From NCBI RefSeq assembly GCF_005404945.1, contig NZ_BJDG01000016.1, positions 1-64,000 of the forward strand: a stretch of 64,000 nt of DNA. The letters run 5' to 3'. The notes under the pieces were generated by a model. The model ran no database searches, was not told where the DNA came from, and saw nothing but the letters and a program-made list of their open reading frames with translations. This DNA comes from Lactiplantibacillus pingfangensis (GTDB lineage: Bacteria; Bacillota; Bacilli; Lactobacillales; Lactobacillaceae). Shown in pieces: positions 1-64,000 of this stretch; within the stretch, counting starts at the first letter, position 1, and every line of letters begins with the position of its first letter. The translations under genes were made by a program, and so were the position numbers.

Positions 1-31
1 GAAAGCGCCCAGCCACGGGGCGGCTGGGCGC
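1..31 (-). terminator. Intrinsic terminator of xre
   Basis: A perfect 10-bp inverted repeat (GCGCCCAGCC at 5-14, GGCTGGGCGC at 22-31) lies just past the xre stop. On the minus strand it is followed by TTTC, and the T-tract is cut by the window edge. Confidence 0.75.
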
Positions 32-44
32 TAATGATAGCTGA

Positions 45-425
45 TTACCAACAACAGTTGACAAAGAGCCTTTTTTTCTTCTTACGTTTTTTCTTTTTAG
101 TCGCAGGGGGATCTTTCACAACTAGCTTGCGAGCTTTCTTCAACAACTTCTTCTGACCGGCAGCATCTAACTGTTGCCAAATCGTTAGCAATTCTGCATC
201 AATCGTGGCTGGTGCCGTTTCTGGAATTGTCGCCCCGAGTAGCCATTCGGGATCGACTTTCAAAGCTGACGCTAAAGTGACGACCTTGTCATGTTTAGCA
301 ACATATTTGCTACTCAACCACTGACTAATCGAAGATCGCCCAATCCCAGTCGCCTTAGCCAATTGGGCGGATGTCATTTGGGCTTGTTGCATCGCGCTTT
401 CAAGTCGTTCAGCAAAAATACTCAT
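45..425 (-). CDS. XRE-family helix-turn-helix regulator with a poly-lysine tail
   Basis: This is a 126-residue DNA-binding protein. Residues 1-65 form a Cro/C1-type HTH domain; the recognition part includes AKATGIGRSSISQWLSSKY, and the domain closes with the usual ALKVDPEWLLG segment. A short alpha-helical region follows. The C-terminus is very basic (KKKKRKKKKR) and ends in an odd hydrophobic, Cys-containing tail (LFVNCCW). A GGGAGG ribosome binding site sits 8 bases before the ATG. The gene starts 21 bases after the pepC stop on the same strand, so the two are probably cotranscribed. The A-rich Lys tract is prone to slippage, so the last residues may come from a frameshift. The regulon is unknown. 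Confidence 0.8.
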   Translation of the reverse strand: MSIFAERLESAMQQAQMTSAQLAKATGIGRSSISQWLSSKYVAKHDKVVTLASALKVDPEWLLGATIPETAPATIDAELLTIWQQLDAAGQKKLLKKARKLVVKDPPATKKKKRKKKKRLFVNCCW

Positions 426-446
426 TCATAATTCCTCCCATCAAAT

Positions 447-1763
447 TTAACTCAACGGATCCCAAGCAGGCAAGCGCCGCGCTGGTTCTTGGAGCAACGC
501 TTGAAATTCAGGGGCTAAGAACTGCTTGTGAACGACCACTTCGTAGACATACTCATCGAACCAGTCTTGCGTCATGACGAAGTAACCTTTATCACCATTG
601 GCATCGCCCCAACTATTTTCAACTTTCCATTTTGTTGGGGTATCATCGACAACATCAACCCCAGTCAACGTCATCGCATGACTCACTTCGCCTTCACCCG
701 TCTGTAACCGTTGAGCTTTGGTCAAATGGCCATTAATGCCAAATAACTTAGCTGATTCATACAAGTGCGCATCTAAATACCCAGCTTTACGGTCCATTTG
801 GCGCAAAACATCGTTGCCAAACCAAATTGTTTCGCCAGATTTAAGTTGTTGAACCGCAACATCCGTCAAAACGCCCATATCCACGTTCAAAAACTCAATC
901 GGTTTGCCCCCGATGACATTGTCCTCATCCGGTAAACTGTATAGTTGATTTAACGGTTTATCTGGGGAATTAGTGACGACCACATAATCATCCAAATCAG
1001 TTTCAAAATAGTTCTGATAGAAGGCTTGCGGCGTTAACTGCGCTTCACGATGATACTTTTTATCGTCGTCACGATATTCTAAGTCAAACGTTGTCGGTGG
1101 TTCACCAAATGAATAGACCGCAATCCGATAAACTTCTTGTAACATGCTCTTTTCGAGTGATTGTAGTTCGGCTTCATCGGCGCCATCCATGACCAATTGA
1201 CGCAGTTTTAGCCCATCTTTACGCAATTTACGACTCATGACTTCTTGAAAGTCACTCGTATTCGTCGTGTTGAATGTTTCTGGCATCACGCTGGCCGGCA
1301 CAACACCGTACTTTTGCACAAGACTTGCCGCCATCGCCCATTGACCACCATCTTCACCAGGATTAGCAAATAAGAACTGAACTAAGCGATCACTAATTGG
1401 TTGGCGTGCAGTTTGTTCAACATTACGATAGAACATGTTAGCGCGTTCAATTTTATCCCAGAAAAACAAGTAATTTTGTGATAGTTCAAAATCTTTAACG
1501 TGATAATTAGTCGCAAATTTGTGCCGCAAGGTATTTAACAGCGAAAATTCCCAGCAACGGCCACTATGCTTCTGATTGCTAACTTTGCCAGTAGGTAACT
1601 CAATCGAGAACGTCCGATCCAATCGACTTGCCGCCTGGTTATCATAACTCGTTGCTTTAATACCATTTTTAGTGACTGCACGAGTCAAAACTGGTGCGAG
1701 TTGATCTTCTGCTTGTTTGGCACGTAGCGCAGCCAAAGCAGTTTTCGTTAATTCAGTTGCCAT
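447..1763 (-). CDS. pepC: Aminopeptidase C (C1-family cysteine peptidase, bleomycin-hydrolase type)
   Basis: This 438-residue cytoplasmic cysteine aminopeptidase belongs to peptidase family C1B and removes N-terminal residues from peptides imported during growth on protein. The papain-like catalytic set is visible: Gln64, Cys70 in SGRCWEF, His362 in SHAMTLTG and Asn383 in ENSWGD. Length fits PepC (about 440-450). The start at 1763 has GGAGGT just upstream; an in-frame ATG 24 bases earlier lies before that site and is unlikely. The residue after CysTrp is Glu, where I remember a hydrophobic residue as more usual, so it may be a PepC paralogue with a different pocket. It appears to form an operon with the downstream xre gene. 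Confidence 0.92.
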   Translation of the reverse strand: MATELTKTALAALRAKQAEDQLAPVLTRAVTKNGIKATSYDNQAASRLDRTFSIELPTGKVSNQKHSGRCWEFSLLNTLRHKFATNYHVKDFELSQNYLFFWDKIERANMFYRNVEQTARQPISDRLVQFLFANPGEDGGQWAMAASLVQKYGVVPASVMPETFNTTNTSDFQEVMSRKLRKDGLKLRQLVMDGADEAELQSLEKSMLQEVYRIAVYSFGEPPTTFDLEYRDDDKKYHREAQLTPQAFYQNYFETDLDDYVVVTNSPDKPLNQLYSLPDEDNVIGGKPIEFLNVDMGVLTDVAVQQLKSGETIWFGNDVLRQMDRKAGYLDAHLYESAKLFGINGHLTKAQRLQTGEGEVSHAMTLTGVDVVDDTPTKWKVENSWGDANGDKGYFVMTQDWFDEYVYEVVVHKQFLAPEFQALLQEPARRLPAWDPLS

Positions 1764-1903
1764 TTGATTACCTCCATTAATTCTCATTTAAAATTAATTT
1801 TATCTCATTAATCACAATTTTAGCCTTGTTGGCAGCGGAGTTCAATGTAAACGAACGCAATTTGTTTAGTTTTCTGAAGATTAAACGGGTTACTCTTCTA
1901 AAC

Positions 1904-2380
1904 TAAATTAGTGGTGATCCCGCTCCGGCAGGCAGAATCGCTGTGCTATGGTGGGACTTTCCCAGCCATAGTGCGGTCTGTAACTTCGATTCAAAGTCGA
2001 CAAACCGCGTCTTTGAATCGCCCTGTAAGATTAGGCGGCCAAGAACACCGACCAATCTTACCGACACAGCACAACGATTCTCCCTGCTTCCGCTAAACCT
2101 AGCCTAAAAACAGTTAAATTAGCTGGAAGTCGCCGCTGATGGCATCGGTCGTGATGGTGGCGTTGGGGCGGCATGTTTCTTGCCGGCGTTACGCCACGGA
2201 CGGTCCGGGACACTTGCGATTTATGCAAGGGTTCCGGGCGAGGGACAAGACGTTCCTCAGGCTTGATCCGGTCCCACGACCGCATGTTATCAGTGGCGAC
2301 TGGAAGCGGCCCTGTCAACTAATCTTCGTACCCTAATCATTGACATGGCGGTAATTGTTAGCGATTTTGATCTTTCAACC
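1904..2380 (-). repeat. Structured intergenic repeat, family A, copy 1 (two-hairpin form)
   Basis: This sequence is the reverse complement of a near-identical element at 41677-42207. The half at about 2120-2340 contains the conserved core (CCTGAGGA, CTAACGCC on the minus strand) inside a long stem. The other half contains GATTCAAAG...CTTTGAATC and an outer stem around AGAATCG-TGTGCT. It ends with CTTTCAACC at 2372-2380. The end near 1904 lacks the matching terminal repeat seen in copy 2. Short ORFs here are not credible genes. Confidence 0.85.
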
Positions 2381-2392
2381 TTTTGTTCCAAA

Positions 2393-2431
2393 CAAAAAGG
2401 GCTAATAACCAAGTTTCCCCGATTACTAGCC
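2393..2431 (-). terminator. Intrinsic terminator of lepB
   Basis: On the minus strand an 11-bp stem (GGCTAGTAATC / GGTTATTAGCC, with G-T pairs) is followed by a T-rich run (complement of 2393-2398), 10 bases past the lepB stop. Confidence 0.75.
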
Positions 2432-2440
2432 GATTATTTT

Positions 2441-3028
2441 TTAATAACTGATTGAATTAACATTACGCCGCTTCTTGGCATTCGTATCCCAGAATGGCAC
2501 CTTAACCACGCCGAGAACCTTCTTAGCCGGCACGAAACCCCAGTAGCGACTGTCATTTGACACCGACCGATGATCTCCTAAAACAAAATAGCTGTTCTTG
2601 GGCACGCGCGTCGTTTTGACGGTCCAGCCATACTTGTCAGTCAGGCCACCTAAATCCCAATTACCGGTACCCTGAGTTCGCTCAAACTGGCTGATAAACT
2701 TTTCATTTAAGGCCTTACCGTTGACGTAAAGCTTTCCATCTTGGGAACTAATCGTGTCACCAGGCATCCCAATGACCCGTTTAACATATTTCACGGTTTT
2801 GGAATGTGCGTCTGGATCAACATTGTGCGCATAAAAAACAATGACTGATAAATGCTTCACTTTAGCTGGTTTAACCACCGCGACCCGTTCACTATTTTCC
2901 AAATTCGGCTCCATTGATGGCCCATCGACACGGACCATGGTGAAGACAAAATGTCGAATCACCATCGCAATCAGCAGCCCCACGACAATCGGTAACACCC
3001 AACTCATGATATTTTTGAAAGTTTTCAT
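2441..3028 (-). CDS. lepB: Type I signal peptidase
   Basis: This 195-residue membrane protein cleaves signal peptides from exported preproteins on the outer face of the cytoplasmic membrane. A single N-terminal membrane anchor spans residues 10-30. The serine-lysine dyad is visible: Ser38 in DGPSMEP and Lys83 in YVKRVIGMPGD. The conserved late box is GDHRSVSNDSR. The size is typical of Gram-positive S26A enzymes. It stands alone, with a terminator downstream and a 230-bp gap to mnmG. L. plantarum-type genomes carry more than one signal peptidase, so it may be one of several. Confidence 0.95.
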   Translation of the reverse strand: MKTFKNIMSWVLPIVVGLLIAMVIRHFVFTMVRVDGPSMEPNLENSERVAVVKPAKVKHLSVIVFYAHNVDPDAHSKTVKYVKRVIGMPGDTISSQDGKLYVNGKALNEKFISQFERTQGTGNWDLGGLTDKYGWTVKTTRVPKNSYFVLGDHRSVSNDSRYWGFVPAKKVLGVVKVPFWDTNAKKRRNVNSISY

Positions 3029-3212
3029 CCACCAGTTTCTCCCTTTATCCCCATGATAACTTTCAATAATTATAGCCTAATTACAAGTTTCTGTCCGATA
3101 ATCGTCGATGAGTTTTACAAATTCGTAATTTCACCGTTCAATCGTTAGCAACTGCTTGCTGGCAAACATCCTAAATTTCCAGATTTTGAACCCACCGCCG
3201 TAAATTCCAATG

Positions 3213-3255
3213 CAAAATAAAAGCAGCGGCCACCAGGAAGTGATGACTGCTGCTT
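3213..3255 (-). terminator. Intrinsic terminator of mnmG
   Basis: A 14-bp stem (AAGCAGCGGCCACC at 3221-3234 with GATGACTGCTGCTT at 3242-3255, some G-T pairs) is followed on the minus strand by a T-rich tract, just past the mnmG stop. Confidence 0.8.
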
Positions 3256-3261
3256 GTTAGT

Positions 3262-5175
3262 TTAATCTTGAACCTTAGCGATGCGCCCTTGTTGAATGTA
3301 AACACTCAAAATGGCAATATCAGCAGGATTAACGCCACTAATTCGTGACGCTTGTGCAATTGTTGCTGGTTGGATCTTCTTCAACTTTTGATGGGCTTCA
3401 GTAGCTAAGCCATCAATGGCATCGTAGTCGATCCGATCAGGAATCTTTTTCGCTTCCATCTTCTTCAAATGGGCTACACGTTCTTCAGCTTTCTTAATAT
3501 AGCCAGCATATTTGATTTGGATTTCAACTTGTTCCACGATGTGCCGTTCCAATGGTTCAGCTGGTGCCGGGATAAATTTCATCAAGTCATCATAGCGCAC
3601 TTCTGGCCGCTTCAAGAAATCCGTGGCTAAAACGGCGTCCTTGAGTGCCCCAGAATTGTGGGCTACCAAGAACTGATTCACTTCGTCATTAGGTTTGATG
3701 CGAATGTTGTCCAAACGGTCAAGTTCGTTGGTGATTGCTTGGCGTTTCGCTTCAAATGCCGTATAACGTTCATCATCAATCAACCCAAGTTCGTGACCCT
3801 TATCCGTCAAACGTAAATCGGCATTATCATGTCGTAAAATCAATCGATATTCGGCACGACTTGTTAACAACCGGTAGGGTTCGTTCGTTCCTTTAGTCAC
3901 TAAGTCATCAATCATGACACCAATGTAAGCATCACTGCGCTTCAAGGTGAATTGACCACGATCCAAGGCACGTAAACCGGCATTAATTCCAGCCATTAAT
4001 CCTTGACCAGCGGCTTCTTCATAACCAGAAGTCCCGTTGGTTTGACCAGCAGTGTAAAGATTCTTAACGAGTTTCGTCTCCAAGGTTGCTTTCAATTGAT
4101 AAGGTGACACGACGTCGTATTCAATGGCATAGCCCGGCCGCATCATTTCAGCGTCTTCCAATCCCTTAATTGAATGCAAAATTCGTTGTTGCACTTCTTC
4201 AGGCATTGAAGTCGATAAGCCTTGAACATACCATTCATCCGTGTTTCGGCCTTCTGGTTCCAAGAAGAGTTGATGCCGCTTCTTATCAGCGAACCGGACG
4301 ATCTTATCTTCAATTGATGGACAGTAACGAGGGCCAACGCCTTCAATCACACCAGTAAACATTGGTGCTCGATCCAAGTTTTCACGAATAATCTTGTGAG
4401 TTGTTTCATTAGTATAAGTTAACCAGCAAGATAATTGATGCGCAAGATCCAAATAATCTTCATCTTTCGTTTCAAAACTAAAATGATGTGGTTCTGGATC
4501 GCCAGGTTGTTCTTCCGTCACGCTGTAATCAATGGTATTCCCATCAACTCGTGGCGGCGTCCCAGTTTTGAAACGTTCAAGGTCAAAACCGAGTCGCTCT
4601 AAATCACCAGATAATTTCATCGCTGGTTGCGAGTTATTCGGACCAGAAGAGTACATCAATTCCCCGATGATAATTTTTCCACGGGCGGCGGTCCCAGTCG
4701 TTAACACCACACTCTTGGCGCTATAGCGGGCGCCCGTGTTCGTGATAACGCCTTTGCAGACACCATCTTCCACGATTAAGCCATCAACAATCCCTTGACG
4801 CAAAGTTAAGTTAGGTTCGCGTTCAATCGTATGTTTCATTTCTGAGTGGTAAGCGTGCTTATCCGCCTGTGCCCGTAATGCGCGGACTGCTGGGCCTTTA
4901 CCCGTATTGAGCATCCGCATTTGGACATAGGTCTTGTCGATATTACGGCCCATTTCGCCACCCAAGGCATCAATTTCGCGAACAACGATCCCTTTAGCCG
5001 GTCCCCCAACGGATGGGTTGCAAGGCATAAAGGCGACCATATCCAAATTAATCGTCATAAGTAGCGTGCGATTGCCCATCCGCGCCGCTGCTAAAGCGGC
5101 TTCCGAACCGGCATGACCGGCCCCGACAACGATAACATCGTAGTCGCGACCAGTGTATTCCTTTACTTCTGTCAT
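3262..5175 (-). CDS. mnmG: tRNA uridine 5-carboxymethylaminomethyl modification enzyme MnmG (GidA)
   Basis: This 637-residue FAD protein forms a complex with MnmE and installs the (carboxymethyl)aminomethyl group on wobble U34 of tRNAs. The N-terminal dinucleotide fold is [19 protein letters not shown] (about residues 15-33). GidA signature segments such as [11 protein letters not shown] and TGTAARGKI follow, and the C-terminus carries the helical domain that binds MnmE and tRNA. Length matches the family (about 630). It begins 24 bases after the mnmE stop, so the two form an operon. Its usual Firmicutes neighbours rsmG, noc, parA and parB do not follow here; lepB does. Confidence 0.97.
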
Positions 5176-5199
5176 AATTAAGTCTTTCCTCCGTACCGT

Positions 5200-6591
5200 T
5201 TACTTACCCAAACAGAATTGGCTAAATAATTGATCGATTAATTCGTCTTCATAACTATCCCCGGTAATTTGACCGAGAAATTCCCAACAACGTGTCATAT
5301 CAATTTGAACTAAATCAACCGGCATCCCGGTAGCAATGCCAGTTTGAACGTCTTGCAGCGCCTGTTTAGCTTGGTTCAATAAGCCAATGTGCCGCGCATT
5401 CGTTACCATCACGCTATTTTGACTACTTTCAATGCCCTCACTAAAGAATAACTTGGCAATCCGTTGTTCAAGTTGCTCAACACCGGCCCGTTGTAAGACA
5501 GACATGCTCAAAACATCAGCTGGATCGACCAACTTGAACAATTGAGTTTGGTCCAATTTAGCAGGTAAATCAGTTTTATTCAAAATAACAATCCGTTTAG
5601 ACGCCTGCGTATCCGCCAATAAAGCTTCATCCTCAGCGGTTAGCGGTTGACTGTTATCCAACACTAATAACACTAAGTCGGCGGCACCAATCGCTTTACG
5701 ACTGCGTTCAACCCCAATTTTTTCCACTTTATCGTCAGTATCACGAATCCCGGCCGTATCGACCAATTTCAACGGCACACCGCGGACGTTGACATACTCT
5801 TCGATCACGTCACGCGTTGTCCCAGCAACATCCGTCACAATCGCCTTATCTTCATGCAACAAGTGATTCAGCAAGCTCGATTTACCGACATTGGGACGAC
5901 CAATAATCGCAGTCGCCAGGCCTTCACGCAAGACTTTCCCTTGCTTAGCCGTTGCCAATAGTTGGTCAATGCTTTGACTGACTTCGGCGGCTTTTTCCTT
6001 CAACATCTTAGTCGTCATTGCTTCAACGGCATCATATTCTGGGTAATCGATGTTGACCTCAACTTGCGCCAAGACATCTAAAATATCTTGCCGTAAATGC
6101 CGAATTAACGTGGATAAATCCCCGTCTAATTGATTTAAGGCAACTTTCATCGACTTATCCGTCTTCGCGCGGATCAAATCCATGACAGCTTCCGCTTGAG
6201 AGAGATCCAAACGACCGTTTAAGAAGGCACGTTTAGTAAACTCACCGGGTTCTGCCATCCGTGCGCCATGGCTCAAAATCAATTGCAAAATTTCGTTCGT
6301 GGCAACGAGACCACCATGACAATTGATTTCAATAATATCTTCACGCGTATACGTTTTAGGCGCCCGCATCACTGAAGCCATCACTTCATCAACTTCTTGT
6401 TGTGAGTCGGGATCCACAATGTGGCCGTAATTAATCGTATGAGAGTTAACCTGTCTCAGGTCTTTCCCTTTAAAAATTCTTGCTACTACATCAAATGTTT
6501 TATCACCGCTAATGCGAATGATAGAAATCCCACCTTCACCAGGTGGCGTCGAAACCGCCGCAATTGTATCAAATTCCGTGGTCGCTGGCAT
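5200..6591 (-). CDS. mnmE: tRNA modification GTPase MnmE (TrmE)
   Basis: This 463-residue GTPase works with MnmG in tRNA U34 modification. The N-terminal tetrahydrofolate-binding domain (about 1-120) is followed by a helical domain and an inserted G domain. The G domain has G1 GRPNVGKSS at 231-239, DTAG (G3) and NKTD (G4). The C-terminus ends in CLGK, the family C-x-G-K motif that carries the essential cysteine. Length is typical. It heads the mnmE-mnmG pair, and a terminator separates it from jag upstream. Confidence 0.97.
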
Positions 6592-6691
6592 AACCGATCA
6601 AGTCCTTTCTTAACGTCGTTTCAGCGTTTTACCGCCTAATACCATACCAAATTTTACTTACCATTAGTTAATAATATGTCCTAAAATGCAG

Positions 6692-6740
6692 AAAAAAAGT
6701 GCCTACTCCACGCCACCTTAAAGCGTGGATAAAGCACTTT
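6692..6740 (-). terminator. Intrinsic terminator of jag
   Basis: Two stacked stems (AAGTGC with GCACTT, then TCCACGC with GCGTGGA) end on the minus strand in seven T residues. It separates jag from mnmE. Confidence 0.85.
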
Positions 6741-6833
6741 GACTACTTTATCTAAAAGATAAGAATGATTAACACTTACTATAATAGCACAATTGTCGTT
6801 TGTCAAACGCTTGTTTGCGTGCCAAATGACCGG

Positions 6834-7748
6834 TTATTTACGCGCAGCAACCACGACCGCCCGATGCGGGTCACGGCCCTCTGAGAACGTCGTTACGTGG
6901 CGATTATTCGCTAGTTCCGCGTGAATTAATTTCCGCTCAAATGATGGCATTGGGTCCAAGAAGACCTGTTTGCCAGTCGCGATGGCCTCCCGTGCCGTGC
7001 TCTCTGCCAACCGTTCCAACGTTTCCTCACGCCGTTCACGATAATCATCGACATCCAAGACAACGTTCACGTGTGACGCGCCATGATGGTTCATGTAAAC
7101 TTGGGCCAAATCTTGCAGTGCATTGATCGTGCGACCATGTTTCCCGATCAAGAGCCCTTGCTTCACCGTATCAAAATTCAACGTCGCATAACGGTTACCA
7201 AAGTCAACGTCCAAATCAGCTGTGATGCCCAATTGTTTCACCACTTCAAGCAAATACGCACTCAAATCGCGAACCGCTTGCTCATTAGCCGCTTGCCGCG
7301 CAGCAATTTGTTCAGGTGTCCGTTCCGGCGCCGTCGTGTCAGCAGGTTTCGTTATCACGGTGCTAGCAGCCGCTGTCACAACTGGTTTTTCCGAAACAGG
7401 AGCGGCGGTAATTACTGGCTTGGGCATCACAACTTTCTTTTGCGTCTTAGGCGCGGTAGTTTTAGCTGGTGTTGCCGTCTTGGTCGTCACTGCGGCCGCT
7501 GAAACGCCTGCGTCAGTCGCAGCCGATGGGGTACTTTTAGCCGCCATCGACGCCGCACGAGCTGGCACGGCCGATTTTGGCTGTGGCTTTGCGGTTAAAC
7601 GCACCTGGGCCGCTTGTTTACCAATTCCTAAAAACCCCTTCTTGGGTTCCGCGAGCACTTCAAGCTCAACTTGCTCACGGGTTAAATGCAATTGTTTTAA
7701 ACCAGCTGCCGTGGCAGCTGCGACGGTATTACCTTCAAATACTGTCAT
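6834..7748 (-). CDS. jag: RNA-binding protein Jag (KhpB/EloR)
   Basis: This 304-residue cytoplasmic RNA-binding protein pairs with KhpA in related bacteria and affects cell elongation and division. The N-terminal Jag domain (about 1-52) contains KKGFLGIGKQ. An unusually long Ala/Thr/Pro/Lys-rich, low-complexity linker spans about 53-145. A KH domain includes GLLIGKHGRTINALQDL, and a C-terminal R3H domain ends in EGRDPHRAVVVAARK. AGGAGGAAAT precedes the ATG. Jag commonly lies next to yidC near oriC; here a 580-bp stretch with repeats and a terminator separates them, and jag has its own promoter at 7782-7790. Confidence 0.95.
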   Translation of the reverse strand: MTVFEGNTVAAATAAGLKQLHLTREQVELEVLAEPKKGFLGIGKQAAQVRLTAKPQPKSAVPARAASMAAKSTPSAATDAGVSAAAVTTKTATPAKTTAPKTQKKVVMPKPVITAAPVSEKPVVTAAASTVITKPADTTAPERTPEQIAARQAANEQAVRDLSAYLLEVVKQLGITADLDVDFGNRYATLNFDTVKQGLLIGKHGRTINALQDLAQVYMNHHGASHVNVVLDVDDYRERREETLERLAESTAREAIATGKQVFLDPMPSFERKLIHAELANNRHVTTFSEGRDPHRAVVVAARK

Positions 7749-7781
7749 CCGATTTCCTCCTCGATAAAAATACCTAGCACT

Positions 7782-7790
7782 ATTATAGCA
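7782..7790 (-). promoter_or_regulatory. Extended -10 promoter for jag
   Basis: The minus strand reads TGC-TATAAT, an extended -10 element, 34 bases before the jag start codon. No good -35 is seen. Confidence 0.55.
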
Positions 7791-7964
7791 TTACACTGTG
7801 GCAGGCGGGAATTTGAGGTGGATTACGGCTTGAACGTACTTTGGGCGATGGGGATGCGTAGTTGACTTAATGGGCAGTGATTGCGTTCTGATTTATTGTT
7901 GACTGAGTGGTAAAGATGCGTGGGTGTTATGTTTGGTGGGGGTTTTGTGAGGGGGTTCTGCCTG

Positions 7965-8020
7965 AATTGCCGAAACGTGTTCACTCAACCTGCGTCCTCT
8001 GCTTAGCTACACTCTGGTTT
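7965..8020 (+). repeat. Structured repeat, family B, internally deleted copy
   Basis: It carries the family opening (ATTGCCGAAACGTG) and closing (CACTCTGG) but lacks the middle hairpin. It lies directly before two full copies. Nothing else is recognisable between the jag promoter and these repeats. Confidence 0.6.
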
Positions 8021-8021
8021 T

Positions 8022-8150
8022 AATTGCCGAAACGTGCTCGACGCCACTGCGAGCTCCGCTTATCCCAGTGAAGCAACCACTCGGAAGTTCACCAAGTAAT
8101 TGCTTCACTACGATAATGCTCACTAGCAACCCGTGGCGCCTCACACTCTG
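8022..8150 (+). repeat. Structured repeat, family B, copy 1
   Basis: About 129 bp. It has the conserved blocks GCCGAAACGTG, TCCGCTTATCCC and ATGCTCACTAGCAACCCG. The outer stem pairs GTG..GACGCCAC with GTGGCGCC..CAC, and the inner stem pairs AGTGAAGCAA with TTGCTTCACT. Confidence 0.8.
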
Positions 8151-8160
8151 GTTTTTGCTT

Positions 8161-8289
8161 AATTGCCGAAACGTGGCAAAGCCAACTGCGAGTTCCGCTT
8201 ATCCCGGCTAAGTCACTACTCGGAAAACCACCGAGCAATGACTTAGCCACGATAATGCTCACTAGCAACCCGTTGGCTTTGCCACTCTA
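8161..8289 (+). repeat. Structured repeat, family B, copy 2
   Basis: Tandem neighbour of copy 1 with the same conserved blocks. The outer stem is a perfect 14-bp pair (GTGGCAAAGCCAAC / GTTGGCTTTGCCAC) and the inner stem is GGCTAAGTCA / TGACTTAGCC. Both stem sequences differ from copy 1 but remain paired. Confidence 0.85.
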
Positions 8290-8290
8290 T

Positions 8291-8319
8291 AAAAAAAGAC
8301 CCACCACATGGGCAGGTCC
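8291..8319 (-). terminator. Intrinsic terminator of yidC
   Basis: On the minus strand a GACCTGCC stem pairs with GGTGGGTC around an ATGT loop, followed by seven T residues. Confidence 0.75.
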
Positions 8320-8327
8320 ATTTGTAT

Positions 8328-9161
8328 TTAACGTTTATGATTCCGAATCGCACGCTTTCTAGCTTTTTCAAGGTCGCGCTTGCGGTCACGTTCTTTTTGC
8401 TTCTTCTCTTCCCGTTCGCGATTAATCTTGAAGGGGTTTTGAAGCAACAAGGTCTGACCAACTTGGAAGGCGTTGGAAATAACCCAGTATAAGGATAACG
8501 CGGATGGCACGTTGATGGCAGTAATCAAAATGACTAATGGCATCAAGTACGTCATCGAAGTGGTCATCCCGTTTTGCTCTGGTTGCGACTTCATCGACAA
8601 CCATGAACTAGCAAACGTGAATAACGCCGCTAGGATTGGCAAAACGTAATACGGATCTTTACTCCCAAGTTGTAACCATAGGAACGAACCGGTTTTCAAC
8701 GCTTGTGTCCGCCAAATTGCTTGGTATAAGGCAATCAAAACTGGCATTTGAACTAGCAACGGCAACATGCTGGCCATCGGATGAACACCATACTGTGAGT
8801 ACAGCTTCTTCATCTCGGACTGGAGCTTTTGTTGCGTTTCCATATCACGCGAAGAATATTGCTTTTGTAAAGCTTTCATCTGTGGTTGAATTTCTTGCAT
8901 GGCAACCATGCTCCGAGTTTGGAAAATCATCAACGGTAAGATGATGATTCGGATGATCAACGTAAACGCGATAATCCCAAGTCCATAACTATGACCAAAC
9001 AAGTGTGATAGCCAAATAATCGCCCGTGAGAAGTTCAAGATGATCATGCCATCCCAAAACCCAGTGCTTTTATCCGTGATTGGTGTATTACTACACCCAC
9101 TCAAAACTAACACTAAGGCTAGTACGGCCAGCATTGCCAGTGGTTTTCTGTACTTTTTCAA
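8328..9161 (-). CDS. yidC: Membrane protein insertase YidC (OxaA/SpoIIIJ type), lipoprotein
   Basis: This 277-residue insertase places and folds proteins in the cytoplasmic membrane, with or without SecYEG. A lipoprotein signal ends in the lipobox LSGC, so Cys23 is the expected lipidated residue. Five membrane segments follow. The conserved groove arginine is Arg71 in TLIIRIIILPLM. The C-terminus is short and strongly basic, as needed for ribosome contact. It starts 15 bases after the rnpA stop, giving the conserved rpmH-rnpA-yidC order. Lactobacilli usually carry a second YidC elsewhere, which cannot be judged here. Confidence 0.96.
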   Translation of the reverse strand: MKKYRKPLAMLAVLALVLVLSGCSNTPITDKSTGFWDGMIILNFSRAIIWLSHLFGHSYGLGIIAFTLIIRIIILPLMIFQTRSMVAMQEIQPQMKALQKQYSSRDMETQQKLQSEMKKLYSQYGVHPMASMLPLLVQMPVLIALYQAIWRTQALKTGSFLWLQLGSKDPYYVLPILAALFTFASSWLSMKSQPEQNGMTTSMTYLMPLVILITAINVPSALSLYWVISNAFQVGQTLLLQNPFKINREREEKKQKERDRKRDLEKARKRAIRNHKR

Positions 9162-9176
9162 ACGAATGTCCTCACT

Positions 9177-9521
9177 TTAATCATTGTCCAGCAGGTGCGC
9201 TAGCTTTAGCGCATGGCTAAGATAAGCTTTGGTTTCGGCTTGCGACTTACCGGCAACGGTTGGTCGGGCAATGACGAGGAAGTCCGCATCTTGTTTTAGT
9301 TGCGGTTTCAACTCGGTGATTGATTGCCGAATCCGGCGCTTCACCCAATTACGAGCGACCGCATTCCCAATCTTTTTACCGACTGAGATACCGACTCGAA
9401 AATGTGGCTGCCCCGGTTTATCCAAAACGTAAATGACAAATTGACGATTGGCATACGAGTTGCGGGTCTCAAAAACTTGCTGAAACTCAGTTTCTTTTTT
9501 TACCCGATATGATTTTCGCAT
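9177..9521 (-). CDS. rnpA: Ribonuclease P protein component
   Basis: This 114-residue basic protein binds the RNase P RNA and helps process the 5' ends of pre-tRNAs. The family motif RNWVKRRIRQ (the RNR motif) is present in the centre, and the N-terminus MRKSYRVKKETEFQQVF fits the family. It lies 113 bases downstream of rpmH, with hairpins between that could lower its expression relative to L34, and just upstream of yidC. Confidence 0.96.
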   Translation of the reverse strand: MRKSYRVKKETEFQQVFETRNSYANRQFVIYVLDKPGQPHFRVGISVGKKIGNAVARNWVKRRIRQSITELKPQLKQDADFLVIARPTVAGKSQAETKAYLSHALKLAHLLDND

Positions 9522-9576
9522 AATCCATCTCCATGTGTGCGCTCAAGCTAACCTGAGCGAATTGCTACATAACGAT

Positions 9577-9606
9577 ACAGTCCTGAACAACTCGGTCCAG
9601 GACTGT
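9577..9606 (-). promoter_or_regulatory. Second hairpin in the rpmH-rnpA spacer
   Basis: ACAGTCCTG (9577-9585) pairs with CAGGACTGT (9598-9606). It follows the rpmH terminator hairpin in transcript order and may be a processing site or protective structure in the rnpA leader. Confidence 0.45.
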
Positions 9607-9610
9607 AAAG

Positions 9611-9634
9611 AAAAAGCCACTGATTATCAGTGGC
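9611..9634 (-). terminator. Attenuating terminator directly after rpmH
   Basis: A perfect 8-bp stem (GCCACTGA / TCAGTGGC, 3-base loop) abuts the rpmH stop codon and is followed by TTTTTC on the minus strand. Because rnpA lies downstream, partial termination would favour L34 over RnpA. Confidence 0.7.
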
Positions 9635-9769
9635 CTATGCAGACAATACTTTTCTGCCTCGTTGGCGTCGACGGGCTAACACTTTACGGCCATTGCTGGT
9701 GCTCATCCGTTTGCGGAAACCATGGACACGTTGACGATGCCGCTTCTTTGGTTGGTAAGTTCTCTTCAT
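9635..9769 (-). CDS. rpmH: 50S ribosomal protein L34
   Basis: This 44-residue, highly basic ribosomal protein reads [18 protein letters not shown] and ends RGRKVLSA. Two ATG codons are adjacent; the second (9767-9769) gives the family N-terminus MKRTYQP and a better distance to GGAGG. It is the first gene of the leftward rpmH-rnpA-yidC cluster and faces away from dnaA across the origin. Confidence 0.97.
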
Positions 9770-9953
9770 CATGACACCTCCTTCTCTATAATGACATGAA
9801 TCAATTCGATTAAGTCGTTATTTTCAAAACGCAGTCTAACTCTAAACGCATTTCCTGAATACTATAGCATATATTGTCAATTTTGAAAACCATAAAATTA
9901 TTAAAGCCGTGTCTTACAACGCCCTGATCTTTAGCACCTTTTGATAAAAAGCT

Positions 9954-10221
9954 TGTGGAAACAGCTCGCATAAGTTTTGCCCATCCCCAAACTATGCACA
10001 GGCTTATCGACAAAATGACAGCCTGTGATTTTGTTTTCCACAGGCACTATTTCAGCTGTGCATAACTCTCCGTATCGTTATTAAACCGGGCTTGGTTTTA
10101 AACTGCTCGTTGTGTATAACTTGTCAAAAAATAACTTCAGCTGGCTTTTTAAACATCCTGTGGATAACACTAAAAACAGGCTGTGATTTATTTTAACATC
10201 TCTTTGTCCACTTGTGGAAAA
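9954..10221. other. oriC, upstream DnaA-box cluster
   Basis: This AT-rich stretch between rpmH and dnaA carries many DnaA boxes. One is perfect: TGTGGATAA at 10159-10167, the complement of TTATCCACA. Others are one or two bases off: 9954-9962, 9992-10000, 10004-10012, 10034-10042, 10057-10065, 10111-10119, 10204-10212 and 10213-10221. No protein-coding ORF here is credible. With the cluster after dnaA it forms a bipartite origin. Confidence 0.9.
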
Positions 10222-10234
10222 CTCCAGTTGTTCA

Positions 10235-10243
10235 TGCTAGAAT
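10235..10243 (+). promoter_or_regulatory. Extended -10 promoter for dnaA
   Basis: TGC-TAGAAT lies 33 bases before the dnaA GTG, immediately after the DnaA boxes at 10204-10221, so DnaA bound there could repress its own gene. Confidence 0.5.
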
Positions 10244-10276
10244 AGAATTACGTTTTTTAAGAAAAGGGGTATCCAC

Positions 10277-11638
10277 GTGCTGGAACGTAATGACTTATGG
10301 AATATCATTAAGTTCTCCATGAAAGGCGATCTTTCCTCGATCACTTTTCAGACGTTTGTCGAACCGGCGAAACCACTCCAACTCAATAATTTGCAGATGA
10401 CAATTGAAGTCCCAACTAAATTGCATCGTGATTACTGGGAAAATAACTTGGCCGCAAAATTTACAGATTATGCCTTCCAAGCTACTAATGAGCAGATTAC
10501 GCCAGTGATGATAACTGAAGAAGAACGTCAGCAGCTTACGAAAAAATCGCAAGCGACTACCGGTAACGTTGCATCTGGTGAAAACACCACTGCAACTACC
10601 CCCACATTTATGCGGGAAACGAAACTCAACCCAAAATATACATTTGAAAGCTTTGTCATTGGTAAAGGTAACCAAATGGCCCATGCGGCGGCGTTAGTCG
10701 TCTCTGAAGAACCAGGCACAATGTATAATCCGTTGTTTTTCTATGGGGGCGTCGGGTTAGGTAAGACCCACTTGATGCACGCTATTGGTAACAAATTATT
10801 AGAGACCGACCCGAATAGCAAGGTTAAATACGTGACGAGTGAAGCTTTCACCAATGATTTGATCAACGCCATCCAAACGGGGACGCAGGAATCATTTCGT
10901 GAAGAATACCGTAACGTTGATCTCCTGTTGGTCGATGATATTCAATTCTTTGCTAATAAGGAAGCAACCCAAGAAGAGTTCTTCCATACTTTCAATGCAC
11001 TTTATGAAGATGACAAACAAATCGTCCTCACTTCCGATCGGTTACCAAACGAGATTCCAAAATTACAAGATCGGTTAGTTTCACGGTTCAAATGGGGCTT
11101 ATCTGTTGATATTACGCCACCAGACCTAGAAACGCGGATCGCTATTTTGCGGAACAAGGCTGATTTAGAAGGCATCGACATCCCGGACGACACGTTAAGT
11201 TACATTGCGGGTCAAATTGATTCCAACGTCCGCGAACTTGAGGGTGCTTTGGCCCGAGTACAAGCCTATTCACGACTAAACAACTCAGCAATCACCACCA
11301 GTTTAGTCGCCGATGCCTTGAAGAGCCTTAATCTAAGCAACAAACTATCGGAAGTATCAATTCCGGTCATTCAGGAAAAAGTTGCCAAGTATTATCACGT
11401 CACTATGGCGGAGTTAAAGGGTAAAAAGCGTAATAAACAAATCGTCATGCCACGGCAGATCGCGATGTACTTATCGCGAGAATTAACCGATAGCTCATTA
11501 CCACGAATTGGCAATGAATTTGGCGGCAAAGATCACACCACGGTTATTCATGCCTATGATAAAATTGCAGCGGCCCTAAAAACTGACTTGGATCTTCAAC
11601 AAGCGATCGGCGATTTGAAAAGTCAGCTAAAAGCTTAG
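10277..11638 (+). CDS. dnaA: Chromosomal replication initiator protein DnaA
   Basis: This 453-residue AAA+ ATPase binds DnaA boxes, opens oriC and loads the helicase. Domain I (about 1-85) starts [18 protein letters not shown] variable linker rich in Thr follows. The AAA+ domain has Walker A GGVGLGKT at 157-164 and Walker [11 protein letters not shown]. The C-terminal DNA-binding domain carries the signature [12 protein letters not shown]. The start is GTG with AAAAGGGG upstream. It is flanked by DnaA boxes on both sides, as expected for autoregulation. Confidence 0.98.
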
Positions 11639-11754
11639 TGTGGATAAAAAAGGCTAACTCGAAAAGTTTTCCACAGTTTATGCACATGTGGAAAACTCGA
11701 TGCTTACAGCATTTCTTAAACTTTTCCACATTACCCACCGCTCTACTATTACTA
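11639..11754. other. oriC, downstream DnaA boxes with DnaA-trio-like element
   Basis: Boxes lie at 11639-11647 (TGTGGATAA), 11667-11675 (TTTTCCACA), 11678-11686 (TTATGCACA), 11687-11695 (TGTGGAAAA) and 11722-11730 (TTTTCCACA), with a weak TTACCCACC abutting the last. A GC patch and then CTA-CTA-TTA-CTA at 11743-11754 follow; the complement reads GAT triplets 3' to 5', matching the DnaA-trio rule. A TA-rich stretch (11758-11784) after it is the likely unwinding site. Confidence 0.85.
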
Positions 11755-11814
11755 CGAACTTTTATTACTTAATTTAGTTATAGACACGCATCACAAAGGA
11801 GAGAGGATTCAGCC

Positions 11815-12954
11815 ATGAAATTCACGATCAATCGATCAGCATTTATTAAAGAGTTAAATAATGTGCAACGCGCTATTTCATCAAAAACCACGATTCCAAT
11901 TTTAACGGGCTTAAAATTAGATGTTTCAACCGAGGGCATTACCTTAACCGGTAGTGATGCCGATATTTCAATTGAAACTACCATTCCTGCAGATGACGAT
12001 AACAATACGTTAGTTGTGGAAAATGCAGGTTCAATCGTGCTACCTGCGCGTTTCTTTAGCGAAATCGTCAAAAAGTTACCAGAAGATACGATGACGGTCG
12101 CTGTGACAGATGGGTTTCAAACACAAATTACTTCTGGCGCGGCATCATTTACAATTAATGGGCTAGATCCTGAAAATTATCCGCATTTACCAGAAATTGA
12201 TACGACCAATACGATTACTTTAGCCGGTGATGTCTTTAAAGAACTCATTGGCCAAACGGTTATCGCGGTTTCTAATCAAGAAAGTCGACCAATCTTAACT
12301 GGGGTTCATTTTATTTTAGGTAATGGTGAATTTATGGCCGTGGCCACGGATTCTCATCGGTTAAGCCAACGTAAAATCAAGTTGCCAGAAGCCAATAATG
12401 CCGACTACGATGTGATTATTCCCGGAAAGAGTTTAACTGAATTATCACGGATGATTGGTGATGATAATCCCGATGTTCAAATGCGGTTATCGGAAAATCA
12501 AGTGCTCTTTGTGCTTGGAAACACGTCGTTTTATTCACGTTTGTTGGAAGGAAACTATCCGGACACGTCCCGTTTAATTCCAAAAGAATCCAACACCACG
12601 GTTGAAATTGAAGCGCCAGCCTTATCCGCCGCAATCGAACGGGCTTCGTTACTTTCACATGAAAGTCGGAATAATGTTGTTCGTTTCTCAGTTAATCCAA
12701 CTGATAAAACCATTACCATTTTCGGGAACTCACCAGACGTTGGTGAAGTTACCGAACAGTTGCAACCAGCTGAGCTCGACGGCGATGAACTTGAAATTTC
12801 ATTTAATCCAGATTACATGAAGGAAGCCCTACGTTCCTTTGGGCAAGCCATGATCAAGATTTCATTTACGATGGCATTACGGCCATTCACGCTAGTACCA
12901 ACTGAAGAAGGCGAAAACTTTATTCAATTGATCACGCCAGTTCGGACGTTCTAA
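11815..12954 (+). CDS. dnaN: DNA polymerase III sliding clamp (beta subunit)
   Basis: This 379-residue ring-forming clamp tethers DNA polymerase and other replication and repair proteins to DNA. Three similar clamp folds of about 125 residues are expected, and the C-terminus LVPTEEGENFIQLITPVRTF matches the family. AAAGGAGAG precedes the ATG. It lies 176 bases after dnaA with the origin element in between and ends at a strong terminator, so it is mostly separate from yaaA-recF. Confidence 0.98.
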   Translation: MKFTINRSAFIKELNNVQRAISSKTTIPILTGLKLDVSTEGITLTGSDADISIETTIPADDDNNTLVVENAGSIVLPARFFSEIVKKLPEDTMTVAVTDGFQTQITSGAASFTINGLDPENYPHLPEIDTTNTITLAGDVFKELIGQTVIAVSNQESRPILTGVHFILGNGEFMAVATDSHRLSQRKIKLPEANNADYDVIIPGKSLTELSRMIGDDNPDVQMRLSENQVLFVLGNTSFYSRLLEGNYPDTSRLIPKESNTTVEIEAPALSAAIERASLLSHESRNNVVRFSVNPTDKTITIFGNSPDVGEVTEQLQPAELDGDELEISFNPDYMKEALRSFGQAMIKISFTMALRPFTLVPTEEGENFIQLITPVRTF

Positions 12955-12981
12955 AACAACTGAATAAATATTCAATCACGC

Positions 12982-13022
12982 AAAAAGCCCGCTTAATTCT
13001 AGCTGAATTAGGCGGGCTTTTT
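12982..13022 (+). terminator. Intrinsic terminator of dnaN
   Basis: AAAAAGCCCGC pairs with GCGGGCTTTTT and an inner TTAATTC/GAATTAG extension, giving a long stem with a T-tract. Confidence 0.9.
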
Positions 13023-13385
13023 GACTGTTGTAACTAAGCGAGAAACGGACAAGGAGGCTGGTTACATTGTGATGTAACTTTTGTGGTATCAGAACAAAAT
13101 CAAGTTATATTAGTTTATACATTATTGACTGTATCTGTGAGAAAAACCAGGGCAAGGACTCGCTAGTCGACCTAGCAGGTAGGGGCTAAATCAGTATGCG
13201 TCTGGCCAGTTTGAGGCGGACCAAGTGCTGAAAACGAGATTGGACTTGCTTTTGATGGCAAAAAAATAACCGATTTCGCGAAAATCCGTAAATATTTCGA
13301 ATTCTAGCAAATTTACCCCTAGGCAAGTACCCCGACATTAGTTTTGCTTAAATCGGCTTAAAATGGCTCTAAACGCCGTTATAAA
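13023..13385. other. Intergenic region between dnaN terminator and yaaA promoter
   Basis: There is no gene. A small perfect hairpin (GTTACAT-TGTG-ATGTAAC, 13061-13078) follows AAGGAGG but opens no reading frame (ATG-TAA). The rest is unremarkable, with no DnaA boxes and no family A or B repeat. Confidence 0.6.
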
Positions 13386-13414
13386 TTGAATTTTCATAAT
13401 AAAACAGGTATAAT
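13386..13414 (+). promoter_or_regulatory. Promoter of the yaaA-recF-gyrBA operon
   Basis: TTGAAT (13386-13391), a 17-base spacer and a consensus TATAAT (13409-13414), 80 bases before yaaA. Confidence 0.8.
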
Positions 13415-13493
13415 ATAACCTGTTGAGGAGTGCGCAAAAACACTCGGCACAGACGTTTAATAGCTTGTAATTGAAAGTTAGGCAGGTGACATT

Positions 13494-13730
13494 TTGAAAC
13501 AGCCAGTACAGATTGACACCCCTTTTATTACTTTAGGGCAAATGTTAAAAGAAGAGGCCATTATTAGTTCCGGTGGTCAGGCTAAGTGGTTCTTACGTGA
13601 GACCAAAGTCTTAGTCAATGGTGAACCCGATGATCGGCGCGGTCGTAAGCTTTATCCCGGCGACACGATTGAAGTTGAGGCGAACGGGTCATTTTTTATT
13701 CGCTCAAATCGGACAGAAACGACTGATTAG
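13494..13730 (+). CDS. yaaA: S4-domain RNA-binding protein YaaA
   Basis: This 78-residue protein is an S4 RNA-binding domain of the YaaA/YbcJ type. The fold is visible in LGQMLKEEAIISSGGQAKWFL followed by the VLVNGEPDDRRGRKLYPGD turn. It starts with TTG after GCAGGTG. Its stop codon touches the recF ATG, so the two are translationally linked. This small gene sits between dnaN and recF in many Firmicutes. A role with ribosomal RNA is suspected for the family but not established. Confidence 0.93.
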   Translation: MKQPVQIDTPFITLGQMLKEEAIISSGGQAKWFLRETKVLVNGEPDDRRGRKLYPGDTIEVEANGSFFIRSNRTETTD

Positions 13731-14855
13731 ATGTACTTAGAGAACTTAGAACTGCATGACTTTCGGAATTATGAGCAGCTAGCGGTGACTTTTAGCCAGG
13801 GCGTCAATGTCTTGTTAGGTGAAAACGCGCAAGGCAAGACGAACTTGCTAGAAGCCATTTATGTTTTAGCGCTGACCCGTAGCCATCGTACCGCCAACGA
13901 TAAGGAACTCATCCGCTGGCAGGCGTCTACGGCAACTTTAAAGGGTCGGTTACATAAAGCGACCGGTAGCCTGCCGTTAGAGTTGGAATTGGGTAAGAAA
14001 GGCAAGCGTGCCAGAGTTAATCATTTGGAACAAGCCAAGTTGTCGCAATATATTGGCAACTTAAATGTGATTGTCTTTGCGCCAGAAGACCTCTCCATCG
14101 TGAAGGGCGCACCGGCAATTCGACGCCGCTTCATGGATATGGAATTCGGTCAAATGAGTCCACGATACCTTTATAACCTTAGCCAGTACCGGGCAATTTT
14201 AAAACAACGTAATCAATACTTACGTCAATTAAATCATCATGAGGCTAAGGATAAAGTGTATCTCGGCGTGTTGTCAGATCAGCTAGCCGCTTTTGGCGCT
14301 GAGATTATCGCCAAGCGACTAGAACTATTGAAACAACTCGAACACTGGGCGCAAGTGATCCATGCTGAAATTACACAAGACCAGGAACAACTAAGCTTTC
14401 ACTATGTCACTCAAGTGGCGGCCGACCAATTAACGTCGGTGGATCAGATTTATCAAACGCTACAAAAGATGTATGCCCAGCAACAGGCTAAGGAAATTTT
14501 TCAAGGCACAACGTTACTGGGACCACATCGGGATGATCTCCAATTTAGTGTTAATGATAAAAATGTTCAGACATTTGGGTCGCAAGGTCAGCAGCGAACG
14601 ACCGCGTTGTCGGTTAAGTTGGCTGAAATTGATCTGATGAAAGCTGAAACAGGTGAGTATCCGGTCTTACTATTAGACGATGTGCTATCAGAATTAGACG
14701 CTGCGCGGCAGACGCATCTGCTGACAGCGATACAAAATAAAGTTCAAACTTTTTTGACAACCCCTAGTTTAGATGGCATTGCCAGAAAATTAATTAATGA
14801 ACCCAAAGTATTTGAAGTTAACCATGGCATTTTACATGAGGAGGAACCGCATTGA
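13731..14855 (+). CDS. recF: DNA replication and repair protein RecF
   Basis: This 374-residue SMC-like ATPase helps load RecA at gapped DNA and restart stalled forks. It has Walker A GENAQGKT at 30-37, and near the C-terminus a signature followed by Walker B ([15 protein letters not shown]). The ATG directly follows the yaaA stop. Its own stop overlaps the gyrB TTG start (TTGA), so yaaA, recF and gyrB are coupled. Confidence 0.97.
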
Positions 14856-16798
14856 CCGAAAATGAAAAAGAAACCAAACTTGAACGCGCTCGCGAATATG
14901 ACGCCAGCCAAATCCAAGTTTTGGAAGGCCTCGAAGCTGTCCGGAAACGTCCCGGCATGTATATCGGGACGACCAGTAGTCAAGGACTACATCATTTAGT
15001 CTGGGAAATTGTCGATAACGGTATTGATGAAGCGTTAGCTGGTTTTGCTGACAAGATTCACGTGACCGTTGAAAAGGACAATAGCATTACCGTGACTGAT
15101 AATGGTCGTGGGATTCCGGTCGGCACACAAGCTAAGACCGGGAAGCCAGCTTTGGAAACAGTTTTCACGATTCTCCATGCTGGGGGTAAGTTCGGCGGTG
15201 GCGGTTATAAAGTTTCCGGTGGGTTACATGGGGTTGGGGCTTCGGTCGTCAACGCCTTATCGACGGAACTAGACGTCAAGGTTTATCACGAAGGGCAAGT
15301 TTACTATATGGACTTCGCGCGTGGTAAAGTCAAAACGCCAATGAAAGTCATTGACACTTGCCCTAAAGATGCTCATGGGACCGCCGTTCATTTCTTGCCA
15401 GATCCAGACATCTTCCGCGAAACCACGACTTATGACATTGATATTTTAACCACGCGGATTCGTGAGCTGGCTTTCTTAAACAAAGGCTTACAAATTTCCA
15501 TTCGCGACGAACGGCCAGAAGAACCCACTGAAAAAGATTTCTTGTATGAAGGTGGGATTCGGCATTATGTTGAATTCTTAGATAAAAATAAGACTGTTTT
15601 GTTCCCAGAACCAATTTACGTCGAAGGCGAACAAAATGGGATTACCGTAGAAGTTGCCTTGCAATATACGGATGACTATCACAGTAATTTGATGACGTTT
15701 ACGAACAACATTCACACTTATGAAGGTGGGACCCATGAAGAAGGGTTCAAACGGGCCTTAACGCGGGTGATTAACGACTATGCCCGTAAAAATGGGATGT
15801 TGAAGGACAACGAGTCTAACTTATCTGGTGAAGATGTGCGTGAAGGCATGACTGCCGTTGTCAGCGTCAAGCATCCAGATCCTCAATTTGAAGGTCAAAC
15901 GAAGACCAAATTAGGTAACTCGGATGCTCGCGCAGCGGTTGACCGCTTATTCTCTGAACATTTCAGCAAATATTTGATGGAAAATCCTAGCATCGGCCGT
16001 AAAGTGGTCGACAAAGGGACTTTAGCTTCCAAAGCCCGGGTCGCGGCCAAACGCGCTCGTGAAGTGACGCGGAAGAAGAGTGGTCTGGAAATCAGTAATT
16101 TACCTGGTAAATTAGCTGATAATACGAGTAAAGATCCAGAAATCAGTGAATTGTTCATTGTCGAAGGGGATTCCGCCGGTGGGTCGGCCAAACAAGGTCG
16201 TTCCCGGTTAACCCAAGCGATTCTCCCAATTCGGGGTAAAATCTTGAACGTTGAAAAGGCCAGCATCGATAAGATTTTGGCTAACGAAGAAATTCGCTCC
16301 TTATTTACCGCGATGGGAACTGGTTTTGGCGGCGACTTTAATTTAAGCAAAGCCAATTATCATAAATTGATCATTATGACCGATGCCGATGTCGATGGGG
16401 CCCACATTCGGACCTTACTACTGACGTTGTTCTATCGCTACATGCGGCCATTAGTGGATGCCGGCTTCGTTTATATTGCCCAGCCACCGCTGTACCAAGT
16501 TCGACAAGGTAAATTCGTGAAGTATATTGATTCCGACGAAGAATTAAAAGAAGTCGTCGGTCAATTAGCCCCATCACCAAAACCCGTTGTCCAACGATAC
16601 AAAGGGCTTGGTGAAATGGACGCGGAACAATTGTGGGAAACCACGATGGATCCTGACAAGCGGCGCTTGCTGCGAGTTCGGGATGAAGATGCCGCGGATG
16701 CCGATGGCGTTTTCTCCATGTTGATGGGGGATCAAGTTAAACCACGGCGTGAATTTATCGAAGACAACGCCGTGTTCGTTAAGGACTTGGACGTCTAG
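14852..16798 (+). CDS. gyrB: DNA gyrase subunit B
   Basis: This 648-residue ATPase subunit of gyrase powers negative supercoiling. The GHKL ATPase domain includes [22 protein letters not shown] and [15 protein letters not shown]. The TOPRIM domain includes [13 protein letters not shown] and the metal-binding acidic cluster in [11 protein letters not shown]. The start is TTG, overlapping the recF stop, with GAGGAGG just upstream inside recF. It lies 184 bases before gyrA with a strong hairpin between. Confidence 0.98.
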
Positions 16799-16824
16799 TG
16801 ATTGGGCTTTGTGTTCACTTCGAC

Positions 16825-16869
16825 GCCAATTGAGCGCCGTGACGGGCTGAGCCCCGGTGCTCAATTGGC
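16825..16869 (+). promoter_or_regulatory. Large hairpin between gyrB and gyrA
   Basis: GCCAATTGAGCGCCG pairs with CGGTGCTCAATTGGC (15 bp, one mismatch) around an inner GGG-CTGAG-CCC. No T-tract follows, so it is not a standard terminator. It could be an RNA processing or stability element within the gyrBA message. Confidence 0.7.
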
Positions 16870-16982
16870 TGCAGGTCTGCCTCACAGCATTGCAACTGGT
16901 CGGCGGAAGCGAAGCGGAAATAAGCGACAAACGAAGCAGTTAAAAACGAATTGGCAAACACAGATGAAGGAGGATACAAGAC

Positions 16983-19580
16983 TTGGCTGAATCAGAGTTA
17001 CCAAATCGAATAACCGATGTGAACTTGTCCAAGACGATGCGGACGTCATTTCTAAGCTACGCCATGAGTGTTATCGTGGCGCGGGCCTTACCTGACGTAC
17101 GTGACGGCTTGAAACCTGTTCACCGGCGGATTCTTTACGGTATGAGTGAACTTGGGGTGACCCCCGATAAGCCGTATAAGAAATCAGCCAGAATTGTTGG
17201 GGATGTCATGGGGAAATATCATCCTCATGGTGACTCGGCGATTTACGAATCAATGGTTCGAATGGCGCAAGACTTTAGTTACCGCTACATGTTAGTGGAT
17301 GGTCATGGGAACTTCGGGTCGGTCGATGGTGACGGTGCCGCCGCAATGCGGTATACCGAAGCACGACTGAGCAAGATTGCCGTTGAAATGTTACGTGATA
17401 TTAATAAAGATACCGTTAACTGGCAACCAAACTACGATGATACTGAACGGGAACCGGAAGTTTTACCTGCCCGTTTTCCTAATTTGCTCGTTAATGGTGC
17501 CACTGGGATTGCCGTCGGGATGACGACCAATATTCCACCACATAATTTGTCTGAAGTTATTTCGGCGATTCATTTATTGATGGACAACCCGGATGCAACG
17601 ACGGCAGATTTGATGGAAGCTGTTCCGGGACCTGATTTTCCAACTGGCGGGATTGTCATGGGAAAATCTGGGATTCGGAAGGCCTATGAAACTGGTCGCG
17701 GGAATATTATTATTCGCGCTAAAGTGGACATTCAAGACCAAAAGAATGGTAAAGAGCGCATTATTGTGACGGAATTACCATACATGGTCAACAAGGCCAA
17801 ATTAATCGAACGAATTGCTTCCTTAGCTCGGGACAAGGAAATCGAAGGCATTACTGATATCAATGATGAAAGTGACCGTGAAGGGATGCGGGTCGTCATT
17901 GATGTTCGCCGTGATGCAAGTGCTTCTGTCATTCTGAATAATTTGTATAAGATGACCCTGATGCAAACTAACTTTGGGTTTAATATGTTAGCCATTGTTA
18001 AGGGCGCGCCAAAAGTGTTGAGCTTGAAGCAAATCTTGATCTATTATTTGGAACATCAAGAAGATGTCATTCGTCGACGGACACAATTTGATTTGAAGAA
18101 GGCCCAAGCCCGAGCCCATATCCTTGAAGGATTACGGATTGCGCTGGATCATATTGATGAAATTATCACGATCATTCGTCAATCACAAACGAGTGATATC
18201 GCGAAGAACCAATTAATGGATAACTATGGGTTATCTGACAAACAGGCCCAAGCCATCTTAGATATGCGGCTGGTTCGTTTAACTGGTTTGGAACGTGAAA
18301 AGATTGAGAGTGAATACCAAGATCTTCTGGAATCAATTGCCGATTACAAAGCCATCTTAGCTAGCAAGGAACGGATCAACCAGTTGATTTACGAAGAATT
18401 GCTTGAAATTCAACGTAAATTTGGTGATGCCCGTCGGACTGAATTGATGGTCGGCGAAGTGCTCAGCATCGAAGATGAAGATTTGATTGAAGAGGAAGAA
18501 GTCGCGGTAACTTTAACGCATAATGGTTATATCAAACGATTGCCAACGACTGAATTCAAATCACAACACCGTGGTGGCCGTGGGATTCAAGGGATGGACG
18601 TTCATGATGATGACTTTATCGAACATTTATTGACGACTTCGACACATGATGTGTTGTTGTTCTTCACGAATGCCGGGAAAGTTTATCGAATGAAGGCGTA
18701 TGAAATTCCTGAATACGGTCGGACTGCCAAGGGGATTCCAGTCATTAACTTGCTGGGAGTCAACTCTGGTGAAAAGATTCAAGCCGTCGTGAATGTTTCT
18801 GGCGATGCGAGTGACAGCGACAAGTTCTTGTTCTTCACAACTGTTAAAGGGGTCGTTAAGCGGACGCCGGTTCAAGAATTCTCAAATATTCGGAGTAACG
18901 GTTTAAAGGCCATTACTTTGAAAGATGACGATGAATTGATTGGCGTCACGATTACGGATGGCAGCCAAAATATGATTATCGGGACACATGATGGTTATGC
19001 TGTCAGTTTCGATGAGAAGACGGTTCGTTCGATGGGACGGACTGCTGCTGGGGTTCGAGGAATTCGATTACGTGACGATGATTTTGTCATTGGGTTTGAT
19101 ATTCTCAAGCCGGATAGCAATGTCTTTATCATTACCGAAAAGGGTTATGGTAAGCAAACCCCAGCCGCCGAATATCCAATCAAGGGTCGTGGTGGTAAAG
19201 GGATCAAGACAGCCAATGTCACTGAAAAGAACGGACATTTGGCTGGATTGACGACGGTCACTGGCCTAGAAGATATTATGGTGATGACTAACCAAGGGGT
19301 TATGATTCGTTTCAATATCGCGACTGTGTCACAAACTGGTCGGGCAACCTTAGGTGTTCGTTTGATTCGTTTGGACGATAAGGGGCAAGTTGCTACCATG
19401 GCGAAGGTTGATCCAGAGCCAGAAGATGATGGTGACCAAGCCGCCGATCAACCAGTTGCAGGCGAAGCGACGACAACTGGGACAGCAACTGACGATCACG
19501 ATGAAACAGCTAGTGAAGCTGCAACTAGTGAAACGCCAACTGGTGATGCCAACACAGATACACCAAATTCAGAAGCTTAA
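16983..19580 (+). CDS. gyrA: DNA gyrase subunit A
   Basis: This 865-residue subunit cuts and rejoins DNA. The catalytic tyrosine is Tyr124 in RYTEARLSK. The quinolone region reads [12 protein letters not shown], with the serine and glutamate usual for a sensitive Gram-positive enzyme. The C-terminal beta-pinwheel includes the GyrA box QHRGGRG. The last 55 residues are an acidic, Thr/Ala-rich tail. The start is TTG after GAAGGAGGAT. A strong terminator closes the yaaA-recF-gyrBA transcript. Confidence 0.98.
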
Positions 19581-19590
19581 TGAGGTTTAA

Positions 19591-19630
19591 AAGATTGCAA
19601 CCAGGATTTTCACTGGTGCAATCTTTTTTT
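19591..19630 (+). terminator. Intrinsic terminator of gyrA
   Basis: AAAGATTGCAACCAG pairs with CTGGTGCAATCTTT across a short loop and ends in seven or more T residues. Confidence 0.9.
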
Positions 19631-19643
19631 CTGAAATAAAAAG

Positions 19644-19659
19644 TATTTCCCGGGAAATA
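19644..19659. promoter_or_regulatory. Perfect 16-bp palindrome upstream of the rpsF promoter
   Basis: TATTTCCCGGGAAATA is a perfect palindrome 58 bases before the rpsF -35 box. Its symmetry and lack of T-tract suggest a protein-binding operator. No regulator is assigned. Confidence 0.45.
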
Positions 19660-19717
19660 GTCGTAACTGATAACTGTAACGTGATTGGGATTTTTTGTAC
19701 GTCGGCCGCTTCAAACC

Positions 19718-19746
19718 TTGCAACATCCTAAGTTAGATGTTATACT
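19718..19746 (+). promoter_or_regulatory. Promoter of rpsF-ssb-rpsR
   Basis: TTGCAA (19718-19723), a 17-base spacer and TATACT (19741-19746). About 85 bases of leader follow, including CTTTC-AAAA-GAAAG (about 19790-19804). Confidence 0.75.
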
Positions 19747-19836
19747 TTTAATTCGTGAGTATCTAAGCTTGATTAGATTACTTTCCTTGCTCTTTCAAAA
19801 GAAAGGGCCTGAAGTCCATAAGGAGGTGCAAATTTC

Positions 19837-20136
19837 ATGAGTGAATCAAAGAAATATGAAATTACTTACATCGTACGTCCAGACATCGATGATGCTGCAA
19901 AGACAGCTTTAGTTGATCGTTTTGACAAAATCTTAACCGATAACGGTGCAGAAGTAATTGATTCAAAAGACTGGTCGAAGCGTCGTTTCGCATACGAAAT
20001 CGGCGGGTTCACCGAAGGTACTTATCATATCGTTAACTTAACAACGACTGATGACGCTTCATTGAACGAATTCGATCGTCTTTCAAAGATCAATGATGAC
20101 ATTTTACGTCATATGATCGTTCGTCGCGAAGACTAA
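19837..20136 (+). CDS. rpsF: 30S ribosomal protein S6
   Basis: This 99-residue small-subunit protein pairs with S18 on the central domain of 16S rRNA. The ferredoxin-like fold is recognisable from [14 protein letters not shown] and the closing [18 protein letters not shown] precedes the ATG. It is first in the conserved rpsF-ssb-rpsR operon. S6-S18 regulates such leaders in many Firmicutes, but I could not identify that leader motif with confidence. Confidence 0.98.
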
Positions 20137-20174
20137 TTAATTCGAAATAATTTACGAGAGGAGCACTTCTGTCT

Positions 20175-20786
20175 ATGATTAACCGTTCAGTTCTTGTTGG
20201 CCGACTAACAAGAGATCCCGAATTACGATACACTTCTGGTGGCGCCGCGGTGGCATCGTTCACCTTGGCTGTTAACCGGAGTTTTACTAATCAAAATGGG
20301 GAACGTGAAGCGGACTTCATTAATTGCGTCATTTGGCGTAAGGCTGCTGAAAACTTTGCGAACTTCACCCATAAAGGGTCACTTGTTGGGATTGATGGCC
20401 GGATTCAAACCCGGAATTATGAAAACCAACAAGGGCAACGGGTTTATGTCACAGAAGTGGTCGTTGACAACTTCTCATTATTAGAATCACGTGCAGAATC
20501 TGAACGTCATCAGACTGCTGGTGGTAATAGTAACGGCGGCAACGCTGGCTACAATAACACTAATAATGGGTACAATCGTCAAGACCAAAATGCAGCTCCT
20601 CAACAATCTTCATCGAATAACAATAACAATCCTTTTGGTAATGGTGCGCCTGCTAGTGCTGCAAGTACTAACACGCCTGCTGGTAATAATGGTGCCCCAA
20701 CAAGCGGGTCCAATAATAACCAAGCAGATCCATTCGCCAATAACGGGGATCAAATTGATATTTCGGATGATGATTTACCATTCTAG
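20175..20786 (+). CDS. ssb: Single-stranded DNA-binding protein
   Basis: This 203-residue SSB protects single-stranded DNA and recruits repair enzymes. The OB fold spans about 1-110 ([20 protein letters not shown]). A long low-complexity region rich in Asn, Gly and Ser follows. The acidic tip ISDDDLPF is the binding site for partner proteins. AGAGGAG precedes the ATG. It lies between the two ribosomal genes, so SSB supply follows growth rate. Confidence 0.98.
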
Positions 20787-20821
20787 TAGCCTAGCTACAG
20801 ATATCGAGGAGGGAAATACCA

Positions 20822-21058
20822 ATGGCACAACAAAGAAGAGGTGGCCGTCGTCGTCGTAAAGTCGACTTCATCGCCGCTAACCATATCGAATACATCGATT
20901 ATAAAGATACTGATTTATTACGTCGTTTCGTTTCAGAACGAGGCAAGATTTTGCCACGTCGTGTAACGGGCACTAGTGCTAAGAACCAACGTTCTTTAAC
21001 TATTGCAATCAAACGCGCACGGATCATGGGCTTATTACCATTCGTTTCAGAAGAATAA
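20822..21058 (+). CDS. rpsR: 30S ribosomal protein S18
   Basis: This 78-residue basic ribosomal protein binds S6. It reads [15 protein letters not shown] at the N-terminus and [16 protein letters not shown] at the C-terminus, as in the family. GAGGAGGG precedes the ATG. A strong terminator directly after it ends the operon. Confidence 0.98.
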
Positions 21059-21068
21059 TAACGCCACT

Positions 21069-21098
21069 AAAAACCACAGCATAGGCTGTGGTTTTTTT
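21069..21098 (+). terminator. Intrinsic terminator of rpsR
   Basis: AAAACCACAGC pairs with GCTGTGGTTTT and ends in a run of seven T residues. Confidence 0.9.
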
Positions 21099-21135
21099 AT
21101 TTGGCGTTCGGGAATACTCAAATTTGACGCTTTCG

Positions 21136-21297
21136 GTAACGGGTCATGAAATTTGCTGTGGGGGCCAGTTCCAGCCTGAGGAGCTGTCTGGGACTTCGCT
21201 TTCAAGCCTAAAAAGCAAGTCTTGAAAGACTCCCGTGCTGTAAGCGCCAGGCCCATGCGCTAACACCGCCGACACGGCAAATTCCATGACCTGTCAC
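21136..21297 (+). repeat. Structured repeat, family A, short form, copy 1
   Basis: About 162 bp. The closing stem pairs GTAACGGGTCATGAAATTTG with its partner ending at 21297. The interior has CCAGCCTGAGGA, TTCGCTTTCAAGC and CATGCGCTAAC, shared with the family A core elsewhere. A mini-hairpin (GCTC-GATAGT-GAGC, 21303-21316) and a terminator follow, so this may be a small RNA gene. Confidence 0.8.
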
Positions 21298-21327
21298 CTG
21301 CAGCTCGATAGTGAGCTTATCAAAATA

Positions 21328-21358
21328 AAGAGTCTGGCCAAAATCTCCAGACTCTTTT
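21328..21358. terminator. Terminator after the family A repeat, possibly bidirectional
   Basis: AAGAGTCTGG (21328-21337) pairs perfectly with CCAGACTCTT (21347-21356), followed by a short T-run and preceded by an A-rich run. Confidence 0.75.
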
Positions 21359-21376
21359 GTAGCTCCAAATATTTAT

Positions 21377-21498
21377 GGTCGAAACGTGGAACAAGAGGCA
21401 CAGATGCAACAGAGCTACGTAAATCGAACGATTGAAAGTCCCAATCATTCGGTTTCCTATGCTATGCTCGGTAGCAACCCGCCGTTTGTCCCACTCTA
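21377..21498 (+). repeat. Structured repeat, family B, divergent copy 3
   Basis: It keeps GTCGAAACGTGG, TATGCTCGGTAGCAACCCG and CCCACTCT. The outer stem (GTGGAACAAGAGGC / GCCGTTTGTCCCAC) and inner stem (AAATCGAACGATTG / CAATCATTCGGTTT) have sequences unlike the 8-kb copies but remain paired. Confidence 0.75.
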
Positions 21499-21707
21499 AC
21501 TGCTTTGATAAGGTCAATTTTAAATACTCGTTTTCGAATCAACTGACTAGCTGGCTAGACTTGTTTTATGTCGTCAGCGCATGGCGCGTTGGTTAACTTA
21601 GTTCGTGGAATCGGGAAGAAGCGTGCTTTTAACTAGCAATCACTGAAACGACTCCCCGGTTTGTGATAAAATATAACTATTACTGAGAACACTTGAGGGA
21701 ATTTCAA

Positions 21708-23723
21708 ATGAAAAAGATTTTTTCGCGCGAAAACATTCCATTTTTCTTACAGAATCAACAATTACGCCTATTAGCTTTAGTTATTGTGGGCCTATCGTTG
21801 ATTACATTAGTGACCGGTTATTTAATGAACTGGATTTTTGGCACGGTGGTGCTGGTTCTCATCATTATGGCTGGTTTTATGTCGTACAATACACTGATTG
21901 AATTGAGTTCTAGTGCCAATGAATATATTTCAGATCTCTCATACCGAATCAAACGTGGTGAGCAGGAAGCCCTGATTCAAATGCCAATTGGGGTGCTGAT
22001 TTTCAATGAAGATCAGTCGATTGAATGGGTCAATCCGTATTTGCAACGGTACTTTGGCAATCAAGATGTGATTGGCTACCGACTGGAAGATATTGATGAG
22101 GAGCTGGCAGCAGCCGTCAGCGCTAATTTAGAGACGCCGGCAACAATCCGTTGGCAAGATTATCAGTTTGATTTGCGCGTTCAACAGAGTACCAATACGT
22201 TGTATTTGATGGATGTCACAAAATATGCTGAACTGTCAGATCAATTTGAAGCCGAGAAGCTCGTCATTGGACAAATTTTCCTAGATAATTATGACGAAAT
22301 TACGCAATCCATGGCCGATACCGATATTTCAAATTTAAACAATTATGTGACCAATGAGTTATCTAAGTGGACCCAGATGTTTGGGATGTATCTCAAACGA
22401 CTGGATGACGATCACTTTTTCTTATTAGGTTATGCCAGCAGCCTGCAACGGGTCGAAGCGAATAAGTTCCGCATCTTGGATCGAATTCGCGAATCGACTT
22501 CGAAGCAAAACTTCCCATTAACGTTAAGTATCGGGATTGCCTATGGTGAACGAAATATGAATACCCTAGCCGATTTAGCGCAGAGTAACATGGATCTGGC
22601 GCTTGGTCGGGGTGGGGATCAAGTTGTCGTTAAGGCTGAAGATGAACCAGCCCGTTTCTACGGGGGCAAAACGAATCCAATGGAAAAACGGACGCGGGTT
22701 CGGGCACGAATGATTAGTCAGACGTTACAAGAATTAATGAACCAATCAGATCAAGTCTTTGTTCAAGGCCATCATCAACCAGATATGGATGCCGTTGGGG
22801 CCTGTTTAGGGATTCGACGGATTGCGGAAATGAATGGCAAGCAATGCTGGATCGTCCTAGACGAACAGAATTTGCACTCAGATATTCAGCGGCTTTTAGA
22901 TCAATTGAAGGCTGATGAAAAGATTGAGGCGGCAATTATTTCGCCTGCGGAAGCCTTGGAAAAAGCCACTGATCAGAGTTTATTAGTGATGGCGGATCAT
23001 TCAAAGCCTAGCATCTCAATGTCTCAAGAACTCTATGAACGACTTGAAAACCACGTGATGATTATTGATCATCATCGTCGAGGCGAAGAATTTCCGGAAA
23101 ACCCAGTTTTGGTTTATATTGAACCATATGCTTCTTCAACTTGTGAATTGATTACTGAAATGTTCGAATATCAGTCACATGATGCGGAACCGATTAATAA
23201 GATTGAAGCCACCGCGATGTTAACGGGGATCGTGATTGACACGAAGTCGTTTTCATTACGTTCCGGATCACGGACATTTGATGCGGCCAGCTATTTGCGG
23301 TCTGCTGGGGCTGATAGTTTGCTTGTCCAACAATTCATGAAAGAGAACGTTGATAGTTATTTGCAACGTAATCATTTGATTGAATCGGTTGAATTCGTCA
23401 ATCAGGACATGGCACTATGTGTTGGTGAAAATGATCAGGTCTATGATCCAGTCACGGCGGCCCAGGCTGCGGACTCATTATTATCGATGTCTGGGGTCGA
23501 TGCCTCTTTCGTCGTTACGCGACGTGAAGATGGTCGGATTGGGATTTCAGCACGGTCATTGGGCGAAATCAATGTCCAAGTTTACATGGAAGAATTAGGT
23601 GGCGGTGGTCATTTGTCGAATGCCGCGACCCAAATTGAAGGTCAATCAGTGGAAGCTGTCAAACAAACGTTGATTGATCTGTTGACAGCACCAGATGATG
23701 ATAAAAAGCCAGAATCTAATTAG
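21708..23723 (+). CDS. gdpP: Cyclic-di-AMP phosphodiesterase GdpP
   Basis: This 671-residue membrane enzyme breaks down c-di-AMP, which controls osmotic balance and wall stress. Two N-terminal membrane segments lie within about 20-65. A PAS domain, a degenerate GGDEF domain and a DHH-DHHA1 phosphodiesterase follow. Metal-site residues are seen in DMD (359-361) and DHH (454-456), and the C-terminal motif is GGGGHLSNAA. The ATG at 21708 has GAGGGA 8 bases upstream; an in-frame TTG at 21693 is less likely. rplI and dnaB follow closely, an order common in Firmicutes. Confidence 0.96.
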   Translation: MKKIFSRENIPFFLQNQQLRLLALVIVGLSLITLVTGYLMNWIFGTVVLVLIIMAGFMSYNTLIELSSSANEYISDLSYRIKRGEQEALIQMPIGVLIFNEDQSIEWVNPYLQRYFGNQDVIGYRLEDIDEELAAAVSANLETPATIRWQDYQFDLRVQQSTNTLYLMDVTKYAELSDQFEAEKLVIGQIFLDNYDEITQSMADTDISNLNNYVTNELSKWTQMFGMYLKRLDDDHFFLLGYASSLQRVEANKFRILDRIRESTSKQNFPLTLSIGIAYGERNMNTLADLAQSNMDLALGRGGDQVVVKAEDEPARFYGGKTNPMEKRTRVRARMISQTLQELMNQSDQVFVQGHHQPDMDAVGACLGIRRIAEMNGKQCWIVLDEQNLHSDIQRLLDQLKADEKIEAAIISPAEALEKATDQSLLVMADHSKPSISMSQELYERLENHVMIIDHHRRGEEFPENPVLVYIEPYASSTCELITEMFEYQSHDAEPINKIEATAMLTGIVIDTKSFSLRSGSRTFDAASYLRSAGADSLLVQQFMKENVDSYLQRNHLIESVEFVNQDMALCVGENDQVYDPVTAAQAADSLLSMSGVDASFVVTRREDGRIGISARSLGEINVQVYMEELGGGGHLSNAATQIEGQSVEAVKQTLIDLLTAPDDDKKPESN

Positions 23724-23735
23724 GAGTGAGCACAG

Positions 23736-24188
23736 ATGAAAGTTATTTTCTTAGATGATGTACGTGGTAAAGGTCAACGAGGCCAAATCAAGAATGTCCC
23801 TGATGGTTATGCCACGAATTTTTTAATTAAAAAAGGGTTAGCGAAAGAAGCAACTAAAGCTGCCATTAATGCGTTAAAAGCTGAACAAAAAAATGAAGCA
23901 GCTCGCGAAGCCGAAGAATTGGCACAGGCTAAAACAACCAAAACGGCTTTAGAAGCCGATACGACAGTCGTTGAATTGACTGCTAAGGCTGGCAAAGATG
24001 GTCGGTTATTTGGCTCAATTCCTAGCAAACAAATCGCGACTGCTTTAGCAGATCAATATCAAGTTAAGTTAGACAAACGCAAGATCGAATTATCAGAGCC
24101 AATTCGGGTGTTGGGTTACACTAATGTTCCCGTAAAGTTACATTCCGAAGTAACGGCAAAGATTCGCGTCCACGTTGTCGCACAATAG
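23736..24188 (+). CDS. rplI: 50S ribosomal protein L9
   Basis: This 150-residue elongated ribosomal protein binds 23S rRNA near the L1 stalk. The N-terminal domain [19 protein letters not shown], the long Ala/Lys/Glu connecting helix (about 40-75) and the C-terminal domain with [15 protein letters not shown] are all visible. It starts 12 bases after gdpP and ends 15 before dnaB, so the three are cotranscribed. Confidence 0.98.
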
Positions 24189-24203
24189 AAGGACGGACTG
24201 CGC

Positions 24204-25631
24204 ATGAACAATGATGGGCTAGATCAAACCCCACCACAAAATATTGAGGCCGAAAAAGCCGTTTTAGGGGCCGTATTTTTAAACAGTGATGCCTTAGTTG
24301 AAGCGATGGAATTCGTGGAAGCCCAAGATTTTTATCGGCGTGCGCATCAAATTATTTTTGCCAGCATGGTGACCTTAAATGATCGCGATGAGGCAATTGA
24401 TGCGGTGACGGTAAGTGATTTACTCACGGCGCAGAATCAATTAGATGATGTCGGCGGCATGGGTTATATCGCTGAACTCGCTGGGTCGGTACCGACTGCG
24501 GCGAATGCGGGTTATTATGCTAAAATTGTGGCCCAAAAAGCCACGGTGCGACGTTTAATCAAAACCGCAACCGAAATTACGACGAAGGCCTACACCGAAA
24601 ATGATGATGTCACGACCTTATTAGACGATGCTGAACGGGATATTATGAATGTCTCGGAACAACGAAATCAAAGTGGGTTTAAGTCGATTGCGGACGTGTT
24701 AAACTCATCAATTGAAGAAATTGATCGGTTATACCAAAATGATGATGATATTACTGGGCTACCAACGGGATTTAGCGAACTCGATAAAATGACCGCTGGA
24801 CTGCAGCCGGATAACTTGATTATTTTAGCTGCGCGACCAGCCGTCGGGAAAACGGCCTTTGCCTTGAATATCGCGCAAAATGTTGCGACTAAAACAGATA
24901 CAACGGTGGCGATTTTCAGTTTGGAAATGGGCGCTGAATCGTTGGTTAACCGGATGCTTTGTGCGGAAGGCAGTATTGATGCCGGGCATTTGCGAACGGG
25001 TCAATTAGATGAAGAAGAGTGGGAACACTTAGTGGTGGCGATGGGGAGTCTTTCCAAGGCCAGCATTTTCATCGATGATACGCCGGGGATCAAAATGTCT
25101 GAAATCCGGGCCAAGAGTCGTCGGCTAGCTAAGGAACAAGGTAACTTGGGCCTGATCGTGGTCGATTACTTGCAACTGATTGAAGGTGGTAACACCGAAA
25201 GTCGGCAACAAGAAGTTTCCGAAATTTCGCGGCAAATGAAAAAATTAGCCAAGGAACTTGGCATTCCGGTCATTGCGCTATCCCAATTATCGCGTGGCGT
25301 GGAACAACGACAAGACAAGCGACCAGTGCTGTCAGATATTCGTGAATCTGGGTCAATTGAACAAGATGCCGATATTGTGGCGTTTCTTTATCGTGAAGAT
25401 TATTATCGCGATGAAGATGGTGACGATGATAACGGCGGCGGTAATTTTGGCGGTGGTGGCGGTGATTTCAACGGCGGTGATCCGCGTGACGCGGATGACC
25501 AAGATGTTGGTGAAGTCGAAGTTATTATTGAAAAGAACCGTGCTGGTGCGCGGGGAACGGTCAAGTTATTATTTGTGAAACCATTTAATAAGTTCTCGTC
25601 CGTTTCGTACGCGCAAGAACCACAAGCATAA
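24204..25631 (+). CDS. dnaB: Replicative DNA helicase DnaB (DnaC in Bacillus naming)
   Basis: This 475-residue hexameric helicase unwinds DNA at the fork. The N-terminal primase-interacting domain begins PPQNIEAEKAVLGAVF. The RecA-like domain has Walker A ARPAVGKT at 211-217 and SLEMGAESL. Near the C-terminus (about 403-435) lies an unusual insertion rich in Gly and Asp (DDDNGGGNFGGGGGDFNGG) before the last beta strands (VEVIIEKNRAGARG). It is the last gene of the gdpP-rplI-dnaB set and ends at a terminator. Confidence 0.97.
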   Translation: MNNDGLDQTPPQNIEAEKAVLGAVFLNSDALVEAMEFVEAQDFYRRAHQIIFASMVTLNDRDEAIDAVTVSDLLTAQNQLDDVGGMGYIAELAGSVPTAANAGYYAKIVAQKATVRRLIKTATEITTKAYTENDDVTTLLDDAERDIMNVSEQRNQSGFKSIADVLNSSIEEIDRLYQNDDDITGLPTGFSELDKMTAGLQPDNLIILAARPAVGKTAFALNIAQNVATKTDTTVAIFSLEMGAESLVNRMLCAEGSIDAGHLRTGQLDEEEWEHLVVAMGSLSKASIFIDDTPGIKMSEIRAKSRRLAKEQGNLGLIVVDYLQLIEGGNTESRQQEVSEISRQMKKLAKELGIPVIALSQLSRGVEQRQDKRPVLSDIRESGSIEQDADIVAFLYREDYYRDEDGDDDNGGGNFGGGGGDFNGGDPRDADDQDVGEVEVIIEKNRAGARGTVKLLFVKPFNKFSSVSYAQEPQA

Positions 25632-25641
25632 CTGAAATATT

Positions 25642-25674
25642 GGTCTGCAATCTTCGGATTGTGGACCTTTTTTT
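25642..25674 (+). terminator. Intrinsic terminator of dnaB
   Basis: GGTCTGCAATC-TTCG-GATTGTGGACC, a stable stem with a UUCG loop, then seven T residues. Confidence 0.9.
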
Positions 25675-25689
25675 AGAGGAATGGCTGGG

Positions 25690-25975
25690 AAAACTGCTGC
25701 TTCCGGTTGGGACTGATCACATGCGGTCGTGGGACCGGGCCAAGCCAAGTACGTCTTGGCCCTCGCCCAGAACCCTTGCTAAAAACGCAAGTGTCCCGGA
25801 CGGTCCGTGGTGTAAAATCGGCAAGAACGGCCGATTAACGCCACGATCACGACCGATGCAATCAGTCCCAACCTGCAGCTAATCAACGGTTACTAGGCTT
25901 TTCAGACAGGTAGAGTGCCCACTCGCAAACATTACTGACATGGCAGTGATTTGCGATCCTTTTATACTTTCAATG
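25690..25975 (+). repeat. Structured repeat, family A, copy 3 (one-hairpin form)
   Basis: It shares the core of the copies at 1904 and 41677 (ATGCGGTCGTGGGACCGG, CGCAAGTGTCCCGGAC) but lacks the second hairpin. Its outer stem is GGTTGGGACTGAT / ATCAGTCCCAACC (25705-25717 and 25861-25873), different from the other copies yet paired. It ends in CTTTCAATGTTCAG, close to the terminal repeat of the family. Confidence 0.8.
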
Positions 25976-26119
25976 TTCAGATGAACGTGTCGGGCTAGAA
26001 AAGCTTAAAATCAGCGTCAAAGCTGTGATACCAGTGGCAATGATTAACCCGATTTCTCATGAATTCGGCTAAAATAACTTAGTTAAATCAACCGTCTCCC
26101 TGTTATTTTGATTAAATTT

Positions 26120-26128
26120 TGCTATGAT
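26120..26128 (+). promoter_or_regulatory. Extended -10 promoter for the MFS gene
   Basis: TGC-TATGAT lies 33 bases before the MFS start codon. It also argues against a start at the in-frame TTG at 26108. Confidence 0.55.
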
Positions 26129-26161
26129 GAAAATAGTGTCTTTAAAAAAGGTGGCGGGGTA

Positions 26162-27367
26162 ATGGGGCGCGAACGAACAATTGGTATTCCATGGTTAATC
26201 GTGGGACAGTTTATGAATAACATCGGCATGAGCTTTATTTGGCCGTTAACGACGATTTATATGCATAATGTGTTGGGAAAATCGCTGACCGAAACGGGTG
26301 TCGTCTTGATGCTCAATTCAATTGCTAACGTATTGGCTAGTACGATCGGCGGTCGTATTTTTGACCGGGGCAATCCTTATTATTTGTTGTTAATGGGAAT
26401 TGGGTTGAACGGTCTAGCTAACTTTAGTTTGATCTTCTTGCATAGTTGGCCGATGTACCCAATTTTGCTAGTAGTCACAGGTTTTGCGAGTGGTTGGTTG
26501 AACACGATGTTCAATGCGCTAGCTGCCAGCGTGCCACACGACAAAATTCGGCGGACGTTTACGTTCATGTATTTGGCAGCTAATCTAGGCGTGGTTTTCG
26601 GAACGATGTTTGTTGGAATCGTCTACAGCATGGGTATGGCGCTATTGTTCTCAATGGTCACTGGCCTGTATGTCATCTTCTTAGTCATTGCTTTTCTGAA
26701 ATATAATGTTGATTCGTCTGAAGTAACTGGTGTCGATCCGCGTCAGGCACGTGATGTCAAATTACCTAAAGCGAATGCCCGCATGGTTTGGACTTTTTTT
26801 ATTAGCTTATTTATTATTTGGCTATTATACGAGCAATGGGTCAGCAATTTATCGGTACACATGACAGATTTAGGGATGCCGTTACGGAATTATAGCTTTC
26901 TGTGGACCGTGAATGCTGGGTTACTGGTTATTATCCAGGGGATTTTAAGCTTATTAGGGGACAGAATTAAAAATCTGTATTATCAATTTTTCTTTGGGAT
27001 GTTATTTGTCGGATTATCATTTCTATCGTTGGTCAGCGCGCATGACTACTTGCATTTTATTTTTGCGATGGTGTTGTTAACGATTGGTGAAGCCACTTGG
27101 TCGCCAGCGATGCCAACGCTCGTGAGTCAGCTCTCGCCTGTGAGCGCTAAAGGGCGCTACCAAGGATTGGTTCAAGCCTTTAGCGCACTAGGTCGATCAT
27201 TAGGACCGCTGTTTGGTGGCGTTGTCATCGACAATTGGTCCTACAAAGCCTTGTTCTTATTGGCCTTCGTAGTATTATTAGTTGTACTAGCAATTAATAT
27301 GGGCGTGGTGCATTTTAACCAGCATCAAGCTAAGAATTATTTGAATACCGAAATTAAATCAGACTAA
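26162..27367 (+). CDS. Major facilitator superfamily transporter (drug-efflux type)
   Basis: This 401-residue integral membrane protein has about twelve hydrophobic segments in two halves. The loop between segments 2 and 3 carries GGRIFDRGNPYYLL, the MFS motif A region (G-x-x-x-D-R-G). Overall it resembles multidrug exporters of the DHA1 type; the substrate is unknown. The ATG at 26162 follows GGTGGCGGGG. An upstream in-frame extension would overlap the promoter. It sits alone between dnaB and parS-proBA. Confidence 0.88.
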   Translation: MGRERTIGIPWLIVGQFMNNIGMSFIWPLTTIYMHNVLGKSLTETGVVLMLNSIANVLASTIGGRIFDRGNPYYLLLMGIGLNGLANFSLIFLHSWPMYPILLVVTGFASGWLNTMFNALAASVPHDKIRRTFTFMYLAANLGVVFGTMFVGIVYSMGMALLFSMVTGLYVIFLVIAFLKYNVDSSEVTGVDPRQARDVKLPKANARMVWTFFISLFIIWLLYEQWVSNLSVHMTDLGMPLRNYSFLWTVNAGLLVIIQGILSLLGDRIKNLYYQFFFGMLFVGLSFLSLVSAHDYLHFIFAMVLLTIGEATWSPAMPTLVSQLSPVSAKGRYQGLVQAFSALGRSLGPLFGGVVIDNWSYKALFLLAFVVLLVVLAINMGVVHFNQHQAKNYLNTEIKSD

Positions 27368-27368
27368 A

Positions 27369-27384
27369 TGTTTCACGTGAAACA
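27369..27384. other. parS centromere-like site
   Basis: TGTTTCACGTGAAACA is a perfect 16-bp palindrome identical to the ParB (Spo0J) binding consensus known from Bacillus subtilis. It lies in the 43-bp gap between the MFS stop and the proB start, about 15.6 kb from the dnaA-dnaN unwinding site. parA and parB are not in the window. Confidence 0.95.
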
Positions 27385-27410
27385 AAATAATGTAGAAGTT
27401 GGTGGCAGTA

Positions 27411-28211
27411 GTGAAAGTCATGCGAAAATTACGCGCAAAACGAGTCGTGATTAAGGTTGGGACGAGCACTTTAGTTTATCCTGACGGCTCAATTAATCTG
27501 CGTGCAATTGATCAGTTAGCCTTTGTCATTAGTGCAATGCGACATCATGGTCGTGAGGTTGTCCTAGTTTCATCAGGAGCGATTGGGGTTGGGCTAAATT
27601 ATATCGGACTCAAGCAGCGCCCGAAGGCTATTCCAGAGCAACAGGCCGTTGCCGCGATTGGTCAAACAGAGTTAATTTCGATTTATAAGGAACGATTTGC
27701 CGTCTATGAACAAAAAATCGGGCAATTACTGTTAACTCGTGATATTTTTGTCTATCCTAAGAGTCATCATAACGTGCTCAATACTTTTGATGCCTTATTG
27801 GCACAAAACATTGTGCCAATCGTCAATGAAAATGATACGGTTGCCGTTGATGAGTTGGACCATGAAACAAAATTTGGTGATAACGATCAGCTGTCGGCAA
27901 TTGTTGCCACGAATATTGGGGCCGATTTACTCATTATGTTATCGGATATTGACGGTTTCTATGATGGTAATCCTAACGGCGACGCGCAGGCCAATCTATT
28001 ACCGCACATTGAAACGGTGACACAACACACTTATGAGCTTGCTGGTGGCAGTGGCAGTCGCTTTGGGACTGGTGGTATGGTTACTAAGTTAAAGGCAGCA
28101 GAACGGATGTTAAAGGCCAATGGTCAAATGATTTTGGCTAATGGTGAAGATCCGACAATTATTTTTCGAATTTTGGCGGGTGAACCGGTCGGAACCTTAT
28201 TCGGCTCATAA
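27411..28211 (+). CDS. proB: Glutamate 5-kinase
   Basis: This 266-residue kinase phosphorylates glutamate in the first step of proline synthesis. The amino-acid kinase fold is seen in RVVIKVGTST, LVSSGAIGVG and GTGGMVTKLKAAE. It lacks the C-terminal PUA domain of longer homologues. GTG at 27411 is favoured because GGTGG lies 5 bases before it; an in-frame TTG at 27399 has no site and an ATG at 27420 is also possible. It lies 22 bases before proA. parS is immediately upstream, so ParB spreading could affect its transcription. Confidence 0.94.
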   Translation: MKVMRKLRAKRVVIKVGTSTLVYPDGSINLRAIDQLAFVISAMRHHGREVVLVSSGAIGVGLNYIGLKQRPKAIPEQQAVAAIGQTELISIYKERFAVYEQKIGQLLLTRDIFVYPKSHHNVLNTFDALLAQNIVPIVNENDTVAVDELDHETKFGDNDQLSAIVATNIGADLLIMLSDIDGFYDGNPNGDAQANLLPHIETVTQHTYELAGGSGSRFGTGGMVTKLKAAERMLKANGQMILANGEDPTIIFRILAGEPVGTLFGS

Positions 28212-28233
28212 AAACTGACAGGAGGAATTCAGG

Positions 28234-29484
28234 ATGGATGTGGCAACAAGTAAGTTACAAATACTTGGACAACAAGCGCAAACCGCGAGTTATGCGTTAG
28301 GCTTATTGAGCACAGCTAAGAAAAATGAGGTGTTATTAGCGATGGCAGCGGCCCTTGACAGCCATCAGGCGGAAATTTTGGCGACGAATGCCAAGGATCT
28401 CGAAAATCCGCAAGTTGCCAACAAGTTTATCGACCGATTAACTTTAACGGCAGATCGGCTTAACGATATGGCGACCGGACTCAAACAAGTCGCGGCCTTA
28501 CCAGACCCAATTGGGAATGTTGACCGTGCTTGGCGTAATGAAGCCGGCCTAATGATTGCAAAGGAACGCGTTCCGCTAGGGGTTATCGGCATGATTTTTG
28601 AGGCCCGGCCCAACGTGACTGTCGATGCGTCCGCACTTTGTTTTAAAACTGGCAATGCAGTTATTTTACGTGGTGGCAAGGAAGCCTTGCACTCTAATCA
28701 GGCATTGGTTAAAGTTTTACGTGGGGCGTTGGCTGAAGCGGGTATTGACGAAAACGCGATTCAGTTGATTCAAGATACGTCGCATGAAACGGCCGCCAAA
28801 TTTATGCAATTGACCGATTATATTGATGTGTTGATTCCACGAGGCAGTGCGCGCTTGATCCAAACCGTGCTAGCCAAAGCGACTGTCCCAGTCATTGAGA
28901 CCGGGGCTGGTAATTGTCACGTCTATGTTGATCAGGCCGCCCAATTACCAATGGCAACTGATATCGTTGTTAATGGCAAGGTTCAGCGGCCATCTGTCTG
29001 CAATGCGACTGAAAAATTATTGATCCATCGTGCGGTTGCGGCTGACTATTTGCCAACGATGATTACCGCGTTACGTGATCAAGGTGTTGAAGTACGTGGC
29101 GACGCTGCCACACAAGCGATTATCCCAGATGTCGTCCCGGCAACCGAAGCGGACTGGGGGACTGAATATAATGATCTGATTATCGCGGTTAAAGTGGTCG
29201 ACTCGGAAGCTGAAGCCATTCAACATATTAATCACTATAATACGCAACATTCTGAAGCAATCGTCACAGATAATTATCAAGCTGGCAAATTATTCCAACA
29301 ACGCGTTAATGCGGCTTGTGTTTATATCAATGCCTCAACCCGTTTCACAGATGGGTTTGAGTTTGGCTTTGGTGCCGAAATTGGTATTTCTACTCAGAAA
29401 TTACACGCCCGTGGCCCGATGGGATTAGCCGAGTTGACCTCATATAAGTATGTGATCGATGGTAATGGTCAAATCCGGAAATAG
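28234..29484 (+). CDS. proA: Gamma-glutamyl phosphate reductase
   Basis: This 416-residue NADPH-dependent reductase makes glutamate semialdehyde in proline synthesis. The aldehyde-dehydrogenase fold shows the catalytic Cys256 in RPSVCNATEKLL and the family segments MIFEARPNVT and FGFGAEIGIST. GGAGGAATT precedes the ATG. It forms an operon with proB and ends at a terminator. Confidence 0.97.
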   Translation: MDVATSKLQILGQQAQTASYALGLLSTAKKNEVLLAMAAALDSHQAEILATNAKDLENPQVANKFIDRLTLTADRLNDMATGLKQVAALPDPIGNVDRAWRNEAGLMIAKERVPLGVIGMIFEARPNVTVDASALCFKTGNAVILRGGKEALHSNQALVKVLRGALAEAGIDENAIQLIQDTSHETAAKFMQLTDYIDVLIPRGSARLIQTVLAKATVPVIETGAGNCHVYVDQAAQLPMATDIVVNGKVQRPSVCNATEKLLIHRAVAADYLPTMITALRDQGVEVRGDAATQAIIPDVVPATEADWGTEYNDLIIAVKVVDSEAEAIQHINHYNTQHSEAIVTDNYQAGKLFQQRVNAACVYINASTRFTDGFEFGFGAEIGISTQKLHARGPMGLAELTSYKYVIDGNGQIRK

Positions 29485-29526
29485 CAACTTGCGGTTCGAT
29501 TGTCTAGCCAAAATAACAAATCAAGC

Positions 29527-29561
29527 AACGCCGACATAAAAAAATTTTGTCGGCGTTTTTA
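29527..29561 (+). terminator. Intrinsic terminator of proBA
   Basis: AACGCCGACA pairs with TGTCGGCGTT around an A/T-rich loop, followed by T residues. Confidence 0.88.
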
Positions 29562-29579
29562 GTGTGGATTTTAAAGAAC

Positions 29580-30069
29580 AACTTCTGCCCTGGAAGCCGG
29601 TAGTTGGTGTCAATGTGCGGAACAGTCGCTTGATTGGCTAAAGGTTGACTCCGTCAGTCAAAAACGCTGACCAATCTGACGAACATGGCACAACTGTTCT
29701 GCTTGTCTCCGTTAAACATGGTAGCAGTTGATCAGCTCCAACCGGAAGCGGAAATATTCCTTATTCTGGATGGCCTATTTATGGTCTCAAACCCAGTTTT
29801 TTCAGTTCGTAAGGTTACCAAATAAACTTCGTGAAAAAAGCGCAAATTAGCGTAAAATTAATGCTATAAAGCGCTAGGCTATAGAACCGTACTACGACCG
29901 AGTTCCTGTGAATAGGGTACTGGCAACAGTCTACAGCAATTAGAACTAAAAACCAGTTGAAAGCTTGTTGTAGCGGTGATTTACGCATAATATTATGGCT
30001 TTAATAAGGCCAGCTTATCAAGGATAGGCAAGGGCCTAAGACCACTGTATACTAAAGTTAAGTTTAGCA
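29580..30069. other. Intergenic region before the glycogen operon; possible decayed family A repeat
   Basis: 29580-29760 has weak similarity to the second hairpin half of family A copy 1 (CTGACCAATCTGACGAAC, GGCACAACTGTTCTGC, TCCGTTAAAC). A -10-like TATACT occurs at about 30047 without a convincing -35. I found no clear catabolite-response site. No gene is seen. Confidence 0.35.
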
Positions 30070-30105
30070 TTGTTCAATCTATCACATGTAGGGGGTGTGG
30101 CTATT

Positions 30106-32010
30106 TTGGCGGAATCAGAAATGACGTCGACAACTCAAAGTTATTTGTTTAATACGGGACGGGGATTTGCAAGTCAGGATTATTTAGGTTGTCACGTTGA
30201 AGCTGATGGACAAGTCAGCTTTCGAGTTTGGGCGCCACAAGCACAGGCTGTTGCAGTAGTTGGTACTTTTAATGAGTGGCAACCCACGGCGTTGGCACTG
30301 ATCGGGACGACAGGAATTTGGCAAGTGACATTATCCCAAGTGACGCTTGGGGACTTGTATAAATTTGAAATCACGAGTGCTACGGGGGAAAAGCAGTTAA
30401 AGATTGATCCATTCGCGCAGCAGTTTGAGCGCAAGCCGGGTGATGCGGCAGTTGTCGTGGCACCGATTTCCGAACAGTGGCATGACAGTTTGTGGCTCGC
30501 ACGACGCAAAAAGTCCAACCCAGCGAATCGGCCGATCAATATTTACGAAGTGCATTTGGGCTCATGGCGGCGACACGCTAATGGGGACTACTATACCTAT
30601 GCGGAATTGGCCGAAGAATTGATTCCGTATGCGCATCAAATGGGTTATTCACATCTGGAATTGATGCCCATCATGGAACATTTGTTGGATGCGTCCTGGG
30701 GGTATCAGCAGTTAGGCTACTTTGCACCAACGAGTCGTTTTGGTAGTCGTGATGACTTTTTGAGTTTTGTCGATCAGTGTCATCAAGCCAATCTTGGGGT
30801 GATTGTGGATTGGGTGCCGGGGCATTTTATTCGCAATTATGATGCCTTGTACCAGTATGACGGGACGCCAACTTATGAATACGCTGATCCGGATCAAGCT
30901 AATAATCGGCGTTGGGGTGCCTGGAATTTTGACCTCGGGAAAACCCAAGTACAGAGTTTCTTAATTTCCAGTGCCTTGTATTGGTTACAGGATTGCCATT
31001 TGGATGGGTTGCGCGTGGACGCCGTCTCAAACATGTTGTATCTGGATTATGACGAAGGTCGTGAAGGCCAAGTCAACCAGTATGGCGACAATCGCAACTT
31101 GGCTGGAATTTCATTTTTACAAGCGTTGAATACGGAAATCTTCAAACGGCATCCAGATGTTTTGATGATTGCGGAAGAATCTTCAGCGTTTCCACAAGTG
31201 ACCGGGCGCGTTGATCAAGGTGGTCTCGGCTTTAATTACAAGTGGAATATGGGCTGGATGCACGACACATTGGATTTCTTTGAAATGGACCCGTTGTATC
31301 GTCACGACCATTTCAATCTACTCACCTTTGCATTTGTTTACATGTTTGATGAGCAGTTCATCTTACCGTTCTCACATGATGAAGTGGTTCATGGTAAGAA
31401 GTCATTAATGCATAAAATGCCGGGCGACCGCTATAATCAGTTTGCTAATTTACGGACGATGATGACTTATATGGCGGCGTTTCCTGGGAAACAGTTGAAT
31501 TTTATGGGCGCAGAATGGGGTCAGTTTTTGGAATGGCGTGATTGGGATCAATTGGAATGGGTCGATTTAAAAGATCCACTCAACCGACAAATGCAGCATT
31601 TTACGGCCACATTGAACCAGCTCTACCATGCCAATCGGCCGTTATGGGAACTCGATCATGACCCAGCCGGCATCATTTACAGTTATACGGATGACGCTGC
31701 CAGTTCAACCATGGGCTTTATTCGGCAAGCCAAACGAAAATACAGTTTTATCGTCGCGGCCTTTAATTTTGTGCCGGTTGAACGACGACAATATCGGATT
31801 GGTGTCCCATATGCAGGTGAGTATGCCTTAGTAATCAATACCGAGGCAAAAGCTTTCGGGGGAACTTGGACGCAACTTGAAACAACATTTACTGCGGTTA
31901 ATCGGCCGTATCATGGGCAACCAGCGAGTTTTGAGCTGACCTTGCCAGCAATGGGTGCCTTACTAATTCGGCCAGTCAAAGTTAAAAAGGGGAGTCGAGA
32001 AAATGAATGA
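30106..32010 (+). CDS. glgB: 1,4-alpha-glucan (glycogen) branching enzyme
   Basis: This 634-residue GH13 enzyme makes alpha-1,6 branches in glycogen. An N-terminal CBM48-type domain ([21 protein letters not shown]) precedes the barrel. Catalytic residues are Asp305 in LRVDAVSN, the AEES glutamate near 357 and Asp425 in [12 protein letters not shown] chose the TTG at 30106 because AGGGGGTG lies 8 bases upstream; a TTG at 30070 would put that site inside the gene. It is first of six packed glycogen genes and overlaps glgC by 8 bases. Confidence 0.95.
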
Positions 32011-33142
32011 TGACATGCTAGGCATTATTTTAGCTGGGGGTCAGGGGACCCGTTTAGGAAAATTAACCAAAGGGACGGCTAAGCCAGCCGTGCCATTTGG
32101 TGGCCGCTACCGAATCATTGATTTCACATTAAGCAATTGTGCTAATTCTGGCGTGAATACAGTTGGTGTGATTACGCAGTATCAACCGTTGGAGCTCAAT
32201 GCCCACATTGGGAACGGCGCTAGCTGGGGATTAGACGACTTAAATGGCGGCGTCACGGTGTTGCAACCTTATTCCTCTAGTGAAGGGGAAAAATTCTTTG
32301 AGGGTACGGCCCATGCCATTTATCAAAATATTGAATATATTGATCAGCAAAATCCAAAATATTTATTAGTTTTATCGGGTGATCATATTTATAAAATGGA
32401 CTACGATGCGATGTTGGATTATCACAAGGCTAAAAAAGCGTCGTTAACCGTGGGGGTCATTCCGGTAACGAAACAAGAAGCTAAACGATTCGGGATGATG
32501 AATACCGATGAAACGGATCGCATTATTGAATTTGAAGAAAAGCCAGAACACCCTAAGAGTGATAAGGCTTCGATGGGGATCTACATTTTCAACTGGCCGA
32601 CCTTGCGGGACTATCTGGTGAAGAGTTATGCGACCGACAAATCAATGGAAGATTTCGGTAAAAACGTCATTCCATCCTACTTGGCACATAACGAATCCGT
32701 ATACGCCTACGCATTCAAGGGATACTGGCGTGATGTTGGGACAATCCAGAGCTTGTGGCAAGCGAATATGGAGTTTCTCTCGCCACACAATCGGCTCAAC
32801 ATTGGGGACAATAATTGGCGCATTTATTCGAAGGCCCAAGTTTTGCCGCCGATGTTCTTAACGGAGACGAGCCAGGTTAATAATTCGATGATCGTGGATA
32901 GTTGTTATGTTGCCGGTGAAGTTGATCATTCGATCTTGTCACAACGCGTCTCTGTCGGGATGGGAAGTCGCGTGGTTGACAGTATGGTCATGCCCGGGGC
33001 CACGATTGGCAAAAATGTGGTGATTGATCATGCCTTGATTGGGGAAGAAGCGGTAATTGGCGATGATGCGATCGTCAAAGGGACCGCGACGGATATTGCA
33101 GTTGTTGGCTATGACGAAGTTGTGGGGGTGGAGAAACCATGA
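32003..33142 (+). CDS. glgC: Glucose-1-phosphate adenylyltransferase, catalytic subunit
   Basis: This 379-residue enzyme makes ADP-glucose, the glycosyl donor for glycogen. The nucleotidyltransferase start reads [26 protein letters not shown], with all key loop residues. The C-terminal third is a left-handed beta-helix of hexapeptide repeats. AAGGGGAG precedes the ATG. Its 4-base overlap with glgD points to a GlgC-GlgD heteromer as in bacilli. Confidence 0.97.
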
Positions 33143-34311
33143 AACGTGGAAGTGTCAGTGCAATTATCAACTTGGTGGAACCTTGGGAAGCGTTAGAACC
33201 GTTAACGGCGGCGCGTCCGGTTGGCATGCTGCCATTTGGTGGGCGATACCGGTTATTAGACTTTCCGTTATCCAGCGCCATCAATGCCGGAATTCAAAAT
33301 GTCATGGTCACGTCGCCGCGGTCAGGCCGCTCGGTGTCAGACCACCTGCGTAGCGGGCGTGATTGGAATTTGGATACGATCCGTGGGGGTCTCTTCATGT
33401 ACCCTTATAATGATTTAAAATTAGTCGCACCGGAAAAGAAAGCGACGCTGATTCATCATTATTACGATAACTCGATCTTATTTTTAAAACGCAGTCACAG
33501 TGAATACTCGGTGGTGATGAGCACGCGAAATGTCGGCAATATTGATTTAAAGGCACTTTTAAGATATCACGAGGAACGTGATAATCCAGTCACGACCGTC
33601 TACAAGAGTGTTGATCCGAAACTGCTGATGCCGCAAAATACGATTTTGCAACTCACAGATAAGGGCATGGCGACTGCGGTGATGCCGGCTGAAAAGGCCA
33701 AGTTGCCAAAAACTGCTAAAAAAGCCGCCAAAAATATGGATATTTATTTAATGAGTACGGTTGACCTGATTGAGATTCTAGATGAGGCTAATCGGCGTGG
33801 TGACTTGATTAGTCTGGAAGAATTAATGAAACAGGCCGTGATTCAACATAACGCGAATGCGTTTGAATATACCGGATTCCAAGCAAATATTCATGATTTG
33901 GCAAGCTATTTTGCCGCTAACATGTCGATTTTGGACGAAGCTAACTTCCGAGCCCTCTTTTACAGTTCGCGACGAATCTATACGAAAGTTAAAAATGAAG
34001 TGCCAACTTTCTTCGCGGAGGGGTCACAGTTCCGGGCCAGCCTTTGTGGGACCGGTGGCTATATTGAAGGCCAAGTCGACCATTCAGTCATCTTCCGCAA
34101 TGTGTTGATCAATCGGGGCAGTCAGATTAAAGACGCCGTTATAATGCAGGGCACGCGAATTGGTGCGGGGACCAAGATTGAAAATGTGATCATTGATAAA
34201 AATGTGGTTATTGGGCCCAACTTGATTCTCAAAGGCACACCGACAGAACCGTTAGTCATTAGTAAGGGCCAACATATCTTTCGCCAAACGGAGGTGGTCA
34301 CCAGTGACTAA
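33139..34311 (+). CDS. glgD: Glucose-1-phosphate adenylyltransferase, GlgD subunit
   Basis: This 390-residue paralogue of GlgC reads [40 protein letters not shown]. The glycine-rich GGQGTRL loop of GlgC is missing, so it is probably a regulatory or poorly active partner, as known for the GlgCD enzyme of Bacillus-type bacteria. A C-terminal beta-helix is present. It overlaps both neighbours by a few bases. Confidence 0.95.
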
Positions 34312-35743
34312 GGTACTGTTTGCTGCCGCCGAAGCTGCCCCATTTTATAAAACGGGTGGTCTCGGTGACGTGAGCTTGGCGTTACCCCGGGCATTAAAAG
34401 CCGATGGTGTCGAGATTCGGGTGGTGATTCCTTACTACGAAAAGTTATTTCCAGAAAAATATCGGGCGCAAGTCAAAGACCTCCTGAATTTTACGGTGAA
34501 AGTCGGTGACAAGTCTCAATATTGTGGGATTAAAACGCTCCAGCTCGATGACCTCGATTATTATTTAATTGATAATCAGGAATACTTTGGCCGCGAGGGC
34601 TTGTACGGTTATTGGGATGATGGTGAACGCTTCGCCTTTTTCCAAATGGCAATCTGCGAGATGTTAGAACGCGTCGATTATATTCCGGACGTGTTGCATT
34701 TGAATGACTGGCACACCGCTTTTATTCCAGTTCTGTTGAAAGAAAAGTATTACTGGATCAAGGCCTACCGTAAGCTCAAAACGTTGCTGACGATTCATAA
34801 TATGCAGTTCCAAGGAATTTACGATCCAGTTATTTTGGATAGTCTCTTTAAAATTGGTTGGCAGACGTTTAATGAAGATGGGATTGCCTTTTATGATCAA
34901 GTCAACTTTCTAAAGGCGGGCATTAACTTTGCTGATGCGGTCAATACCGTCTCGCCATCTTACGCGCAAGAAATTCAAACGCCGCAATTTGGCGAACGGT
35001 TAGACGGTGTCCTCCGTGCGAATCAGGCAAAACTAACGGGTATTATGAACGGTATTGATATGCAGCTGTACGATCCGGCTACAGACCCAGCTTTGACCGC
35101 CAATTATTCTGCCAGTGATTTAGCCCCAAAGGCCAAAGACAAAGCTGCCTTGCAAAAAGCTGTTGGATTGCCTGAAGCTGACGTGCCAGTTTTTGCGGTG
35201 GTGTCACGCTTGACGACCCAAAAAGGGATGGATTTGTTGCTAGATGCCTTGGATGATTTTCTCAAAAAGCAGGCGGTGCAGGTCATCGTTTTGGGGACGG
35301 GTGATCCGGCGCTGGAACATGCTTTTGAGATTTATCAGTTGGCGTATCCCGATAAAATTGCGCCGCAAATTAAGTTTGACGTCAACTTGGCCCAACAAAT
35401 TTACGCCGGCAGTGATAGTTTCTTAATGCCATCCGCATTTGAACCTTCTGGCTTATCACAAATGATGGCGATGCGTTACGGCACATTGCCACTGGTTCAT
35501 TTAGTTGGTGGGTTGAAAGACACGGTGGTCCCTTATAACCACTATACAGGTGCGGGGACTGGTTTTGGCTTTGAAGATTACCGGCCAGCCGTGTTAAGAA
35601 AAATGATGACAATGGCGGTTGAGTGCTACACCAAGCACCCGAAAGCCTGGGCAAAGCTGCAGCAACAAGCGATGGCGCTCGACTTTGGTTGGGGAAAATC
35701 CGCTAAAAAGTATCAACACGTTTATGACACGATCACGAGTTAG
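34304..35743 (+). CDS. glgA: Glycogen synthase (ADP-glucose, GT5)
   Basis: This 479-residue GT-B glycosyltransferase extends glycogen with ADP-glucose. The substrate-binding motif KTGGLGDV lies at 16-23. The C-terminal half has VSRLTTQKGMDLL and the acidic EPSGLSQMMAMRYGTLP motif. The start is GTG inside the end of glgD, after GGAGGTGG. It is fourth in the glycogen operon. Confidence 0.97.
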   Translation: MTKVLFAAAEAAPFYKTGGLGDVSLALPRALKADGVEIRVVIPYYEKLFPEKYRAQVKDLLNFTVKVGDKSQYCGIKTLQLDDLDYYLIDNQEYFGREGLYGYWDDGERFAFFQMAICEMLERVDYIPDVLHLNDWHTAFIPVLLKEKYYWIKAYRKLKTLLTIHNMQFQGIYDPVILDSLFKIGWQTFNEDGIAFYDQVNFLKAGINFADAVNTVSPSYAQEIQTPQFGERLDGVLRANQAKLTGIMNGIDMQLYDPATDPALTANYSASDLAPKAKDKAALQKAVGLPEADVPVFAVVSRLTTQKGMDLLLDALDDFLKKQAVQVIVLGTGDPALEHAFEIYQLAYPDKIAPQIKFDVNLAQQIYAGSDSFLMPSAFEPSGLSQMMAMRYGTLPLVHLVGGLKDTVVPYNHYTGAGTGFGFEDYRPAVLRKMMTMAVECYTKHPKAWAKLQQQAMALDFGWGKSAKKYQHVYDTITS

Positions 35744-35763
35744 GGCACAGGGGGTGCAGTTTT

Positions 35764-38169
35764 TTGAAATTAACAGAGGCACAGTTTAAACAAGACTTTT
35801 TAGCAGAAATCAAAACGTTATACGCGACCGAGTTGAGTGACACGTCTAACTATAACCAATTTGTCGCCTTGGGACAGTTGGTGCGGCGTTACGATGGGCC
35901 AAATTGGACGAAGACATCGGCTGACTATCGCGAAAAGGATCGTAAACAAGTTTATTATTTCTCAATTGAATTTTTACCTGGGCGGTTATTGAAATCCAAC
36001 CTATTGAACTTAGGCTTGCTAGATACCGTTCGCCAGGGCTTAAAAGCACTGGGACTAGATTTTGATGAAATCAGTCGCGCCGAACCAGATCCTGGCTTAG
36101 GCAATGGTGGTTTAGGGCGCTTAGCAGCCTGTTATATGGATTCGATGGCCAGCTTGGGGATTGCCGGCAATGGGAACGGGATTCGTTACCGCTATGGCCT
36201 CTTCAAGCAAGTCTTCATGGATGGCTATCAGGTCGAACTACCTGACGATTGGTTGCGTAATGGAAATGTTTGGGAGATTCGGCGGGAAAACAAGGCCTGT
36301 CTCGTTCGTTTTGGTGGCAATGTCTGGATGGCACCGCAACCAGATGGGCAGTTAAAGGCTATGTATGAAAATACCGATGATGTCTGGGCCGTGCCTTACG
36401 ATACTGGCTTGGTCGGCTATCACAATGATGTGACCAATACGTTACGGCTCTGGTCGGCGGAGTTACCGCCAAGTGCCGACGAGACCGGATTTTCACAGGC
36501 ACGCCGCGATCGCATTGATGAGATCACCAAGGTGCTCTACCCCGATGACTCTAATTCGGCTGGTCAGTCGTTGCGACTGCGGCAGGAATACTTCTTCTCA
36601 TCCGCGGGGGTTCAAAGTATTGTGCGCCATTATGGGCTGCGGCATCAAGGAATGAAAGAATTGGCTAAAAAGATTGCGATTCATATCAATGATACGCATC
36701 CGACGCTAGTCATTCCGGAAATGATGCGGATTTTGATGGATGAGCATCACTGCAGCTGGGACGTCGCCTGGTCCTTGACGACGCAAGTGATGAGTTATAC
36801 GAACCACACCATCATGCAAGAAGCGTTGGAGACCTGGCCAATCGAGATGTTTAAGGGCTTATTACCACGAATTTATCAAATTGTTGCCGAAATTGATCGC
36901 CGCTATCGTGAAGCGAAAACGCCGATTTTTGGTGAAGCGCTAGTTAATCGAACGGCGCCACTTGGCAATGGTCAAGTGCGGATGGCGTTCTTAGCCGTCA
37001 TTGGAAGTCATAGTGTCAATGGGGTCGCCCCACTACACACCGAATTACTCAAAGAAGATGTGCTGCGTGAGTTGTACCAAGTGTATCCAGAACGTTTTAA
37101 TAATAAGACGAATGGGATTGCGACACGGCGGTGGCAACAATTGGCAAACGAGCCATTATCAAACTTGATTGACTCGAAAATCGGGCCAACTTGGCGGCGG
37201 CAACCCAACCAATTAAAGTCGCTGGCTGCTTACCGAGATGACACGAAGTTTCTCAAGCAACTGACTGCGGTCAAAGTCGAAAATAAGGCCGCCTTGGCAG
37301 CGTATATTCAGTCAGAATTGGGTGTAACCGTGCGGACGGATGCCATTTTCGACGTTCAGATTAAGCGACTACACGCCTATAAACGGCAACTCTTACATGT
37401 CTTTGAGATTATTCGTGAGTATTTGGCTATCAAAGACCAGCCGAAAAATACTGAGCCACCACGGGTCCATGTTTTCGGGGCCAAGGCGGCGCCAAGTTAT
37501 CATTATGCGAAATCAATCATCAAGCTAATCAATGCCTTAGCTGATTTGGTCAACCACGATCCAGAAATTGGTGATCAGTTGAAAGTGGCGTTCATTCCAA
37601 ATTATGGCGTGTCATTAGGTGAATTGATCATTCCGACGGCGGATGTCAGTGAACAGATCTCAACGGCCTCCAAGGAAGCCTCCGGGACGAGTAATATGAA
37701 GATGATGGCGAATGGCGCTGTTTCTTTAGCAACGCTGGACGGTGCCAATATTGATATTATTGAAGCCGCTGGTGAAGAAAATGAGTATTCGTTTGGTTTG
37801 ACCGCCAAAGCGGTGTATGGGTACTACGAACGTGGCGATTACCATGCAGCTGATTTTTACAACGCCAATCCTGAGTTGAAACGAGTGCTCGATACGCTGA
37901 TTGATGGGACGATTCCGGGCATCAGTACGGAAGGCCGAGAAATTTATGATTCATTGCTGCGTTATAACGACGAATTCTTTGTGCTGGCCGACTATGACAG
38001 TTATGTTCAGCAGCAGCGACAAATCAGTCATGATTTCCAAGATCAAAAGTTATGGCAACAAAAAGCCTTAGCCAATATTGCCGCCTCGGGAATCTTTTCG
38101 GCTGATTTAGCGGTGGCCCGTTATAGCGATGAGATTTGGCAAGTGCCCCATACGAAATTGCTCAATTAG
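35764..38169 (+). CDS. glgP: Glycogen/alpha-glucan phosphorylase
   Basis: This 801-residue GT35 enzyme releases glucose-1-phosphate from glycogen ends using phosphate. The pyridoxal phosphate lysine is Lys646 in EASGTSNMKMMANG, and the N-terminal NGGLGRLAACYMDS segment is conserved. Length fits the family. It starts with TTG after AGGGGGTG, 20 bases past glgA. Its presence lets the operon both store and mobilise glucan. Confidence 0.97.
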   Translation: MKLTEAQFKQDFLAEIKTLYATELSDTSNYNQFVALGQLVRRYDGPNWTKTSADYREKDRKQVYYFSIEFLPGRLLKSNLLNLGLLDTVRQGLKALGLDFDEISRAEPDPGLGNGGLGRLAACYMDSMASLGIAGNGNGIRYRYGLFKQVFMDGYQVELPDDWLRNGNVWEIRRENKACLVRFGGNVWMAPQPDGQLKAMYENTDDVWAVPYDTGLVGYHNDVTNTLRLWSAELPPSADETGFSQARRDRIDEITKVLYPDDSNSAGQSLRLRQEYFFSSAGVQSIVRHYGLRHQGMKELAKKIAIHINDTHPTLVIPEMMRILMDEHHCSWDVAWSLTTQVMSYTNHTIMQEALETWPIEMFKGLLPRIYQIVAEIDRRYREAKTPIFGEALVNRTAPLGNGQVRMAFLAVIGSHSVNGVAPLHTELLKEDVLRELYQVYPERFNNKTNGIATRRWQQLANEPLSNLIDSKIGPTWRRQPNQLKSLAAYRDDTKFLKQLTAVKVENKAALAAYIQSELGVTVRTDAIFDVQIKRLHAYKRQLLHVFEIIREYLAIKDQPKNTEPPRVHVFGAKAAPSYHYAKSIIKLINALADLVNHDPEIGDQLKVAFIPNYGVSLGELIIPTADVSEQISTASKEASGTSNMKMMANGAVSLATLDGANIDIIEAAGEENEYSFGLTAKAVYGYYERGDYHAADFYNANPELKRVLDTLIDGTIPGISTEGREIYDSLLRYNDEFFVLADYDSYVQQQRQISHDFQDQKLWQQKALANIAASGIFSADLAVARYSDEIWQVPHTKLLN

Positions 38170-38184
38170 AAAAGGAGGCTGGGG

Positions 38185-40008
38185 ATGATGATCCAACTCG
38201 ATTACGATTCGTTTCAACCCCAATTTAAGACCCCCTTTGGCGCGGTCCCACAACAATTACCAGTTCAATTTTCACTCAACGTCAAGACAACTGCCACGAT
38301 CGGTCAAGTTGCGTTATGCATCGTGCACGATGGTCAGTGGGATGCGGAAAAGGTTTTACCAATGACGGCCAAGAGCGCAACCTGTTATCAGGTAAGCTTT
38401 ACACCGACACAAGTTGGCTTGTATTTCTACTATTTTCAGGTCAGCACTAGTCAGGAGACGAGCTTCTATGGTTGTGTTGACGGTGGTTATGGCGGGCACG
38501 GCGTTCAGTACGCACGCCGCGAGCAAGTCCAGATGTATCAATTAACGACCATCGCGACGGCGGAAACGTTGCCGAAATGGTATCGTGAAGGGGTTGCGTA
38601 TCAAATTTTTGTGGACCGGTTCTACAATGGCAATCCGGATGGGCACGTGAATGCACCCAAACCAAACAGCTTTATTTATGGGCGGGCGAGTGATCGGCCG
38701 ATGTATGTTCGGGGTGCCGGACAAGAAATTTTACGTTGGGACTTTTTCGGCGGCAATTTGCGCGGGATTGAAGCCAAAATTCCTTATTTGAAAAAACTAG
38801 GCGTGACGATCCTATATTTGACCCCGATTTTTCAAGCCACTAGTAATCATCGCTATGATACCGGTGATTATTTGAAAATAGATCCAGTCCTAGGTGATTT
38901 GGCTGATTTTGACCATTTAGTCAGTGCGCTACACCGTGCCGGGATGCGGGTGATTTTGGATGGCGTCTTTAATCATGTCGGCGTGGATTCACGCTACTTC
39001 AACCGCAGCGGTCATTACGATACGGTTGGAGCGGCGCAATCGCGGACTAGTCCGTATTATCCTTGGTTTACCTTTATCAATTATCCAACTGAGTATGATA
39101 GTTGGTGGGGGATCACTGATTTGCCAACGGTTGATAAAGAAAATGACGCTTATCGTGACTTTATTTTTGGCGCCAGTGATTCCGTGATTGATTACTGGAC
39201 GGCGCGTGGCGTGGACGGTTGGCGTTTAGATGTGGCGGATGAGTTACCCGATGATTTCATTATGGGCATTCGAAAAGCCTTGGATCACTATCCAGATAAG
39301 GTGCTGATTGGTGAAGTTTGGGAAGATGCCTCTCATAAGCTCGCTTATGGTCAACGCCGTCACTATTTAGAGGGCGGTGGGCTGCAAGCGGTGATGAATT
39401 ACCCATTACGGCGGTTAATTATTCACGTTTTGACGGGAACCATGGCCCCCAGTGATTGGTGGCGTGAACTGATGACGCTAAAAGAAAATTATCCAAAATC
39501 AACGTTTCAGTTTAATTTCAACAACATCGGGAGCCACGATACTCCCCGAATTTTGACGATGCTACAAGAAGATATGGCGCGCTTGCGGTTGGCGGTAGGA
39601 ATGCTCCTAACGCTACCTGGCGTCCCCTGCTTGTATTATGGTGATGAGGCCAAAATGACTGGTGGTAAAGACCCAGACAACCGGGCATTCTATCCGTGGG
39701 CGCGCGCCGATCAAGCTGAAATTCAGGTGGTGACACAGTGGACACATTGGCGTCAAAACCATCCGTGGTTAAACAACGCGAATTTTGCGCCGTTCTATTT
39801 GGCAGATTATGGCATTGGCTACGTTTACTGGCAAGATCAACAACAGGTGTTAGTCGTCATTAACGTTACGGCCATGACTCATGAAATCACCACGGCTGCT
39901 TGTCAGTTGGATGTCGTGCCAGACACACTAGCAGCGGCAATTCGACAGCGATTGGTCGGACAAACCTTGAGTGGCAATCAATTGCAACTTATTGAAAACT
40001 TTACTTGA
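38185..40008 (+). CDS. GH13 alpha-amylase family enzyme (neopullulanase/amylopullulanase type)
   Basis: This 607-residue cytoplasmic glucan hydrolase has no signal peptide. A non-catalytic beta domain fills about 1-130. The barrel begins YREGVAYQIFVDRFYNGN. Catalytic residues are Asp349 (DGWRLDVADE), Glu377 (IGEVWED) and Asp452 (NNIGSHDTPR). AAAGGAGG precedes two adjacent ATGs. It ends the glycogen operon and probably trims branched limit dextrins left by GlgP; L. plantarum annotations call the equivalent gene apu. Exact linkage specificity cannot be read from sequence. Confidence 0.9.
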   Translation: MMIQLDYDSFQPQFKTPFGAVPQQLPVQFSLNVKTTATIGQVALCIVHDGQWDAEKVLPMTAKSATCYQVSFTPTQVGLYFYYFQVSTSQETSFYGCVDGGYGGHGVQYARREQVQMYQLTTIATAETLPKWYREGVAYQIFVDRFYNGNPDGHVNAPKPNSFIYGRASDRPMYVRGAGQEILRWDFFGGNLRGIEAKIPYLKKLGVTILYLTPIFQATSNHRYDTGDYLKIDPVLGDLADFDHLVSALHRAGMRVILDGVFNHVGVDSRYFNRSGHYDTVGAAQSRTSPYYPWFTFINYPTEYDSWWGITDLPTVDKENDAYRDFIFGASDSVIDYWTARGVDGWRLDVADELPDDFIMGIRKALDHYPDKVLIGEVWEDASHKLAYGQRRHYLEGGGLQAVMNYPLRRLIIHVLTGTMAPSDWWRELMTLKENYPKSTFQFNFNNIGSHDTPRILTMLQEDMARLRLAVGMLLTLPGVPCLYYGDEAKMTGGKDPDNRAFYPWARADQAEIQVVTQWTHWRQNHPWLNNANFAPFYLADYGIGYVYWQDQQQVLVVINVTAMTHEITTAACQLDVVPDTLAAAIRQRLVGQTLSGNQLQLIENFT

Positions 40009-40029
40009 AGTTTACATGAATGCGATAGT

Positions 40030-40059
40030 TTGAAATGGGATTGCTGGTTATATTATAAG
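40030..40059 (+). promoter_or_regulatory. Promoter-like sequence before a candidate small RNA
   Basis: TTGAAA (40030-40035), an 18-base spacer and TATAAG (40054-40059); TATTAT at 40051 is an alternative -10. No ORF follows within 240 bases. Confidence 0.5.
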
Positions 40060-40168
40060 GGTACTTCTTAATCAGCACCCCGCGATTATGTCATTAAGAA
40101 GTATCCCCGTCGATCCTTAAGAGACGACAAAGAAGTCATGGCTTACCTTGATTGGTCGTGACTTTTTT
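40060..40168 (+). ncRNA. Candidate small structured RNA
   Basis: Three hairpins follow a promoter-like site. The first pairs GGGTACTTCTTAAT (40059-40072) with ATTAAGAAGTATCCC (40093-40107). The second is CGTC-loop-GACG (40109-40126). The third (40133-40168, AAGTCATGGC with GTCGTGACTT, then a T-run) is an intrinsic terminator. I recognise no known RNA family. It may instead be an elaborate 3' end of the glycogen operon. Confidence 0.45.
40133..40168 (+). terminator. Intrinsic terminator before the HAD gene
   Basis: AAGTCATGGC pairs with GTCGTGACTT, then a run of six T residues. Confidence 0.75.
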
Positions 40169-40216
40169 GATGTGTATTTTTATGAAAACTGGATTGTGAA
40201 ACGGCCAAACTCGTTT

Positions 40217-40246
40217 TTCATAATCAGTGCCGTTCAGCGGTATAAT
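40217..40246 (+). promoter_or_regulatory. Promoter for the HAD phosphatase gene
   Basis: TTCATA, an 18-base spacer and a consensus TATAAT at 40241-40246, 61 bases before the GTG start. Confidence 0.5.
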
Positions 40247-40306
40247 AGTCCTAGTGAAAACCGGTTAAAGGCCTGTTTTCAACTGTTTCACTAGGAGGTA
40301 AGGTGT

Positions 40307-41074
40307 GTGTATCAAGCAGTAGTATTTTTTGATTTGGATGGCACCTTGATGCAGGACGATAAAACCGTCGCCCCCAGCAGCGTGGCAGCAATCCATCAGT
40401 TAAAAGCCAATCACGTGCTACCGGTCATTGCGACGGGGCGTAACGTGTTTGAGGTGGCCAATCTCATGCGGCAAACGGGGATTGACTCAATCGTGAGTGC
40501 TAATGGGAGTTATGTGCAATATCAAGGAAAATTTTTGGCGGCCCATGAGTTGGATAAGGGGTTACTTCAAGACATTACGCATTATGCGAATCAACATCAA
40601 GATGCGCTGGCCTATTATAATGCCACTAGTTTTGCGTTGAGCCATCGGGATGCCTTGACGGTGGCGAATTATCGCGGCCTGGGACAAAAAGCGATTGTGC
40701 AACCAGACTTCTTTTTGCGGGAGCATATTAACTTTTTGCTGACCTTTGATCCGATCAGTGCTGAGAAATATCAGCGACGTTATCATGGTTATTTAACGTT
40801 TGTCCGTAATAATCCACGGGCCTTAGACACGATGGCTTGGGGTGTTTCTAAAGCCACCGGGATTCGCGAGATTCTAGTTAAGGCTGGCTTAACCGCTGTC
40901 CCAACCTATGCCTTTGGTGACGCCGCTAATGATTTAGAAATGTTTCAGTTGGTCGATAAACCAGTGGCCATGGGGAATGGCTTAGCCAAAGTGAAAAGTT
41001 TAGCTGCCTATATCACAACGGATAATATGCATGATGGCATTAAAAATGGTTTGGCCCATTTTGGATTGATCTAA
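40307..41074 (+). CDS. HAD-superfamily sugar-phosphatase-like hydrolase (Cof type)
   Basis: This 255-residue HAD IIB hydrolase probably dephosphorylates a sugar phosphate or similar metabolite. The nucleophile is Asp9 in FFDLDGTLMQ; the late motif FGDAANDLEMF binds magnesium. A Cof-type cap lies between. The start is GTG with GGAGGT 7 bases upstream. It precedes a small kinase gene, with glucan genes on both sides, but its substrate is not evident. Confidence 0.9.
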   Translation: MYQAVVFFDLDGTLMQDDKTVAPSSVAAIHQLKANHVLPVIATGRNVFEVANLMRQTGIDSIVSANGSYVQYQGKFLAAHELDKGLLQDITHYANQHQDALAYYNATSFALSHRDALTVANYRGLGQKAIVQPDFFLREHINFLLTFDPISAEKYQRRYHGYLTFVRNNPRALDTMAWGVSKATGIREILVKAGLTAVPTYAFGDAANDLEMFQLVDKPVAMGNGLAKVKSLAAYITTDNMHDGIKNGLAHFGLI

Positions 41075-41116
41075 GGGTGAGCCTTGGGTCAAAATAACTT
41101 AGGGAAGGCTGATGAC

Positions 41117-41602
41117 ATGAACTTAGTGGTGTTACGTGGTAATTCTGGTGCTGGCAAAACAACCACTGCTAAGGCCTTACTGGCAGCACTGGGCCCAGCA
41201 ACGTTACTACTTAGTCAAGATACCATTCGACGCGTGATTTTAAAGGCGCCGGATCATGTTGGAACCCCGGCCATTGCACTGATTCTGGCCTTGATCGACT
41301 GGGGTAAGGCGCAGTCATTTGAGACGATTATTTTAGAAGGAATTTTGAAAAAATCCGTTTATGGTCCCATGTTAGCGGATTTGAAGCAAACTTGGGGCGA
41401 CCAGATGATGACTGTTTATTTTGACCTGCCGTTTGCGGATGCCTTTAAACGAAATCAGATGAAACCGGTTGCTTTTGATCGGAATACTTTGACCGATTGG
41501 TGGCAGGCTGACGATTTGCTTGGTGATGAAGCGCTTTGCTTTGGCCCAGAGGTGACGCTGGACACGCAAGTCAGCTTAATTATTGAAAAGTGCGCGGGAT
41601 AG
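41117..41602 (+). CDS. Small P-loop kinase (chloramphenicol phosphotransferase/zeta-toxin-like)
   Basis: This 161-residue protein begins MNLVVLRGNSGAGKTTTAK, a clear Walker A (8-15). The segment LLSQDTIRRVILK follows, as in small-molecule P-loop kinases. The substrate is unknown. The ATG at 41117 has GGAAGG 8 bases upstream; an in-frame TTG at 41084 is less likely. It lies 42 bases after the HAD gene and likely shares its transcript; a terminator follows. Confidence 0.75.
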   Translation: MNLVVLRGNSGAGKTTTAKALLAALGPATLLLSQDTIRRVILKAPDHVGTPAIALILALIDWGKAQSFETIILEGILKKSVYGPMLADLKQTWGDQMMTVYFDLPFADAFKRNQMKPVAFDRNTLTDWWQADDLLGDEALCFGPEVTLDTQVSLIIEKCAG

Positions 41603-41628
41603 TAACGGTTGAAAATAAAATTTCGGAC

Positions 41629-41667
41629 AAAAAAATAAGGCCCCGATTATGGGAGACCTTATTTTTT
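41629..41667 (+). terminator. Intrinsic terminator of the kinase gene
   Basis: AAAAAATAAGG pairs perfectly with CCTTATTTTTT around a 16-base loop and could work in both directions. Confidence 0.85.
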
Positions 41668-41676
41668 GTTACTAAA

Positions 41677-42207
41677 GGTTGAAAGACCAAAATTACTAAT
41701 AACTACTGCCATGTCACTGATTAGGGCATGGAAATTAGTTGACAGTGCCGCTTCCAGTCGCCACTGATAACATGCGGTCGTGGGACCGGTCCAAGCCTGA
41801 GGAACGTCTTGTCCCTCGCCCGGAACGCTTGCACAAATCGCAAGTGTCCCGGACAGTCCGTGGCGTAACGCCGGTAAGAAACATGCCGACCTAACGCCAC
41901 CTTCACGGCCGATGCCATCAGCGGCGACTTCCAGCTAATTTAACTGTTTTTAGGCTAGGTTTAGCGGAGGCATGCAGAATCGTTGTGCTGTGTCGGTAAG
42001 ATTGGCCGGCGTTCTTGGCCGCCTAATCTTACAGGGCGATTCAAAGACGCGGTCTATCGGCTTTGAATCGAAGTTCCAGACCGCACTGTGGCTGGGACAG
42101 TCCCACCATAGCACAGCGATTCTGCATGCCGGAGCGGGATCACCACTAATTTGGAAGTGCCTGTTGCCTATATGACAGTGTTTATGAGTCCTTTTGTCCT
42201 TTCAACC
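41677..42207 (+). repeat. Structured repeat, family A, copy 2 (complete two-hairpin form with terminal inverted repeats)
   Basis: 531 bp bounded by GGTTGAAAG (41677-41685) and CTTTCAACC (42199-42207). The first hairpin (41758-41928) holds the family core. The second (41969-42130) has a 21-bp closing stem starting GGCATGCAGAATCG with one mismatch, plus inner stems CGATTCAAAG / CTTTGAATCG and GTAAGATT / AATCTTAC. There is no credible ORF. It matches 1904-2380 in opposite orientation. Confidence 0.88.
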
Positions 42208-42252
42208 TTCAGTTTGTTACATAAAATGCGGCTCATTATTGGGCAATGCCGA

Positions 42253-42924
42253 TTAAGCCATTGCTTTTTTGATGTTGGCTAAAGTTAATTGACTTGTTTC
42301 GGTAAAGTTGACGTCGGCAGCCGCTAAGACGGTGACATCACCAATCCCAACGGACGTTTCACCGGCACCGTTGATTGATTGGACGCCAGCAGCGGCATCT
42401 TCGACACCAATACATTGCGCTGGGTCTAAATTAAGAATTTCAGCGCCGCGCCGGAAAATCTCTGGATCTGGCTTGCCATGTTTCAAGCTGGCTGGATCAA
42501 CCGACTTGGTAAAGTAGTCGCTTAAGCCTAAATGTTTGAGAACTAGTGGCGAATTTTTTGAAGCGGAAGCAAGTGAGAGTAAGTACCCTTGTGCTTTTAA
42601 ATCATCAAGAAAAGCTTGAATCCCGGGTAAAATGTTTGCCGGGGTCATCTGAGCAACTAATTTCAAATAATTATCGTTTTTCTCGGTGGCAAGCGCTTCT
42701 TTTTCAGCATCCGTAAAATCATTTTCTTTATGATCACGAGCCAAAATGAGGTTCAATGAATCCATCCGGCTGATGCCCTTTAACGCATCCGCCAAACTAT
42801 CATCCCATTTCACGCCAACTTTATCGGCAACTTGATGCCAAGCTTGACTATGAAAAATAGATGTATCCGTAATAACCCCGTCTAAATCAAAAACAAATCC
42901 TTTAATATCAGCAAATTTTGCCAT
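42253..42924 (-). CDS. pgmB: Beta-phosphoglucomutase
   Basis: This 223-residue HAD enzyme converts beta-glucose-1-phosphate to glucose-6-phosphate. The catalytic pair is Asp13 and Asp15 in FDLDGVITDT; LASASKNS and GVEDAAAGVQS are the other motifs. ATG at 42924 follows AGGAGG; a longer in-frame extension runs into the phosphorylase gene and has no ribosome site. It starts 13 bases after the GH65 phosphorylase, which makes its substrate. Confidence 0.96.
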   Translation of the reverse strand: MAKFADIKGFVFDLDGVITDTSIFHSQAWHQVADKVGVKWDDSLADALKGISRMDSLNLILARDHKENDFTDAEKEALATEKNDNYLKLVAQMTPANILPGIQAFLDDLKAQGYLLSLASASKNSPLVLKHLGLSDYFTKSVDPASLKHGKPDPEIFRRGAEILNLDPAQCIGVEDAAAGVQSINGAGETSVGIGDVTVLAAADVNFTETSQLTLANIKKAMA

Positions 42925-42937
42925 TTGTAACATCCTC

Positions 42938-45661
42938 CTAGTTATGAGCGTACGCCACGGTGAGTGGTTTTTTAGCTTGTAATTGATAGTCTTTACCAGC
43001 AATCGTAATGGGTTGTTTCTGGTCCGCTGTGATCGTGAGCTTTTCATGGTTAATCACAAACGTGTAGTGCGTCCCACGGAAAGTGTGCTTGAATTTCAAA
43101 GATTGCCAGTGTTCAGGCAATTGTGGGCTCACTTGTAGCTGTTCACCGAGCACACTCACGCCACCAAAGTTGCGCGTTTCGAGCAATAACGTGGCACACA
43201 TCACGCCCAAATGAATGCCTTCAGCCGTCGTCCCGCCTTGAATATCGTAATAGTCCGAGAACAGCGCTTCTGAGAACAGCGACCAAGCTTGATCGTAGTT
43301 CTCATCCAGTTGATTTAAAACGGCGTACACGATGCGTGACAAGGTAGAACCGTGGGTCGTCCGTTCCAAATAATACTGAATATTATGCGTGAGATATTCT
43401 TTGGGCAGGGTGTAGCCTAGTTGCTTGATCAACTTTTGAACGGTCGGCACGTCAAAATTGTAAAAGGCCATCAAGGCGTCCGCTTGTTTGGCAACTTGGT
43501 AGGCATCTGGTGTTTTACCTTCCGCCTTTAGAATACGATCCATTCGGGAAATATCACCAAATTTTTGGCGATAAGCTCGGAAATCAAGCGTTGGTAAGTT
43601 GAAATAGCCTTCAAATTGGGCAATGATCCCGCTGTGATTGATTTCCAACGTTAGTTTGTGGCTAATGTCAGTCATTTTATTCGCCAAATCGGTATTAAAG
43701 TTGGCCGCGGCGGCGGCTTTTTGATAGGCAGCGTTGTCCAATTGATCTCGGAGCTGTGCGATGGTATCGAATAACCACGCTACCATAATATTGGTATAGG
43801 CGTTGTTCTTTAACCCCGGTGTTTGGTGATTTGGATAATTTTCATGAAATTCATCCGGTCCCATGACCCCCGCAATACTGTAGCGACCAGTCGTTTCGTC
43901 ATAAGTGGCCTTGCTAATCCAAAATTCGGCAATCGACAACAACATTTCCATGCCATAGTTAGCCAAAAAATCACGATCTAGCGTGGTATGGTAATAGGTC
44001 CAAACGTCATAAGCAATATCTAATGAGACGTGCCGCTGTAAGCGACTGTTGTCGGGATCCCAGGCCTGTGTAATCGGGTTCAAATGAGTAAATTGCGACT
44101 GCTCGTCCCCTTTTTGCGCTGATTGCCAAGGATACATTGCGCCAGAGAAACCGGCCGCTTTCGCATTTGCTCGAGCTGCTGGCAGTCGATGATAGCGATA
44201 CAACAACAGCTGTTTGGCTAATGCTGGTCGGTGGAGTGTGTAGAAGGGAAGCATAAACATCTCATCCCAAAACACATGCCCCCGATAGGCTTCGCCATGT
44301 AGGCCACGCGCGCCGACCGAAGCGTCCAATTGCCCACTTTCTAGTGCGGCAGTGGAGACGAAACTATGGTAAATATTAACCCGTGTTAGCCGTTGACTAG
44401 TGAGGTCGCCACGGATTTTGATGTCTGCATCTTGCCAAGTCTGATCCCAGTAGTCACGGCTTGCTTTGACGGTATCGTCGAAGCTAGCTTGGGCGAGCGC
44501 TGTCGGCACATGTGTGAGTGCGGCATCATCAGCCACGTTGCTAGTAGCAATGACCACATCCTTATCAAACGTGTAAGCTTTGTTAGCCTGCACGTTGAGT
44601 GACAAGACTTGCTGAATCCCTTGTGGCTGATGTTTGAGCGCAATCAGGTCGCTCGTGTCACAATCTGGACTCGTCAATTTAGCGCCAATGGTATAGTTGA
44701 TTTTTGACGTTTTTGTTTGACCTGCAAGAAACATGGTGTTTGCACAAGATTCCATACCCAATAATTTTAAATGATGCTGGTCAAAAACATTATACCGGCT
44801 AACGTTGCCGTTGACAACGCTTCCATCAATTTCGGAGGTGAGTTGTAAGCTACCAGAGAAGTTAAGCGGTGTCACGGTGTAGCGAATGCTGAAACGGTGC
44901 CATGCTTGCATGTTAGCTAATTTTTGAGACTGGACTTGTAACATGTGTCCAGATTGTAACTGAATCAGCATCGTGGTCGTCAAAATTCCCGTTTTTAAAT
45001 CGAGGCTGCGATAAACGTCTTGGATATCACGATCATTGATTTCAAATGGGGCTTGATGATCAACGCCAAACGTCATAAACTGGGCGTTTGGTAGGTTGAC
45101 TAAGTCTTCATTGACGACGTCGTGACCTTTGATCGTAGTTGTTTCTTGATCAAAGACATCGGCGACGTATGTGCCAGGATAATTATTCTTATCTGCACGG
45201 GATTCAACATAGGCGCCGCGAAGGCCAAAGTAGCCATTGCCAACCGTTAGCATGGCTTCTTGACCGTTGTTACGAACGCCTTCGTATTTGCCATAATAGT
45301 CGAGATGCCATTTTAAATAAGCCTTTTTGGCTTTAACCGCGGCAACTAGGCCATCGCGGTCAACTGCTGTTCGACTCACAACCGGAATGTTCAGCAAATT
45401 AGTTAACGCTAAGCCGACGTCGATTCGATCATAATTGACCCCCACAATTGTGTCGGAAAAATCATAGTCCAAGCCGTTTTCCAAAATGGCTGCGTCAAAT
45501 TTGAGCCCCGCTAATCTGACTTTAATGTTTTCTAGGTTATCACTGATCGATTGGTCAGGATTGTAAGCAATCGCATAGCGAGTCGTTGCTGGCCCATCGG
45601 CGGTTGGATAGTAAGCAATGTCCATGGCATCGTTCTCAATTCGTAATTTAATCAGTTGCAC
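42938..45661 (-). CDS. map: GH65 glycoside phosphorylase (maltose phosphorylase-like)
   Basis: This 907-residue enzyme splits an alpha-linked glucose disaccharide with phosphate into glucose and beta-glucose-1-phosphate. The general acid Glu604 lies in MGPDEFHENYPNH. The usual GH65 start (YLKWHLDYYGKYEGVRNNG) begins only at about residue 115, so there is an N-terminal extension of unknown role. The start is GTG with AAGGAG upstream. The pgmB partner follows in the operon. Maltose is the likely substrate by family and context, but trehalose, kojibiose or nigerose cannot be excluded. Confidence 0.88.
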   Translation of the reverse strand: MQLIKLRIENDAMDIAYYPTADGPATTRYAIAYNPDQSISDNLENIKVRLAGLKFDAAILENGLDYDFSDTIVGVNYDRIDVGLALTNLLNIPVVSRTAVDRDGLVAAVKAKKAYLKWHLDYYGKYEGVRNNGQEAMLTVGNGYFGLRGAYVESRADKNNYPGTYVADVFDQETTTIKGHDVVNEDLVNLPNAQFMTFGVDHQAPFEINDRDIQDVYRSLDLKTGILTTTMLIQLQSGHMLQVQSQKLANMQAWHRFSIRYTVTPLNFSGSLQLTSEIDGSVVNGNVSRYNVFDQHHLKLLGMESCANTMFLAGQTKTSKINYTIGAKLTSPDCDTSDLIALKHQPQGIQQVLSLNVQANKAYTFDKDVVIATSNVADDAALTHVPTALAQASFDDTVKASRDYWDQTWQDADIKIRGDLTSQRLTRVNIYHSFVSTAALESGQLDASVGARGLHGEAYRGHVFWDEMFMLPFYTLHRPALAKQLLLYRYHRLPAARANAKAAGFSGAMYPWQSAQKGDEQSQFTHLNPITQAWDPDNSRLQRHVSLDIAYDVWTYYHTTLDRDFLANYGMEMLLSIAEFWISKATYDETTGRYSIAGVMGPDEFHENYPNHQTPGLKNNAYTNIMVAWLFDTIAQLRDQLDNAAYQKAAAAANFNTDLANKMTDISHKLTLEINHSGIIAQFEGYFNLPTLDFRAYRQKFGDISRMDRILKAEGKTPDAYQVAKQADALMAFYNFDVPTVQKLIKQLGYTLPKEYLTHNIQYYLERTTHGSTLSRIVYAVLNQLDENYDQAWSLFSEALFSDYYDIQGGTTAEGIHLGVMCATLLLETRNFGGVSVLGEQLQVSPQLPEHWQSLKFKHTFRGTHYTFVINHEKLTITADQKQPITIAGKDYQLQAKKPLTVAYAHN

Positions 45662-45894
45662 GAATAACCACTCCTTAGTTAATTGACTGAAAAAACGTCA
45701 TAAATACATAGAAAAACTTTTATCCCACTTTCAAGCCTAGACCAGATTTTTAGCCGTTTCAAATATTGTTACCGTAAGCGTTGTCGCAGCCACAGAAAAA
45801 TGAAATTAATAATTAAGTTGAATAAACTAGTGCATTTACTTGCTTTTAGCGGTGCGCTTCAGGACATTAAATGGTTTGGGATAGACCGCTTTCG

Positions 45895-46054
45895 GTGACG
45901 GGCATTTCATTAGCTGTGGGGGACAGACCCAGCCTGAGGAGCGGTCTGGGTCTTCGCTTTCAAGCCTAAAAAGCAAGTCTCGAAAGACGCCTGTGGTGTA
46001 AGCACCAAACCCAGGCACTAACGCCACCGACACAGCAAATGAAATGCCCGTCAC
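45895..46054 (+). repeat. Structured repeat, family A, short form, copy 2
   Basis: 160 bp closed by a nearly perfect 24-bp stem (GTGACGGGCATTTCATTAGC and its partner ending at 46054). The interior matches the copy at 21136 (CAGCCTGAGGAGC, CTTCGCTTTCAAGCC). The identical mini-hairpin GCTCGATAGTGAGC lies at 46060-46073. The remaining part of this gap between the phosphorylase gene and the FMN protein shows nothing else. Confidence 0.82.
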
Positions 46055-46084
46055 CTTCAGCTCGATAGTGAGCCACTCAAAATA

Positions 46085-46116
46085 ACGCCAATACAGTTGT
46101 ACTGACGTTTTTTTTG
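46085..46116 (+). terminator. Intrinsic terminator after the family A repeat
   Basis: ACGCCAATACA pairs with TGTACTGACGT (G-T pairs) and runs into eight T residues on the plus strand. No protein gene reads into it, which supports a transcribed repeat. Confidence 0.75.
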
Positions 46117-46245
46117 GCAGATTCAATTTTAAATTTTGAATCAATCACTTCAGAGGCTGGTCGGTTAGTGTGGGTGTACTAGTATTGCGTATCTCGACAT
46201 AGCGTTTACGTGCTTAAAGACTGCCAAGCTTTCAGACGGCGACAA

Positions 46246-46671
46246 TCATAACTTTGGCAGCAATTCCAAATGGTCCATGGCCATCATTTGGCGAATCTTG
46301 ATGCTATTTGTTTGAAATTTTAGGATAACTGGGTCATGATAAGCCAATTGTTTCTGAAATGGCGTAAGTTCGTTGCGCCAATTGGTGGTGAAGGCTTCGT
46401 GACCCACGAGTGTTAAGTGGCCCTTCATCATCAATGATGAAAAGTTAGCGAGATTATAGCAAGATAGCGTTGCGCGGTTATTGTGTTGGATGTTTTTAAC
46501 CGTGGTGGTTTGTCGACTAGTATAGAAGAAAAGTTGTTCTAAGCTGCGGTCTAAGGGCAGGGGACTTAGAACGACGGTCGTTGGAAAGCCGGTTTCGTCA
46601 ATTGTGGCAACGGTGAACACGGCGATGGTCTGAATCATATGTAGCGCTGCCTGACGGGTTGTGTGTTGCAT
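46246..46671 (-). CDS. Pyridoxamine 5'-phosphate oxidase-like FMN-binding split-barrel protein
   Basis: This 141-residue protein resembles small flavin-binding split-barrel proteins. The pattern VATIDETGFPTTVVLSPLPL and later VKNIQHNNRATLSCY fits the family. The reaction is unknown. GAAGGTG lies 8 bases before the ATG at 46671; a GTG three codons earlier is possible. It stands alone next to the tRNA-Lys gene. Confidence 0.75.
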   Translation of the reverse strand: MQHTTRQAALHMIQTIAVFTVATIDETGFPTTVVLSPLPLDRSLEQLFFYTSRQTTTVKNIQHNNRATLSCYNLANFSSLMMKGHLTLVGHEAFTTNWRNELTPFQKQLAYHDPVILKFQTNSIKIRQMMAMDHLELLPKL

Positions 46672-46748
46672 GTGTGTCACCTTCTTTACCCTTTAGTATG
46701 CCGAAAACACTAGGTGATTGTCATGTGTTATGCTCAAATTAAGGGTAT

Positions 46749-46795
46749 AAAAAAATCAGCTTTCACGGTGGATTATCACAGCGTGAAAACTGATT
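46749..46795 (-). terminator. Terminator of tRNA-Lys
   Basis: ATCAG and TTTCACG pair with CGTGAAA and CTGAT; the minus strand then has seven T residues. Confidence 0.8.
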
Positions 46796-46808
46796 AGTGG
46801 TTATATGA

Positions 46809-46881
46809 TGGGCAGTCAGGGGATCGAACCCTGGACCCACGGATTAAGAGTCCGTTGCTCTGCCAGCTGAGCTAACTGCCC
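46809..46881 (-). tRNA. tRNA-Lys (anticodon CTT)
   Basis: 73 bases fold as a standard cloverleaf: acceptor GGGCAGT with ACTGCCC, D-arm TAGCTCAGCTGGCAGAGCA, anticodon stem with loop ACTCTTAAT, and T-arm with GGTTCGATC. CCA is not encoded. The anticodon reads CTT, which decodes AAG. Confidence 0.97.
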
Positions 46882-47066
46882 ATAACTCAACAAAAAATAT
46901 AATATCATGAATCGGGGACGCTGACAATACTATTTTAGCTTTTTTTTCAAAAAAGGCGACTTTTTCAGTAAAATTGACAATCGATAGTCGTTTTAAATGA
47001 TCGTTAATTCCCTAATAAAGCGCGGTATCATGCGGATTAGCAAACAAAGAAAGCCACGGTTATTTG

Positions 47067-47075
47067 TGATATACT
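47067..47075 (+). promoter_or_regulatory. Extended -10 promoter of the wal operon
   Basis: TGA-TATACT, about 125 bases before walR. No consensus -35 is seen. Confidence 0.6.
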
Positions 47076-47082
47076 AAAAATA

Positions 47083-47136
47083 GCGCTGAAAAGTGATTTT
47101 CAGCGCGCCAGACGCAGGTCAGGGCTCAGCGACCTG
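47083..47136 (+). promoter_or_regulatory. Two hairpins in the walR leader
   Basis: GCGCTGAAAA-GTGA-TTTTCAGCGC (47083-47106) is a perfect 10-bp stem beginning about 8 bases after the -10. CAGGTC (47115-47120) pairs with GACCTG (47131-47136). No T-tract follows. Confidence 0.55.
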
Positions 47137-47199
47137 TACTAATCGACGTTTACCTAAATTTGACTTGAACTTGTATTCCCCTAAGGAGGAAGAAGTGTT

Positions 47200-47907
47200 A
47201 TGAAAAAAATCTTAGTTGTTGATGATGAGAAACCAATCTCAGATATTATGAAGTTTAATTTAACCAAAGAAGGTTATGAAGTCCACGTTGCCGCCGATGG
47301 TGAAGAAGCGCTACAAAAAGTGGAAGAAGTCCATCCCGATTTAATTCTCTTAGATTTAATGTTACCAAAAATGGATGGGCTGGAAGTTGCCCGGCAAGTT
47401 CGGAAGAATTATGACATGCCAATCATTATGGTCACGGCCAAGGATTCAGAACTCGATAAAGTCTTAGGACTAGAACTCGGTGCGGATGATTATGTGACTA
47501 AGCCATTTTCAAATCGTGAATTAGTGGCCCGAGTTAAGGCCAATTTGCGACGGCAAGGAACACCAGCAGCGCAGCCGGCTGAAGAAGAAGCGAACTCTGA
47601 TATTGAAATCGGCGACCTGGTCATTCATCCAGATGCTTACATGGTTTCAAAACGTGGGGACAATATTGAATTGACCCACCGCGAATTTGAATTGCTGCAC
47701 TATTTGGCGCAACACATTGGCCAAGTGATGACGCGTGAACATTTATTGCAAACGGTCTGGGGTTACGATTATTTTGGTGACGTGCGGACGGTCGATGTGA
47801 CGGTGCGGCGCTTACGTGAAAAGGTTGAAGATAATCCAAGCCATCCAAAGTGGTTAGTGACACGGCGGGGTGTCGGATATTATCTCCGCAATCCTGAAAA
47901 TGAGTAG
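47200..47907 (+). CDS. walR: Response regulator WalR (YycF)
   Basis: This 235-residue OmpR-family regulator controls cell-wall metabolism genes and is essential in most Firmicutes. The receiver domain starts [14 protein letters not shown], with phosphate acceptor Asp52 in [11 protein letters not shown]. The C-terminal winged helix has [41 protein letters not shown] precedes the ATG. It leads the walRKHIJ-htrA group. Confidence 0.98.
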
Positions 47908-47920
47908 AGGTCATTAAACC

Positions 47921-49795
47921 GTGTTTAAACTGAAGCGGAAGAACTTTTTTAAGTCGATTAATTTCAAAATTGCGCTAGTTTTCGCGTTATTGCTCTTGAT
48001 TACGCTGGAAATCGTTGGCGCGATTTTTGTGCGGCAATTGGAATCCAAAAACTTGGATCAATTTAAAACACAAGTCCAAATTCCAACGTATGTCGACAAC
48101 TCATTAGCAGAACAATTATCGTCCACTAATACGACGAAGGCCAATGCGCAACTGAAAACGATCTTGTCAGATATTAATAACTCGAATATTGATGAGGTCC
48201 GAGTCATTGATAGTAAGGGTACGATTCGTGGGACTAATGATGTGAATGATCAGGCGGTTGTGGGTCAAAAAACAACTGATCGTAATGTCAAAAATGCAAT
48301 TTATAATAATCGCTCGTACACTAAGAATACCTATGACACCTCGAATAATAGCCAGTATTATATTTCGATTGTGCCCTTGTATAGCTCAAATACGACTGGT
48401 AATAACAGTCAGTTAGTTGGGGTATTGTATGTACGGGCTAATATGAAGTCTGTTTATAATACAATCAATTCAATTATGCAGATTTTTGCCGTTGCGTCAC
48501 TAGTAGCGATGGCGCTCGGACTCGGAATTGCCATCATTATTGCCCGGGCAATTACGCGGCCAATCGAGGAAATGAAGCGGCAGACCCAACGGATTTCGCG
48601 TGGTGATTATGCGGGTCAAGTCCGGGTTTACAGCGATGACGAATTGGGCCAACTTGCCGGCGCCATTAATAATTTGTCGATTCGTGTGGAAGAGTCGCAA
48701 GAATCGACCGAAGCGGAACGGCGTCGGTTGGACAGTGTTCTCGCACATATGAGCGATGGCGTTATTGCGACCGATCGACGTGGCAATATTACGATTATTA
48801 ATGAAACCGCGTCTGATTTTGTCGACGTGACCGCTGAAAAAGCCATTGGTAACTCAATTTTGGACATGTTGCAGATTCGTGATAGCTATTCGTTACGTGA
48901 TTTGATTGAAAATCAAGATGAATTGACCCTAGACTTCTCGTCAAATGAGCGGGATTTAATCTTAAACGCTTATTTCTCACTGATTCAACGAGAATCTGGG
49001 TTTATTAGCGGCTTGGTCTGTGTCTTACATGATGTGACGGAACAACAAAAGATCGATAACGACCGGAAACAATTCGTTTCGAATGTGTCGCATGAATTGC
49101 GGACACCACTGACGAGTTTGCGTAGTTACATCGAAGCGTTGAGTGATGGTGCTTGGAAAGATCCCGAAGTCGCACCCGGTTTCTTAAAAGTGACTCAAGA
49201 AGAAACGGACCGTATGATTCGTATGATTAATGAGCTGTTAAGCTTGTCACGGATGGATTCTGGCACGACGCGGGTCGACATGGAACTCGTTAATATCAAC
49301 GAAATGTTCAACTATGTGCTGAACCGCTTTGATATGATTTTGAAAAAAGATGATAATCCCGCCAAGTACTATACGATTAAACGGGAATTTACGAAACGAG
49401 ACCTCTGGGTTGAAATCGATACCGATAAGTTTACGCAAGTCCTTGATAACATTATGAACAACGCCATCAAGTATTCGCCTGATGGTGGGGTGGTGACTTG
49501 TCGTTTACTTGAGACTCATAATCAAGTGATTATTAGTATTAGTGACCAAGGTCTTGGGATTCCACGTGCTGATCTGGGGCATGTTTTCGACCGGTTCTTC
49601 CGGGTTGATAAGGCCCGGTCACGAGCCCAAGGCGGGACTGGCTTGGGGTTAGCGATCTCCAAAGAAGTCGTCCAACTATTAGGTGGCCGTATTTGGGTCG
49701 ACAGTGTTGAAGGTCAAGGGTCGACTTTCTATATTTCGTTGCCGTATGAACCTTATGAAGAGGAGGATCTTTGGGATGACGACTCGCAAGCTTAG
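47921..49795 (+). CDS. walK: Sensor histidine kinase WalK (YycG)
   Basis: This 624-residue membrane kinase senses wall status and phosphorylates WalR. Membrane segments lie at about 15-35 and 185-205 and bracket an extracellular sensor domain. HAMP, PAS, HisKA and ATPase domains follow. The phospho-accepting His391 lies in NVSHELRTPLTS; ATP-binding boxes are NAIKYSPDGG and GTGLGLAISKEV. The start is GTG 13 bases after walR. It overlaps walH by 20 bases. Confidence 0.98.
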   Translation: MFKLKRKNFFKSINFKIALVFALLLLITLEIVGAIFVRQLESKNLDQFKTQVQIPTYVDNSLAEQLSSTNTTKANAQLKTILSDINNSNIDEVRVIDSKGTIRGTNDVNDQAVVGQKTTDRNVKNAIYNNRSYTKNTYDTSNNSQYYISIVPLYSSNTTGNNSQLVGVLYVRANMKSVYNTINSIMQIFAVASLVAMALGLGIAIIIARAITRPIEEMKRQTQRISRGDYAGQVRVYSDDELGQLAGAINNLSIRVEESQESTEAERRRLDSVLAHMSDGVIATDRRGNITIINETASDFVDVTAEKAIGNSILDMLQIRDSYSLRDLIENQDELTLDFSSNERDLILNAYFSLIQRESGFISGLVCVLHDVTEQQKIDNDRKQFVSNVSHELRTPLTSLRSYIEALSDGAWKDPEVAPGFLKVTQEETDRMIRMINELLSLSRMDSGTTRVDMELVNINEMFNYVLNRFDMILKKDDNPAKYYTIKREFTKRDLWVEIDTDKFTQVLDNIMNNAIKYSPDGGVVTCRLLETHNQVIISISDQGLGIPRADLGHVFDRFFRVDKARSRAQGGTGLGLAISKEVVQLLGGRIWVDSVEGQGSTFYISLPYEPYEEEDLWDDDSQA

Positions 49796-51101
49796 ACGCC
49801 TTATTTTGCCCGTTACCTTAACTTTATTGATCATTCTCAGTGTCGGACTGTCGGTCTACATTTGGACGAATCCGTCGCGTTATGAGCATGAAAATAAAGT
49901 CAGTACCGCCTCTTCAAGTTCAACCTTAGCCACGCGGACGATTGATGATATCTATTTGCCAACCCAGCTAGTACACACCGACTCTGCGGGAAAGCAGACT
50001 TTGTTGATCAATAAGAATGTCAGCTTGGTTAGTCAATTTAAAACGCAAATTAGTCAATGGCACGCGACGAGTATCGTGAAGGTCCGAGTCACGTCTGCCA
50101 AGAGTTATGAAGCCTTACTCAATGGGCAAGATTCCTATGTGCTAAATTTTCCGGACAGCGTCACGGTGGCGATGTTCAACACGATTTTTAATCAAAATTT
50201 GAAAAATTACCGGTCATCCGAATTTAGTCGCGTCGTGATTCCGGTCAACGATACCGACCACTTATATTTGCTCAATGACAGCAAACATCAAATCTATAGT
50301 GTCCGGCTAGAAAAGAAATCCTTAAAAATGATGCGGAAGGTGTTGCAGGCCAAAAAGGTGACCGCCATTGCGGTTAAGATGACCTATGAGGGCAATACCA
50401 CCTATCTGGATTATACGCAGCCAGTGACGATGCAGCATTATAGCTACTTGATGAATGAACAGTCTGCGAGTCAATTAGCCAACCGGTTGCTGGATTCCGA
50501 TGGCAATTCGTCCGTTTCGGTTCGAACCCATAATGGTGAACAGATCTATACGACCGGGGCCTTTAAACGGATGACGGTGAATAATAAACTCGGGACGGTT
50601 TATTTTGAAGATTACAGCGATTCCGGTGATACGCGCCAGATTTCATTTACGACGCAGTTACAGAAGAGCTATAGTCACTTGGTTAACCTTGGCGTTCCGA
50701 TGGATAATATTCGTTACTATGGTTACGATACAACGAGTAGCAGTGTGATCTATCGGAGTTATGTGGAAGGTTTTCCAATTTTTAATCAAACGGAAAATGG
50801 TGATGTGCGTATTCAGATGACCTCAAATGGCCTGGATCGCTACTATTTTTCATTGGACAGTTTGCAAGTGCCTGTGCCAACTACTGGCAAGCAGACGGCG
50901 GTAACGTTGCCGAGCTCAACGACGGTGTTAAAACAATTAGTCGCAGCGGGTTATAAAGATAATAAGATTGGTAGTATTGAATTAGGCTATCAATGGTCGC
51001 AAAATAAGTCGTCTAAACTGGTGATTGACTTAACGCCGACCTATTACGTCTACTATAATGGTGCTTGGCGGACGTATACGTCGATGCTGAACGAATCGTA
51101 A
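49776..51101 (+). CDS. walH: WalK regulator WalH (YycH)
   Basis: This 441-residue protein has one N-terminal membrane segment (about 9-30) and a large extracellular part, as in YycH, which with YycI modulates WalK. Sequence is weakly conserved; the call rests on topology, length and position. I chose the ATG at 49776 (MTTRKLRRL) because AGGAGG lies ahead of it inside walK. A start at 49683 would overlap walK by over 100 bases. Confidence 0.9.
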   Translation: MTTRKLRRLILPVTLTLLIILSVGLSVYIWTNPSRYEHENKVSTASSSSTLATRTIDDIYLPTQLVHTDSAGKQTLLINKNVSLVSQFKTQISQWHATSIVKVRVTSAKSYEALLNGQDSYVLNFPDSVTVAMFNTIFNQNLKNYRSSEFSRVVIPVNDTDHLYLLNDSKHQIYSVRLEKKSLKMMRKVLQAKKVTAIAVKMTYEGNTTYLDYTQPVTMQHYSYLMNEQSASQLANRLLDSDGNSSVSVRTHNGEQIYTTGAFKRMTVNNKLGTVYFEDYSDSGDTRQISFTTQLQKSYSHLVNLGVPMDNIRYYGYDTTSSSVIYRSYVEGFPIFNQTENGDVRIQMTSNGLDRYYFSLDSLQVPVPTTGKQTAVTLPSSTTVLKQLVAAGYKDNKIGSIELGYQWSQNKSSKLVIDLTPTYYVYYNGAWRTYTSMLNES

Positions 51102-51113
51102 GGGGGCGGCGCA

Positions 51114-51983
51114 ATGAATTTTCGAAGAATTGAATGGATTTTCATGATGGCGTTTGTCGTCCTTGATATTTTCCTAGTTTATATGTTTGTGCAGACCAGT
51201 TCGAGTGATACGAGTACCAAATCATCAAGTGATACGTCGACGACGGTGATTCGTGAAATGCGGGATGACAATATTAGTTTTAGTAATCCTAGCAGCAATG
51301 AGGGCACCGGTTATTATATCGCTGGCAATAACGATAGCGGTTTGAAGCAACATCTGGGTCAGCTAACTGAACAGACGCCGCGATTGGTGACCACTAGTAA
51401 ATTAACGAGTCTATTGCATACCACTATGGCCGTCGATAAGGATCACCCACAAGTGGATTTGGATGCCTTCGTTAAACAAGCGACCAATGTGATTCATGGA
51501 GATCAGTATGTCTATTCAGCGGCGTTATCCTCTTCCAGCGACTACGTGTATGTTCAAAAAGTGGCTGATGGCGAGATTATGACGGGAACGGGTCAATTGC
51601 ACTTGCTGGTTAATAAAAATCATCAGTTGATCAGTTATACGCAGTCATACGTGAATAACGTCAAGACATTGCGTGAAAAAGCGGTCACGATTAGTGAAAA
51701 GAAAGCCTTGGTTGCACTGTATCAGTATAATCAAGTTTCTAATAACTCACGCATCGTTTGGGGAAAGTTAGGCTATACCCGCCTACTTAAGCTGAAAGAT
51801 AGCAGTGTGTATGTGCCAACTTGGCTGTTCGCAGTTAAAAGTAAAAATAGTGCCAACTACAGTTTGCATCGGATCAATGCCTTTACGGGCGCTGCAATGA
51901 AGACTGGCAGTACGGAAGCCGCCACTGAGGATGCTAGCGGCGAAAGCAGTACCGCAGGGATGATTTGGCAGGTGGCCTCTTAA
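51114..51983 (+). CDS. walI: WalK regulator WalI (YycI)
   Basis: This 289-residue protein starts MNFRRIEWIFMMAFVVLDIFLVYMF, the typical YycI start with one membrane anchor. A Ser/Thr-rich stalk and an extracellular domain similar in fold to YycH follow. AGGGGGCGG precedes the ATG. It ends at a strong terminator, so walJ has its own promoter or depends on read-through. Confidence 0.92.
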   Translation: MNFRRIEWIFMMAFVVLDIFLVYMFVQTSSSDTSTKSSSDTSTTVIREMRDDNISFSNPSSNEGTGYYIAGNNDSGLKQHLGQLTEQTPRLVTTSKLTSLLHTTMAVDKDHPQVDLDAFVKQATNVIHGDQYVYSAALSSSSDYVYVQKVADGEIMTGTGQLHLLVNKNHQLISYTQSYVNNVKTLREKAVTISEKKALVALYQYNQVSNNSRIVWGKLGYTRLLKLKDSSVYVPTWLFAVKSKNSANYSLHRINAFTGAAMKTGSTEAATEDASGESSTAGMIWQVAS

Positions 51984-51994
51984 TGAGAGTCGAT

Positions 51995-52027
51995 AACGTC
52001 TGGAATTTTGGTTCCAGGCGTTTTTTT
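51995..52027 (+). terminator. Intrinsic terminator of walI
   Basis: AACGTCTGGAA pairs with TTCCAGGCGTT, followed by seven T residues. Confidence 0.9.
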
Positions 52028-52150
52028 ATTATCGTTGAACTGGTCAAGGTTGTGCTTGGCCCTTGAACGCCTGCCTTGCACAGCGGACCTAAAAGCGTGT
52101 ATCATAACAACGGTAGTTACTGAATTTCAGAGATGGGAAGAACCTAAATA

Positions 52151-52966
52151 ATGGTATTAAAATTAGCAACGGATCAAATGCAAGTTAGTGTCTTAGCGTC
52201 TGGGAGCACTGGGAACGTGACGTATATTGAAACGCCTGAACATAAAGTCTTAGTTGACGCGGGGTTGAGCGGTAAAAAGATCGCAGCCCTGATGACGTCA
52301 ATTGGGCGTGACATTAATGAAGTAGACAGTCTTTTCGTGACCCATGAACATACCGATCATTGTCACTCGGCCGGCATTCTCGCGCGAAAGTACGGGCTAG
52401 ATGTGTATGCCAACCAGGGAACTTGGGACGCAATGTCGCATCGAATCGGGGAAGTACCAGCGGAATTAAAGCATGTTTTTGATCCCGATACCACCCTAGG
52501 TTTGGGTGATTTGGATATTGAATCGTTCAGCGTTTCGCACGATGCGGCTGAACCGCAATTTTATGAATTGCACCATGCGGGTAAATCGTTCGTGATTATC
52601 ACCGATACCGGTTATGTCTCTGAACACGTTGAAGGGGTCATCAGCAATGCTGATGGGTATCTCTTTGAATGTAATCATGATTTGGAAATGTTACGAATGG
52701 GGCGCTATCCTTGGCCGCTAAAACAACGAATTCTCGGCGATGAGGGTCATTTATCAAATGAAGATAGTGCCAATGCGTTGATGGACGTGATTGGTCAGCG
52801 GACGAAGCGTATCTACTTAGGTCATCGGAGCCAAGATAATAATATGAAGACGTTAGCGCACTTGACGGTTGCGTCGATGATGACCGAACATGATTTTGGC
52901 GTTGAACATGATTTCCAACTTTATGATACGGATCCAGAGACCGCAACGAAGTTAGTCACGCTCTAA
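52151..52966 (+). CDS. walJ: Metallo-beta-lactamase-fold hydrolase WalJ (YycJ)
   Basis: This 271-residue cytoplasmic hydrolase has the metal motif HEHTDH at 65-70 and the preceding SVLASGSTGNVTYIE strand. YycJ homologues are reported exonuclease-like and linked to DNA repair and division. The ATG at 52151 has only a weak GGGAAG site; an internal ATG (MQVSVLAS, 27 bases later) is possible. It is conserved between the wal genes and htrA. Confidence 0.94.
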   Translation: MVLKLATDQMQVSVLASGSTGNVTYIETPEHKVLVDAGLSGKKIAALMTSIGRDINEVDSLFVTHEHTDHCHSAGILARKYGLDVYANQGTWDAMSHRIGEVPAELKHVFDPDTTLGLGDLDIESFSVSHDAAEPQFYELHHAGKSFVIITDTGYVSEHVEGVISNADGYLFECNHDLEMLRMGRYPWPLKQRILGDEGHLSNEDSANALMDVIGQRTKRIYLGHRSQDNNMKTLAHLTVASMMTEHDFGVEHDFQLYDTDPETATKLVTL

Positions 52967-53060
52967 TAACGATTTAACAGTTACACAATTGTTCAGTCAT
53001 AAAAAAATCATATTTTTTAGCTAGAATGAAGTTAAAACTTAGTATTACGTAGGGAGGGAT

Positions 53061-53074
53061 CGCGTTTCGACGCG
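53061..53074 (+). promoter_or_regulatory. UUCG-loop hairpin between the htrA ribosome site and start codon
   Basis: CGCGT-TTCG-ACGCG lies between AGGGAGGG (53051-53058) and the ATG (53080). The linear gap is 21 bases; with the 14-base hairpin folded it is 7, which is ideal. Confidence 0.65.
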
Positions 53075-53079
53075 AAATT

Positions 53080-54342
53080 ATGGCAAATAACTCATTAGTT
53101 AAGGTCGCTGTAACTGCACTTGTTGCCGGCTTGTTAGGTGGCGGGGTCGCTTATGGGGGCATCAATTACTTCAGCAATAATAATGTCACAACGTCTTCGA
53201 CCAGTGTTCCAACCGGTTCTAACAAATCTGGGTCAACTTCCACGGCCAATGTGAAAGTTAATGTCAGTTCCCAAGCCACGAAAGTCTTTAAAGATAATAA
53301 GGCGGCCGTGGTCTCTGTAATCAATTTGCAAAAGCAAAGTACTTCTAGCGGTTGGAGCGGTATTTTAGGCGGTGCGGATGGGTCGAATGATGATAGCTCC
53401 AGTTCTAGTTCTTCTAGTAACAGCAAGTTACAAGAGTATAGCGAGGGTTCTGGGCTCATTTATAAGACTAGCGGCAATGCAGCCTATATTGTGACGAATA
53501 ATCACGTGGTGAGTGGTTCTAATGCCATTCAAGTGATTATGAGTAACGGGACCAAACTTTCTGCTAAATTAGTTGGGACGGATTCCGTCACTGATTTGGC
53601 CGTGTTGAAGATTAACTCGGCTAAAGTTACGAAGACTGCTAGCTTTGGTAATTCAGACAATATCGAAGTTGGTGAAAATGCGTTGGCGATTGGGTCGCCA
53701 CTTGGGTCCAATTACGCGACGACCTTAACGGAAGGCATCATTTCCGCTAAGAAACGGACGGTGGCCACGACGAATACATCTGGTCAACAAACTGGGTACG
53801 CCACAGTCATTCAAACGGATGCCGCGATTAACCCTGGGAACTCTGGTGGGCCACTCTTCAATTTAGCCGGCCAAGTGATTGGGATTAACTCCATGAAGCT
53901 ATCTTCTGATAGTTCTGGAACGAGCGTTGAAGGGATGGGCTTTGCCATTCCAAGTAACGAAGTGGTGAAGATCATCAATGAATTGGTTGCCAATGGCGAA
54001 GTCGTTCGACCAGCCTTGGGCGTTGCGACCTATAATCTTTCAAGTATTTCCGCGAGTGATCGTAAATCAGTCTTGAAGTTGCCAACGAGTGTGACTAGTG
54101 GTGTCGTGATTATGAAGACCTACTCAGGATCACCTGCCAAGGCCGCTGGATTAGCAAAATATGATGTGATTACCGAACTTGGTGGTAAGAAGATTACCAG
54201 TTTAGCCAACTTGCGGACCGCGTTGTATGAGCATAAAGTGAACGATACCGTGACAGTAAAGTATTATCATGAGGGGTCACTAAAGACCGCCAACATGAAG
54301 TTAACGGAAACTACCAAAACGTTAACAAAACAGTCCAATTAA
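53080..54342 (+). CDS. htrA: Serine protease HtrA (DegP/DegS family)
   Basis: This 420-residue surface protease degrades or refolds misfolded exported proteins. It has an N-terminal membrane anchor (about 6-30) and a Ser/Thr-rich linker, including a poly-Ser stretch near 105-113. The trypsin-like domain has triad His142 (NNHVV), Asp172 (TDLAVLKI) and Ser255 (GNSGGPL). One C-terminal PDZ domain follows (about 315-410). Its position after walJ is conserved in lactobacilli and streptococcal relatives. Translation may depend on the hairpin at 53061-53074. Confidence 0.97.
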   Translation: MANNSLVKVAVTALVAGLLGGGVAYGGINYFSNNNVTTSSTSVPTGSNKSGSTSTANVKVNVSSQATKVFKDNKAAVVSVINLQKQSTSSGWSGILGGADGSNDDSSSSSSSSNSKLQEYSEGSGLIYKTSGNAAYIVTNNHVVSGSNAIQVIMSNGTKLSAKLVGTDSVTDLAVLKINSAKVTKTASFGNSDNIEVGENALAIGSPLGSNYATTLTEGIISAKKRTVATTNTSGQQTGYATVIQTDAAINPGNSGGPLFNLAGQVIGINSMKLSSDSSGTSVEGMGFAIPSNEVVKIINELVANGEVVRPALGVATYNLSSISASDRKSVLKLPTSVTSGVVIMKTYSGSPAKAAGLAKYDVITELGGKKITSLANLRTALYEHKVNDTVTVKYYHEGSLKTANMKLTETTKTLTKQSN

Positions 54343-54359
54343 AGATTAAGCTTTCATGA

Positions 54360-54398
54360 GCGTGTTAGGATACCAACCGTGTCCTGGCGCGCTTTTTT
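54360..54398 (+). terminator. Intrinsic terminator of htrA
   Basis: GCGTGTTAGGATAC pairs with GTGTCCTGGCGCGC (wobble pairs) and ends in six T residues. Confidence 0.8.
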
Positions 54399-54541
54399 GT
54401 GTGTTGCTTGAAAAGCCGAAGACCGATTTTTCAAGCGACTATGATACTGGGCGATTATCAAGTTGCGGGTGAGAGAAACCGAACGAAGGGAGTCAAATCA
54501 CGAAAAACCATTTTTTACCAGTCGTGTGACTGGTGGCTAAT

Positions 54542-54855
54542 TGTGCATAACTTCGGGGATAACTTTCACCCTTGGTTGTGGTAATTTATTAACAAGCGAC
54601 AGGTCGGTAATTTGGCCTGTTTAGAAGTTATGCACAAGCAGGACTTTTGGCTGTGGATTAAATTTTTAAAATTTATTTTAATTGAATGAGTTTGTTGATA
54701 TAATGGGATTTATAACCGACTTCTACGAACAAATGTTGCTGTGGAAAACTGTGGATAAGTCGGAGAGAACTTGACAAAAGCGGTCTAAATAAATGTTGTG
54801 GCAAACATACGTTCAACACAATATATAGAGAAATTAGTTATGCACCTGTGGATAA
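54542..54855. other. DnaA-box cluster upstream of rlmH
   Basis: Seven DnaA boxes lie in 314 bp: 54542-54550, 54628-54636, 54652-54660, 54740-54748, 54750-54758, 54838-54846 and 54847-54855. Those at 54750 and 54847 are perfect (TGTGGATAA); most others differ by one base. They include two tight pairs and flank an AT-rich stretch (54658-54682) and a TATAAT (54699-54704). No gene is present. Confidence 0.88.
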
Positions 54856-54888
54856 CTTTGTTGATAACTTGTGTAAAGGTGGTAGATT

Positions 54889-55368
54889 ATGAACATCAAA
54901 ATTATCTGTGTCGGAAAATTAAAGGAAAAATACTTCAAACAGGGGATTGCGGAATATGCGAAGCGGATGAGTAAATTCGCAAAATTCCAAATTGTCGAAG
55001 TTCCCGATGAAAAGGCGCCCGAGTCATTAAGTAACGCAGAGATGGCTAATGTCATGCAAAAAGAAGGCGAACGGATTTTAGATAAGATCAAGGATCGCGA
55101 TTACGTCTATGCATTAGCGATATTAGGAAAAGAACGCTCAAGTGAAGAATTCGCCGCGGAAATTGATAAGTTAACGACGTACGGGCACAGCGATATTGAT
55201 TTTGTCATCGGCGGCTCGCTGGGGTTGGCGCCGGAAGTTCTGAAGCGTGCCGACACGCAGATTTCGTTTGGACGCTTTACGTTGCCACATCAGTTGATGC
55301 GGTTAGTGTTGACGGAGCAGGTTTATCGGGCGTTTATGATTAATATTGGGTCTCCGTACCACAAGTAG
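54889..55368 (+). CDS. rlmH: 23S rRNA pseudouridine-1915 N3-methyltransferase RlmH
   Basis: This 159-residue SPOUT methyltransferase acts on 23S rRNA helix 69. The knot region shows [11 protein letters not shown] and the C-terminus [22 protein letters not shown]...GSPYHK, all family hallmarks. AAAGGTGG precedes the ATG. It follows the DnaA-box cluster and marks the end of the conserved origin region. Confidence 0.98.
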
Positions 55369-55412
55369 TGCCATCAGTGAAGGCATATAGTATTATTTGT
55401 GATAAAGAGGAG

Positions 55413-55864
55413 AAATACCAGCGGGTCATACGTTTCGATATCATCCGATGCAACAAAGCGATGCGAGTATGATTCATGAACTCATTTGTAAGCTGCTATT
55501 GTATCAACCTCAGCTCAGCGATACAGAACGCTCGCTCTCTGAAATCATGGCAAGTTCTAGCGAAAATACTTTTGTTTGTGTAAGTGAAGAGCGTGTAGTT
55601 GGCTTTATCCACATCGCCATTTATCATAGCCTGTTAGTGGCACCACGCTGAATATCATGGGTATAACGGTTAGTTCTGATTTTCAGCATCTGGGTATCGG
55701 TCGCCGTTTAATTGAAATAGTTGAAGATGAAGCGCGGACGCATTCGATTCACAATATTCGGGATGAATTCTGGTATCGAGCGGGAAGGTGCACATCATTT
55801 CTGCCGGTCGTTAGTCTTTTCGATTGATAAGACTCAATTCAAATTATCTAAACAGCTTGACTAA
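55413..55864 (+). pseudogene. Decayed GNAT acetyltransferase
   Basis: Pieces of one GNAT gene appear in different frames. The first is FRYHPMQQSDASMIHELI...VVGFIHIAIYHSLL and hits a stop at 55651. Then ITVSSDFQHLGIGRRLIEIVEDEA carries the acetyl-CoA motif, and the end is GIEREGAHHFCRSLVFSIDKTQFKL in another frame. The likely original start reads ATA just after GAGGAG, suggesting a mutated ATG. At least two frameshifts make a working protein unlikely. It resembles aminoglycoside-type acetyltransferase relatives. Confidence 0.8.
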
Positions 55865-55886
55865 ATTAATTTAGGAGGATGATAAC

Positions 55887-56885
55887 ATGACACTGAGGGA
55901 CCGGCTGGCCATGGGTCTCAAAAGAGCCGTGGCACTTGATATCATCAAGTATGGTAATCCGAACTGCCCGTATTGCGGTAGTACGTCGGTGGCAAGTATT
56001 CGCTACGGACTGGTTCACGCTGATGATGTGCACGATCAATTAGATTCTGGGGAAATCACTTTGGGTGGCTGTATGATTTCAGATACGGGGGACCCAGCGT
56101 TTGAGTGTAATCTTTGTTATCAGACATTCGATACTGATTTGAGTTGGGTGAAATTCATGCAATTACGTAATCAAGCTTCACCATACTCAGGCCGTTGGAA
56201 AAAATTTCGTGAACACCAGGATTGGAGAAATGTCGCTTATTGCGAATTATCGGCTATTTGCGCCACCACGACTCTTGAGCAGGCTGTCCTGGCGGGACGT
56301 CAAATTGAAGGAGAAACGGCACAGGATACTGTAATCAATCATTTTTTCTGCGACTGGCGGACTGGCAAAGCTGTTTGGTGTTGGCTATATCGAGCTGGAG
56401 ATGTTTTTACTTTTGACGAAAACACTCGATGCTTAATTCGTAAGGCTGATTATTTAGACACAGATAATTATATGTTTGATTGCGATGAGGACGTTGTGGT
56501 TTACATTGAACCTAATCTATATGAAGTTAGTGCCGAAAAATTTTTTGCTTATTTGAACGAGCAAAATTTATTAAATCAACATAGGCGGGCTCAAGTTGGA
56601 CTAGCACAGTACACCGGGGAACGGACGGATTTGCGCCATGACAAATTATATGAAGTGGAAGTACTGCTTGATCACACATTTAGAATGCCTACAGAAAATG
56701 GTGATTGGCGGACAATTAACTTGCTAGAAGAAACGCATCAGACACCTCTGAACCTTGGTAAAGCTAGGTATCCTGAAGTCTTGTATAGGAACGATGATTG
56801 GACAGTATCTTATGGTGAATATTTTGCCAAGGATGCTGCAGAATTAGGATCGTATTCTATAAAGGGTTTCAACATGGCAAAATAG
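55887..56885 (+). CDS. Uncharacterised protein with an N-terminal zinc ribbon
   Basis: This 332-residue soluble protein is not one I recognise. Two cysteine pairs, CPYC (27-30) and CNLC (74-77), suggest a zinc ribbon or a split zinc knuckle with a 43-residue insert. The rest is rich in aromatic and acidic residues, with no membrane segment or signal. AGGAGGATG precedes the ATG. It follows the GNAT pseudogene and stands at the start of the accessory region. No function is assigned. Confidence 0.8.
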   Translation: MTLRDRLAMGLKRAVALDIIKYGNPNCPYCGSTSVASIRYGLVHADDVHDQLDSGEITLGGCMISDTGDPAFECNLCYQTFDTDLSWVKFMQLRNQASPYSGRWKKFREHQDWRNVAYCELSAICATTTLEQAVLAGRQIEGETAQDTVINHFFCDWRTGKAVWCWLYRAGDVFTFDENTRCLIRKADYLDTDNYMFDCDEDVVVYIEPNLYEVSAEKFFAYLNEQNLLNQHRRAQVGLAQYTGERTDLRHDKLYEVEVLLDHTFRMPTENGDWRTINLLEETHQTPLNLGKARYPEVLYRNDDWTVSYGEYFAKDAAELGSYSIKGFNMAK

Positions 56886-57076
56886 CAAAGTATTGGCGTA
56901 GGATTTGTTGTTTTAGCGCTAGCACTATTTTTGGTGAGTTATCATGTTTGCCTGAGTTTAAGTTAACTAAGCGTGGAAAGTTTATTATTGGTTGCTCAGA
57001 TCAACGCAGTTATCTCTAATATGGGAGTCCGTACTACAAATGACGGGCTAATACTTGGAAGCTTTTATCATAAAAT

Positions 57077-57111
57077 AGCGTATCGAGTAAATGATGTTAT
57101 CTCAATACGCT
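57077..57111. promoter_or_regulatory. Inverted repeat upstream of the TetR gene
   Basis: AGCGTATCGAG (57077-57087) faces CTCAATACGCT (57101-57111), followed by TTATTTTTAT. It may be an operator of the TetR regulator or a terminator for the gene before it; the T-rich flank allows either. Confidence 0.45.
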
Positions 57112-57159
57112 TTATTTTTATCCTATGGGTGCGATAAGCTATTGTTTGGAGGTGTCGTG

Positions 57160-57702
57160 ATGACTGATATGCGAAAATTTAAGAGCAAGCGTGACATTCA
57201 AAATGGCTTAATTGATTGTCTTGCAACACAGGACTTTGCTGATATTACGGTAAATAACATTTGCACACAAGCTTTGGTGGGCCGTAGTACTTTCTACCAT
57301 CATTACGAGGATAAGTATGCGTTATTGACAGAGATAGTGACTGATTATGCTGATAAGTTTAGCCAATTATTAACCGTACGTATTGCAAAGATCACTAACG
57401 ATGAACCGCTAGTTAGATTGTATCAAGGACTAGCTACCGATGCACCGGCAATTATTAGGCTACTTCAAATCCATATCAGGGACGGTGATTTGAGAGAACG
57501 CTACTTAGCCAGTTTGTCTGAGCATGCCGAGAGAATTTTGCCACAAGCACAGCTTGCTATCCCACGTTCTTTTGCACTAGACCTGTACGCATCAACGGCA
57601 TTTAGCGCTATCAGTTGGGCGCTTGCCAATGGTAGTGTGACAGAAATTGCTCACTTTATGAATCACCTGATGAAGGACATCCTTAATACGGAAGTGAAAT
57701 AA
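57160..57702 (+). CDS. TetR-family transcriptional regulator
   Basis: This 180-residue regulator has an N-terminal HTH (DITVNNICTQALVGRSTFYHHYEDKYALL, about 29-57) and a ligand-binding C-terminal domain of the AcrR/YfiR-like kind. ATG at 57160 follows TTGGAGGTG; upstream in-frame codons run through the inverted repeat. Its 3' end overlaps the convergent metallo-hydrolase gene by 20 bases. Target and ligand are unknown. Confidence 0.9.
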   Translation: MTDMRKFKSKRDIQNGLIDCLATQDFADITVNNICTQALVGRSTFYHHYEDKYALLTEIVTDYADKFSQLLTVRIAKITNDEPLVRLYQGLATDAPAIIRLLQIHIRDGDLRERYLASLSEHAERILPQAQLAIPRSFALDLYASTAFSAISWALANGSVTEIAHFMNHLMKDILNTEVK

Positions 57703-58510
57703 CATGTGGATCTGTTTGCGTGTCGTGGTTTGCTAATGCTTCAACACAGTTGCTGTCATGGGCTTGTTCACGAACCCATCCAAGGCTTGTAATTGCTGCT
57801 TTACGGCTGGTACAAATTCCTGGTGTCATCATTTTTTCCCATGATTGGGTGGCATAACCGACGTCGGCGGCTAGGAGAACGTATTTACCGTTGTTACCAC
57901 GGATTAAGGTGGCAGACATTCCAGTTGCATGACCTGCCGTGTGGACTTGAAGTAAGCTACCGTCCCCAAAGACATCATAGCTTTCACCGGTGGGACCAAT
58001 ACCATTGTTTGTATATTGATAAGTTTGCACGTTAACGCCTCGCCATTCGTGCGGCAGGTAAACTAACGGTAGGTGATTAGCGGTTTGCCATTCTGGTTGA
58101 GAGACTAAAATCTTTTTAGCCTTGGCAACGTGTTTTAAGCCACTGACATGGTCGCAGTGTAGGTGACTGAGTAAAACTAGATCTAAATCTTCTGGTTGAT
58201 AACCAAGGGCGCTTAAACGTTCATCTACAGACCATCCTGCAGGTAAGTACCCCGTATTAATTTGGACTTGGGGGCCAAGTTCTTTCCAATTACTTGTACG
58301 TACTTGCTTGTTCCAACCAGTGTCAATTAGAACTAATCCTTTGGGATGCTCAATTAGATAACTTGAGACAGGTAAAGTGACTTGATTCTTTTCCGAACGA
58401 AACATGCCGGTGAAAGCCAAAGGATTATGATACAAGCCATGAAACGGCAGCGCTTTGTCGACTTTTACGAGTCCAGTATGCAAAACATGAATTCTGATTT
58501 GATTAGTCAT
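57683..58510 (-). CDS. Metallo-beta-lactamase-fold hydrolase, N-acyl homoserine lactonase-like
   Basis: This 275-residue hydrolase has the two-metal motif HLHCDH at 116-121 and the later HTAGHATGM segment. Overall layout (PVSSYLIEHPKGLVLIDTGW) is that of AttM/AiiA-type lactonases. The actual substrate could be another lactone or ester. ATG at 58510 follows TTGGAGG. It converges on and overlaps the TetR gene by 20 bases, so the two transcripts could interfere. Confidence 0.85.
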   Translation of the reverse strand: MTNQIRIHVLHTGLVKVDKALPFHGLYHNPLAFTGMFRSEKNQVTLPVSSYLIEHPKGLVLIDTGWNKQVRTSNWKELGPQVQINTGYLPAGWSVDERLSALGYQPEDLDLVLLSHLHCDHVSGLKHVAKAKKILVSQPEWQTANHLPLVYLPHEWRGVNVQTYQYTNNGIGPTGESYDVFGDGSLLQVHTAGHATGMSATLIRGNNGKYVLLAADVGYATQSWEKMMTPGICTSRKAAITSLGWVREQAHDSNCVEALANHDTQTDPHVISLPY

Positions 58511-59114
58511 GATGTTCCTCCAAATTGTTGATGGGATCATCATACAGTGGCAGCATGGATATTAGTAGAATCAATGCAGGTGTGAATGTTTCAAACGATA
58601 CAATGACAGGGTTAAATGTCTCTTAAAACACAATTTAGAAAAAAATAGTCCAGACCATTCAAGGATTAATAATGTATGACGAATCAAGAAAGAAAAAATG
58701 AAAGCAACTATTATAAGCAGGACGCAATAAACCATATGTGATTGCTTCCAGAGGTGAAGTCAAGCCTTTAGTGGTCTAAGATCTCTAATTGAAACTGAAA
58801 GGGTTGAGATCATAGGTACGTCGGTTAGTACGGAAATCAGACGCAATTCGGACGCAATTTAGAGATAAGGGACATTACTAATACTCAAAGAAATACAAAC
58901 AGGGGTGATTAAAGCGTGTTTCTTTTGTACAAGGATATTGTGAAGTAGATTCACTTGGTTGTTTTATAGACGGAACATTGCTTGTTTAATGCTATAAACA
59001 AGTGTGTTCTGAATAATTAGTCGATTGACAACCTAAGCGAAAAGATAGTAAGGGTAATCATTTTATGTATAAAAGCCAACTAATTAGGTAAGTTCTATAA
59101 GGATAGGTGAGAAA
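58511..59114. other. Long intergenic region with one hairpin
   Basis: There is no credible gene in 600 bp. A hairpin (CTTGTTTA-ATGC-TATAAACAAG with outer GAACA/TGTTC, about 58971-59010) lies near the middle right, without a T-tract. GTTTCAAACGATACAATGAC near 58588 could be part of the lactonase promoter region. Neither repeat family is present. Confidence 0.5.
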
Positions 59115-60302
59115 ATGACTGTTCGGTGGGGTGTGCGCAGGGACGATACGGAACCAAAGTATGCTGAAACGATAGGATTTAATAGACGAAGTGAAAATAT
59201 TTATCTTCGTATTTCTGATGGTTTGGGAATTTTAGCGAATCGCCAGTCTGAAAACTGGGGCAGAGATGGTTTTAAAGGGAATATTAAGATTGGCCAGGAT
59301 AAGTTGTTTGATTATTGGAATGAAACGAGTTCGCCAACTGAAGAAGATATTTATACAAATTATTACGCGGGTAATGAAGCACTTTGGCGTCCTAAACTTC
59401 AAGAATATCGAAAGGTCGTTAATTTTGAAACACCAACATTGAAAAAATTACTTGTAGCACTTTATCCAGTATTAGATTCGTTAGTAGATGGCGATTATAT
59501 TTTGAATGTTTGTGATATGTTACCGACTACTGGTGAGGGAACTTATTTCTATCAGTATAGTGGGTTGGAGAAAGTTAAAGATTCATCAACGATTGAAATG
59601 CCACTGTTTCAAGGGGCTTCATCTATGGATGCTGCGTTTCCGTTGTACTTGATACCTACGCAATCGGAAGCGCTAACGAATATGACTTCCAGTAATCAGG
59701 ACGGATTAAATGGTATCGGTATCACACTCGGTTTTAGGGGTTTTGACAATTATTTAATTGATGGCCACCATAAGGCTAAACGAGCTTTTCAACAACATCA
59801 AACATTTCCGTGTATCTCAATTTGTTCGTTGGGAGGTGGTATTCGGAATGTCGACTTTCGTGAAATTTCAGATTTCCCAGTCAATATGAATTATTACTTA
59901 TCAACTATTTCTGACTATCGGTTTTTGGATTATCCGACGACAGAGGATATTGTGATGACCTACGATTATTTTTATGAGTTCCTGGAGCTGCCATTAGCTG
60001 AGCAAGCCATTGATTTAGAGTTGGAGTTAGTAAAAGGGCAATCACAAGAAGAGATGCTACGGATTATTCAAGGCTTATTTTATAGTCACAATGTTAGTGA
60101 ATATTTGAAGTTAGAACATATGATTCGATTTGACTATCCGTTTCCAGTTATCCATCGGCGTTATTATGGCCTGTTGACTAATTGGTTGGCAATCAATGGT
60201 GTTCAGGAAATACTATTACAATTTTTAATTGATAAACTTTCAGATGATGACCAGTTAAATCAATTTATTGCGGAAAGAATTGTTGAAATAGGAACATTAT
60301 AA
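59115..60302 (+). CDS. Uncharacterised protein with a DGHHK motif
   Basis: This 395-residue soluble protein is not one I recognise. The segment DNYLIDGHHKAKRAF (211-225) resembles the catalytic or nucleotide loop of ParB/sulfiredoxin-fold proteins (D-G-x-H-R); that is an inference from a short motif. The C-terminal third is helical and rich in Leu and Glu. GATAGGTGAG precedes the ATG. It lies after a 600-bp gap, with an AT-rich composition compared with the core genes. Confidence 0.75.
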   Translation: MTVRWGVRRDDTEPKYAETIGFNRRSENIYLRISDGLGILANRQSENWGRDGFKGNIKIGQDKLFDYWNETSSPTEEDIYTNYYAGNEALWRPKLQEYRKVVNFETPTLKKLLVALYPVLDSLVDGDYILNVCDMLPTTGEGTYFYQYSGLEKVKDSSTIEMPLFQGASSMDAAFPLYLIPTQSEALTNMTSSNQDGLNGIGITLGFRGFDNYLIDGHHKAKRAFQQHQTFPCISICSLGGGIRNVDFREISDFPVNMNYYLSTISDYRFLDYPTTEDIVMTYDYFYEFLELPLAEQAIDLELELVKGQSQEEMLRIIQGLFYSHNVSEYLKLEHMIRFDYPFPVIHRRYYGLLTNWLAINGVQEILLQFLIDKLSDDDQLNQFIAERIVEIGTL

Positions 60303-60427
60303 ATAGTTGGTTTGGATAGTTGAATTGGACTATCAAAATTCGTGTAAAATAAACATTAGTACAGTAGAAGTTGAATACATGAACTCATAAAATAATAACG
60401 AAACCAATAATAAAGGAGTAGCAGTCA

Positions 60428-61984
60428 ATGACGAATTCAAGCGATGAGTTATTAAGCTATTGGACAACATTTAAAAAATATGACGAATACCCTGATTTTA
60501 ACGGCTATCCAACCACCGCTTTAAAGGAATCTTTGCGATTCTTTGGTGGTGTGATGACTGAAATAACACAGTAGCCAATCGCTAAACGGCAATTGGCGAT
60601 GATTCTACGAGGCTTGACGCAACTTGTTGAAAATGCTGACGCAGATCCCGATAACGACGCGCAGGCGATTCTGATCTTAACCTATGACATCGTTTCAGCC
60701 TACTTACGTTGTTTAGCAGCTAACCAGATTATCACTATTGGCTTTGATGATTTAGAGACCGCCCTGATTAATTTCGAAACGCAGCACGGGTTACAGGGGA
60801 CAGTCATGGCTCCTGACATGTTCTTCAAAACACCCAAAAATAATGATGACTTGCCAGAATGGCGCGCGTACGTTGCGCAGAATATCAATAGCTATACGAA
60901 TGATTGGTTACAAGCCTATTTTGAAAGTCCTGCTTGGCAGCATCAAACGACGGGCATTACAAGCGACCTGCTGACATTTATTTTTACGACTTTAGCTGAA
61001 AAGGCTTATGATAGTTACCGAAAGACCCCCAAGAGTTGGACTAAAAAAGCAATTACGGGTGTGCTAACTGGATATTTTGTGTCTAACACTGACTTAACTA
61101 AAAAAGAATGCCAGCAAGTGGCACCTGCCTTGTCTGAATTTTTAACTTTTGTTGCTAGTCAAGGGTGGTTAAATGAGAAGCGGGCGAGTGATTATCAACG
61201 ATTTATCACTGCGGCTGCGCCAGCAATGATTGCCAAGGCTGGTGATCAAAAAAATGCTGGTCCGGCTAAATTAGTCAGTGCCGCCTTAAAAGCGGCGAAC
61301 GTTGACCTTAAGGATGAAGCTGCCGTGCAACGCTTTATTAAGCAGATTAATGACAATGGCGGTATTGACAGTTTATACGACGATGACTTACCAGCTGAAG
61401 CTGATGATACCGATATTCCTGATAACTTAATGGACTTATTAGCTCAGCCACAACAGATGGCAGCGGTCGCGACAACGTATGATCCGGATCCTGACCAGGA
61501 CTATTTACGAGATGCCCATCATTCAGTTTCTGAAGGTTGGCGTGAGGCAAAAGCGATTAAGACACATGCTCTGGCTGTGGAAACGGGGCTACGGCTGTGG
61601 TTGCAACGACAGGAGTACAACATTTCAAAAGGCTGGGAATCAACGGACTTAATAATAGCGGTCGTTGATTTTATGGACGTCTTGTATGCGCAAAATTTAG
61701 TGATGCCGAGTCAATGGTCGGTGTCAGTATTTAATGAAATCGGCCACTGGTTCCGAAACGAGCAGTCAGCGGATGATTATCAGAAAATGCAACCTTTGAT
61801 TGCGGGGATAGTTGGCGTTTTGCGAACGACTGAAATTCTGACGAAAAAGCAAGCTGGCCAATTACCGGCGGCCTTTAATGGCGAGCCGATACCGGTCATT
61901 GATAAGCCTAAAAAGGTGACTGGTAAAGTGATGTCGATGAAGCAAGCTCGAAAATTACTAAAAAATAAAAAACGCCGACGTTAA
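60428..61984 (+). pseudogene. Hypothetical protein gene interrupted by an in-frame TAG
   Basis: A start with AAAGGAG (ATG 60428) opens a 48-codon frame (MTNSSDELLSYWTTF...) that meets TAG at 60572-60574. The same frame continues without break for 470 codons to 61984 (PIAKRQLAMILRGLTQ..., ending KQARKLLKNKKRRR). The only restart codons nearby, TTG 60593 and ATG 60599, lack a ribosome site. It looks like one gene of about 518 codons with a nonsense mutation, or a read-through case. It is helical with a basic C-terminus; no family recognised. Confidence 0.75.
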
Positions 61985-61995
61985 GCGTCAGCGTG

Positions 61996-62033
61996 GCCAA
62001 ACAAGGTTGTTATAGACACTTGTTTGGCTTTTT
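61996..62033 (+). terminator. Intrinsic terminator of the interrupted gene
   Basis: GCCAAACAAG pairs perfectly with CTTGTTTGGC and runs into five T residues. A smaller stem (GCCGACG / CGTCAGC) overlaps the stop codon just before. Confidence 0.85.
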
Positions 62034-62038
62034 CATTA

Positions 62039-62614
62039 TTATTTGCCGTAAAATTCCAGAAAAGTTTCCTCAATATTTCGACTAATGAACTGGACTGTAA
62101 AATTGATGCAATCAGGGTCATTGCGATCGATTAAAGTGGGATTAACGAGCAATGAAATCATCCCATTTAGTAAAAAAGTTAATCTCAGGTCGTTTTCCCG
62201 ATTCTGAGGCAACTTGCCGACTTGATAAATGGCCTGTTTGAAACTATTTAGCAGGACTTTAGGAAAATCGGGCGCAAAACGAAGGTTCTCAGGTTTCAAC
62301 AGTGCGAGTTGCGTCGGTTGGAGCGCCGGACTGTCAGCAAATAAAAACTCGCGGACAAATGCTTGGTTATCTTGAAATAGCAATGGATAGGCCGTGGATT
62401 GTTGAATGGCTTCGTTAGCCGCGGTTGCTAGCAGTTCATCGTATAAGGCGTAAATATCAGCATAATGTAAGTAAAAGGTTCCTTTATTAATCAGTGCGGT
62501 TTGGGCTAATTCGGTAATTGTTATTTTATTGATAGGCTTTTTCAATATTAAAGTCAGCCCAGCTTGTTGAATAGCGCGTTTCGTTTTAATCACACGCAAA
62601 TCTGTTTTGGACAT
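62039..62614 (-). CDS. TetR-family transcriptional regulator
   Basis: This 191-residue regulator has an HTH with ITITELAQTALINKGTFYLHYADIYALYDELL (about 31-62) and an unrelated C-terminal effector domain. ATG at 62614 follows GAAAGGAAC; the longer frame to 62677 lacks a site. It is divergent from the small gene at 62760, which it might control. Ligand unknown. Confidence 0.9.
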   Translation of the reverse strand: MSKTDLRVIKTKRAIQQAGLTLILKKPINKITITELAQTALINKGTFYLHYADIYALYDELLATAANEAIQQSTAYPLLFQDNQAFVREFLFADSPALQPTQLALLKPENLRFAPDFPKVLLNSFKQAIYQVGKLPQNRENDLRLTFLLNGMISLLVNPTLIDRNDPDCINFTVQFISRNIEETFLEFYGK

Positions 62615-62759
62615 TAGCGAGTTCCTTTCGTGATAAAAGACAATTATGGGGAATCGTTCATTATTAATCAATTGCAAGAGACTGACGATTGTTTGTGCAG
62701 CATTAGTTCCGTAAACTTAGGCTATTGTTGATAGCTTATTTATGAAAAGGAGCATTTTA

Positions 62760-62942
62760 ATGTTAACACAATATAAAATTGGTGATTTAGTTTTTGCAAA
62801 GTTAGGGACAACGCCATTAGTTGGTGTGGTCGTTTACAAGGATAATAAGCATAGTCGTTATTTGATTCGCTTTTCGGGCGTGCAGCAGGATTATTATTCG
62901 GAAGACGAATTGACGCCATATACTTCGAAGCAAAAGAAATAG
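62760..62942 (+). CDS. Small hypothetical protein (SH3-like barrel suspected)
   Basis: This 60-residue protein reads MLTQYKIGDLVFAKLGTTPLVGVVVYKDNKHSRYLIRFSG, a beta-rich pattern like a small SH3 or KOW-type barrel, with a Lys-rich end. AAAAGGAGC lies 7 bases before the ATG. A strong terminator follows, so it is probably a real single-gene unit. Function unknown. Confidence 0.75.
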   Translation: MLTQYKIGDLVFAKLGTTPLVGVVVYKDNKHSRYLIRFSGVQQDYYSEDELTPYTSKQKK

Positions 62943-62950
62943 CCCTAATT

Positions 62951-62999
62951 AGATGCGACTTGTTAACTCAGATAATGAGCTAACCGGTCGCATCTTTTA
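62951..62999 (+). terminator. Intrinsic terminator after the small gene
   Basis: AGATGCGAC (62951-62959) pairs with GTCGCATCT (62987-62995), with an inner CTCA/TGAG stem, then TTTTA. Confidence 0.8.
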
Positions 63000-63078
63000 T
63001 GTTTTTGATTAATGAATTTGGTATTATGGTTGTGTTAATGACAGTCATAGTTTGGAATGAAAAGGAGGCGCTTTAGTG

Positions 63079-63489
63079 ATGAAAGTTAAACTTAGTGAGG
63101 TTATGGAAGCGGTTGAGGGTGCTGGCGACGACATGACCTATTATTACCATACAGACACCCAAAGTATTACTTATGTTATGGCGTACGGTGATGATGACGA
63201 GCGACTTGCTGAAATTGAGGAACACTGGGATCATTATATTCAATTGCCATCTAAATATGACGTAAATGATTATCACATCATGGAAGAATTTATTTGGAAT
63301 TTAGATGACGAGCAACAACAAAATCAATTGGAGAATGCCATTAGTGGTCGTGGCGCCTTCCGTTATTTTCGTGATTTAGTCGATCGATTTGAGTTGACGC
63401 AAAAATGGTATGATTTTCGTGAGGCAGCCTATGAGAAAATTGCGCGTGAATGGTGTCACGATGAGAAAATAACGATCGCAGCAGAGTAA
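63079..63489 (+). CDS. UPF0158 family protein
   Basis: This 136-residue acidic protein matches the UPF0158 pattern: an N-terminal LSEVMEAVEGAGDDMTYYYH, then DDYHIMEEF-like Y-x-x-M and the closing FRYFRDLVDRFELTQKWYDFREAAYEKIAREWC. The family has no assigned function. AAGGAGG lies before GTG-ATG; either codon may start it. It lies 11 bases before the pRiA4b-like gene, likely an operon. Confidence 0.85.
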   Translation: MKVKLSEVMEAVEGAGDDMTYYYHTDTQSITYVMAYGDDDERLAEIEEHWDHYIQLPSKYDVNDYHIMEEFIWNLDDEQQQNQLENAISGRGAFRYFRDLVDRFELTQKWYDFREAAYEKIAREWCHDEKITIAAE

Positions 63490-63500
63490 TAATCAATTAT

Positions 63501-64000
63501 ATGACAACAGTAGCAGCAATGGAGATTTTAATCAGACTAAAAGTTAAGCCAGCAGTATCTCGAAAATTAATCGTTCCGGTAACGATTCGATACGATCAAC
63601 TACATGTGCTAATTCAGTTGGCCTTCGGTTGGACGAATTCACATATCTACCAGTTTCAGCCATTTCAGCAACGAGACCTAGAGTATACTTCCTACATCGA
63701 TGATATGGCGATGTGGGGTGTCACTCAAATTCGGGCTGATCAAGGCTATGCTTATCCCGATTTACAGAAAGAACGAGTCGTTTATACTTATGATTTTGGC
63801 GAAGACTGGGAACATGTGATTACCTTAAAACGAACGTTGACTTTTGAGGAGCTTAAAGAGATTCAAGTGCCTAGCTGTACTTGGAGTCGTGGCGAAAATT
63901 GTGCCGAGGATGGTCAACCGGCTGAGATGGCGCAACCCTTTGACAAAGATGAGTTAAATGACAATTTGAAATTATGGTCACGGGCTGGTGAACAACTCAT
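63501..64000 (+). CDS. Plasmid pRiA4b ORF-3-like protein, cut by the window end
   Basis: The first 166 codons are open to the window edge. The sequence IRLKVKPAVSRKLIVPVTI, LIQLAFGWTNSHIYQF, YTYDFGEDWEHVITLKR and PSCTWSRGENCAEDG contains the conserved blocks of the pRiA4b ORF-3 family, whose function is unknown. The ATG at 63501 has no clear ribosome site, so it may be translated by coupling with the UPF0158 gene just upstream. Confidence 0.85.
   Translation, partial: MTTVAAMEILIRLKVKPAVSRKLIVPVTIRYDQLHVLIQLAFGWTNSHIYQFQPFQQRDLEYTSYIDDMAMWGVTQIRADQGYAYPDLQKERVVYTYDFGEDWEHVITLKRTLTFEELKEIQVPSCTWSRGENCAEDGQPAEMAQPFDKDELNDNLKLWSRAGEQL

Follow-up and report, generated by a model that had tools for sequence, protein, structure and literature searches.

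A cluster of DnaA boxes in front of rlmH, conserved in Lactobacillales and in many other Bacilli, probably takes part in the timing of DNA replication as an independent element

The DNA analysed is a stretch of 64,000 nucleotides from Lactiplantibacillus pingfangensis (contig NZ_BJDG01000016.1), here called the window, in which the gap between the terminator of an htrA-type serine protease gene and rlmH contains seven DnaA boxes that differ from TTATCCACA at no more than one position, two of them perfect (54542-54867). The cluster lies about 43-44 kb from oriC, dnaA starting at position 10277, and the RlmH encoded next to it shares 99% identity with its L. nangangensis counterpart. The features of the locus, preceded by the two parts of oriC that served for comparison, are the following.

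10004-10221, no strand: oriC part 1, DnaA boxes upstream of dnaA
11639-11770, no strand: oriC part 2, the dnaA-dnaN region with its boxes and DnaA-trio runs
53080-54342, plus strand: htrA-type serine protease (Trypsin_2 and PDZ), the upstream neighbour
54358-54401, plus strand: terminator-like hairpin after htrA (2 overlapping sites; shuffles mean 0.5, sd 0.7)
54542-54550, minus strand: DnaA box TTATGCACA, at -347 from the rlmH ATG; position unchanged in 20 of the 21 genus genomes, shifted by 1 bp in the remaining one
54554-54562, minus strand: weak box TTATCCCCG, 2 mismatches, 12 bp start to start from the box at 54542
54628-54636, plus strand: DnaA box TTATGCACA, at -261; the sole strong plus-strand box
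54652-54660, minus strand: DnaA box TAATCCACA, at -237, 24 bp from the plus-strand box at 54628
54655-54700 (approximate limits), no strand: AT-rich tract with a promoter-like motif, TGATATAAT, at its end
54740-54748, minus strand: DnaA box TTTTCCACA, at -149; at most one mismatch in part of the genus
54750-54758, minus strand: perfect DnaA box TTATCCACA, at -139; all columns identical in 21 genomes
54793-54824, plus strand: inverted repeat (hairpin) inside the cluster
54838-54846, plus strand: weak box TTATGCACC, 2 mismatches, abutting the box at 54847
54847-54855, minus strand: perfect DnaA box TTATCCACA, at -42; all columns identical in 21 genomes
54859-54867, minus strand: DnaA box TTATCAACA, at -30, 12 bp start to start from the box at 54847
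54889-55368, plus strand: rlmH, 23S rRNA methyltransferase (PF02590)

A preliminary description of this DNA had counted seven boxes in 314 bp, two perfect, and had called the cluster as dense as oriC. Both counts stand, but only six of the boxes lie within 54542-54855 and the seventh falls just beyond; likewise, the number of boxes equals that of oriC but their density does not, with seven in 326 bp compared to six (at most one mismatch) in about 220 bp upstream of dnaA and five in about 90 bp between dnaA and dnaN. When 54542-54888 was shuffled 5000 times with its dinucleotide content preserved, a mean of 0.17 boxes was obtained (sd 0.41, maximum 3), and the remainder of the window, three clusters excluded, holds 12 boxes in 63.3 kb. 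When all 142 occurrences of TTATNCACA in the whole draft assembly were considered, the four that fall within 326 bp at this locus form its densest TTATNCACA cluster, followed by 326-bp places with three each, one of which is located upstream of dnaA.

Elsewhere in this genome (G000), TTATCCACA occurs 48 times, compared to 10 times for a reversed control pattern. Three TTATNCACA boxes are found within a long ORF, presumably carB-like, on contig C29 (29837-29956; L251), with a pair just after the ORF (31489/31567). After rlmH, at 55448-55830, lies what by eye resembles an acetyltransferase gene interrupted by a frame change; the piece of 67 amino acids at its start gave no Pfam match and carries a perfect DnaA box at 55605.

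Within Lactiplantibacillus, the box sites at -347, -261, -139 and -42 from the rlmH start are kept within 1 bp in all 21 genomes searched, the shift of 1 bp affecting two of the four sites in a single genome, and the -139 and -42 boxes are invariant. Identity in the alignment of these genomes amounts to 0.95 in the box columns, 0.79 in the spacers and 0.64 in the left part of the intergenic region, and a single gap column occurs inside the cluster compared to nine to its left. Absence of the boxes from sister species had been named beforehand as an outcome that would count against the site; the boxes are kept and the idea survives. The AT-rich tract described beside them is present and partly kept in the genus, but not conserved in the other genera aligned.

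To follow the cluster beyond the genus, we used 228 rlmH loci, one per genome, which form a non-random set picked partly by best E-value and partly by our own choice, and scored a cluster where at least three boxes occurred in the 450 bp upstream of rlmH. By this measure, it is present in 121 of the 142 Lactobacillales loci examined (8 of 9 families) and, among these, in 84 of 90 Lactobacillaceae loci (31 of 36 genera), family and genus counts being counts of non-independent events. Upstream of rlmH, the Lactobacillales loci have 11.5 boxes per kb, compared to 0.68 in their remaining sequence. In the other Bacilli, 42/86 loci from 14/35 families carry a cluster, with 6.4 boxes per kb upstream of rlmH versus 0.32 elsewhere in the loci; it is missing from the remaining 44, and whole families are without it among the loci seen (e.g. 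f12, f14, f15, f21, f30 and f33). Outside Bacilli, where 47 genomes gave a hit, none of the 28 loci examined had three boxes. In a set of named loci that partly overlaps the 228, 69 of 80 carry a cluster, including those of L. plantarum, Pediococcus acidilactici, Levilactobacillus, Listeria ilorinensis, Enterococcus thailandicus and several Bacillus, and the 11 without one belong to Lacticaseibacillus (five), Lapidilactobacillus (one), Paenibacillus (two) and Enterococcus (three).

Between genera and families the spacers can no longer be aligned, yet the boxes remain in register. Across genera, the start-to-start spacing of same-strand boxes peaks at 12 bp, which corresponds to a gap of 3 bp between boxes, and then at 21 and 33 bp, and a spacing of 23-24 bp recurs for opposed plus and minus boxes. 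Of the 465 pairs that can be formed from 31 Lactobacillaceae genera, 47 share four or more boxes in register (mean of 2.0 under the null, no more than 7 in 30 runs), and between families this holds for 75 of 2772 pairs (null mean 14.2, maximum 23), the null in both cases being a uniform random placement of boxes that models neither helical phasing nor descent. A fixed arrangement of DnaA boxes is thus found at the cluster. In PMC11317965, E. coli DnaA is described as favouring box pairs that are 2-3 bp apart.

The inverted repeat inside the cluster consists of AATAAAT, a stem, a loop, a second stem and TAG, and it is found in several Lactobacillaceae genera with paired changes. Among 15 hand-picked sequences, 85.6% of the cells are paired with 12 cells changed on both sides, a level reached in none of 500 shuffles, and four pairs are changed on both sides, which was equalled in 71 of 500 shuffles of the same 15 sequences. 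No match to the repeat (54793-54824) was found in Rfam. In some species its core reads GAAC-N4-GTTC, which we take to be similar to a Firmicute LexA box.

Of 21 Lactobacillales genomes without a cluster at rlmH, 16 were followed (G292, G252, G334, G025 and G067 were left out). Ten of them (G241, G122, G344, G080, G302, G088, G299, G024, G150 and G201) keep seven to nine boxes within 450 bp directly after htrA. In seven of these ten (G080, G302, G088, G299, G024, G201 and G122) the boxes lie between convergent genes, htrA on one side and trkA or queT on the other; since the latter is on the opposite strand, the cluster fronts neither gene. In G080 and G302 an antisense ORF of 110 amino acids was seen there, for which Pfam gave no match. 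The box geometry of the window was matched better than at random in six of the ten (G080, G302, G088, G299, G024 and G150; P at most 0.035 of 200) and was not recovered in G122, G344, G201 and G241, so the fixed arrangement extends to part of the separated clusters. The other six genomes (G264, G332, G284, G248, G233 and G187) lack a cluster both at rlmH and in the 6 kb that follow walJ, and none was found after walJ in G321 and G368, for which the walJ side was the only one searched. Conversely, 68 of 125 loci in which no htrA or metallo-hydrolase motif was seen upstream still carry a cluster at rlmH. In G299, two full rlmH genes were observed (C1:1621478-1621951 and 1770083-1770556), the second 2.3 kb beyond the separated cluster.

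These arrangements led us to reject both the proposal that the cluster always travels with rlmH, as clusters follow htrA where rlmH lacks boxes, and the proposal that it always stays with htrA, as many loci have a cluster without an htrA motif upstream. The distance to dnaA varies as well. In 58 of 75 relatives no more than 120 kb separate rlmH from dnaA; rlmH and cluster are found 208-392 kb from dnaA in several genomes, and clusters can lie 200-430 kb from it. In family f5 (e.g. G024, G080, G088 and G201), rlmH and the separated cluster are 221-428 kb from dnaA and not 20-100 kb, suggesting that the origin region of this family is rearranged. A cluster is present in 47 of the 58 loci within 120 kb compared to 7 of the 17 beyond (Fisher p 0.004). 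As the correlation of distance with presence is -0.22 (Spearman, p 0.054) and phylogeny is uncontrolled, distance was not used as proof of a rule for the presence of the cluster. With clusters after htrA without rlmH, clusters at rlmH without an htrA motif and a variable distance to dnaA, the element is tied to neither gene.

The reading that we favour, and hold to be somewhat probable, is that of an autonomous intergenic DnaA-binding element that would be the positional counterpart of the extra-oriC cluster upstream of yydA, the rlmH of Bacillus subtilis, and would act by restraining initiation. DnaA would bind the array cooperatively, through paired boxes with a 3-bp gap and helically phased boxes; duplicated soon after initiation, the site would take DnaA away from oriC and thereby delay the next initiation. 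The cluster would thus probably help to time DNA replication as an element in its own right, and where it stands at rlmH, an additional, minor part in adjusting transcription is possible. The B. subtilis cluster is attributed to Okumura et al. (2012) in citing papers and is DnaA binding region 8 of Smith and Grossman (2015; PMC4447404), where the region upstream of yydA, with seven boxes, ranks among the eight strongest DnaA-binding regions in vitro, with a Kd of 0.16 uM for ATP-DnaA and 0.33 uM with ADP. The preliminary description had drawn this parallel, and the paper bears it out; its further proposal of a conserved site for DnaA titration or regulation that would match the yydA cluster is supported, at the level of sequence, by position, conservation and geometry. 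Both clusters are intergenic, have about seven boxes upstream of an rlmH orthologue, and lie outside oriC in the oriC-proximal part of the chromosome. The one described here differs in its place in the htrA-rlmH gap at 43 kb from oriC, in being known from sequence only, in its genus-conserved box geometry and in its persistence without rlmH in some relatives. According to PMC5295017 and PMC13220808, removal of six B. subtilis clusters together causes early initiation, and the former adds that no single cluster was shown to matter much. The last statement counts against the favoured reading, as do the 44 other Bacilli loci that lack a cluster at rlmH, the six of 16 followed genomes with none at either place, and the match of geometry in only six of the ten separated clusters. 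In addition, a pure titration site would not need a conserved geometry, and one located 200-430 kb from dnaA would be duplicated later.

In the literature searched, which left subscription papers mostly out of reach, we did not find a description of the wider conservation of the cluster, of its geometry or of its independence from rlmH, nor a paper joining the DnaA box with rlmH or orfX; given this reach, no priority is claimed.

Control of rlmH, also put forward in the preliminary description, is rather unlikely to be the main function. It would entail DnaA-dependent regulation of the promoter of rlmH and its operon by boxes around and downstream of that promoter, coupling rRNA methylation to replication. 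Speaking for it are the location of the cluster directly upstream of rlmH despite varied upstream neighbours (the 68 of 125 loci above), its presence where rlmH is 208-392 kb from dnaA, the TGATATAAT motif that 20 of the 21 genus genomes have within the cluster, and a review (PMC8203912) that counts yyzF-yydABCD among the direct regulatory targets of DnaA in B. subtilis. The motif was not reported by a promoter scan, and a sigma-70 scan, with 2 sites versus 1.4 expected, says nothing either way. Against control of rlmH, this promoter-like motif is not conserved across genera. Moreover, in ten of the 16 genomes that lack a cluster at rlmH, one is still found behind htrA, and in seven of these it is flanked by convergent genes and precedes no annotated-looking gene. 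Since clusters are retained even where no boxes precede rlmH, their conservation must have some reason other than, or besides, control of this gene; as a second role such control is plausible, but the clusters between convergent genes cannot be accounted for in this way.

A more active role is conceivable. E. coli datA, DARS1 and DARS2 are intergenic DnaA-box arrays outside oriC in which the arrangement of the boxes may matter, as it may here. That the cluster is a Bacilli counterpart of datA or DARS, in which a fixed array would assemble DnaA into a particular complex and alter its nucleotide state rather than merely bind it, strikes us as quite unlikely. We likewise give little weight to the broader proposal that the walJ-htrA/rlmH junction of many Bacilli is a DnaA platform of fixed geometry acting on DnaA itself, a Gram-positive functional analogue of datA/DARS with rlmH just its usual neighbour; such a platform would work by nucleotide exchange or hydrolysis, or by handing a DnaA complex to oriC. 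It is the sharing of spacing, and not only of box number, in the genus and family pairs above the null that leaves such a role open, and whether B. subtilis possesses regulators balancing ADP- and ATP-DnaA is given as unknown in a 2026 review (PMC13220808). The same text states that B. subtilis lacks IHF, datA and DARS, a difference from E. coli, and cooperative binding alone could select for spacing. The null, moreover, is uniform and takes no account of helical phasing or phylogeny.

Use of the cluster as a reserve origin, also raised in the preliminary description, or as an alternative one is very improbable. In its favour are a box number equal to that of oriC and the nearby AT-rich tract, but this tract is not conserved between genera, so that no AT-rich candidate unwinding region is shared beyond the genus. 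The dnaA-dnaN region of the window has two runs of four DnaA-trios, compared to none in 54340-54890, and in 20 genomes such runs were found in 18 dnaA-dnaN regions versus 5 rlmH regions (16 versus 1 by a strict rule; scan lengths 700 and 450 bp); of 163 rlmH clusters, 24 have a run (strict, 7). GC skew changes sign only near dnaA and stays positive from there through 54.8 kb, without a change at the cluster. As trios mark the oriC regions but not the cluster and the skew does not flip, the cluster gives no sign of an origin, and the otherwise similar oriC of the same genome, alike in number and type of DnaA boxes, has both trio runs and a skew flip. For B. subtilis, PMC11019786 judges the use of alternative origins unlikely.

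That the boxes cluster by chance, or are kept merely because the species are close, is hardly credible: the genus spacers are fairly conserved too (0.79), but boxes persist across genera and families with unalignable spacers, including 31 of 36 Lactobacillaceae genera, and the shuffle tests speak against chance.

What is known of DnaA-binding DNA outside oriC in Firmicutes comes mostly from B. subtilis, in which each cluster alone has little effect. A cluster that occupies one position in Lactobacillaceae, in further Lactobacillales and in many other Bacilli, with spacing that is shared and with cases in which it is retained without the neighbouring gene, singles out one site for study. It makes testable whether initiation in Bacilli, organisms said to lack the E. 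coli systems, is timed by passive titration or by an active site that would regulate DnaA.
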